Source: Bacillota bacterium
GTDB taxonomy: Bacteria > Bacillota > UBA4882 > UBA10575
NCBI GenBank assembly: GCA_012727895.1
Contig: JAAYGG010000109.1
Span: 1 to 33,076, forward strand
DNA length: 33,076 nucleotides
Reading direction: 5' to 3'
Shown here: positions 1-33,076 of the stretch, one piece after another
Numbering within the stretch: the stretch's first letter is position 1
Layout of the letters: every line of letters starts with the position of its first letter
Notes under the pieces: generated by a model
What the model was told of the DNA's origin: nothing
Databases searched by the model: none
The model's input: only the letters and a program-made list of their open reading frames with translations
Made by a program: the position numbers and the translations under genes

Positions 1-95
1 AAAAATAGTTCGAAAACTGAACAACATTCAGTTACATAAAAACACCAGGCGTAAGCAGACGTAACATTAGAATAAAAAATTGAAAGGAGAAACCC

Positions 96-863
96 ATGAG
101 AAAAGTGAGATACCACGAGATGCTTCCCCATGAAATCCTCGAACGGCGCAAACACTTTCCCGCTGCCTTCATCGGCCTCGGCGGGTTGGAGTGGCACGGG
201 GAACATTTGGCCGTGGGGAACGATGCGTTGAAAGCGGAGAAACTCTGCGAACTGGCGGCGGAACGGTCGGGCGGGTTCGCTTTTCCAACCATCTGGTATG
301 GCGAACCGAGAACCACCGGCCTCCTTGAGGTGACCCATGATCATGACGGGCAAATTAAAGCGCGGATGGGCTTTGAAAAAGGGCATTATGTAGAAGAGTA
401 TGATGGCTTCCGGCGGACGCCCGACGAACAGGTGGAGTTTTACAGGGATCTCATCTTCCACGTACTCGTTCAAATGCACACCCTTAAGATGCGGGCGGTA
501 TGCCTGCTCTGTGGGCACTATCCCCTGCACCCATGGATTTCCGGAGCCATAGAGGAGTTTAACTCTTCCTACACCGGTACACAAGCGTATGCCGGAACCG
601 AACTTCACTATGCCGGGGAGACGGAGGCGGTTGGCGGGGACCACGCTGGGAAATGGGAAACATCTTACCTGTGGTACTTGCGCCCGGATTGTGTGGATAT
701 GAGCGTCTACTTAAATCAAGAAGAAAAACCCATCCTCGGGATCTTGGGTGAGGACCCTCGCAACTCCGCCTCAATTGCACTGGGCCGGAAGGCCACAGAA
801 CTGATTGTTGAAGGAATGGTGGCCAAAGCAAGAGAGTTATTGAAGAGATCTGAAGAAAGCTGA
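96..863 (+). CDS. Creatininase-family metallohydrolase
   Basis: This 255-residue protein looks like a creatininase (creatinine amidohydrolase) family enzyme, a group of metal-dependent cyclic amide hydrolases that also includes enzymes of cofactor biosynthesis. The N-terminal motif LEWHGEHLAVGND supplies the usual Glu, His and Asp metal ligands (E32, H34, D43). The family's GHGGN-like loop appears as CGHYPLH (H141), and a later Glu lies in GKWETS (E188). The length is normal for the family. A strong ribosome site, AAGGAGA at 84-90, fixes the ATG start. The gene stands just upstream of rex but is separated from it by a promoter, so it is probably not part of that operon. The substrate cannot be told from sequence. 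The family call is firm; the reaction is open. Confidence 0.85.
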   Translation: MRKVRYHEMLPHEILERRKHFPAAFIGLGGLEWHGEHLAVGNDALKAEKLCELAAERSGGFAFPTIWYGEPRTTGLLEVTHDHDGQIKARMGFEKGHYVEEYDGFRRTPDEQVEFYRDLIFHVLVQMHTLKMRAVCLLCGHYPLHPWISGAIEEFNSSYTGTQAYAGTELHYAGETEAVGGDHAGKWETSYLWYLRPDCVDMSVYLNQEEKPILGILGEDPRNSASIALGRKATELIVEGMVAKARELLKRSEES

Positions 864-893
864 TGGATTTACCTATTTGTTAAATAGAAACCC

Positions 894-922
894 TTGGCAA
901 CAAGGGGAAACTGGGGTATAAT
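894..922 (+). promoter_or_regulatory. Sigma-A-type promoter of rex
   Basis: TTGGCA at 894-899 and a perfect TATAAT at 917-922 are separated by 17 bases, so transcription should begin near 929. It lies upstream of rex at 985 and overlaps the Rex operator on its downstream side. Confidence 0.8.
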
Positions 923-926
923 GGTC

Positions 927-944
927 TTGTGAAAAAAGTCACAA
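927..944 (+). promoter_or_regulatory. Rex operator at the rex promoter
   Basis: TTGTGAAAAAAGTCACAA is an inverted repeat with perfect TTGTGA and TCACAA arms six bases apart, matching the known Rex box. It sits on the predicted transcription start, where a bound repressor would block initiation. This implies that rex, and anything read through from it, is autoregulated by NADH/NAD+ ratio. Confidence 0.85.
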
Positions 945-984
945 GGATTTTTTGTTAGGGATTATCTGTTAAGGATGATTTCTT

Positions 985-1623
985 ATGAAGGATGAGTTTG
1001 TTGTTATCCCGAAGGCGACCATATCCAGGCTGCCCTTGTACTTCCGGGTGCTTTCAGAATTGGACCATGTGGGAGTACCCATTGTTTCCTCGGAAGAAAT
1101 GGCCGCCAAAATAGGAATCACCTCAAGCCAGCTCCGGAAGGACCTTTCCTACTTCGGCGGTTTGGGGATCAGGGGTACCGGTTATGATGTTTCGTACCTG
1201 CTGGCAAAGATCAAAGAAATACTGGGGATGAACCACCATCGCCACCTGGCGATTATTGGCGCAGGAAAACTCGGAACAGCCCTGGCCGGCTATGGCGGGT
1301 TCCTCCAGCACAATCTGGAAGTGAAAGCCCTTTTTGATATCGACGAGGCCAAAATAGGGTGGAAATTAGGGGAGATTGAGGTCTATCATATCTCTGAACT
1401 GAAACCACGGAAAGAAGAGCTTAAACTGGATATTGCCACAATTACAGTGCCGGCCGCCGCCGCCCAGCAGGTAACAAAGGCGGCGGTTGAGGCGGGCTTT
1501 AAAGCCATTTGGAACTTTGCCCCTGTAAGGCTGGAGGTTCCAGAGGATGTGCATGTCCGGAATGAAGATCTGGTGGTGGGTGTTTTGACCCTTTCTCATC
1601 ATCTCTCAAGGAAAAATCAGTAA
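985..1623 (+). CDS. rex: Redox-sensing transcriptional repressor Rex
   Basis: Rex is a cytoplasmic homodimeric repressor that binds DNA when NADH is low and releases it when NADH rises. The 212-residue protein has the typical N-terminal winged helix (about residues 10-75, with the recognition region SSQLRKDLSYFGG) and a Rossmann domain starting at GAGKLGTAL (G92-A93-G94). The length is normal. It is the first gene before a long hydrogenase operon, and its promoter carries a perfect Rex operator at 927-944. A second, degenerate operator lies just after its stop codon. Rex control of [FeFe] hydrogenase genes is well known in clostridia, so the arrangement supports NADH-responsive hydrogen production. 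Confidence 0.97.
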   Translation: MKDEFVVIPKATISRLPLYFRVLSELDHVGVPIVSSEEMAAKIGITSSQLRKDLSYFGGLGIRGTGYDVSYLLAKIKEILGMNHHRHLAIIGAGKLGTALAGYGGFLQHNLEVKALFDIDEAKIGWKLGEIEVYHISELKPRKEELKLDIATITVPAAAAQQVTKAAVEAGFKAIWNFAPVRLEVPEDVHVRNEDLVVGVLTLSHHLSRKNQ

Positions 1624-1638
1624 TTTTTTTGTCCGGAC

Positions 1639-1656
1639 AAGTGAAAAATTTCACAA
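1639..1656 (+). promoter_or_regulatory. Probable second Rex operator before the hydrogenase genes
   Basis: AAGTGAAAAATTTCACAA keeps GTGA and TCAC arms six bases apart, with a perfect right half (TCACAA) and a 4-of-6 left half. It lies between rex and the first iron-sulfur gene and directly abuts the 12-base palindrome TTGTCCGGACAA at 1629-1640. No convincing -35/-10 pair is visible here, so it may act as a roadblock or weak internal site. Confidence 0.5.
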
Positions 1657-1678
1657 ACTTTACCGTGAGGTGAACCCA

Positions 1679-1936
1679 ATGTTAACGGTCTCGGTATGTG
1701 TGGGGAGTTCCTGCCATCTGAAGGGCGCCTACGCTGTGATCAAAGAATTGCAACGGTTGATCGAAGAGTTTTCCCTTCGGGAGAAGATTGAGCTTAAAGC
1801 CTGTTTTTGTTTGGGCCAATGCCAGCAGGGAGTAAGTGTGATGGTTAACGACCGGATCTATACCGGGCTGACCAAAGAAAATACGGCGGAGTTTTTCCAC
1901 CGGCATCTTTTGAAAGAAGGTCAAGGGCGCCAATAA
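1679..1936 (+). CDS. Thioredoxin-like [2Fe-2S] ferredoxin, NuoE/HydC-type domain
   Basis: This 85-residue protein is a stand-alone thioredoxin-like [2Fe-2S] domain. The cluster motif is split as in NuoE: C7-x4-C12 near the N terminus and CLGQC (C-x3-C) in the second half. The ATG at 1679 is preferred because GAGGTGA at 1667-1673 is a good ribosome site for it; a GTG nine bases upstream overlaps that site. The protein closely resembles the C-terminal domain of HydA at the end of this operon (both have C-V-G-x-x-C then L-K-G). It probably passes electrons to or from the HydS-like protein encoded next. The exact partner is inference. Confidence 0.85.
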   Translation: MLTVSVCVGSSCHLKGAYAVIKELQRLIEEFSLREKIELKACFCLGQCQQGVSVMVNDRIYTGLTKENTAEFFHRHLLKEGQGRQ

Positions 1937-1986
1937 AAGCATGGCAAATGTACCGGTAATTTCTACGCAGAGGGGGCATTTTTCCC

Positions 1987-3744
1987 GTGAGTGTGGTTTC
2001 AACGATTGAAGCAAGCTGCCGGGACTGTTATAAATGCGTCAGGCATTGCCCGGTGAAAGCAATCCGCGTCAGTAACGGGCACGCAGAGGTAATCGGCGAC
2101 CGTTGCCTTGAAGACGGTCACTGCGTGGCCATCTGCCCGCAACAAGCCAAAAGGGTGGAAAGTGACGCCGGTCTGGTAATGGAGTTTATTAAGTCCGGGG
2201 CTAAAACAGCCGCCGGGATTGCGCCGTCGTTTGCGGCGGACTTGGGTCTTGAAGACCCAGGGCAACTGGTTACCGCCCTGAAAAAAATCGGCTTTGCTTT
2301 TGTGGAAGAAACCGCCGAAGGGGCGGAATGGGTGGCCAAAGAACACCTCCGGCTGGTGAAAGAGGCCACAGGCCCGGTTATCACCAGTTGTTGTCCGGTT
2401 ATCGTCAACCTGCTGGAGATCTACTACCCCCACTTGTTGCCTTATCTCGCCCCGGTGGTTTCACCCATGACGGCCCACGGCCGCATGATGAAAAAGCGGC
2501 ACGGGAAGGAAACAAAGGTTGTTTTTATTGGGCCGTGTATCGCCAAAAAAGGCGAGCGGCGGCGAGAGGAAAACAAAGGGATCATCGATGCCGTCCTCAC
2601 CTTTGCCGAGCTTAACCAGGTCCTTTCCGCAGAGGGAATAGACCCAGCCCTGCTGGAACCCGGGATGTTCGACCGGGAGGAGGCTAAATCCGCCCATGCT
2701 TTTGCCGTCCCGGGGGGCCTGGCCAGGTCAGCCCCGTTAAGCACGGACCTTTTGGCTGAAGACGTGATTACCGTTGACGGCCTGGAAGAATGCCTTTCCT
2801 TTTTAGAGAAGTTTGCCGAGGTTAAGAAGGACTTCAGGTTAATTGAACTCCTGGCCTGCCGCGGCGGTTGTGTCATGGGCCCGGGGATGAAGACCGGCCT
2901 GTCGGCATATGCCCGCCGGAACAAAGTGCTTGATTACGCCAACAACCGCCGGCGCGGGCGGGAGTTGACTGGAGAGGAGGAAAAAACCGTCCCGGCTATG
3001 GCAGAAGGGGCGGTACCTGTCGACCTCTACCGGGAGTATACCGCCAGGGCGGTCGAGGACCCGGAAGGGGGAGAACAGCCTTCGGAAGAGGAAATCCGGC
3101 GGATCCTGGCCCGGACCGGGAAGCTGAAACCGGCGGATGAGTTGAACTGCGGGGCCTGCGGTTACAATTCCTGCCGCGACAAGGCAATCGCTGTTGCTAA
3201 GGGTATGGCGGAGATCGACATGTGCATCCCGTATATGAGAGCCAAGGCGGAATCGCGGGCGGACCTGATCTGCCGGGCGGCCCCCAATGCCATCCTGGTA
3301 GTAAGCAGCGATCTAAAGGTTCTGGAGCTTAACCCGGCGGCGGAGAAAATGCTCTACTGCAGAAATGAGGAAGTGAAGGGTAAAGACTTGAAGAGCATCC
3401 TGGATCCAAAGGCCTTTGCCGAGGTGCTCAGGACGAAGAAGATGGTCACCGGGGAGGCGTTTTATCCCGCATACGGTCTTGCGGTCTGGCAAGCCATCTT
3501 CTACGTGGAAACCGAGGACGTTTTAATTGGGATCCTGATCGATATCACCAATGAAAAACAGCAGCGGGAAAGGTTGGATATGGTGACCAGGGAGACCTTG
3601 GAGAAAGCCAGGGAAGTCATTGACAAGCAGATGCGGGTCGCCCAGGAGATCGCCGGCCTTTTGGGGGAAACCACGGCCGAGACCAAAGTCCTGCTGACCA
3701 AGTTGATTAAACTCATCGTGAATGAAGAGGGGGAAGAGAAGTGA
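1987..3744 (+). CDS. hydS: Sensory-type [FeFe] hydrogenase with PAS domain (HydS-like)
   Basis: This 585-residue protein combines an H-cluster domain with a sensor module. In order: a [4Fe-4S] motif (C11, C14, C17, C21); a second, three-cysteine motif C40-x5-C46-x3-C50; the H-cluster domain with TSCCP (C135, C136), GPCIAKKGE (C184) and LLACRGGC (C291, C295); an additional Fe-S domain (C388, C391, C396, C413); a PAS domain (about 425-525); and a helical tail. The catalytic L2 and L3 motifs lack the Met residues found in HydA, as expected for sensory hydrogenases. The proton-relay Cys of TSCCP is retained. The start is GTG with GAGGGGG about ten bases upstream. Its GTGA overlap with the phosphatase gene suggests a hydrogen or redox signal passed to that protein. 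Confidence 0.88.
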   Translation: MSVVSTIEASCRDCYKCVRHCPVKAIRVSNGHAEVIGDRCLEDGHCVAICPQQAKRVESDAGLVMEFIKSGAKTAAGIAPSFAADLGLEDPGQLVTALKKIGFAFVEETAEGAEWVAKEHLRLVKEATGPVITSCCPVIVNLLEIYYPHLLPYLAPVVSPMTAHGRMMKKRHGKETKVVFIGPCIAKKGERRREENKGIIDAVLTFAELNQVLSAEGIDPALLEPGMFDREEAKSAHAFAVPGGLARSAPLSTDLLAEDVITVDGLEECLSFLEKFAEVKKDFRLIELLACRGGCVMGPGMKTGLSAYARRNKVLDYANNRRRGRELTGEEEKTVPAMAEGAVPVDLYREYTARAVEDPEGGEQPSEEEIRRILARTGKLKPADELNCGACGYNSCRDKAIAVAKGMAEIDMCIPYMRAKAESRADLICRAAPNAILVVSSDLKVLELNPAAEKMLYCRNEEVKGKDLKSILDPKAFAEVLRTKKMVTGEAFYPAYGLAVWQAIFYVETEDVLIGILIDITNEKQQRERLDMVTRETLEKAREVIDKQMRVAQEIAGLLGETTAETKVLLTKLIKLIVNEEGEEK

Positions 3745-4901
3745 GTATTTTCATCGAGACAGGCACCGCCTCCCTCTCTAAATATGGCGAGGAATTATGT
3801 GGGGACAACATTGAGGTGCTCAGAAGTAACAACTCCGTGCTTTGCGTTTTGGCAGACGGGTTGGGCAGCGGGGTCAAAGCCAATATCCTCTCAAAAATGA
3901 CGGTGAAGATCATCGGGACAATGGTGGAGAAGGGAGCCACCCTGGAAGAGGTGGTGGAAACCATCGGTAACACCCTGCCCATTTGCCAAAAGAGAGGGAT
4001 CGCCTATTCCACCTTCACCGTTATTCAGGTCAGGGAAAATGGCGAAGCCTATGTGGTCGAATTCGACAACCCGCCGTTTTTCTTCATTCGTGAAGGGAAG
4101 CTGGTCACCCCGGATTACAAAGAAACGGAGATTTACGGGAAGAAAATCAGGGAAAGCAGGTTTCAGGTGAAAACCGGCGATATCCTGGCGGTGGTCTCCG
4201 ACGGGGTCGTGCATGCCGGGATCGGCGGGGTTTTAAACCTGGGCTGGCAATGGCGGGATGTGGGGGAGTATCTTCTCCGCTTGAGCAGCCAGGCAATGGA
4301 GGCCAAAGACCTCAGCTGGTGGCTGATGACCGCCTGCGAACAGCTTTACACCGGAAAACCGGGAGATGACGCCTCTGTCCTTGCCTTGAAAATCCGGGAG
4401 CCGCGGTCAATGACGGTGGCGGCCGGACCGCCGGCCAACAAAGAGGACGACCCTTATATGGTTGAACTCTTGCTCAGTGAGCCCGGGACCAAAGTGGTTT
4501 GCGGCGGGACCACCGGTTCGCTGGTGGCCGGGTCTTTGGGGACAGAGATCAGGGTGGATTTGAGCAGCATGGAACCGGATATACCACCCGTCGGCCACAT
4601 TGAAGGGATTGACCTGGTAACCGAAGGCATCATCACTTTAAGCAAAACACTGGAGCAATTGAAAAAACCCGCTGCCTTGCAGGGGGCCGGGCCCGGGCAG
4701 AAGCAGAAGAGGAACGCCGTTACCCTGTTAACCAAATTGCTCCTGGAAAGCGACAGGATCAGGTTTCTCGTGGGGACGGCCCTCAACCCGGCCCACCAGA
4801 ATCCGGAGTTATCCGGGTTGTCACTGAAAATGACGGTCGTGAATGAAATGGCCCACATCCTGAAAGAACTGGGCAAGGAAGTAGAGGTCCAGTACTTTTA
4901 A
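3741..4901 (+). CDS. SpoIIE-type PP2C serine phosphatase with an extra C-terminal domain
   Basis: The first 220 or so residues of this 386-residue cytoplasmic protein form a SpoIIE-type PP2C phosphatase: LADGLGSG near residue 38, VVSDGVV in the middle and PGDDASVLAL near 210 provide the acidic metal ligands. Such enzymes usually dephosphorylate anti-anti-sigma (STAS) proteins. The remaining 165 residues form a domain I do not recognise, beginning around a KVVCGGTTGSLVAG motif. The gene overlaps the HydS-like gene by four bases (GTGA), so the two are probably translated together. The same pairing occurs in clostridial hydrogenase loci. No STAS or anti-sigma gene is visible in the window, so the phosphorylated target is unknown. 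Confidence 0.87.
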   Translation: MSIFIETGTASLSKYGEELCGDNIEVLRSNNSVLCVLADGLGSGVKANILSKMTVKIIGTMVEKGATLEEVVETIGNTLPICQKRGIAYSTFTVIQVRENGEAYVVEFDNPPFFFIREGKLVTPDYKETEIYGKKIRESRFQVKTGDILAVVSDGVVHAGIGGVLNLGWQWRDVGEYLLRLSSQAMEAKDLSWWLMTACEQLYTGKPGDDASVLALKIREPRSMTVAAGPPANKEDDPYMVELLLSEPGTKVVCGGTTGSLVAGSLGTEIRVDLSSMEPDIPPVGHIEGIDLVTEGIITLSKTLEQLKKPAALQGAGPGQKQKRNAVTLLTKLLLESDRIRFLVGTALNPAHQNPELSGLSLKMTVVNEMAHILKELGKEVEVQYF

Positions 4902-4928
4902 GATCAATTGCGTAAAGGAGCGGTAAGA

Positions 4929-5477
4929 ATGGGCGAAGTCATGCAGTTGAAAACTGGTTCCGAAGGTATAGGGGTTGCCGGTAGGAGATTTACAAAAGTC
5001 AACGAGATTATTGAACGCCACGGGAGAACGCCCTCGGCCTTGATCCCCATCCTCCAGGAGGTGCAAGAAGAGTATAGATACCTCCCGGAAGAGATCCTGA
5101 CCTATATCGCTGTGGCCATGGGGCTTAACCCGGCCAATGTTTATGGTGTGGCCACCTTCTATTCCCAGTTTTCCCTGGCCCCGAAGGGGAAATATGTCAT
5201 CAGGATCTGCGACGGCACCGCCTGTCACGTCAGGGGTTCTGAGAAGATCAAAACGGCCCTATGGGAGAAGCTGGGTTTGTCGGATGAGCGGAAGACCACC
5301 GATGACCTGAGGTTTACAGTGGAAACCGTGTCCTGCCTTGGCGCCTGCGGCCTGGCCCCGGTGGTGATGATCAATGACCGCGTTTACGGACAGGTGACAC
5401 CGGAAGGCATCAATGAGATTATTGATCAGATTATCGCAGAAGAAGAGGGTGAAAAAAATGCTCCGGAAGAAAACTGA
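4929..5477 (+). CDS. hydC: [FeFe] hydrogenase subunit HydC (NuoE-like)
   Basis: HydC is the small [2Fe-2S] subunit of the multimeric, NADH- and ferredoxin-linked [FeFe] hydrogenase. The 182-residue protein has the NuoE helical N-terminal part (residues about 20-75, including GVATFYSQF) followed by a thioredoxin-like domain with CDGTAC (C-x4-C) and CLGAC (C-x3-C). The ATG at 4929 is chosen because AAAGGAG at 4914-4920 is placed ideally for it; an upstream in-frame TTG has no ribosome site. The gene follows the phosphatase by 27 bases and overlaps hydB by 20 bases. Confidence 0.93.
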   Translation: MGEVMQLKTGSEGIGVAGRRFTKVNEIIERHGRTPSALIPILQEVQEEYRYLPEEILTYIAVAMGLNPANVYGVATFYSQFSLAPKGKYVIRICDGTACHVRGSEKIKTALWEKLGLSDERKTTDDLRFTVETVSCLGACGLAPVVMINDRVYGQVTPEGINEIIDQIIAEEEGEKNAPEEN

Positions 5478-7344
5478 TTTGGACCGGATGAGAGATGAAC
5501 TGCGGGACCTGTATAAAAAGGAAACAGCCAGGATCCTGGTTTGTGCCGGAACGGGTTGCGTGGCCAACGGTTCGTTACAGGTCTTTAAGGCCCTGCAGGA
5601 TGAGTTGGAGAAGCACGGGGTTTTTATCACCCTCGAACTGCTTGCCGGAGAAAAGAAACCGGGGGTAACAGCGGTTAAAAGCGGGTGCCACGGGTTTTGC
5701 GAAATGGGCCCCTTGGTGCGGTTGGAACCGTCGGGAGTCTTGTATATCAAAGTCAAGCCGGAGGACGCCCCGGAGATCGTGGAAGCACTGGTCAGTGGGG
5801 GACCGCCGGTGGAAAGGCTCCTCTACCACCACCCGGTGACCGGAGAGGTCTTTGCCGAAGAGGAAGCGATCCCCTTCTACAAAAACCAGCAGAGAAACGC
5901 CCTGGCCAACTGTGGCAGTATCGATCCGGAGGAGATCCGGGAGTATATCGCCCGTGACGGTTACCAGGCCCTGGCCAAGGTCCTCACGGAGTTAAAACCG
6001 GAAGATGTCTGCCGGGAGATCACCGCTTCCGGCCTCCGGGGGCGCGGCGGGGGTGGTTTCCCCACCGGTCTGAAGTGGGATCTGACCAGAAAGGCAAAGA
6101 GTGATAAGAAATATGTCATCTGCAACGGCGACGAAGGCGATCCCGGCGCCTTTATGGACCGCAGCGTTATGGAGGGGGACCCCCATAAAATACTGGAAGG
6201 CATGGCCATTGCCGGTTATGCCGTCGGCGCGGACGAAGGTTATATCTACGTACGGGCCGAGTATCCCTTGGCTGTGGAAAGGTTGAAAAAAGCGGTGCAA
6301 GCCGCGGAGGACTACGGTTTGCTTGGCAAAAACATTTTGGGCAGCGGTTTCGATTTCCAGATCAAAATCAAGGAAGGCGCCGGCGCTTTTGTCTGCGGTG
6401 AAGAGACGGCCCTCATTGCTTCGATTGAAGGGAAAAGGGGGATGCCCAGGCCCAAACCGCCGTTCCCTTCCGACTCCGGGTTGTGGGGAAAACCGACACT
6501 CATCAATAATGTGGAGACCTTTGCCAATATACCCAGGATTATCACTAACGGCGCCGCCTGGTTCCGGAAGGCCGGAACTGAAAAAAGCCCGGGGACCAAA
6601 ACCTTTGCCCTCACCGGACAGGTGGTCAATACCGGCCTCATTGAAGTACCGATGGGGGTTACCGTCCGGGAAGTAGTTTACGGGATTGGCGGCGGGATCC
6701 GCGGGGGCAAGAAATTTAAAGCCGTCCAGATCGGTGGTCCTTCCGGCGGTTGTCTTACAGAAGAACATCTGGACCTCCCCCTGGATTTTGACTCCTTGCT
6801 CTCCGCCGGGGCAATGGTCGGTTCCGGGGGCCTGGTGGTCATGGATGAAGACACCTGCATGGTTGAGGTGGCCCGGTTCTTCATGGGCTTTACGCAGAAC
6901 GAGTCCTGCGGGAAATGCGTTCCCTGCCGGGAAGGGACCAAACGGATGTTGGAGATCTTGCAAAGGGCGGTTGATGGCGAGGGGCGGGTTGAGGACCTGG
7001 AGGTCCTGGAAGAACTGGCCCTGGCCGTGAAAGACGGGTCCCTCTGCGGGCTGGGGAAAACAGCGCCCAACCCTGTACTCACCATGTTGCAGTATTTCCG
7101 CGACGAATACCTGGCACATATTGCGGAAAAACGCTGCCCGGCCGGGGTCTGCCAGGCTTTGGCCGCCTATGCCGTCATTGCGGAGAAGTGCAAGGGCTGC
7201 GGGAGATGTAAAAAGGTCTGCCCTGTTGAGGCCATCTCGGGAGAGGTCAGAAAACCCTTTACCATTGACCCGGAGAAATGCATAAAATGCGGCGCTTGTG
7301 TGGATGTGTGTGCCTTTAAGGCGATCGCGAGGGGAGGAAAATGA
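5458..7344 (+). CDS. hydB: [FeFe] hydrogenase subunit HydB (NuoF-like, FMN/NADH site)
   Basis: HydB carries the flavin and NADH site of the bifurcating hydrogenase. The 628-residue protein has an N-terminal thioredoxin-like [2Fe-2S] domain (C29, C34, C77, C81), the NuoF core with GRGGGGFPTG (about 194-203) and CNGDEGDPGAF for NADH/FMN binding, an SLBB-like segment, the [4Fe-4S] motif SCGKCVPC (C484, C487, C490, with C530), and two C-terminal [4Fe-4S] ferredoxin motifs (from C578). The ATG at 5458 has GAGGGTGA just upstream and lies inside the end of hydC, which indicates translational coupling. The domain set matches HydB of Thermotoga and acetogens. It ends in an ATGA overlap with hydA. Confidence 0.95.
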   Translation: MLRKKTDLDRMRDELRDLYKKETARILVCAGTGCVANGSLQVFKALQDELEKHGVFITLELLAGEKKPGVTAVKSGCHGFCEMGPLVRLEPSGVLYIKVKPEDAPEIVEALVSGGPPVERLLYHHPVTGEVFAEEEAIPFYKNQQRNALANCGSIDPEEIREYIARDGYQALAKVLTELKPEDVCREITASGLRGRGGGGFPTGLKWDLTRKAKSDKKYVICNGDEGDPGAFMDRSVMEGDPHKILEGMAIAGYAVGADEGYIYVRAEYPLAVERLKKAVQAAEDYGLLGKNILGSGFDFQIKIKEGAGAFVCGEETALIASIEGKRGMPRPKPPFPSDSGLWGKPTLINNVETFANIPRIITNGAAWFRKAGTEKSPGTKTFALTGQVVNTGLIEVPMGVTVREVVYGIGGGIRGGKKFKAVQIGGPSGGCLTEEHLDLPLDFDSLLSAGAMVGSGGLVVMDEDTCMVEVARFFMGFTQNESCGKCVPCREGTKRMLEILQRAVDGEGRVEDLEVLEELALAVKDGSLCGLGKTAPNPVLTMLQYFRDEYLAHIAEKRCPAGVCQALAAYAVIAEKCKGCGRCKKVCPVEAISGEVRKPFTIDPEKCIKCGACVDVCAFKAIARGGK

Positions 7345-9404
7345 AGATGAATGCTGCTGAAAGGAATAATTTCGTCCTTATCGACCAGCAGAGAATAGAG
7401 GTGAACGGCGAGAAGAGCATCCTGGAACTGGCCCGGAAGGCCGGGATCGACATCCCCACGTTTTGCTATCATTCGGAATTGAGTCTTTATGGGGCCTGCC
7501 GCATGTGTGTGGTGGAGATCGAGGGACGGGGGGTAGTTACCTCCTGTTCGACCCCGCCGGTTCCCGGCATGAAGATCTTAACCAACAGCCCCCGGGTGCA
7601 GCGGGTCAGGAGAACCGTCCTGGAATTGCTCCTCGCAAACCACGACCGGGATTGCACTACCTGTGATAAGAACGGCCGGTGTAAACTGCAGGAACTGGCG
7701 GATCGTTTCGGTGTGCGCAAAATCCGCTTTGGGGAGCGGGACGAGAAACTCCCCCTTGACGAATCCGCGCCGGTGGTCAGGGACCCGAACAAGTGCATCC
7801 TCTGTGGCGACTGCGTGCGCATGTGTGAAGAGGTCCAGGGCATAGGGGTGCTGGACTTTGTTAACCGGGGTTCGCGGGTGATGGTCGCGCCCGCTTTCAA
7901 TAAAAAACTCCAAGATGTGGAGTGCGTAAACTGCGGCCAGTGCAGCGCCGTCTGTCCCACCGGGGCTTTGGTCGTAAAAAGCGAGATTGACAAGGCCTGG
8001 GCGGCCCTTCACGACGAGGAAAAACTGGTGGTGGCGCAGGTGGCGCCGGCGGTCCGGGTCGCCCTTGGGGAAGAATTTGGCTTGCCCCCGGGGGAAATCG
8101 TCACCGGCAAAGTGGTGGCAGCCCTGAAAAGGCTGGGGTTTGATAAAGTCTTTGATACCTGCATGGCCGCTGATTTGACGGTCATGGAAGAGACCGCGGA
8201 ATTTCTTAACCGGATCAAGAAGGGAGAAAACCTGCCGCAGTTCACCTCATGCTGCCCGGCCTGGGTCAAGTATGCGGAGCACAACGCCGCGGATTTACTG
8301 AAGAACCTCTCCACCTGCCGCTCCCCGCAACAGATCTTCGGGTCGGTGGTCAAGAGGCACTGGGCCAAAAAGCTGGGGAAAAAGCCGGAAGAAGTCTTTG
8401 TCATCTCAATCATGCCCTGCTCAGCCAAGAAGTTCGAAGCGGCCCGGCCGGAGTTTTCAGTAAACGGTGTACGCGACGTGGACCTGGTCCTTACCACCCA
8501 GGAGTTGGCCCGGATGATCCGGGAAAGCGGTTTGCTCTTTGACCAACTGGAAGTGGAAGCCTTCGACATGCCCTTTGGCCTTACCACTGGCGCCGGCGTT
8601 ATCTTCGGCGCCACCGGCGGCGTTGCCGAGGCGGTACTACGGACCGCCCACAGCCTCTTGACCTGTAAACCAGCGGATGAATACGCCAATGACGGTTTGT
8701 TCAACTTTGAAACAGTCAGGGGATTTGAAGGGCTGAAAGAGGCCGTGCTGGAAGTGGACGGTTTAGAAGTTAAAGTGGCGGTGGTCCACGGGCTCGGTAA
8801 CGCCAAAAGACTGCTGGCGGAGGTTAAAGAAGGAAAGGCCAATTATCACCTGATCGAAGTGATGGCCTGCCCCGGCGGGTGTGTGGGCGGCGCCGGCCAA
8901 CCGGTCGCCACCGGCGGGGAAGCGAAGAAGAAGCGGGCGCAGGGGTTATATAGCGCTGATAAGCTATCCCAGTTACGAAAAGCCCACGATAACCCGGCAG
9001 TAGCCAGGCTTTACGAGCAGTGGCTAAAGAAACCCAACAGCAGCGAAGCCCATAAAACCTTGCACACCAGTTACCAAATGCGGGGACGGATTACCGGTGA
9101 GGAGATCACCCTTTTAACTAGCAAGCAGGAGAACAAGATTAACCTGGCTGTTTGCGTCGGTACCTGCTGCTACTTGAAAGGCTCCTACGATACGCTGAAA
9201 AAATTGATGGAAAAAGCGGAAAGCGAAGGAGTGGGCGACCGGATCAACCTGCATGCCACCTTCTGCTTGGAAAACTGCGAGAAGGGCGGTCCTTCCGTCA
9301 GGGTTGACGATACGGTTGTCAGCGGCGTCACCCCGGATAAGGTGGAATCGTTTTTCACCGAAAATATCCTGGGTAAACTGAAGATACCTGCGGAATCCCA
9401 ATAA
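7341..9404 (+). CDS. hydA: [FeFe] hydrogenase catalytic subunit HydA, bifurcating type
   Basis: HydA reduces protons at the H-cluster. The 687-residue protein has an N-terminal [2Fe-2S] domain (C42, C53, C56, C69), a His-ligated [4Fe-4S] site (H101, C105, C108, C114), two ferredoxin-type [4Fe-4S] motifs, and the H-cluster domain with all canonical motifs: TSCCPAW (C304, C305), MPCSAKKFE (M358, C360) and EVMACPGGC (C510, C514). A C-terminal thioredoxin-like [2Fe-2S] domain begins around C605, as in trimeric bifurcating enzymes. The start ATG overlaps the hydB stop (ATGA) and is preceded by GGAGG. With hydB and hydC it forms a complete HydABC set. In such enzymes NADH and reduced ferredoxin are oxidised together to make H2; the direction in this cell is inferred. 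Confidence 0.97.
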   Translation: MKMNAAERNNFVLIDQQRIEVNGEKSILELARKAGIDIPTFCYHSELSLYGACRMCVVEIEGRGVVTSCSTPPVPGMKILTNSPRVQRVRRTVLELLLANHDRDCTTCDKNGRCKLQELADRFGVRKIRFGERDEKLPLDESAPVVRDPNKCILCGDCVRMCEEVQGIGVLDFVNRGSRVMVAPAFNKKLQDVECVNCGQCSAVCPTGALVVKSEIDKAWAALHDEEKLVVAQVAPAVRVALGEEFGLPPGEIVTGKVVAALKRLGFDKVFDTCMAADLTVMEETAEFLNRIKKGENLPQFTSCCPAWVKYAEHNAADLLKNLSTCRSPQQIFGSVVKRHWAKKLGKKPEEVFVISIMPCSAKKFEAARPEFSVNGVRDVDLVLTTQELARMIRESGLLFDQLEVEAFDMPFGLTTGAGVIFGATGGVAEAVLRTAHSLLTCKPADEYANDGLFNFETVRGFEGLKEAVLEVDGLEVKVAVVHGLGNAKRLLAEVKEGKANYHLIEVMACPGGCVGGAGQPVATGGEAKKKRAQGLYSADKLSQLRKAHDNPAVARLYEQWLKKPNSSEAHKTLHTSYQMRGRITGEEITLLTSKQENKINLAVCVGTCCYLKGSYDTLKKLMEKAESEGVGDRINLHATFCLENCEKGGPSVRVDDTVVSGVTPDKVESFFTENILGKLKIPAESQ

Positions 9405-9460
9405 CTATAGAATCGCCTTCACTAATCATGGGCTCTTTTCTATAACTTGTTATATTTTTT

Positions 9461-9497
9461 AACCCCTTATAGCTACCTGCTATAAGGGGTTTTTTAT
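9461..9497 (+). terminator. Rho-independent terminator of the hydrogenase operon
   Basis: AACCCCTTATAG and CTATAAGGGGTT form a 12-base-pair stem with a 7-base loop, running into a T tract. It begins 56 bases after the hydA stop and closes the operon. Confidence 0.92.
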
Positions 9498-9593
9498 CTT
9501 TGGGATGGCTTAGTTCAAAATATGAACAGCATCAAATATTCACTATGTAGGGGGGAGAGGGGAGACCATACTGCTTTACGATATCCCAAAAAG

Positions 9594-10085
9594 TCAGAAA
9601 TAGATTCTTGCGCCTGTAAAGAGAATCAGATGCGAATTCCTCCCTGGCAATGGTGCATGGCTATAGCCGATTTCAAAACTGGTTCTGACGCTATGTAAAA
9701 GAAAGAATTGCGCATATTCCAATCCTATGCCAATGACTCCACAGTAGGCCGATTGCGGGTTTTCGACTCTTCTGCTTTCAGTAATTTTACACCCCAATCC
9801 AAAAAGGTATACGTTACGCAGGGTGTCATGGGAGATGCGGTAGATCGCTTTTATGCCGGATAGTTCGCCGGAGAATTCGGTGGAAATCCCCAGAAGCCCT
9901 TGAACGGCAAAATTATCATTAATACTATAAGTTGCACTTAAAGAAGATGAAACCATTGGAAAGCTTATTTCCAATCCAAAAGCAAATTTATAGTCATCTT
10001 CGTTTTCCCAAATCTCAAAGGCATAGGTGGGAAGAGAAAAGAAAAAAAGCAGTAAAGCAGTGATGAGGAGAGAAATTTTTCGCAA
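9594..10085 (-). CDS. Secreted small beta-barrel-like protein, possibly outer membrane
   Basis: I do not recognise a named family. The 163-residue protein has a clear signal peptide (MRKISLLI followed by a hydrophobic stretch, cleavage after TYA near residue 22). The mature part is rich in alternating polar/apolar strands and glycine and ends in GARIYF, a terminal Phe with hydrophobic residues at alternate positions, as in the beta-signal of outer-membrane barrels. Translation probably starts at TTG with AAGGAGG eight to nine bases upstream. A good minus-strand promoter lies at 10142-10170. It is divergent from a secreted propeller protein, and both are AT-rich compared with the hydrogenase genes. 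The barrel reading is inference. Confidence 0.6.
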   Translation of the reverse strand: MRKISLLITALLLFFFSLPTYAFEIWENEDDYKFAFGLEISFPMVSSSLSATYSINDNFAVQGLLGISTEFSGELSGIKAIYRISHDTLRNVYLFGLGCKITESRRVENPQSAYCGVIGIGLEYAQFFLLHSVRTSFEIGYSHAPLPGRNSHLILFTGARIYF

Positions 10086-10141
10086 AGCACCAGCCTCCTT
10101 TTATGAAAACTGAAGGAAAAAACCTATATTATGTGAAATAA

Positions 10142-10170
10142 ATTATATATTAAAATTTTTTTCCTTTCAA
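10142..10170 (-). promoter_or_regulatory. Promoter of the small barrel-like protein gene
   Basis: Read on the minus strand, TTGAAA (10165-10170) and a perfect TATAAT (10142-10147) are 17 bases apart. Transcription would start near 10135, about 50 bases before the TTG start codon. Confidence 0.65.
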
Positions 10171-10197
10171 GACAGGGAGAAACAAGGGGGAATTCAA

Positions 10198-11529
10198 ATG
10201 AGGGAAAGAGTTCTTTTTTCTCTGTTCAGTTTTTTTCTGATCGTATTATTGTTCCAACCTGGAGCACTAGCCGCCGAGAAACTCTCGGGTGAACTCACGT
10301 ACATATCTCTTCAAGGCGATATTCCCAGCATATGTATGGCAGATCTAAATACGCAATCACAAAGACCATTGCTTACTGCAGAAAATAGCAATATAAGGTT
10401 TGAATCCATAACGTGGTCACCAAATGGGGAGAAATTTATCTATCGAAAGATAATAAGTATTTCATTGCTTAAAGCCGATTATGAGCTCTGGTTATCCAAC
10501 AAGGACGGCACAGAACAGGTTAAACTCTCGGCCAGGCTGGCTTATTCCTCAACAACTTCATGGTCGCCGGACGGGGAAAAGGTTCTTTTTGTGCAAAGGG
10601 ATGCTGATAAGGAGAGAATATATGTTTATAATGTCATTACTGATGATTTAAAAGCAATTGATATAGGAGAAGCCGAAGTTGAGCCCGATGTTTCCTGGTC
10701 TCCGGATGGGAGAAAAATCCTCGGGGTACTGAAAGAGAAAAGAAGGTATGGCGTTTTCCATGTGGATATTGAGACCCAAGAAGTGACAATCTTAACGGAA
10801 AACCGCGGTTTTCATTCCCAAGCGAGATGGTCTCCTGACGGGGAAAAAATCGTCTTTGTATATAGAAAACCCCTCACTTCTATGTTTGGGGATAAGTCCG
10901 GCATATATATTATGGATACTAACGGTGATAACCTGAGAAACCTTATTGAAGGAGAAAATTACACCGATCTAGCCTGGTGTCCGGATTCTTCCTTCATTAG
11001 CTATACGAAGGCAGAATATTCACAAGCTGACAAAAAATATTATTATGGCCGTTTTATCTATAAGATTGGGAAAAAAAGCAGGCCGATTATGATTGAAGGC
11101 GGGGAAAAAAAGTTTGAAGACTCTTCAATACTGGTGTGGTCGCCTGACGGTGAAAAACTGGCCTTTCGAGAGGGTTTTTCCGTATATGTTATTTTTTCAG
11201 GAGAAAAGAAGCCGGTTAAGTTAAGAATCCCTTATGCACATGGGGTTCCTGTATGGTCGCCGGATTCTTCGCTAATTGCCTGTGCTGGTTATCCATCCTT
11301 GCTAACTAATAAGTCCAATATATATGTGGCGCCTGTTGATGGAAGCATTATTATAAAATTGACTGAAGATGAAACCCATGAATATAGCCCGGTCTGGGTT
11401 CCGGTTACCGGCAATGAGGTTCTTGATTATCCGGATGAGGTTCTTTATTATCCAGATGAAGTTCTTGATTATCCGGATGAAATTCTTAATCATCAAGACG
11501 AGGTCCTTGATTCTCCAGCCGGATTATAA
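10198..11529 (+). CDS. Secreted TolB-like beta-propeller protein with C-terminal peptide repeats
   Basis: The 443-residue protein has a signal peptide (cleavage after GALA near residue 25) and about seven TolB/PD40-type propeller repeats, each marked by W-S-P-D-G-E-K or a close variant (WSPNGEK, WSPDGRK, WCPDSS, WSPDSS). Such propellers bind proteins or carbohydrates outside the cytoplasm. After the propeller come five seven-residue repeats at residues 407-441 (EVLDYPD, EVLYYPD, EVLDYPD, EILNHQD, EVLDSPA), an acidic tail of unknown use. AAGGGGG seven bases before the ATG supports the start. The gene is divergent from the small barrel-like protein and ends before a very strong hairpin terminator. 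Nearby Pal or TolA genes are absent, so it should not be called TolB proper. Confidence 0.8.
   Translation: MRERVLFSLFSFFLIVLLFQPGALAAEKLSGELTYISLQGDIPSICMADLNTQSQRPLLTAENSNIRFESITWSPNGEKFIYRKIISISLLKADYELWLSNKDGTEQVKLSARLAYSSTTSWSPDGEKVLFVQRDADKERIYVYNVITDDLKAIDIGEAEVEPDVSWSPDGRKILGVLKEKRRYGVFHVDIETQEVTILTENRGFHSQARWSPDGEKIVFVYRKPLTSMFGDKSGIYIMDTNGDNLRNLIEGENYTDLAWCPDSSFISYTKAEYSQADKKYYYGRFIYKIGKKSRPIMIEGGEKKFEDSSILVWSPDGEKLAFREGFSVYVIFSGEKKPVKLRIPYAHGVPVWSPDSSLIACAGYPSLLTNKSNIYVAPVDGSIIIKLTEDETHEYSPVWVPVTGNEVLDYPDEVLYYPDEVLDYPDEILNHQDEVLDSPAGL
11416..11520 (+). repeat. Five tandem 21-bp repeats inside the propeller gene
   Basis: The unit begins gaggttcttgattatccg and encodes E-V-L-D-Y-P-D. 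Five copies run head to tail in frame. The first three are nearly identical and the last two are diverged. The array ends two codons before the stop, as expected for replication slippage at a gene end. Confidence 0.9.
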
Positions 11530-11580
11530 ACCTGAGAACAGGCCGATCTCCCGAACGGGTCCCGGAAATGGACAAAACAG

Positions 11581-11622
11581 TTATAACCCTTTATAGTTAA
11601 TCTATAAAGGGTTATAATTTTT
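11581..11622 (+). terminator. Strong hairpin terminator after the propeller gene
   Basis: A perfect 16-base-pair stem (TTATAACCCTTTATAG at 11581-11596 with its complement at 11602-11617) encloses a TTAAT loop and runs into a T tract. It separates the propeller gene from the histidine kinase gene. Confidence 0.92.
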
Positions 11623-11651
11623 ACAGGCATTCACAAGGAGGATTTTGGAAA

Positions 11652-11723
11652 ATGATAGAGAAAATAAAACTGGCATTTTATTACAAATACTCTGCGCCAG
11701 ATATTTTCTATTATATAATTTAA
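11652..11723 (+). CDS. Possible 23-residue leader peptide before the histidine kinase
   Basis: A short frame opens with ATG at 11652, preceded by a full AAGGAGG ribosome site at 11635-11641 (spacing ten bases), and stops at TAA 19 bases before the kinase start. The peptide begins MIEKIKLAFYYK and is hydrophobic and Tyr/Ile-rich. It lies between a strong terminator and the kinase gene. It could be a leader peptide or a tiny membrane-associated protein, or it could be chance; the ribosome site is the main support. Confidence 0.35.
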   Translation: MIEKIKLAFYYKYSAPDIFYYII

Positions 11724-11742
11724 TTTATAGAGGAGAAAGGCC

Positions 11743-14469
11743 ATGGAAAAGAAGAAGGGTTCCATAAGCCAAGAGAAAAATTGTACCGACTGCTGGGTTT
11801 TTTTAGATTTCTGCCTGGGCAAACAGGCAGTCCCCCTGGGTACCCATACTTGTTTGCTTTACCGGGATCAAGAGAAAAAGAACCGCATAATCCTGCAGTT
11901 TATTGCCGACGGACTGCAAAAGGGGGAAAAGGTGATTTGCGTTACAGACTCATTAACCAAAGAAACTGTTTTGGACTGGTTAAAAAAAGAAATATCGCAC
12001 CTTCCCGCTGATTTTGAAAGTAGATTGGTAGTAGAAGACACCAAGAGCATGTATTATCCAAATGGGTATTTTTCTCCAGAAGAAGTAATGGAGAATTGGC
12101 GCCGCTTTGCTGAGGGAAGCCCGCCGGAAGGCCTCCGGGTCACAGGGGAATTAACCTGGCTCTCCAGCGGCTTGCCGGGCAGCGAAAGATATATCGACTA
12201 CGAACGCATGGCCAATGAATTTTTCAATAAAAACTCCGCAACTGTTGTCTGTCAATTTGATGCCAATACCCTGCACAGCACTACCTTGATCCAGGTCATA
12301 AATATACACCCCATGCTAATCGTCAACGGCCAGATCATGCATAACCCCTTTTATTCCTCAGCTGCTCTTCACCGGCCGGTCCTTGCTCCTTTTAAATGGA
12401 GAAGGGAAAAGGCAACGCTACATCAGCAAGCAGGTACCTTTCTCCTGGCTGTCGCCGGTATTTTGGAAACCCTTCCTACTCTACAGAAAAAGGCGGAGTT
12501 TAGCGAGGGCATTTTACGTTCGGTATTAAAGATTAAAGAATGTCATTTATGCCTTCCGGGATATTTAAGCCAATCCTTCATCACCGATTACTGCCGGAAA
12601 TGCATTGAGCAGAGAGAGGCCGGAGACGGCCTGTCATATGGTTGTCCTTTAGTAGATAAGCCTAACCTTGTGACCTACTCCATTAAAACAGCGGATTTTT
12701 GCTTTGGCAATCTTATCATCCCCAAGAAAGAGGCAGATAAAGACTCGTTACTGATGGCTCTGGTCTTCAACTACATAAACCTGCTGGCCTTATCATTGGA
12801 GAATTCCATTCGCAGAGAACAGTTACAAGCCTTGAATGAGGATTTAAAGGCGCAAATTGAGAAGAAAGAAAAGATGCGGGCTTTACTCCAACAGAACGAA
12901 GAACGGATCAAGGCGATTATAGAGGGGACCGACGAAGGGCTCTGGGAATATGACTTTGTCACCGGGAAGTTAGAGTTTGATGAAAACTGGCAGCGAATTT
13001 TAGAATACAAACCAGGAGAAGCCGAATATAACTTAGAATGGCTGAGGGAGAATATCCATCCGGACCATCAACCCCGCTTGATCCAGGCTTTTGAGGATTA
13101 CCTGCAAAAAAAGACAAAATATTGCGATGTGGAATACAAGATCAAAACCAGGAGAGGGGAGTGGAAATGGCTCTGGACCCGCGGGATCGCTTTGACCCAT
13201 GATGAGAGTAACAAGCCCCTCAAGTTAACCGGTACCTATAGGGATATAACCCTATACAAGCAGACACAGGAGGTCCTGGAGGCATCGGTAAAACAACTCG
13301 CCCTGGAAAAAGAACGGGCAAACATGCTGAAGATGCAGAAGTTGGAGTCTTTAGGGATACTCGCCGGCGGGATCGCCCACGACTTTAATAACCTTTTATC
13401 AGTGATCCTTGCCAATTTACAACTTGCCGAGTTTAAACTGGCAAAAGGGCAGGATGCAACAAAGGAACTAAAAACCATGGGAAAGGCAACTTTAAGAGCG
13501 GCCAAGCTAACCAAACAACTGCTGGCTTTCGCTAAAGGCGGTGCACCGGTTAAACAAATTGCCAACCTCTGCGAAATAATTGCGGAAACCGCAGAATTTG
13601 CCGTCAAAGGCACTCCGGCCAAAATTGAATATTCATTACCACCCGGCTTGTGGGCGGTGGAAATCGATACGGGGCAAATCAGTCAAGTTCTCCATAATTT
13701 ACTGCTCAATGCCTGCCAGGCCATGCCTGAAGGCGGTATAATTAAGATCTCCGCCTGTAATGAAGTCCTTCCCCCGGAAAATGAGATGATGCTAAAGCCG
13801 GGAAACTATGTGAGGGTGGCGGTTGAAGATGAAGGCGTGGGTATCCCCGAAGAGATTTTAATGAAAATCTTTGACCCTTATTTCACCACAAAAGAGATGG
13901 GCAGCGGCTTGGGACTGGCATCAAGCTACTATATTATTAAGAATCACGGCGGCTATATTGGGGTTTCTTCACAGGTGGGTTCCGGGTCCACATTTTACTT
14001 TTACCTCCCGGCCTCGGTCGAAAAGCCTAAACAGGAAACCGTCACCAAAAATCGTCTACCTGAAGAAAAAGGGAAGAAAATCCTCCTGATGGATGATGAA
14101 CCCTTGCTCCGGAATTCGGTGAAGGAGTTCCTGGAAGACTACGGCCATGAAGTGGCAGTGGCAGCAGAGGGAAAGGAAGCGGTTAGTTTATATAAAAAAG
14201 CCAAAGAAATGAAGGCCCCTTTTGATGTGGTAATCATGGATCTTACCATCCCCGGGGGAATGGGAGGAAAAGAGGCCGCCCAAGAGATCCTGGCGCTGGA
14301 CCCAAAAGCCAGAATCATCGTTTCCAGCGGTTATTCCAACGATCCGATCCTTGCCAAGCACGCAGAATATGGTTTTTGCGATGTCATAGCCAAACCATTT
14401 TCCCTGGAAGAACTCTACGAGAGAGTTGTTAAGGCTTCATCCCAGGAAAAACCAGGCGGGATCACTTGA
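11743..14469 (+). CDS. Hybrid histidine kinase: MEDS, PAS, HisKA, HATPase and receiver domains
   Basis: This 908-residue protein lacks obvious membrane segments. Domains in order: a MEDS (DcmR-type sensory) domain at about 30-215 starting at GTHTCLLYRDQEEK-like sequence; a cysteine-rich stretch with CHLC and CRKC that may bind a ligand or metal; a coiled-coil linker; a PAS/PAC domain (about 385-510); the phosphoacceptor box GGIAHDFNN (H546); an ATPase domain with N box NLLLNACQAM, DEGVGIPE and GSGLGLAS; and a C-terminal receiver with phosphorylatable D833 in VIMDLTIPGG. GAGGAGA before the ATG supports the start. No separate response regulator follows, so it either signals through its own receiver to a remote partner or acts by phosphorelay. 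The signal is unknown; MEDS domains are linked to C1-compound and other small-molecule sensing. Confidence 0.92.
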   Translation: MEKKKGSISQEKNCTDCWVFLDFCLGKQAVPLGTHTCLLYRDQEKKNRIILQFIADGLQKGEKVICVTDSLTKETVLDWLKKEISHLPADFESRLVVEDTKSMYYPNGYFSPEEVMENWRRFAEGSPPEGLRVTGELTWLSSGLPGSERYIDYERMANEFFNKNSATVVCQFDANTLHSTTLIQVINIHPMLIVNGQIMHNPFYSSAALHRPVLAPFKWRREKATLHQQAGTFLLAVAGILETLPTLQKKAEFSEGILRSVLKIKECHLCLPGYLSQSFITDYCRKCIEQREAGDGLSYGCPLVDKPNLVTYSIKTADFCFGNLIIPKKEADKDSLLMALVFNYINLLALSLENSIRREQLQALNEDLKAQIEKKEKMRALLQQNEERIKAIIEGTDEGLWEYDFVTGKLEFDENWQRILEYKPGEAEYNLEWLRENIHPDHQPRLIQAFEDYLQKKTKYCDVEYKIKTRRGEWKWLWTRGIALTHDESNKPLKLTGTYRDITLYKQTQEVLEASVKQLALEKERANMLKMQKLESLGILAGGIAHDFNNLLSVILANLQLAEFKLAKGQDATKELKTMGKATLRAAKLTKQLLAFAKGGAPVKQIANLCEIIAETAEFAVKGTPAKIEYSLPPGLWAVEIDTGQISQVLHNLLLNACQAMPEGGIIKISACNEVLPPENEMMLKPGNYVRVAVEDEGVGIPEEILMKIFDPYFTTKEMGSGLGLASSYYIIKNHGGYIGVSSQVGSGSTFYFYLPASVEKPKQETVTKNRLPEEKGKKILLMDDEPLLRNSVKEFLEDYGHEVAVAAEGKEAVSLYKKAKEMKAPFDVVIMDLTIPGGMGGKEAAQEILALDPKARIIVSSGYSNDPILAKHAEYGFCDVIAKPFSLEELYERVVKASSQEKPGGIT

Positions 14470-14497
14470 CGGCCGTAAGAAGATAAAAAGAGGTTGA

Positions 14498-15223
14498 ATG
14501 AAAATGCCCCGACTGCGCAGTGAAGAGTATAGCAGGAGAGAAGAGCAGTTTAGAAAAGAAGAGCACCTGGTCCGTTCTTATCTCAGCCTTCGCAAGGCTG
14601 TGGGGATTATCGGGATCGGGTTGCCCTTCGCCCTGGCAATTGGCGGATTACTCCTGGGTATTGACTTGCAGGAGTCAATCAGTGCCTATTACCATACGGA
14701 GATGCGGGATCTCTTCGTCGGCAGCCTTTGCGCAATTGCCGTATTCTTATGGTCGTACCGCGGCTTCGAACGGAGAGACGAGATCGCCGCCAACCTGGCC
14801 TGCATCTTTGCCCTGGGAGTGGCGTTTTTTCCCACTGCTCCCGGCCCGGAAACCCCCGGGTTTCCTGTTATTTGCGGGCGGTTGCATTCGTTCTTTACAG
14901 CCGGTTTTTTTCTCACCCTGGTCTATTTCTGTCTTTTCCTTTTTCGCCTTAGTGACCAGGAAAAACCGACCGGGGAAAAATTCGTCCGCAATTTAATCTA
15001 CTTGCTCTGCGGTTACGCGATGATTGCCTGCCTTATTCTTATTGGGATTGTCAATATTCCGGCGATTGCCCTGTTAGTCCGTGCCTACAAGCCTGTCTTC
15101 TGGCTTGAAGCCTGCGCCATAATCTCCTTTGGCGTCTCCTGGTTCGTAAAGGGCGAGGCAATTTTGAAGGACCGTACTTTGCCGGTGACAACCCGGTTGG
15201 TTGCGCCGCGGATACCCGTGTAA
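14498..15223 (+). CDS. Multi-pass membrane protein of unrecognised family
   Basis: I cannot name this 241-residue protein. It starts with a charged cytoplasmic segment (about 30 residues), followed by around six hydrophobic segments (near 34-54, 69-86, 96-112, 128-147, 165-192 and 200-215). Distinctive polar motifs lie between them: SAYYHTEMRDLFVG after the first segment and SYRGFERRDEIAA after the second. These conserved-looking His, Tyr, Asp and Arg residues suggest a ligand site at the membrane face. It begins 28 bases after the kinase stop with AAGAGG four bases before the ATG; a second ATG six bases on is also possible. Close spacing suggests co-transcription with the kinase, perhaps as its membrane partner, which is inference. 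Confidence 0.75.
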   Translation: MKMPRLRSEEYSRREEQFRKEEHLVRSYLSLRKAVGIIGIGLPFALAIGGLLLGIDLQESISAYYHTEMRDLFVGSLCAIAVFLWSYRGFERRDEIAANLACIFALGVAFFPTAPGPETPGFPVICGRLHSFFTAGFFLTLVYFCLFLFRLSDQEKPTGEKFVRNLIYLLCGYAMIACLILIGIVNIPAIALLVRAYKPVFWLEACAIISFGVSWFVKGEAILKDRTLPVTTRLVAPRIPV

Positions 15224-15429
15224 AAAATGCCCGTACTTGCCGGGAGGAAATAGACAGCACCCTGTGGTATTATTAAAAAAAACTCTTTGCTGAAAGGAGA
15301 GGACCAATTAACCATCCCCTGTACGTACTGGTGCTTTTTTCCGCTGCTGGAGAATGCTATCTTCACCCCGGGCAACTGCTGCCAGTTTGACGTACCGCCA
15401 AAGATGATCCAAAAAAAGTCGAAAAGGAA

Positions 15430-17196
15430 GTGAGGATCTTGACCGGAAGAAAAAAGGCAGTGTTATTCATTATAACGCTGCTTTTCTTTTTTCTTTTCCT
15501 GGAAACACCAACCCCGCAAGTACTGCAGGCGGGGGAGGAAGAACCGGCGGTCCGGGAGAAAGACGGGGTTTTATGGGCCGGCAAGGCTTGGGCCACCAGA
15601 ATCGGCAACCTAAGGCTGGCCTATTTTACTGGTTCTCCGGAAGAGATCGGCGCGCAAATGTTTCACCTGGTGGTGGCGCCGGAGTTTGAGAAAATGACGG
15701 AATCATTCGCCATCATTAAAAAGCAGGGCTTGAGTGGAGGCTTTTTTGCCCGGGCTTTTAAGAACTTCTATGCGCAGTTCAAATTTATCCCCACGTTTAA
15801 ACGGCATATCCCCAGGGAATACCTGAGGGAACTTGAGGGGTTCGCCCGGGCTTCCGGTGCTCCCCGGCCGGGAAGGGTTGTTAATGACCTTTTGCTGGGC
15901 AATGCTTGGCAGGATATAGGCCAGGTCTATGGTGGGTGTTCCTTCTTTGCCGTTTGGGGAGAAGCCGCCGGTAATGGGGAGATGTTGATCGGCCGTAATC
16001 TGGATTATTCCGGGTTGGCGCAATTGGCAGAGCTACAATCGGTTAATTTTTACGAACCTGAATCCGGGTACAGGTTTGTGACGGTGAATTACCCCTCAAT
16101 GGTCGGGCTCATGCACGGTATGAATGAAAAAGGTATTGTCATTGCCAAGGCCTATTCCACTGTCGTCCCTGAGGACACAACCGTAGACGGGGTACCTTTT
16201 ACGATTATGCTCCGGCATGCTTTGCAATATGGGGGGAGTATTGACGAAGTAATTGACATAATAAAAAATACCCCGCGGACCGTCGGTTTAAACATCTTGG
16301 TGGCCGATGCCGCCCGCCGGGAAGCAGTGGTCCTGGAGGTTTCTGCTTACCGGATGACTGTTCGCCACGCGGATAGTAGTACGGGCGTTAACTTTATCTA
16401 TGGCGCCAACCGGTTTTTAACCCCGTATCTTAAGGAATACCAGAAAGCAGGCTGGATCTCCTCGGCCTTCCGGGAAAGCCGTTTCGAAAGGCTGAAGCAG
16501 GTTTTTTTGCATGGGTTTAAGGTGGAGGATGCCGTCCGGATTTTACGGGATAAAGGAACAGATGATCCGGATTCGCCGGTTTTTTTACCTTCTATCCAAA
16601 ACCATGCCACTATCTCCAGTATGGTCTTTGACCCTGCTCGTCTGGAACTCTGGGTTAGCGCACCCGGCGGTTTCTTGACCACGGATCAGATTTTTACTGG
16701 CCTCTCCGCAGCCGAGGTTTGGCGGACCGGGCAACCGCCTTCTCCGGTTGGCTATATCCCCGCCACAGAGACCACGCCGGTGGTGCGTGTCTGGCAACAG
16801 GTGATGACCGCTGCCGGGGAGGTTTCCGAAGAAAGAAGAAAAGAGCTTCTCATGCCGGTGGTAGAGCGCTACCCGGCTGCCGGATTCCCCCTGTGCTTAC
16901 TTGGTGCGGCCTGCCTACGGACTGGCGAGGTGCAAGCCGCCATCGGCTATTTGGAGCAATGCGTCACCCGTGCCAGCTTGCCGGATCCCTATTATTTACT
17001 GGCTGTCCACGCCTGGCTGGGTGTAGCTTACGACACTTTAGGCCGTAGAGAACAGGCCTTGCAACATTACCAGGCCGGCCTGGAAGTTAAATTATTGGAA
17101 GATGCCGGTCCTATGCTTCCGCAGATCTGCCGGGCCGGGCTCAGGTATCCGCTGCGTATTGATGAAAAAGGCCAAATTACAAAGGCAAACCCTTAG
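15430..17196 (+). CDS. Exported C45-type Ntn hydrolase (AAT-like) with TPR-like tail
   Basis: The 588-residue protein has an N-terminal signal sequence or anchor (hydrophobic residues about 10-25). The middle resembles the C45 / acyl-CoA:6-aminopenicillanate acyltransferase family of self-processing N-terminal nucleophile hydrolases. The probable nucleophile is C170 in YGGCSFFAVWG, followed by the typical GRNLDYSG, MHGMNEKGI and NILVADAARREAVVLE motifs. Residues 30-169 would then be the propeptide. The last 130 residues contain helical repeats resembling TPRs (for example LGVAYDTLGRREQALQHYQ). The start may be GTG at 15430 or TTG at 15439; ribosome-site spacing favours the latter slightly. 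The gene ends about 45 bases before an Omp85-type gene, so the two may act together in the envelope. The substrate is probably an amide of unknown nature. Confidence 0.82.
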   Translation: MRILTGRKKAVLFIITLLFFFLFLETPTPQVLQAGEEEPAVREKDGVLWAGKAWATRIGNLRLAYFTGSPEEIGAQMFHLVVAPEFEKMTESFAIIKKQGLSGGFFARAFKNFYAQFKFIPTFKRHIPREYLRELEGFARASGAPRPGRVVNDLLLGNAWQDIGQVYGGCSFFAVWGEAAGNGEMLIGRNLDYSGLAQLAELQSVNFYEPESGYRFVTVNYPSMVGLMHGMNEKGIVIAKAYSTVVPEDTTVDGVPFTIMLRHALQYGGSIDEVIDIIKNTPRTVGLNILVADAARREAVVLEVSAYRMTVRHADSSTGVNFIYGANRFLTPYLKEYQKAGWISSAFRESRFERLKQVFLHGFKVEDAVRILRDKGTDDPDSPVFLPSIQNHATISSMVFDPARLELWVSAPGGFLTTDQIFTGLSAAEVWRTGQPPSPVGYIPATETTPVVRVWQQVMTAAGEVSEERRKELLMPVVERYPAAGFPLCLLGAACLRTGEVQAAIGYLEQCVTRASLPDPYYLLAVHAWLGVAYDTLGRREQALQHYQAGLEVKLLEDAGPMLPQICRAGLRYPLRIDEKGQITKANP

Positions 17197-17240
17197 GGCG
17201 GTTTATTGATATTGACTCGATGCAAATTGAGGTGAATAAA

Positions 17241-18515
17241 TTGGCGCGATTTATATTGAAACAATGCAATTTAAACCGGTTCATACTGGGACAAACCCAT
17301 TTCTATGTCTTTTTTATTGCCGTAGCGATTGTCACATGCTTGTTTTCTTCTTCTGTACCTGCAGAAGCGGCTGGCGTTGCGACCGGTGGCTCCCGGATCA
17401 GCGAAATAATAATCCTTGGTAACAGCCGGACCAGTGATGAGGTAATACTGAGACAGCTGCCTTTTTCTCCGGGCGATGACTGGCGGGATGGGTACCTGGA
17501 TCTGACACTTACCCGTCTTGAAGCCATGAATTGTTTCGACCCCCTCTCCTTACGTGTTATAACAGAGCCTTTACCCGGCGGTGATCTCCGGGTGGTGGTG
17601 AGGGCGAGTGATACCCATATTCTCTACCTTGATCCTCTGGAGTTTTTTATTATCAACATGCAAAATCTCTTTTCCAACTACTACACACAGACCTTTTATA
17701 ATCCCTTTGGTACCGGACTGAACCTCACTGCCGGCGGCGGATGGGGCGCCAACCCCTGGATCAGCCTGGGATTCAGTCAATCCCTTTCTAACGGGTGGTT
17801 CCTGAAGGGAAATATAGAATGGTCCAAAAATCACAGGCGATTTTATCCTTTTAACGACCCGCCCGGTTTCTCCAGTACCGGCTTTTTCACCGGTATTTCT
17901 CTCCTGCGCTATGCTTTTGGTGATTGTGAGTACGGGGGGACAATTAATTACAGTCCTGTCCAGGTGAGCGTTGACGGGGTGGAAAGTCTGAGCCAGGCTT
18001 ATTTAAGCATTGGCCCTGATTTTAAGTGGTCCGGGTGGCTTGAGTGCCGGCTGGCTCTCCGTTACGCTTTGGATTTGGCCGGAAACTTCTCTTCTTACCC
18101 GGCGGCAAGTACCGTTTTTCTCCGCCGCCAACCTATAGGGAAGGATGAATTTTTTACCACCCTTTACGCTGGATATATGGGAAAATCTGCGCCCCTTAAC
18201 CGCCGGTTTGTCATCGGTGGTTTTGGTTCCGTACCGCTCCGCGGTTTTTCTCCGGCATTTACCGGCCATACCTATCTGAGCGCTTCTTTGGAATACAGGC
18301 ATCTCTTGTCCAGGAATTCCTGGCTGCTGGCTTTTGTCGATTACGGGCGGGCCTGGTCTGATCATGAAAGGACCACAGGATATGATTGGGAATCCGGCGC
18401 CGGTGTTGGGTTGGCGGTTGGGACTCCTTTGGGTTACCCTGTCCGGTTAGACCTGGCCTACGGGCTGACCGGCGGGGGATTGGCATGGCGGATATGGATG
18501 GATAAGAATTTCTGA
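17241..18515 (+). CDS. Omp85/BamA-TamA-family outer membrane protein with one POTRA domain
   Basis: This 424-residue protein has a long N-terminal region with a hydrophobic signal (ending near VPAEA), one POTRA-like domain (starting RISEIIILGNSRTSDEVILRQL, about 75 residues), and a barrel of about 285 residues. The barrel has many aromatic alternating strands, the GGFGSVPLRGF motif corresponding to the loop-6 (V/I)RGF/Y motif of Omp85 proteins, and a C-terminal Phe. GAGGTGA at 17229-17235 points to the TTG start at 17241; an in-frame ATG at 17220 lacks a ribosome site. Full BamA has five POTRA domains, so this is a reduced paralogue and its cargo is unknown. It implies an outer membrane. It follows the C45-type hydrolase closely. 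Confidence 0.83.
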   Translation: MARFILKQCNLNRFILGQTHFYVFFIAVAIVTCLFSSSVPAEAAGVATGGSRISEIIILGNSRTSDEVILRQLPFSPGDDWRDGYLDLTLTRLEAMNCFDPLSLRVITEPLPGGDLRVVVRASDTHILYLDPLEFFIINMQNLFSNYYTQTFYNPFGTGLNLTAGGGWGANPWISLGFSQSLSNGWFLKGNIEWSKNHRRFYPFNDPPGFSSTGFFTGISLLRYAFGDCEYGGTINYSPVQVSVDGVESLSQAYLSIGPDFKWSGWLECRLALRYALDLAGNFSSYPAASTVFLRRQPIGKDEFFTTLYAGYMGKSAPLNRRFVIGGFGSVPLRGFSPAFTGHTYLSASLEYRHLLSRNSWLLAFVDYGRAWSDHERTTGYDWESGAGVGLAVGTPLGYPVRLDLAYGLTGGGLAWRIWMDKNF

Positions 18516-18644
18516 GTGTTTAAGGATTGAACAACCGGGCTCAAAAGAAGGAAATCCATGCCACTCTGGAGTATCATTTAGCATATAAGCGGCAAAAGCT
18601 AGAGACAGGAGTTGAAGAAGAAAACAGAAGAGGAGAGGAAGACT

Positions 18645-19355
18645 GTGTTCGACCCCAAAGCACTGTATAAAATCGGCTACGGCCTTTACATCATCACATC
18701 AAAAGAAGAAGATAAATCGCGCGCACGAGCGCGCTATAACGGCCAGATCGCCAATGCGGTGATGCAGGTCTCGGCACAACCGGTGATTATTGCTGTGGGG
18801 ATCAATAAACAGAATCTTACCCACCAATTTATCACCAGCAGCGGGCATTTTGCCATTTCCGTTTTGGAACAGGAAACCCCGTTTCCCTTGATTCAACGGT
18901 TTGGTTTCAAGAGCGGAAGGGATATTGACAAGCTCGCCGGGGTGGGGTACGGGTGGACCGCTGAGCAAGTGCCGTATATTACCGACCACAGCCTGGCTTA
19001 TATGGCAGCCACCACAATCGGGACGGCGGATGCGGGGACCCACACCCTCTTCCTGGGCGAGGTAACGGAGGCGTCAATCCTCAAAGAAGGGGTTCCCATG
19101 ACCTATGACTACTATCACCGGGTATTACGGAGAGGAGTGCCGTCAACGGCGCCGACTTTCCAGTTCACTGAAGAAAAGAAGGGGGTGCAGTCGGTGGATA
19201 AATACATCTGTACGGTCTGTGGTTATATTTATGACCCGGAGGCCGGGGATCCCGAGAATAACATAGCTCCGGGGACGCCGTTCAATGAATTACCCGACGA
19301 CTGGGTATGCCCGGTTTGCGGCGCCGGCAAAGACATGTTTAATAAAGGGATTTAA
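18645..19355 (+). CDS. hrb: High-molecular-weight rubredoxin (flavin reductase-like domain plus rubredoxin)
   Basis: The 236-residue cytoplasmic protein joins an FMN-binding flavin reductase-like domain (about 1-165; start [15 protein letters not shown]) to a C-terminal rubredoxin (from about 185) with both iron-binding pairs, [10 protein letters not shown] and [11 protein letters not shown]. This is the architecture of Hrb from Moorella, which uses NADH to pass electrons to the flavodiiron protein FprA for NO or O2 reduction. The GTG start at 18645 is chosen because AGGAGAGG at 18631-18638 is spaced six bases from it and the family begins just there; an upstream TTG lacks a site. No fprA gene is adjacent, so the electron acceptor is elsewhere. 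It fits an anaerobe defending itself against O2 or NO. Confidence 0.92.
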
Positions 19356-19405
19356 TTTGGACTCAGGCGAGATCTGAAGAATTCACTGTAATCACCTTGT
19401 TACTG

Positions 19406-19433
19406 TTGCCACTTTGTTTTTTTCGCATATGAT
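19406..19433 (+). promoter_or_regulatory. Possible promoter of the L,D-transpeptidase gene
   Basis: TTGCCA (19406-19411) and TATGAT (19428-19433) are 16 bases apart. An inverted repeat covers the expected start point just downstream. Confidence 0.45.
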
Positions 19434-19459
19434 GGTATTTGCTGATAGGAAAATACCAT
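19432..19459 (+). promoter_or_regulatory. Inverted repeat at the presumed L,D-transpeptidase start site
   Basis: ATGGTATTT (19432-19440) and AAATACCAT (19451-19459) are perfect nine-base arms with a ten-base spacer. No T tract follows on either strand, so it is unlikely to be a terminator. Its place on the possible transcription start suggests an operator or leader hairpin. Confidence 0.45.
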
Positions 19460-19484
19460 TAGAAAAAAACAGGTGGTGTTTTTT

Positions 19485-20435
19485 ATGCCCGAGCAACCTC
19501 TTGTCCTCAGCCGCGGGATGACCATTGTTCCCGTGGGCAATCTCCAAGAGCAATTGAGCTTCTTGGGTTTTCCCTTAATGTTGGTGGATAATATTTTTGG
19601 CGACAAGACGGAAGCCGCGGTCAGGCAATTCCAGGCTGGTGCGGGTTTGGAGCCGACCGGGGTGGTAGACGGGGAAACCTGGCGGCGGATGTTCGGCGGG
19701 GAGCCTCTTTCGGCGGAGCTTTCAAAGACAGGGGAGGGGGACCGGAAGCAAGAAACAAACAGCCCGCAACTGTTTATACGGATTGTCTTAAGCCTGCGCC
19801 GGCTCCTTCTTTTTGAAGATGACAACCTGGTCGCCAATTACCCGGTGGCCATTGGCAAGCCGACCACACCCACGCCGGCCGGGGAATTTATGATCATTGA
19901 CAAACTCCTTAACCCGGGGGGCGTTTTTGGCACCCGCTGGATGGCTTTTACCGAAAGGCGGCACGGGATTCACGGGACAAACCAACCTGATTGTATAGGT
20001 TATGCGGTATCAAACGGCTGTGTCCGTATGTTCAACGAAAATGTGGAAGAGCTTTTTGACCGGGTATCTGTGGGTACACGGGTAATTGTTGAGACCGGCG
20101 CTGTAATCCCTCCGGGCGGGGATTACGTGGTACAGCCGGGCGACACCTTGTACTTAATTGCCTTAAGGTTTGATACTACGGTTGAGGCGTTAATGCGGGT
20201 GAATAATTTGACCTCGGATCTGATTTTTCCCGGCCAAATCCTGCAAATAGCAGGCGCGGTCCCGCCTTCTCCCATCCAGTTTCTCACCATTTCGGTCAGC
20301 CCGGGGGACACCCTCTTTTTCCTGGCGCAGAGATACAACACTACGGTGGAGGCGATTATGCGGGCAAATGACTTAAACCAGGATATAATTTATCCCGGGC
20401 AAATCCTGCTGATTCCCGCGACTGGTGTGCTCTAA
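19485..20435 (+). CDS. L,D-transpeptidase (YkuD) with peptidoglycan-binding and two LysM domains
   Basis: L,D-transpeptidases crosslink peptidoglycan stem peptides. This 316-residue protein begins with a peptidoglycan-binding domain (about 15-70, with LQEQLSFLGF and GDKTEAAVRQFQ), then the YkuD catalytic domain (about 90-205) with HGTNQ and SNGCVRM, whose C179 is the catalytic Cys. Two LysM domains follow (about 208-253 and 265-312; both begin with PGDTL). The ATG at 19485 has AGGTGG eight bases upstream; an alternative GTG overlaps that site. No signal peptide is visible, as for several spore-associated enzymes that act from the mother cell. Whether it works on spore cortex or vegetative wall is not shown by the sequence. 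Confidence 0.92.
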   Translation: MPEQPLVLSRGMTIVPVGNLQEQLSFLGFPLMLVDNIFGDKTEAAVRQFQAGAGLEPTGVVDGETWRRMFGGEPLSAELSKTGEGDRKQETNSPQLFIRIVLSLRRLLLFEDDNLVANYPVAIGKPTTPTPAGEFMIIDKLLNPGGVFGTRWMAFTERRHGIHGTNQPDCIGYAVSNGCVRMFNENVEELFDRVSVGTRVIVETGAVIPPGGDYVVQPGDTLYLIALRFDTTVEALMRVNNLTSDLIFPGQILQIAGAVPPSPIQFLTISVSPGDTLFFLAQRYNTTVEAIMRANDLNQDIIYPGQILLIPATGVL

Positions 20436-20540
20436 GGGAAATACCCAGGCAGGAAAAGCGCGGCGCCGTGCAGAAGATCTTGGCAACAATTGTTGTGACG
20501 GTCCCTTTGTTTATTTTTTGAACAAGAAAGGAGAGCAGTA

Positions 20541-21689
20541 ATGACCAGTAATTCCACGCGCCCGCCGGCAAAAGAGAGACCCCGGAGGGAACTTCCTTTT
20601 TCCCTGCCCCCGTTGTTTCTGAGTGAAACAGGGGAGAGGATCAGGACAGCCGGGGAGTGGAAAGAAAAACGCCGGCTGGAACTGCTTGAGCTCTTCCGTA
20701 CCCATGTCTATGGGCGGACGCCGGTGGAAAAACCTGCTGACCTGCATTTTAAGGTTGATGCGACCATCCCGGATCTCTTTTCCGGGAAGGCCGTCCGGAA
20801 GGAAGTGAGCATTGGTTTTTCCGGGCCGGGAGGGGAGGGGAGAATCAGGGTTTTTCTTACGCTCCCTACCGGTTGCACCCAGCCTACGCCCGCCTTTTGC
20901 CTCATCTGTCACTTGCCGCCGGAATTGATTGATTTACGGAAAAACACACCTTTTTGGCCGGTGGAAGAGATTGTTAAACGGGGCTACGCGGCCGTCACCT
21001 TCTACACTGCGGATGTTGATCCGGATATGGACGACGGTTTTTCCAACGGTGTCCACGGCGTTTTCGCCCGGCCGGGGGAAACCCGTTCTCCCGATGCCTG
21101 GGGAACCATTGCCGCCTGGGCGTGGGGCGCCCGGCGGGTCATGGATTATTTGGAGAGCGAGTCGGCTGTTGATTGCCGGCGGGTGGCGCTAGTCGGCCAC
21201 TCCCGGGGCGGCAAAACCGCTTTATGGGCCGGAGCAAACGACGAGCGTTTCGCCCTTGTGATCAGCAACAGTTCCGGCTGTACCGGCGCTGCCCTCTCCC
21301 GGCACCTGCAAGGCGAGACCGTGGAAAAGATAAATACCGCTTTTCCCCACTGGTTCTGTGAGAATTACAAGAAGTTCAACAACCGCGAGGAGGAATTACC
21401 CGTAGACCAACACCAGTTACTGGCGTTGATTGCCCCGAGGCGCTTATATGTCAACAGTGCCAGTGAGGATGCGTGGGCCGACCCAGAAGGAGAGTTCCTC
21501 TCCTGCCTCCATGCGAAACCTGTTTTTAGCCTCTTTGGCCTCCCGGGGTTGGGGGTTACCGCCATGCCGGAACCGGGAAGCGTGCTTCATGACGGCCATA
21601 TCGGTTACCACCTGCGGGAAGGCAGGCATGAACTGGGCTTATATGACTGGCAGCGCTATCTGGATTATGTGGACCGGCATTGGCAATGA
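20541..21689 (+). CDS. CE15-like (glucuronoyl esterase-type) alpha/beta hydrolase
   Basis: The 382-residue protein resembles carbohydrate esterase family 15, enzymes that cleave glucuronate esters in hemicellulose, and related acetylxylan-esterase-like hydrolases. The nucleophile motif is GHSRGGKTALW (S221), with the family signatures SNSSGCTGAALSR, FPHWFCENY, LPVDQHQLLALIAPRRLY and the C-terminal catalytic His in GYHLREGRHEL (H357). AAAGGAG precedes the ATG at good spacing. There is no signal peptide, unlike most CE15 enzymes acting on external polymer, so it may process imported oligosaccharides or have another ester substrate. No other carbohydrate genes lie nearby. Confidence 0.85.
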   Translation: MTSNSTRPPAKERPRRELPFSLPPLFLSETGERIRTAGEWKEKRRLELLELFRTHVYGRTPVEKPADLHFKVDATIPDLFSGKAVRKEVSIGFSGPGGEGRIRVFLTLPTGCTQPTPAFCLICHLPPELIDLRKNTPFWPVEEIVKRGYAAVTFYTADVDPDMDDGFSNGVHGVFARPGETRSPDAWGTIAAWAWGARRVMDYLESESAVDCRRVALVGHSRGGKTALWAGANDERFALVISNSSGCTGAALSRHLQGETVEKINTAFPHWFCENYKKFNNREEELPVDQHQLLALIAPRRLYVNSASEDAWADPEGEFLSCLHAKPVFSLFGLPGLGVTAMPEPGSVLHDGHIGYHLREGRHELGLYDWQRYLDYVDRHWQ

Positions 21690-21761
21690 AAAAATTCAAC
21701 GAACTAAACCGGCATTTACAGCCAGGAGAATATTCCCGTCCATGGTCCGGTTAGAATGTTA

Positions 21762-21784
21762 GGGCAGGGTGGGGTAGAGTAGGG
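21762..21784 (+). other. G-quadruplex-like G-run motif
   Basis: Four runs of three or more G (21762, 21767, 21771 and 21782) are separated by loops of 2, 1 and 7 bases. This satisfies the usual intramolecular quadruplex pattern on the plus strand, in the spacer between the esterase and the YhfC-type gene. Confidence 0.5.
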
Positions 21785-21836
21785 AAAAAACTAAAGAAAA
21801 AATGGGGTTTCAAAATAAAAAAAAGAGGGTGTTCCA

Positions 21837-22643
21837 GTGGTAAGCACACTTTCGATTGGTTTTATGATCTTTTCCGGGTTACTTATTTTCCTTTTCCCGC
21901 TGGGTCTTGCGGTCTATATGTACAAAAAAGAGAGGATTTCCTTAAGGGCAATTATAACCGGGGGCGTAGTCTTTGTTCTTGTTCAGCTCCTGACTCGTCT
22001 CCCCCTTCTCAATGCCCTCGCCACACAACCCTGGTTCCAAGGTTTAATGGAGAATCTCCTCTTTAGCGCTGTGGTTGTCGGCGGTCTTTCGGCAGGACTT
22101 TTCGAAGAAATCGGCCGTTATCTGGGTTTTCGTTTTTTCCTGAACAACGAATTATCATGGGAAAACGGAATTGCCTATGGTATTGGCCACGGTGGCATTG
22201 AAGCCATTTTATTGATGGGTACAACCTATATCAATAATGCCGTCTTAAGTCTCATGATTAACAACGGCACCTTTGACCGGGTAATCGCACCTGAATTAGA
22301 CAGCGAGCTTGCTGCGGCGATCAAGACGCAACTCATTGAGACTTCTCCCTTTTTATTTCTCGTCGGTGGTTTGGACAGGGTTTTCGCCATAACTATCCAG
22401 ATTGCCCTCTCCTTAGTGGTGCTTTATGCTGTAGTGAAAAGAAAATTTTCCTTCGTTATTTATGCCATTCTCCTGCACGCCCTGGTTAACAGCATACCTG
22501 TCATCCTCATGCAGCAGGGCTTTAATGTCTGGGCTGCTGAAATCTACCTTTTCATCCTGGCCGCAATCGCCTTATTCTTCATCATCAGATCACGCAAACT
22601 CTTTACACTCGCACCGGTACCGGAAGGGGAGGGGGAGGACTGA
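21837..22643 (+). CDS. yhfC: YhfC-family intramembrane glutamic-type protease homologue
   Basis: This 268-residue membrane protein has about seven hydrophobic segments and the CPBP/YhfC-type active-site motifs: LFEEIGRYLGFR (E90, E91, R94) and GIGHGGIEAIL (H118, E122), both within membrane segments. Proteins of this group are related to CAAX-type proteases and are thought to cleave membrane-bound substrates, though YhfC itself has no firm function. Translation starts at GTG, with AGAGGG about ten bases upstream. The 147-base gap before it holds a G-rich motif. It converges on the LysM-array gene, with a shared hairpin between. Confidence 0.85.
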   Translation: MVSTLSIGFMIFSGLLIFLFPLGLAVYMYKKERISLRAIITGGVVFVLVQLLTRLPLLNALATQPWFQGLMENLLFSAVVVGGLSAGLFEEIGRYLGFRFFLNNELSWENGIAYGIGHGGIEAILLMGTTYINNAVLSLMINNGTFDRVIAPELDSELAAAIKTQLIETSPFLFLVGGLDRVFAITIQIALSLVVLYAVVKRKFSFVIYAILLHALVNSIPVILMQQGFNVWAAEIYLFILAAIALFFIIRSRKLFTLAPVPEGEGED

Positions 22644-22693
22644 TTTTTTTACTCTAAAAAAACTGTATCCATGTGGCTTTACCCAAGCATAGG

Positions 22694-22746
22694 AAAAATC
22701 CGGCGGATCCGGGTGGTAATAGTTACCCGGTCCGGCCGGATTTTTT
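22694..22746. terminator. Bidirectional hairpin between converging genes
   Basis: AAAAATCCGGC (from 22694) pairs with GCCGGATTTTT (to 22746), and a further CCGGGT/ACCCGG pair continues the stem past three mismatched positions. A-tract and T-tract flanks serve both the YhfC-type gene (plus) and the LysM-array gene (minus). Confidence 0.8.
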
Positions 22747-22767
22747 GCGTTAACCCAACCTACTACA

Positions 22768-23619
22768 CTACATTGACGGTATGCAGATAATCTGGCCAAT
22801 CTGCAACCGGTCCGGATCCACGTTGGGATTGGCCCGGATTAAATCATCTACGGTTATTCCTGCCCTTCTGGCGATACTGAAGAAGGTGTCACCCGCCCTG
22901 ATTATATATGGGGTGGTACCGGAAGGACAGGGTTGCTCGCCGGTCATGGGGATGCAGAGGGTCTGGCCGATCTGGAGCCGGTCCGGATCTACATTGGGAT
23001 TGGCCCTTTGGATTGCGTCCACCGTTGTCCCAAACCGCCGTGCCAGGGTGAAGAAGGTATCACCGGCACGGACCGTATAGGCAAAGGTCCCCGGCGGACA
23101 AGGGCTTGGTACACCAGGAATACAGATGATTTGGCCAATCTGTAATCTGTCCGGATCCACGTCCGGATTGGCCCTTTGGATCGCATCCACTGTTGTGCCA
23201 AACCGTCGTGCCAAGGTGAAGAAGGTGTCACCGGCACGGATCGTATAGGCGAAGGTTCCCGGAGGGCAAGGGGTTGGTACCGTATCGCGGGGGATACAGA
23301 TAATCTGTCCGATCTGCAATCTGTCCGGGTCCACACCAGGGTTGGCTCTCTGAATGGCTCCGACGGTTGTGTTAAACCTTTGCGCCAGAGAGAAGAAGGT
23401 GTCGCCGGCACGGACTGTATATTCGAAGGTTCCTGGCGGGCAGTGAGTCGGCGTATCGCCGGGGATACAGATGACTTGACCAATCTGTAACCGGTCCGGA
23501 TTCACACCAGGGTTGGCTCTCTGAATGGCTTCCACGGTTGTGTTAAACCTTTGGGCTAGAGAGAAAAAGGTGTCACCGGCACGAATGGTATATTCAAAGG
23601 TTCCTGCAGGACATTGCAT
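22768..23619 (-). CDS. Five-module LysM protein with paired cysteines, spore-coat-like
   Basis: The 283-residue protein is made almost wholly of five LysM modules of 55-60 residues, each starting with C-P-x-G-T and ending in C-I-P, with core R-A-G-D-T-F-F and P-D-R-L-Q-I-G-Q. LysM binds peptidoglycan or chitin sugars; the Cys at each end could form a disulfide per module. Modules 1 and 2 share one variant (FSLAQRFNTTV) and modules 3 and 4 another (FTLARRFGTTV), with module 5 diverged. There is no signal peptide, as in SafA-type coat and cortex assembly proteins made in the mother cell. AGGAGGTGA before the ATG fixes the start. A spore role is inference. Confidence 0.88.
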   Translation of the reverse strand: MQCPAGTFEYTIRAGDTFFSLAQRFNTTVEAIQRANPGVNPDRLQIGQVICIPGDTPTHCPPGTFEYTVRAGDTFFSLAQRFNTTVGAIQRANPGVDPDRLQIGQIICIPRDTVPTPCPPGTFAYTIRAGDTFFTLARRFGTTVDAIQRANPDVDPDRLQIGQIICIPGVPSPCPPGTFAYTVRAGDTFFTLARRFGTTVDAIQRANPNVDPDRLQIGQTLCIPMTGEQPCPSGTTPYIIRAGDTFFSIARRAGITVDDLIRANPNVDPDRLQIGQIICIPSM

Positions 23620-23728
23620 TTTACTTCACCTCCTGGTTAAAACTAATATATTCAAAGTCCGGCATGAAGGTGATCTGACAATAGCCTGCCTATAGGGGTA
23701 TACGTGCTGGCGGGAGTTATCAATACCG

Positions 23729-23757
23729 CCCGGTATTCTCTGCGAGAACCAGCCGGG
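23729..23757. repeat. Imperfect hairpin upstream of the LysM-array gene
   Basis: CCCGG (23729-23733) pairs with CCGGG (23753-23757) and, inside, TTCTC (23736-23740) pairs with GAGAA (23744-23748) around a TGC loop. No T tract follows. It could be a regulator site or RNA structure. Confidence 0.5.
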
Positions 23758-24160
23758 AATCAGCAAGATAGTGACAGGGGATGGCCAAGGTAAACATATT
23801 TATACTATAAACTTCTATAAATTTTAGTTAGCTAATGCATAATTATTTATATTCAAAATAGTTTGCTTAGGCTAAAATCCAGAGTACAGAGGTGATTATT
23901 ATCTATTTATAGTTGGATATTAGCCAGAAAGAAATTTTAATCCTGACCAAATCTGACCTTAAAATTTAAATAAGGATGGGGTAGGGTGGAGTTTTTGAAC
24001 GAGGGTTGTTTATCGTGGTTTTCGGTTCTAGGAAAAGGTTTACGGGTTAAAGAAAAGAGTGCGGGGATTCCTTCAAGGGAGGGAATTGGGGCGCGCCCGG
24101 GCGAAGACCAGTCATTCATGTAGAACAATCATTAATTATAATAAAAAAAGAAATAGAAAC

Positions 24161-24270
24161 GGTACGCAGACGCAGAAGTAGACGTAGAAAAGATATGTAG
24201 AAGTAGACGTAGAAAAGATATGTAGAATATGTAGAAGTAGACGTAGAAAAGGTATGCAGACGCAGAAAAG
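24161..24270. repeat. Tandem repeat built of GYAGAM hexamers
   Basis: Three near-identical 25-base units lie at 24172-24196, 24197-24221 and 24231-24255. Each is made of hexamers gtagaa, gtagac, gtagaa and then aagatat (aaggtat in the last). A nine-base partial (gtagaatat) separates copies two and three, and related gcagac-gcagaa blocks flank both ends. Confidence 0.85.
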
Positions 24271-24544
24271 CCCCTGAAAAGCCGCTGGGCTGGCCGGGCC
24301 TTTTGACTCATTTGGACTCCATTTTAGCTTGTTTGATTGTTGTTTGTTTATGTTTGATTTAAATGCCTGATTGCCTATGGATTTTTCTTTAAACACCTAC
24401 ATTATTAATTAATTTAAAACTCTGCTTTTCCTTTCTTGTTCACATAATATGTATTATAGGACGTAATATGAAGGCGGCAGAACCCGGGTCCTGACAGCGG
24501 TTTTTAGCTGTTTTTTTGCCTGTCTATAGTATTATCTATAGGGC

Positions 24545-24572
24545 AAATAAAAAAACGGCTTAAGCCGGTTTC
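24545..24572 (-). terminator. Terminator of the DUF445 gene
   Basis: On the minus strand a short hairpin with CGGC-TTAA-GCCG core runs into a seven-T tract, starting about 17 bases after the stop codon. Confidence 0.65.
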
Positions 24573-24586
24573 TGCTTTTTCCTTTC

Positions 24587-25618
24587 CTACTCAACCGTCA
24601 ACCGGTAAATTAGGAACAGGACCAAACCGGCGCCGGCAAATACAAAGAAGAGAAAAGGGAAGATTGTTGCCAAGCCGACCAGTGTGCCGAATATCCCCCC
24701 GGAGGTCTGGATAAAAACCAACTCTGTCAATGCGGTTTTTGTAATCAACTGCTCGATGTCGGCTTCGTCCATCTCCTCCAGTTGCTTCCGGATTATTGCC
24801 TCCAGGTTTAGTGAACGCAGGCCGGTAATAATAAACCCGGTAAAGACCTCCCCTACTCGTTCCCGGTTTTTCCCCAGATACTCAGGGAGCCTCGCCAGCG
24901 CTTCTTCAAAATAAGGAAGGAACCTCTCCAGGAGAGTAGGCAGTTCCGGCAGTTCCCTTTTTAAGGCGTTAATCACCACCGGTTCCCAAATACTCCGCGT
25001 CCACCTGAGCAGTTTCTCACCTGGTCCAACACCGGACCATTCCGTAATTCTTTCCTTAAAATAAGCGCTGAGCCGTTCTTTAGTTGCGGGATCTTCCAAC
25101 ATGCGCTTGATTTCTTGCGAAAGGATGGCCTTTACCTCACTGGCCAGTTGTTCTCCAGAGAGTATCTCTCTTGCTTCCGGGTACAAACGGTTAAGGAATT
25201 CCGGCAAGAACCCGCTCTCCCGTAAGTATTTCTGGATTATCTCCGGGGAAATCAGGTATTCCGAGACGGCGGCGGCTATTTGGCTGACAAGGTCTGAACG
25301 CCTGGCCGGGATCAGGCCCTGCCAGACGGCGTTACGACGCCGGGGGTGAAAAAGCATTTTTATGGCCAACCGGTTGGTCCAGTAACCAACAATAGCCGGC
25401 GTAAGTACAGCCGCCATCGGCTGGCTGAAAGCGGTAATTCTCTCCAAATCGCCGGGGGGAAGCAGAAACTTCAGAAAATACTCGGCTGCCAGCCAAAGAA
25501 GAAAAAGAAATCCTAGATAAAAGAAGGGATAGTTGAGGTAATTTAATAAGGAGACCAGTTTCAGGGAAAGAGCACGCTTATCCTGTTTATGCAGATATTC
25601 TTTTTTACCCATCTCCAC
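24587..25618 (-). CDS. DUF445-family membrane-anchored protein
   Basis: The 343-residue protein belongs to the DUF445 family (YheB/YtaF-like in Bacillus), whose function is not established. An N-terminal hydrophobic segment (about 32-50) is followed by the family signature AIVGYWTNRLAIKMLFHP and GLIPARR, then a long helical region of about 200 residues with LEDPATKERL-like pieces, and a C-terminal membrane segment (about 310-338). The start may be GTG at 25618 or ATG at 25612; both lie close to a GGTGGAG sequence. It lies 70 bases downstream of the MarR gene in the same direction and ends at a terminator. The conserved Asn and Lys in the signature suggest a shared function, perhaps envelope organisation; this is not proven. 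Confidence 0.85.
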   Translation of the reverse strand: MEMGKKEYLHKQDKRALSLKLVSLLNYLNYPFFYLGFLFLLWLAAEYFLKFLLPPGDLERITAFSQPMAAVLTPAIVGYWTNRLAIKMLFHPRRRNAVWQGLIPARRSDLVSQIAAAVSEYLISPEIIQKYLRESGFLPEFLNRLYPEAREILSGEQLASEVKAILSQEIKRMLEDPATKERLSAYFKERITEWSGVGPGEKLLRWTRSIWEPVVINALKRELPELPTLLERFLPYFEEALARLPEYLGKNRERVGEVFTGFIITGLRSLNLEAIIRKQLEEMDEADIEQLITKTALTELVFIQTSGGIFGTLVGLATIFPFLFFVFAGAGLVLFLIYRLTVE

Positions 25619-25688
25619 CGGCCTTTTTGACTTTATTTTCTCACTTATGTCAAACCCTATTATCCATAATTATATTGCTATATCGCCT

Positions 25689-26129
25689 TTAAACAGTTGA
25701 GAAAAGGCGCGGCAAATAATCGCCAGCCACTTCCTTGCAGATCTCGATTAACCTTAACCTCTCATCCTTCTTTAGCCTGTCCGCCTGTTTTTCTAATTTG
25801 TCCACCATGCGCCCTTCAATTCCTTCCAGCACCGTCTGGCCGGTTGGTGTCAATGCCAGGACAACCTGTCTCCGGTCGGCCGGGTTTTCCTTGCGGACTA
25901 CCAGTCCTTCATCTCTTAAACTGTCGACAATTAAAGAGAGGCCGGAAGCGGATACCCCCAGGAGCTTCGCAAGGTTTTTCAGGCTTAGTTCAGGAGCAAG
26001 TTTTAGGCAATGAAGAATCATATACCTTTGATAACCCACCTCCTTCTCCCTGGAGAAGCGGTTTGCTTCAGTATAGACCCTCCGGTGAAAACAGGCAAGC
26101 ATAGTAAGGGCAGGTAATAGTTCCTCCAT
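25689..26129 (-). CDS. MarR-family transcriptional regulator
   Basis: The 146-residue protein has the MarR winged-helix layout: dimer helices at both ends, a helix-turn-helix about residues 50-72 (LSLKNLAKLLGVSASGLSLI) and the wing with NPADRRQVVLALTPTG, where the D-x-R motif is typical. MarR proteins are dimeric repressors released by small phenolic or oxidant ligands. It has its own promoter and an inverted repeat nearby that may be its operator. The DUF445 gene follows on the same strand and could be its target. The ligand is unknown. Confidence 0.93.
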   Translation of the reverse strand: MEELLPALTMLACFHRRVYTEANRFSREKEVGYQRYMILHCLKLAPELSLKNLAKLLGVSASGLSLIVDSLRDEGLVVRKENPADRRQVVLALTPTGQTVLEGIEGRMVDKLEKQADRLKKDERLRLIEICKEVAGDYLPRLFSTV

Positions 26130-26145
26130 CTCCGCAAGTAACCTC

Positions 26146-26159
26146 CAATTGGTTAATTG
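26146..26159 (-). promoter_or_regulatory. Possible MarR operator
   Basis: CAATTGGTTAATTG has perfect CAATT/AATTG arms with a four-base spacer. It lies in the presumed 5' leader of the MarR gene, 16 bases beyond the -10 box, where autorepression would be expected. Confidence 0.45.
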
Positions 26160-26174
26160 TTTTATTGTAAAACT

Positions 26175-26203
26175 ATTTTAATATAAAATAATTAGTTTTT
26201 CAA
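26175..26203 (-). promoter_or_regulatory. Promoter of the MarR gene
   Basis: On the minus strand TTGAAA (26198-26203) and TAAAAT (26175-26180) are 17 bases apart in a very AT-rich stretch. Transcription would start near 26168. Confidence 0.6.
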
Positions 26204-26362
26204 GTTTTTATTTGTGTAAGAAAAACACCAGAACAAACCACCGGCTTTCCCTGGGCCGGCCTTCCTTAAGCTGGCAGCGGGCCTTTTGAGCAAAAAAAAG
26301 CTCCCCTACCCTGTCTTGGCCATAACCTTTACGACAGGCGGGAAGCTGTGGCCCGGATTAGG

Positions 26363-27319
26363 TCAATCCTCCGGTTCGCCAACATGCTTATTCAGCCAGG
26401 TTAAAACATCAGTCCAAACCAGTTTGGTAATCTCCCACCCGTGGCCTGCTCCCGCCACGATAATCCTGGTCTTGTCTGCACCGCGCCAGGCCTCAAACAT
26501 CTCCTCGGTAGCGGTTGAGTGTTCGATTACCTCATCTTCTTCTCCGTACACCAGGAGTAAGGGCCAATCGGCACGGCGGGCATTGGCGACACAAGCCTCC
26601 ATCACCTTTAGGGCTGCCATGGCATACCGGATACTCATTTTATCCAGAACTAGCGGATCATTCTTCCATTCCTCGATTTCCTTCTGATCACCCGCATGTT
26701 CAATATCCTCAGGGATCAGGCTTATGATTGGTTTGGAGCGCCGGAAAAGATAATTAAAGAACCAGCCCAATTTCTCCCGGAAAGAGGTTTTGGATTCTGC
26801 TTGCAAAAACTTGGTTCCCGGGTTTATTAAGATGAGGCCGGTAACCCCCGGCGTTCCTTCCGCCGCCAGTCGTACTCCGATACTACCGCCCAGGCTATGT
26901 CCGCAAATGAATATTGGAGTTTCCGGATACTCTTTTCCCACAAGAGCGACTAATTCCTTGTAATCCTCTACTACCGGATCAAAACTCTTAAGATCGCCCC
27001 TTTTCCCTTCGGAATATCCGGTACCGCGCTGGTGAACGATGATGACACCATAGCCATTGGCGACCATGGCATCACTAAAGAAGCTCCTTCCGCCGCCGCC
27101 ACCGATACCTTGGAAGAAGAGGATTATCCCTCTTAATTCCTGTACAGGCCAGACTTCCTGATAATAGAGTTTCAGCCCGTCCCGTGTGGTAAAATAGGAT
27201 GCGCGGGCGTGGGCAAAATCGCCCACCGGCTCAAAAGGCGTTTCTGCGGCTGTTACGGAGAAACCAAACAACAGCCAGGTAAAAAAAAGAAAAATACCAG
27301 CTTTTAAAGGATCTTTCAT
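26363..27319 (-). CDS. Exported alpha/beta hydrolase (monoacylglycerol lipase-like)
   Basis: The 318-residue protein has a signal peptide (hydrophobic 8-24, cleavage near TAA) and a serine hydrolase fold. Residues FFQGIGGGGG give the oxyanion region and ICGHSLGGS the nucleophile elbow (S142); the acid and base are probably the Asp in YGEEDEVIEH and the His in GAGHGWE. HQRGTGYSEGKRG resembles the lysophospholipase/monoacylglycerol lipase group. It should act outside the cytoplasmic membrane on a lipid or small ester; the substrate is not known. A consensus promoter lies about 165 bases upstream with a hairpin-rich leader between. Confidence 0.87.
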   Translation of the reverse strand: MKDPLKAGIFLFFTWLLFGFSVTAAETPFEPVGDFAHARASYFTTRDGLKLYYQEVWPVQELRGIILFFQGIGGGGGRSFFSDAMVANGYGVIIVHQRGTGYSEGKRGDLKSFDPVVEDYKELVALVGKEYPETPIFICGHSLGGSIGVRLAAEGTPGVTGLILINPGTKFLQAESKTSFREKLGWFFNYLFRRSKPIISLIPEDIEHAGDQKEIEEWKNDPLVLDKMSIRYAMAALKVMEACVANARRADWPLLLVYGEEDEVIEHSTATEEMFEAWRGADKTRIIVAGAGHGWEITKLVWTDVLTWLNKHVGEPED

Positions 27320-27436
27320 CTCTTACTTCTTTCCCCCCGTTTTTCTTCCACACCCTGCAGGGATTTATGCATGGGTGGGGTTTTGCATGCCGGATCGACC
27401 TGTCCTGATTTGCCCCTTTCTTTCCCTCATAAGAAA

Positions 27437-27463
27437 GGCGTGCTTTCCTTCATCCGGCACGCC
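27437..27463 (-). terminator. Hairpin after yneA, within the hydrolase leader
   Basis: GGCGTGC and GCACGCC arms (27437-27443 and 27457-27463) enclose a 13-base loop and, on the minus strand, run into TTTCTTATG. It can end yneA transcripts, but it also lies in the leader made from the promoter at 27483-27511, so it may attenuate the hydrolase gene. Confidence 0.55.
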
Positions 27464-27482
27464 TAGTAAAAGCTTACTAATT

Positions 27483-27511
27483 ATTGTAGTTTTTCTCATC
27501 ACGTTTGTCAA
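27483..27511 (-). promoter_or_regulatory. Consensus promoter towards the hydrolase gene
   Basis: On the minus strand a perfect TTGACA (27506-27511) and TACAAT (27483-27488) are 17 bases apart, downstream of the yneA stop. The transcript would begin near 27476 with a leader of about 157 bases before the hydrolase start. Confidence 0.7.
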
Positions 27512-27525
27512 GGAATTCTGCTTGT

Positions 27526-27897
27526 TCAAGGCTTTAAAAAAGCTGTAGTTGCTAGAGCTTTTTTCCCGGCAACCCCGGAGGACGCCGGTATTTTCAAAAG
27601 CTGCCCCGGATAGACCGTGGGGTTTTCCTGCAACCCGTTCAAATCCCTGATCATCGCGACCACAGGCCGGGGGTCGCGATCAGGATAGATGGCCCGGGCG
27701 ATACTCCAGAGGGTATCTCCTTTTTCGATTGTTATATTGATAAATGCTTCTTTCTCCTCTTCCCGGTTTTGCATTGTAATAGTGCGGGCAAAATACTGGC
27801 AAAACAGGATTAAGCTAAGGAGAAGAAATATGTTCATCAACAAGCGGGCCGGGTTGACGCGCCAACGTTTTTTATAAACCGCTCGCCGTCTTTTCAT
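27526..27897 (-). CDS. yneA: SOS cell-division suppressor YneA (membrane anchor plus LysM)
   Basis: YneA is made during DNA damage in Bacillus and holds back cell division. The 123-residue protein begins with a basic tail (MKRRRAVYKKRW), one membrane segment (about residues 19-36) and an extracytoplasmic LysM domain (about 54-104, with IEKGDTLWSIARAIYPDRD and YPGQLLKIP). GGAGGG six bases before the ATG at 27897 fixes the start; longer upstream reading is excluded by the overlapping SOS site. Divergence from lexA with three SOS boxes between is the arrangement known from Bacillus. The name rests on this context and architecture more than on residue identity. Confidence 0.85.
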   Translation of the reverse strand: MKRRRAVYKKRWRVNPARLLMNIFLLLSLILFCQYFARTITMQNREEEKEAFINITIEKGDTLWSIARAIYPDRDPRPVVAMIRDLNGLQENPTVYPGQLLKIPASSGVAGKKALATTAFLKP

Positions 27898-27908
27898 GTC
27901 ATTCCCTC

Positions 27909-27922
27909 CAAACATATGTTCC
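27909..27922. promoter_or_regulatory. SOS (LexA) box 1, in the yneA leader
   Basis: CAAACATATGTTCC matches the Gram-positive SOS consensus (CGAAC-4-GTTYC type) except for one base. It lies between the yneA start site and its ribosome site. Confidence 0.75.
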
Positions 27923-27930
27923 TGTAACAA

Positions 27931-27960
27931 AGTATAACACAAACATATGTTTGCTGTCAA
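27931..27960 (-). promoter_or_regulatory. yneA promoter
   Basis: On the minus strand a perfect TTGACA (27955-27960) and TATACT (27931-27936) are 18 bases apart. SOS box 2 fills the spacer, so LexA binding would shut the promoter. Confidence 0.8.
27940..27953. promoter_or_regulatory. SOS (LexA) box 2, in the yneA promoter spacer
   Basis: CAAACATATGTTTG is a perfect 14-base palindrome with SOS-box arms. Confidence 0.8.
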
Positions 27961-27969
27961 GAAAAAAAG

Positions 27970-27983
27970 CGAACAATTGTTTG
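27970..27983. promoter_or_regulatory. SOS (LexA) box 3, overlapping the lexA -35
   Basis: CGAACAATTGTTTG matches the Bacillus-type SOS box with a full CGAAC left arm. It overlaps the -35 element of lexA, consistent with autorepression. Confidence 0.85.
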
Positions 27984-28009
27984 CTTTTTTCTCCGCCTTA
28001 TGATATACT
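27981..28009 (+). promoter_or_regulatory. lexA promoter
   Basis: TTGCTT (27981-27986) and TATACT (28004-28009) are 17 bases apart, giving a start near 28016. SOS box 3 covers the first bases of the -35. Confidence 0.65.
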
Positions 28010-28078
28010 TATACATAAAAAGGTATGCGAATATTTTCTTATTTATGCCATTTTTTTACAAAAAAGGTGGTGGCAAGG

Positions 28079-28702
28079 ATGGATGAGCTTACCCCCCGCC
28101 AGCAAGAAATCCTCAACTTCATTAATGAAGAGATCAAAAAGAAGGGGTATCCCCCTTCAATCCGCGAAATCGGCAAAGCCGTAGGTTTACGGTCAAGTTC
28201 CACCGTACACGCGCATCTGGAGAAGCTGCAGTCCCTTGGTTATCTCCGCCGGGACCCCACCAAACCGCGGGCCCTGGAAGTTTTGAAACAAGACGAAGAA
28301 GAAATCCCCGCCTTTCCGGAGGGTTTCATTCCCGTTCCCATTGTCGGCCGGGTAACCGCCGGTGAACCTATTTTGGCCGTGGAAAACATTGAGGAGTATT
28401 TCCCCCTCCCCCACAACTTCACTTCCTACCAGGATGTTTTCATGCTAAAGGTAAGAGGGGACAGTATGACCGGGGCAGGTATTCACGACGGCGACCTGGT
28501 ACTGGTCCACAAGACACCCTTTGCCGAGAACGGCGATATCGTGGTTGCCCTGGTTGAAAATGATGAAGCCACGGTAAAACGGTTTTTTGTTGAGCCCGGC
28601 GGCAGGTACCGGCTGCAACCGGAAAATCCTAGCTATTCCCCGCTTTACCCCAGCAGCTTGACGATCCTGGGGCGGGTTATTGGTTTGGTAAGAAAGTTTT
28701 GA
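28079..28702 (+). CDS. lexA: SOS regulator LexA (self-cleaving repressor)
   Basis: LexA represses DNA-damage genes and cleaves itself when RecA filaments form. The 207-residue protein has the N-terminal winged helix (LTPRQQEILNFI and PPSIREIGKAVGL), the Ala94-Gly95 cleavage site in GRVTAGEP, and the Ser129/Lys167 catalytic pair (GDSMTGAGI and ATVKRFF). The ATG at 28079 gives the normal length and follows AAGGTGG; in-frame starts upstream would add a non-family extension. Three SOS boxes upstream imply control of itself and of divergent yneA. Confidence 0.97.
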   Translation: MDELTPRQQEILNFINEEIKKKGYPPSIREIGKAVGLRSSSTVHAHLEKLQSLGYLRRDPTKPRALEVLKQDEEEIPAFPEGFIPVPIVGRVTAGEPILAVENIEEYFPLPHNFTSYQDVFMLKVRGDSMTGAGIHDGDLVLVHKTPFAENGDIVVALVENDEATVKRFFVEPGGRYRLQPENPSYSPLYPSSLTILGRVIGLVRKF

Positions 28703-28726
28703 CCGGCAATAAATAACGGTAAAAAA

Positions 28727-28772
28727 CCGCCTGTCCGGGGTTGCCCTCCCGGTACAGGCGGGTATTATTTTC
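28727..28772. terminator. Bidirectional terminator between lexA and the next gene
   Basis: CCGCCTGT (28727-28734) pairs with ACAGGCGG (28754-28761), and CCGGG/CCCGG pair inside. The plus strand continues into T-rich sequence and the minus strand into six Ts, so it can serve lexA and the converging gene. Confidence 0.85.
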
Positions 28773-28805
28773 GGGCTTCAGTTTCACGTTTTTTCTTCTC
28801 TGCGG

Positions 28806-29189
28806 TTATACAATCTCCTTGATCGGGTATTGACAAGAAAACTCTTCGTAGTTTTTCTGTTTCTCCCGGGCGAGACGGAGCTTCTCCGGTTCGATGCCAA
28901 AAATGTGGAAGAACAACTCAATGGCCTGCTCCCGTCCTTTGTTTTCACCAAGATCCTCATCGCCGTTCTTCAGACTCTGGTAGGTCTTAAAAGCATAAAC
29001 GCACGCTTTCTCGATGCCGGACTTTTCAACTAACTCAATTAGTTTTTTATATTCTGTCCGGCGCGATTCCGCGTGCGTTCTCCAGTATGCAGGGTCGGGG
29101 GTTAACTCACTTGCCAGTAGATCTTGTTTTGCCAGGCCCTTATAGCGTTTTAGAGCCCTGACAAGATCTTCCCGGCTCACCTCAATCAT
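28806..29189 (-). CDS. Hypothetical cytoplasmic protein, 127 residues
   Basis: I do not recognise this protein. It is soluble, charged and mainly helical, with no signal peptide or membrane segment and no metal-binding motif. Notable stretches are LTPDPAYWRTHAESRRTEYKK, a central region IEKACVYAFKTYQSL and the acidic GDEDLGENKGREQAIELFF. GGAGGGAG before the ATG supports it as a real gene. It converges on lexA with a shared terminator and lies in line with the small gene upstream. Its tidy start and coding character argue against a chance frame. Confidence 0.75.
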   Translation of the reverse strand: MIEVSREDLVRALKRYKGLAKQDLLASELTPDPAYWRTHAESRRTEYKKLIELVEKSGIEKACVYAFKTYQSLKNGDEDLGENKGREQAIELFFHIFGIEPEKLRLAREKQKNYEEFSCQYPIKEIV

Positions 29190-29262
29190 GCTTTCTCTCC
29201 CTCCTTTTCTGCTTTCCCTTCTATTTATATATTTCTCTCTCCCTTCCCAACCTCCTCTATTT

Positions 29263-29505
29263 TTATTGCCGCCGGGATCTTAAATCAAAGATGTAGTAGG
29301 TTTGATCGTCAAAGCGCAGACGGTAACAGGAATACGGGCATCCTTCGTCTTCAAAGACGCCTACCAACTCCGCCTCCCCGGCTAAGATTTTCCCCCGGAT
29401 TAAAGCATCGGTTAGCCTTTCCTCTCCCGGATTTTTCTCTTCCCGCAAAGGAAAAGGAATTACCCGGCCCATGTTGCCGTTATCCCCTTCTTTTGCTCTG
29501 GACAT
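29263..29505 (-). CDS. Hypothetical small protein, 80 residues
   Basis: This protein is unrecognised. It begins MSRAKEGDNGNM, has a basic RVIPFPLREEK stretch, and ends with an apparent small beta domain (EAELVGVFEDEGCPYSCYRLRFDDQTYYIFDLRSRRQ, written here only as key pieces: two Cys in GCPYSC, aromatic-rich strand YYIFDL). The two close cysteines might bind metal or form a disulfide. The ATG at 29505 has AGGAGG six bases upstream; the GTG slightly earlier overlaps that site. It starts 19 bases after the MgtC-family stop, so the two may be co-transcribed. Confidence 0.7.
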   Translation of the reverse strand: MSRAKEGDNGNMGRVIPFPLREEKNPGEERLTDALIRGKILAGEAELVGVFEDEGCPYSCYRLRFDDQTYYIFDLRSRRQ

Positions 29506-29524
29506 CTGCACCCTCCTGCCGCTC

Positions 29525-30157
29525 CTACCGCCAGTTGACCTTGATTACCCCGGGCAACGCTGATAATTCCTCCAGTATTTTCTCTTTAAGTTGCGGCCGG
29601 CCTTTAAGATGGAGGATAATCAAGGCCTGGCTTTTCTCTTCGTTAATCTCCACGCTTATATTTTTAATATTAAAAGCGTGGTCGGAAAAGACCTTACAAA
29701 AAGACACAAGCTGCCCGGGTTTATCTTCCACGATTCCTTCTACTATTATACCCTCTGTAGAAGGCCATTTGTTTTCAATTTTATCCAAAAATGCAAGGGT
29801 ACAAACGGCCAGGATCGTAGTGGCAACCCCACCCAGGTAAAAACCGCCCCCCATGGCCAGGCCAATCCCGGCAACCACCCACAAGCTGGCGGCGGTGGTC
29901 AAGCCGATGATGGTGGCGCCTTCCCGCAGGATGGTACCGGCGCCCAAAAAGCCAATCCCGCTGATCACCTGGGCAGCCAGGCGCGCCGGATCCCGGTTGC
30001 CGGCATCTTCAAAACCATAAATGGAAACGAGCATAATCAAGCAGGAGCCCAGTGAAACAATGATATGTGTGCGCAATCCGGCCGGACGGCCGTGGCTTTC
30101 CCGTTCCAAGCCGATAATACCGCCCATTAAACCGGCCAGGAGAAGCCGGATAATCAT
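29525..30157 (-). CDS. MgtC/SapB-family membrane protein
   Basis: MgtC-family proteins are inner-membrane proteins connected with magnesium limitation and acid or envelope stress. The 210-residue protein shows the family hallmarks LMGGIIGLERESHGRPAGLRTH and ISGIGFLGAGTILREG, with four or five membrane segments in the first 130 residues. The last 75 residues (GIIVEGIVEDKPGQL onward) form a cytoplasmic ACT-like domain, which suggests ligand regulation. The start has only a weak ribosome site, but an in-frame stop just upstream limits the choice. The neighbouring genes are small and unrelated in type. The transported or sensed species is not known. Confidence 0.92.
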   Translation of the reverse strand: MIIRLLLAGLMGGIIGLERESHGRPAGLRTHIIVSLGSCLIMLVSIYGFEDAGNRDPARLAAQVISGIGFLGAGTILREGATIIGLTTAASLWVVAGIGLAMGGGFYLGGVATTILAVCTLAFLDKIENKWPSTEGIIVEGIVEDKPGQLVSFCKVFSDHAFNIKNISVEINEEKSQALIILHLKGRPQLKEKILEELSALPGVIKVNWR

Positions 30158-30216
30158 TGTTGTCCCGCTTATTATCCCTCACCCCTCCTTATCTCTTTTT
30201 TCTCCGGCAATTGTAA

Positions 30217-30600
30217 TTACGAATCAGTCAAATTCGTGGACCGGCAGTGCGGGCAGATAACCGCATCCCAAGCCACTGTTTCATGGCAGCGCAGGCATTC
30301 CCTTTTAACCGCTCTTTTGCAGAAGGGACAAAACGCCAAAATATTGTGGACCCGCTTATTACAATGGGGGCAAGGTGTCAGCTCTCCCTTCGGGCGGGTG
30401 GAGAAATAAATGGCAAAGACTAAGAGCAGGGCAAAAAACGACCCAATAAGTCCCGGGGTAAAAAAGACAAAAATACAGATAATCATCCACATTAACCAGG
30501 AATAATCCCTGGCCCTGGCATCCCGGTAAAGAAAAAAGGCGGAACCTGCTGTTAACACCAGTTTTATGCCAAGTTCCACAAAAGTATTCAGTTTGACCAT
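30217..30600 (-). CDS. Membrane protein with C-terminal double zinc ribbon
   Basis: The 127-residue protein has two or three hydrophobic segments in its first 65 residues and two zinc-ribbon halves behind: CPHC plus CPFC, then CLRC plus CPHC. All eight Cys are present. Such a layout suggests a membrane-tethered zinc ribbon facing the cytoplasm, of a widespread but uncharacterised kind. AAAGGGG lies close to the ATG. It follows the PLP-enzyme gene on the same strand after a 149-base gap with no clear terminator, and precedes the MgtC-family gene by 59 bases. I can offer no specific function. Confidence 0.8.
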   Translation of the reverse strand: MVKLNTFVELGIKLVLTAGSAFFLYRDARARDYSWLMWMIICIFVFFTPGLIGSFFALLLVFAIYFSTRPKGELTPCPHCNKRVHNILAFCPFCKRAVKRECLRCHETVAWDAVICPHCRSTNLTDS

Positions 30601-30749
30601 CCCCTTTGTCTGTTTACGGCAGCAGCCGTTCCCAGTTGGTATTTCCTTGCTTATCTATTCCTTATTCCTTCTCCCATTCCTCCTTCTTTTTTTAAACCGG
30701 AACCGCCAAACCGGATTTATTTGTTTTTTAAAGATAGTACCACTGAAGG

Positions 30750-32003
30750 CTAGAAGATATCCCCCTGCAAGGCCGTAAGGATACGGGCCAAAGCCAGCTT
30801 GGCATGGAAATAGGAGAGGCAGCCCTGGACATAAAGGCTGTAAGGCGGGGTTACTGGAGCATCGGCACTCAACTCACTGGTGGAGCCGGAAATAAACGTC
30901 CCGGCCGCCATAACCACCTTTTTTTGATAACCGGGCATAACGGCCGGTTCCGGGGAAACATAACTCTCCACCGGGGAGGCCTGTTGCAGGCTCCGGCAGA
31001 CTTTAAGTAATAACCCGGCTGAGCCCAGGTCAATCCTCTGGATAATATCGGTCCGCTCCGCTTCCGGTTCCGGCGCCACCGGAAAGCCGAGATCTTGAAA
31101 AACCTGGGCGAAAAGGGCGGCCGTCTTCAGCATCTCTGTCACGCGGTGGGGCGCGTCAAAGAAACCCTGGAAAAACAAGCGCAGGTTCAGTAAGGACGGG
31201 CCCACCTCATCCTCCAGGCCGGGGGCATAAAGCCTCGCCGCCACCTGCTTAACCAGGTCTTTATCCCCCACCACGTAACCACCGCCGGGCAGCCAGCCCC
31301 CACCCGGGTTTTTCATTAAGGAACCGGCCGTAAGGTGGGCGCCAACCCCGGGGGGTTCAAGGGTTTCCGTGAATTCGCCGTAGCAATTGTCCACAAAGAG
31401 CACGGGGCAATCATCCAACTGCCGGAGGCGGGTAAAAACTGTAGCCATTTCGTCCAGGCCAAGAGAAGGCCGGTGCTCATACCCGCAGGAGCGCTGGAAG
31501 GCGATTACCCTGGTGGCGGGGGTTATGGCCCGGAGGACGCCGTCCAGATCGATCCTCCCGTCCGCCCGCAAGGGAACGGTCTTGGTGGTAATGCCAAACT
31601 CCTTCAGGTTCCCGGGGACGTTTCCTTCCAAACCGGTGATTGTCCGCAAAGTGTCATAGGGTTGGCCGGTGGCAAAGAGTAATTCGTCGCCCGGGCGGAG
31701 AATACCGGAAAGGCAGCAATAGATTATATGGGTTCCGGAGACGATCTGCTGCCGGACCAGCGCCGCTTCCGCTCCGAAGACCCGGGCAAAGACCCGCTCC
31801 AGGGTTTCCCGGCCGGCGTCGGCATAGCCGTAACCGGTCGAGACTGTGAAATGATGGGTCCCCACTCTTTCCTTTTGAAAAGCCTCCAACATCCGCTCCT
31901 GGTTCTGCAGGCCCCTTTCCTCAAAAATGGCAAAAACCGGTTGTAATCTCTCCTCCGCTGCTCTGATCAACTCATGAATCCTGGGTTCCGGCCTTGTCGA
32001 CAA
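30750..32003 (-). CDS. PLP-dependent aluminium-resistance/methionine-gamma-lyase-like enzyme (YnbB)
   Basis: The 417-residue protein belongs to the YnbB / aluminium resistance group of fold-type I PLP enzymes, related to methionine gamma-lyase and cystathionine lyases. The motifs are GTHIIYCCLSG-like sequence near 90-100, FVDNCYGEFTE with the PLP-binding Asp, and the Schiff-base Lys in GSLMKNPGG. Length and order fit the family. The TTG start at 32003 lies inside the end of pheA, with AAGGAGG nine bases upstream, so the two are translationally coupled. The substrate is probably a sulfur amino acid, but family members are poorly tested. Confidence 0.92.
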   Translation of the reverse strand: MSTRPEPRIHELIRAAEERLQPVFAIFEERGLQNQERMLEAFQKERVGTHHFTVSTGYGYADAGRETLERVFARVFGAEAALVRQQIVSGTHIIYCCLSGILRPGDELLFATGQPYDTLRTITGLEGNVPGNLKEFGITTKTVPLRADGRIDLDGVLRAITPATRVIAFQRSCGYEHRPSLGLDEMATVFTRLRQLDDCPVLFVDNCYGEFTETLEPPGVGAHLTAGSLMKNPGGGWLPGGGYVVGDKDLVKQVAARLYAPGLEDEVGPSLLNLRLFFQGFFDAPHRVTEMLKTAALFAQVFQDLGFPVAPEPEAERTDIIQRIDLGSAGLLLKVCRSLQQASPVESYVSPEPAVMPGYQKKVVMAAGTFISGSTSELSADAPVTPPYSLYVQGCLSYFHAKLALARILTALQGDIF

Positions 32004-32862
32004 CGGGTTTTTCCTCCTTTTTCCGGTGGGGATAACTGCCCAATACCTTCTTCCAACCGTCGGTGACCCGCACTTTCTGCTCCACCTTGTTCAAGGCGTT
32101 TTTCAGTCCCGGATCCGACTTGTGCCCGATCATCTCGAAAATCAGGACATACTCCTGGGGGCGCACTTTGTAGGGACGGGACTGGACAAAAGTCAAGTCA
32201 ATATTATTCTCGGCAAAAAAACCGGTAATCTCGTGTAATTGCCCGGGGCGGTTCACCCCGAACCTGACGGCCAGGAGGGTCCGGTCATTGCCCGTGGGCG
32301 GGCTGTCGGTCAGCCCGCAAACGAAAAATCTCGTCTCATTATTGGGATAATCGGCCAAGTTTTCATGGAGGATATTCAACCCGTACTCCCGGGCGGTCCG
32401 GGGCGAGCATAAAGCCGCTACCCCCGGTTCTTCCAGGGCTTTTACCGCTGCTTCCGCAGTGGAGGCGACAGGTACCTGCAGGAGCGTGGGAAACAGGTTG
32501 TCCAGGGAATGGGCGCACTGATTGAGGGCGGAAGGATGCGAAAAGATCTTCTCCACTTCGCCGGGGGATTTCATCTTCCCGGCCAGGACGTATTCGATAC
32601 TGACGTGGACCTCGTCATTGACTTTGATAAAATCGTGAAAGTCAATAAGCGCATCGAAGGTGATGCCAATAATCCCGTCCACCATGTTTTCTGCCGGCAA
32701 GACCGCCCGGTCCGCCCGGTATGACTCCACTTCCTGGAGACAGTCGAAGATATTATGGAACTTTATTTTTGCCGGATCAACCTTTCCAGTTACGCGTTTC
32801 TGGTAAATCAAAGCGGCTTCTTCAGAAAATGTGCCCTTTGGTCCTAAAGTTACGATCTGCAT
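31972..32862 (-). CDS. pheA: Prephenate dehydratase with C-terminal ACT domain
   Basis: Prephenate dehydratase makes phenylpyruvate for phenylalanine synthesis. The 296-residue protein begins with the diagnostic LGPKGTFSEEAA, has PAENMVDGIIG at the position of the catalytic PxEN motif, and NETRFFVCG as the Thr-Arg-Phe motif. An ACT domain (about 192-270; GQLHEITGFF and FVQSRPYK, cf. the ESRP phenylalanine site) suggests feedback inhibition. The Ala in PAEN and the SRP variant depart from the textbook enzymes, so it belongs to a less studied branch. GGAGG seven bases before the ATG fixes the start. A good promoter lies upstream at 32914-32943. Confidence 0.9.
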   Translation of the reverse strand: MQIVTLGPKGTFSEEAALIYQKRVTGKVDPAKIKFHNIFDCLQEVESYRADRAVLPAENMVDGIIGITFDALIDFHDFIKVNDEVHVSIEYVLAGKMKSPGEVEKIFSHPSALNQCAHSLDNLFPTLLQVPVASTAEAAVKALEEPGVAALCSPRTAREYGLNILHENLADYPNNETRFFVCGLTDSPPTGNDRTLLAVRFGVNRPGQLHEITGFFAENNIDLTFVQSRPYKVRPQEYVLIFEMIGHKSDPGLKNALNKVEQKVRVTDGWKKVLGSYPHRKKEEKPVVDKAGTQDS

Positions 32863-32913
32863 CTACCATCCTCCCCTGCTTCCCCTTTTTACCCGGTCTT
32901 TCTGATTTAAGTA

Positions 32914-32943
32914 AATTTACCATATAAAAAAGGCTCTTGTCAA
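32914..32943 (-). promoter_or_regulatory. Probable pheA promoter
   Basis: On the minus strand a perfect TTGACA (32938-32943) precedes TAAATT (32914-32919) by 18 bases. The -10 is weak. Confidence 0.5.
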
Positions 32944-32968
32944 GAGAATCTGCGGGCAATGCGGGTAA

Positions 32969-33001
32969 TAAGAAAATGGGCACTGTGCCCATTTTCTTTT
33001 C
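32969..33001. terminator. Perfect hairpin between pheA and the upstream gene
   Basis: AAGAAAATGGGCA and TGCCCATTTTCTT pair fully around a CTG loop, with T-rich flanks on both strands. It lies about 30 bases after the stop of the partial gene, so it most likely ends that transcript before the pheA promoter. Confidence 0.8.
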
Positions 33002-33029
33002 GAAAGACTAATTTCTAATCCAGCTTAAT

Positions 33030-33076
33030 TTAAATCTGGTCGATCTGCGGTTCTTTATTCAGGGTGGACTCCCCGC
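33030..33076 (-). CDS. C-terminal end of an unidentified gene (partial)
   Basis: On the minus strand one frame reads GESTLNKEPQIDQI and then stops at 33030-33032, right before the strong hairpin. The placement before a terminator supports a true gene end, but the 14 residues are too few to name it and the rest lies outside the window. Confidence 0.4.
   Translation of the reverse strand, partial: GESTLNKEPQIDQI

Follow-up and report, generated by a model that had tools for sequence, protein, structure and literature searches.

Does an exported enzyme encoded directly in front of an outer-membrane barrel work together with that barrel, and if so, what does the barrel do for the enzyme? The question is raised by two genes in the window analysed here, a stretch of 33,076 nucleotides that makes up the whole of contig C22 of a Bacillota genome (G000; 2.3 Mb, 97% complete). 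An earlier note had described an exported C45-type enzyme lying directly before a reduced Omp85 barrel, and we found both open reading frames in place with domains that match this description. The same genome encodes a separate BamA (C88:18420-19211) within a TamB-BamA-OmpH cluster that resembles the cluster described for diderm Firmicutes (PMC5007114), and an outer membrane is therefore expected in the host, an uncultured diderm member of the Bacillota. Scans for promoters and terminators across positions 15150-18700 returned sites no more numerous than those in shuffled sequences. Further along the window, a LysM-type gene on the minus strand (22768-23619) contains internal DNA repeats, which align with the G002 ortholog of the gene in several registers.

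The first gene of the pair (ORF1) comprises the following features:
15414 to 15438, plus strand: Shine-Dalgarno region (GGAAGTGAGG) of the hydrolase gene, from blastn boundaries and junction sequences
15430 to 17196, plus strand: exported C45-family Ntn hydrolase with a TPR tail, 588 amino acids, from NF040521, PF03417, TPR_2 and orthologs
15430 to 15534, plus strand: signal sequence, about residues 1-35, read from the sequence by its hydrophobic core and conservation in orthologs
15937 to 15939, plus strand: Cys170, the predicted nucleophile, with predicted self-cleavage directly before it, from its invariance and alignment with NAAA
15937 to 16749, plus strand: C45 catalytic (beta-chain) domain with a GRNLDY motif, from profile match and alignment
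16843 to 17091, plus strand: TPR tail, about residues 472-554 (around 488-554 by the domain matches), from a Pfam match and profile comparison
17092 to 17193, plus strand: conserved C-terminal peptide (GLRxPLxIxEKGQI...) after the TPRs, from ortholog and fusion alignments

The assignment of ORF1 is drawn from its match to NF040521 (E=4.3e-55), which at 187 bits exceeds the curated cut-off of 85 bits, along with matches to PF03417 (AAT; E=1.7e-20) and TPR_2 (1.9e-6), and the protein is 79-84% identical to its orthologs. Its start may lie elsewhere, as a TTG in the same frame at 15439 is better placed for the GGAAGTGAGG Shine-Dalgarno. Cys170 is invariant across all family members aligned, and it aligns with the N-terminal residue (residue 1) of the beta chain of mature N-acylethanolamine acid amidase (NAAA; 6dy3_B, E=8e-6), which is the position predicted for it in a self-cleaving Ntn enzyme. 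The protein is thus predicted to cut itself before Cys170, and the NAAA-like nucleophile region suggests acyl amides as the substrate class.

The junction and the second gene (ORF2) are laid out as follows:
17197 to 17219, plus strand: intergenic junction, from junction sequences
17220 to 18515, plus strand: Omp85-superfamily outer-membrane protein with one POTRA and a barrel, 431 amino acids, from profile matches
17220 to 17372, plus strand: signal sequence, about residues 1-51 (AEA/AGVA), read from the sequence
17388 to 17609, plus strand: single POTRA, about residues 57-130, from PF07244 and hhalign to BamA's last POTRA
17622 to 18512, plus strand: Omp85 barrel with a loop 6 type LRGF motif at 18237-18248 and a C-terminal Phe, from profile matches

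In the pairs of G003, G004, G010 and G013, a strong, operon-like Shine-Dalgarno (AATAAGGGAGGTT) directly follows the first stop, and this element is degenerate in the window's own junction. The ORF2 start is likewise uncertain, with TTG 17241 a possible alternative, and the orthologs carry a short clean signal (MKRNLLSPFLLAAVTVISFLSFSIPTDA). The POTRA match to PF07244 (E=0.0028), which starts at residue 59, falls slightly below the Pfam cut-off, while homologs match over the full length of the model and the fused ones described below score above the cut-off; our POTRA-barrel profile (A8) matches 17388-17774. The barrel scores above the PF01103 cut-off in a genome-wide search (46 bits), TamA and BamA models match ORF2 at E~1e-11, and hhalign of ORF2 to the last POTRA and barrel of the BamAs of related bacteria gives E=2e-20. 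ORF2 therefore has two of the features that define the Omp85 superfamily, a homologous C-terminal barrel and at least one POTRA; a third is a barrel of 16 transmembrane strands. An AlphaFold2 model of the barrel from a two-sequence alignment gave no usable fold (pLDDT 28), and a scan for amphipathic barrel strands found 15 peaks against 13.8 +/- 1.9 in shuffles, which does not separate the real order from a shuffled one. We considered whether ORF2 is itself BamA or TamA and rejected this identity, as it has one POTRA only and the BamA of the genome, with its cluster, lies on C88. BamA has up to five POTRAs and TamA three.

Next, we asked whether the two genes keep company in relatives, using 15 other genomes of the window's family besides G000. 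Orthologs of both genes (73-84% identity) were found in five of the 15 and of neither in the remaining ten, and no ortholog of one gene without the other was found in G000 or the 15. The genes adjoin on the same strand in G000, G003, G004, G010 and G013, and a contig break splits the hydrolase gene in G002, the remaining part of the gene leading into the barrel gene. The pair is thus side by side in six genomes of three genera with differing flanks. More distant relatives are scattered through the family: G014 has only a distant relative of the barrel (28-29%), as do G011 and G012, where it carries a fused enzyme, and G007 has a distant C45 protein (27%). An exported hydrolase could have come to lie beside an unrelated Omp85 protein by chance, and the related barrel of G014, which lacks a C45 gene, would suit such an account. 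Six adjacent pairs in three genera, shared presence and absence, and different flanking genes argue against it.

The boundaries of similarity bear on the same issue. In blastn comparisons with the other genera, similarity is limited to 15414/15423-18511/18515, approximately from the first Shine-Dalgarno to the second stop. Flanking genes differ between genera, and the downstream genes are common only to G002, a genome of the same genus. Between genera, third-base identity at fourfold-degenerate sites is 0.66-0.70 for the hydrolase and 0.57-0.68 for the barrel, compared with 0.39-0.43 for BamA and 0.35-0.54 for two hydrogenase genes; the values given for G003 and G013, which belong to one genus, are 0.83-0.90 versus 0.41-0.46. 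As the synonymous sites of the pair are far more alike than those of BamA and the hydrogenase genes, the pair moves horizontally as a unit, and the simplest reading is that an exact two-gene cassette has spread by horizontal transfer. In G010 a transposase-like fragment, named by eye, lies immediately upstream of the pair. G003 contains a degraded hydrolase fragment with two stops (G003:C42:334-555) as well as an intact pair. A scan of public contigs returned two close relatives only, plus weak barrel matches in Gemmatimonadetes; our survey of homologs covers one bacterial phylum, Bacillota. Joint transfer, with similarity ending at the two ORFs, is a second point against chance proximity.

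A third comes from distant Bacillota in which enzyme and barrel form one protein. Single ORFs in which a C45-TPR enzyme of the hydrolase's own family continues into POTRA and barrel were identified in G035 (998 aa), G140 (~1000 aa) and G329 (~1026 aa), and in G161 the C45-TPR and POTRA-barrel halves lie at two contig ends, which is probably a fourth such fusion. The TPR segment of the fused proteins lies between enzyme and POTRA, and the hydrolase of the two-gene form ends at that point, its C-terminal peptide sitting, in the alignments, where the fused proteins continue into the POTRA; this placement makes the peptide a candidate docking segment. One further gene, an orphan C45-TPR gene in G285 (L170:2267-4087), has no adjoining barrel and ends where its fused homologs continue; a transposase-like ORF lies just downstream, and the orphan may be a former fusion that an insertion element interrupted. 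Although this gene, too, would suit chance proximity, that account is already contradicted by the natural fusions, of which there are three or four, and by the limits of the cassette, and we regard it as highly improbable. The conserved adjacency, whose absence the earlier note had named as a refutation, and the gene fusions in relatives bear out a functional pair, and we are nearly certain that enzyme and barrel are coupled. Judged from sequence comparison, the two very probably form a genuine machine with the enzyme mounted on the barrel, one member of a wider, apparently undescribed set.

To place the two forms relative to one another we built trees of 21-25 rows, some of which have long branches. 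In the POTRA-barrel tree, the barrels of the two-gene form group with transglutaminase-fused barrels and the stand-alone barrel of G014 (99/99), while the C45-fused barrels group with S41-fused barrels, and monophyly of all C45-associated barrels is rejected (AU p=5e-5). In the enzyme tree, a moderately supported branch (86/83) unites the barrel-linked C45 enzymes to the exclusion of other C45 proteins. As the barrels belong to two lineages and the enzymes group together, members of one enzyme family are linked to barrels of both lineages, within a single chain in one and through paired genes in the other. Our calculations thus show that the C45 enzyme changed barrel partner, and on these trees the link between enzyme and barrel formed, or was re-formed, at least twice.

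The C45 enzyme is also not the only passenger on barrels of this type. Single proteins joining an S41 peptidase to a POTRA and barrel (807-943 aa) were found in other Bacillota (G108, G119 and G081), and G011 and G012, both from the family to which the window belongs, each encode a protein joining a transglutaminase-like domain to a POTRA and barrel (720 and 695 aa), at these loci:
L125:1983-4406, L126:3049-5796 and L127:3287-6118: S41 peptidase-POTRA-barrel
L047:3187-5349 and L048:7744-9831: transglutaminase-like-POTRA-barrel

Patatin-POTRA-barrel proteins occur in the family and order of the window (G005 and G016), and the patatin of G016 aligns to that of PlpD at E=1.5e-56. A wider POTRA-barrel search with the A8 profile found no further type of passenger, its other matches resembling BamA by length.

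Several other proteins with barrel-like signals were encountered along the way. The window's genome has a second enzyme/barrel pair with overlapping genes (L134:4116-6952, minus strand, on G000:C119), comprising an exported 572-aa peptidase-MA-like protein with an HEVTH motif and a PD40 propeller, and a 374-aa Omp85 protein (PF01103 8e-10) without a POTRA match. Very weak C-terminal Omp85 signals were seen in an M1 peptidase of 1011 aa (L132:2-3034, G000:C90; E 0.05) and in a PD40 propeller protein of 969 aa (L133:2650-5556, G000:C148; E 0.24). G008 (L136:4533-5858) and G012 (L137:3475-4803) encode 442-aa proteins with an apparent TPR-like N-terminus and an Omp85-like barrel, of which that of G008 matches PF01103 weakly (E=0.002).

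How, then, might the enzyme use the barrel? The nearest described precedent is PlpD, which was initially regarded as secreting its enzyme (type Vd) and whose enzyme domain was later found to be periplasmic and docked on the POTRA (PMC11116518). Our best reading, which we hold with moderate confidence, is that the pair is a split PlpD-like system in which an amide hydrolase is held at the periplasmic face of the outer membrane. Sec would take both proteins into the periplasm, where the hydrolase would cut itself before Cys170 to give an active N-terminal-nucleophile amidase or acyltransferase and the host's own BamA would fold the Omp85 protein into the outer membrane. The TPR tail and the conserved C-terminal peptide would then attach to the single POTRA and so keep the enzyme on the inner side of the outer membrane, where it would act on acyl-amide substrates, be they lipid, lipoprotein or small molecule. 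Binding of the TPR tail to its partner barrel is plausible because, in the fused proteins, this is the very segment that separates the enzyme from the POTRA, and we prefer docking at the inner face because PlpD keeps its enzyme periplasmic against the POTRA. As a guide to location, PlpD is an analogy from a different phylum with a different enzyme in a covalently fused protein, and we infer TPR-POTRA docking, the periplasmic location and the substrate class of the hydrolase. The G285 gene counts against a split PlpD-like system, since a C45-TPR gene without an adjoining barrel implies that an unlinked form may work.

Alternatively, and closer to the export or delivery role that the earlier note suggested, the barrel could be a dedicated translocon that carries the hydrolase through the outer membrane and releases it at the cell surface or into the medium, in the manner of type Vb or of type Vd as first conceived, with the TPR tail or C-terminal peptide as the signal that targets the POTRA. 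The order of cargo then barrel, the separate signal peptides and the dedicated POTRA-barrel resemble TpsA/TpsB, a horizontally moving cassette fits cargo plus transporter, and type Vd was originally described as secretion (PMC4104836). The cargo here, however, is a globular Ntn hydrolase with TPRs and not a beta-helical TpsA with a TPS domain, the barrel has one POTRA and not two, homologs carry the enzyme covalently on the POTRA, and the PlpD enzyme stays inside (PMC11116518). We consider export possible but rather unlikely. Less probable again is a reading in which the hydrolase serves the barrel. The Omp85 protein would then be a specialised assembly factor that places clients in the outer membrane or passes them through it, and the enzyme attached to it would process those clients by modifying or deacylating them. 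PlpD aside, known Omp85 proteins have roles in the assembly or translocation of proteins (PMC11116518), and the S41 peptidases and transglutaminase-like domains carried by related barrels could likewise be processing clients, but no third conserved gene that might encode a client travels with the pair, and PlpD is given no assembly role in PMC11116518.

Returning to the split PlpD-like system, we tentatively suggest, as a doubtful extension, that one-POTRA barrels of diderm Bacillota are a general, exchangeable platform for C45, S41, transglutaminase-like and patatin enzymes, fused or supplied in trans through a mobile cassette, with the TPR or C-terminal tail as a portable address tag moved between barrel lineages; in its strongest form, the folded enzyme would also be exported. 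If true, enzyme-carrying Omp85 proteins would be a modular way to fix many hydrolases to the outer membrane and not a patatin speciality, and the two-gene form would be a natural experiment on how an enzyme finds its barrel. The fusions in relatives make the enzyme-on-barrel idea testable, and the pair bears on the open type Vd dispute over whether the enzyme is secreted or kept inside, for here the enzyme is non-covalent and its location directly readable.

PlpD-type and other N-terminally extended Omp85 proteins are already known, as the main text of PMC4104836 sets out. There, Heinz and Lithgow (2014) describe Omp85 subfamilies with N-terminal patatin, metallo (PF00149), WD40 and Lipo domains, and the proteins described here likewise place an extra domain before the barrel; C45 is not named, and the words 'peptidase' and 'transglutaminase' are absent from that main text. 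In the open-licence PMC literature, no paper turned up that describes C45-, S41- or transglutaminase-Omp85 proteins, or an enzyme and a one-POTRA barrel encoded by two genes. Considered as an enzyme, ORF1 is like C45 (AAT) and NAAA-type Ntn hydrolases in its predicted nucleophile Cys after a pro-region, its GRNLDY motif and its NF040521 match, and unlike them in its TPR tail and in being coupled to a barrel of the outer membrane. Like the pair, two-partner secretion (TpsA/TpsB, type Vb) has an adjacent exported partner and an Omp85-superfamily barrel, each with a signal peptide. Whereas type Vb has two POTRAs and a TpsB barrel, the pair has one POTRA, gives no ShlB match at E<=1 and, by the matches found, has a barrel closer to BamA/TamA than to FhaC; its ORF1 is a globular enzyme with TPRs, for which the Pfam scan gives AAT and TPR and no TPS domain. 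PlpD of Pseudomonas aeruginosa (type Vd) and FplA of Fusobacterium share the exported hydrolytic enzyme, single POTRA and Omp85 barrel. Unlike the patatin of PlpD, the enzyme of the pair is a C45 Ntn hydrolase (neither ORF1 nor ORF2 matches patatin) and is followed by a TPR segment; unlike its single polypeptide, the pair is encoded in six genomes by two genes, each with a signal peptide of its own, and is fused only in relatives; and its barrels are on a different branch. Carrying neither the patatin and single chain of PlpD nor the two POTRAs and TPS cargo of two-partner secretion, the pair is therefore a distinct variant.
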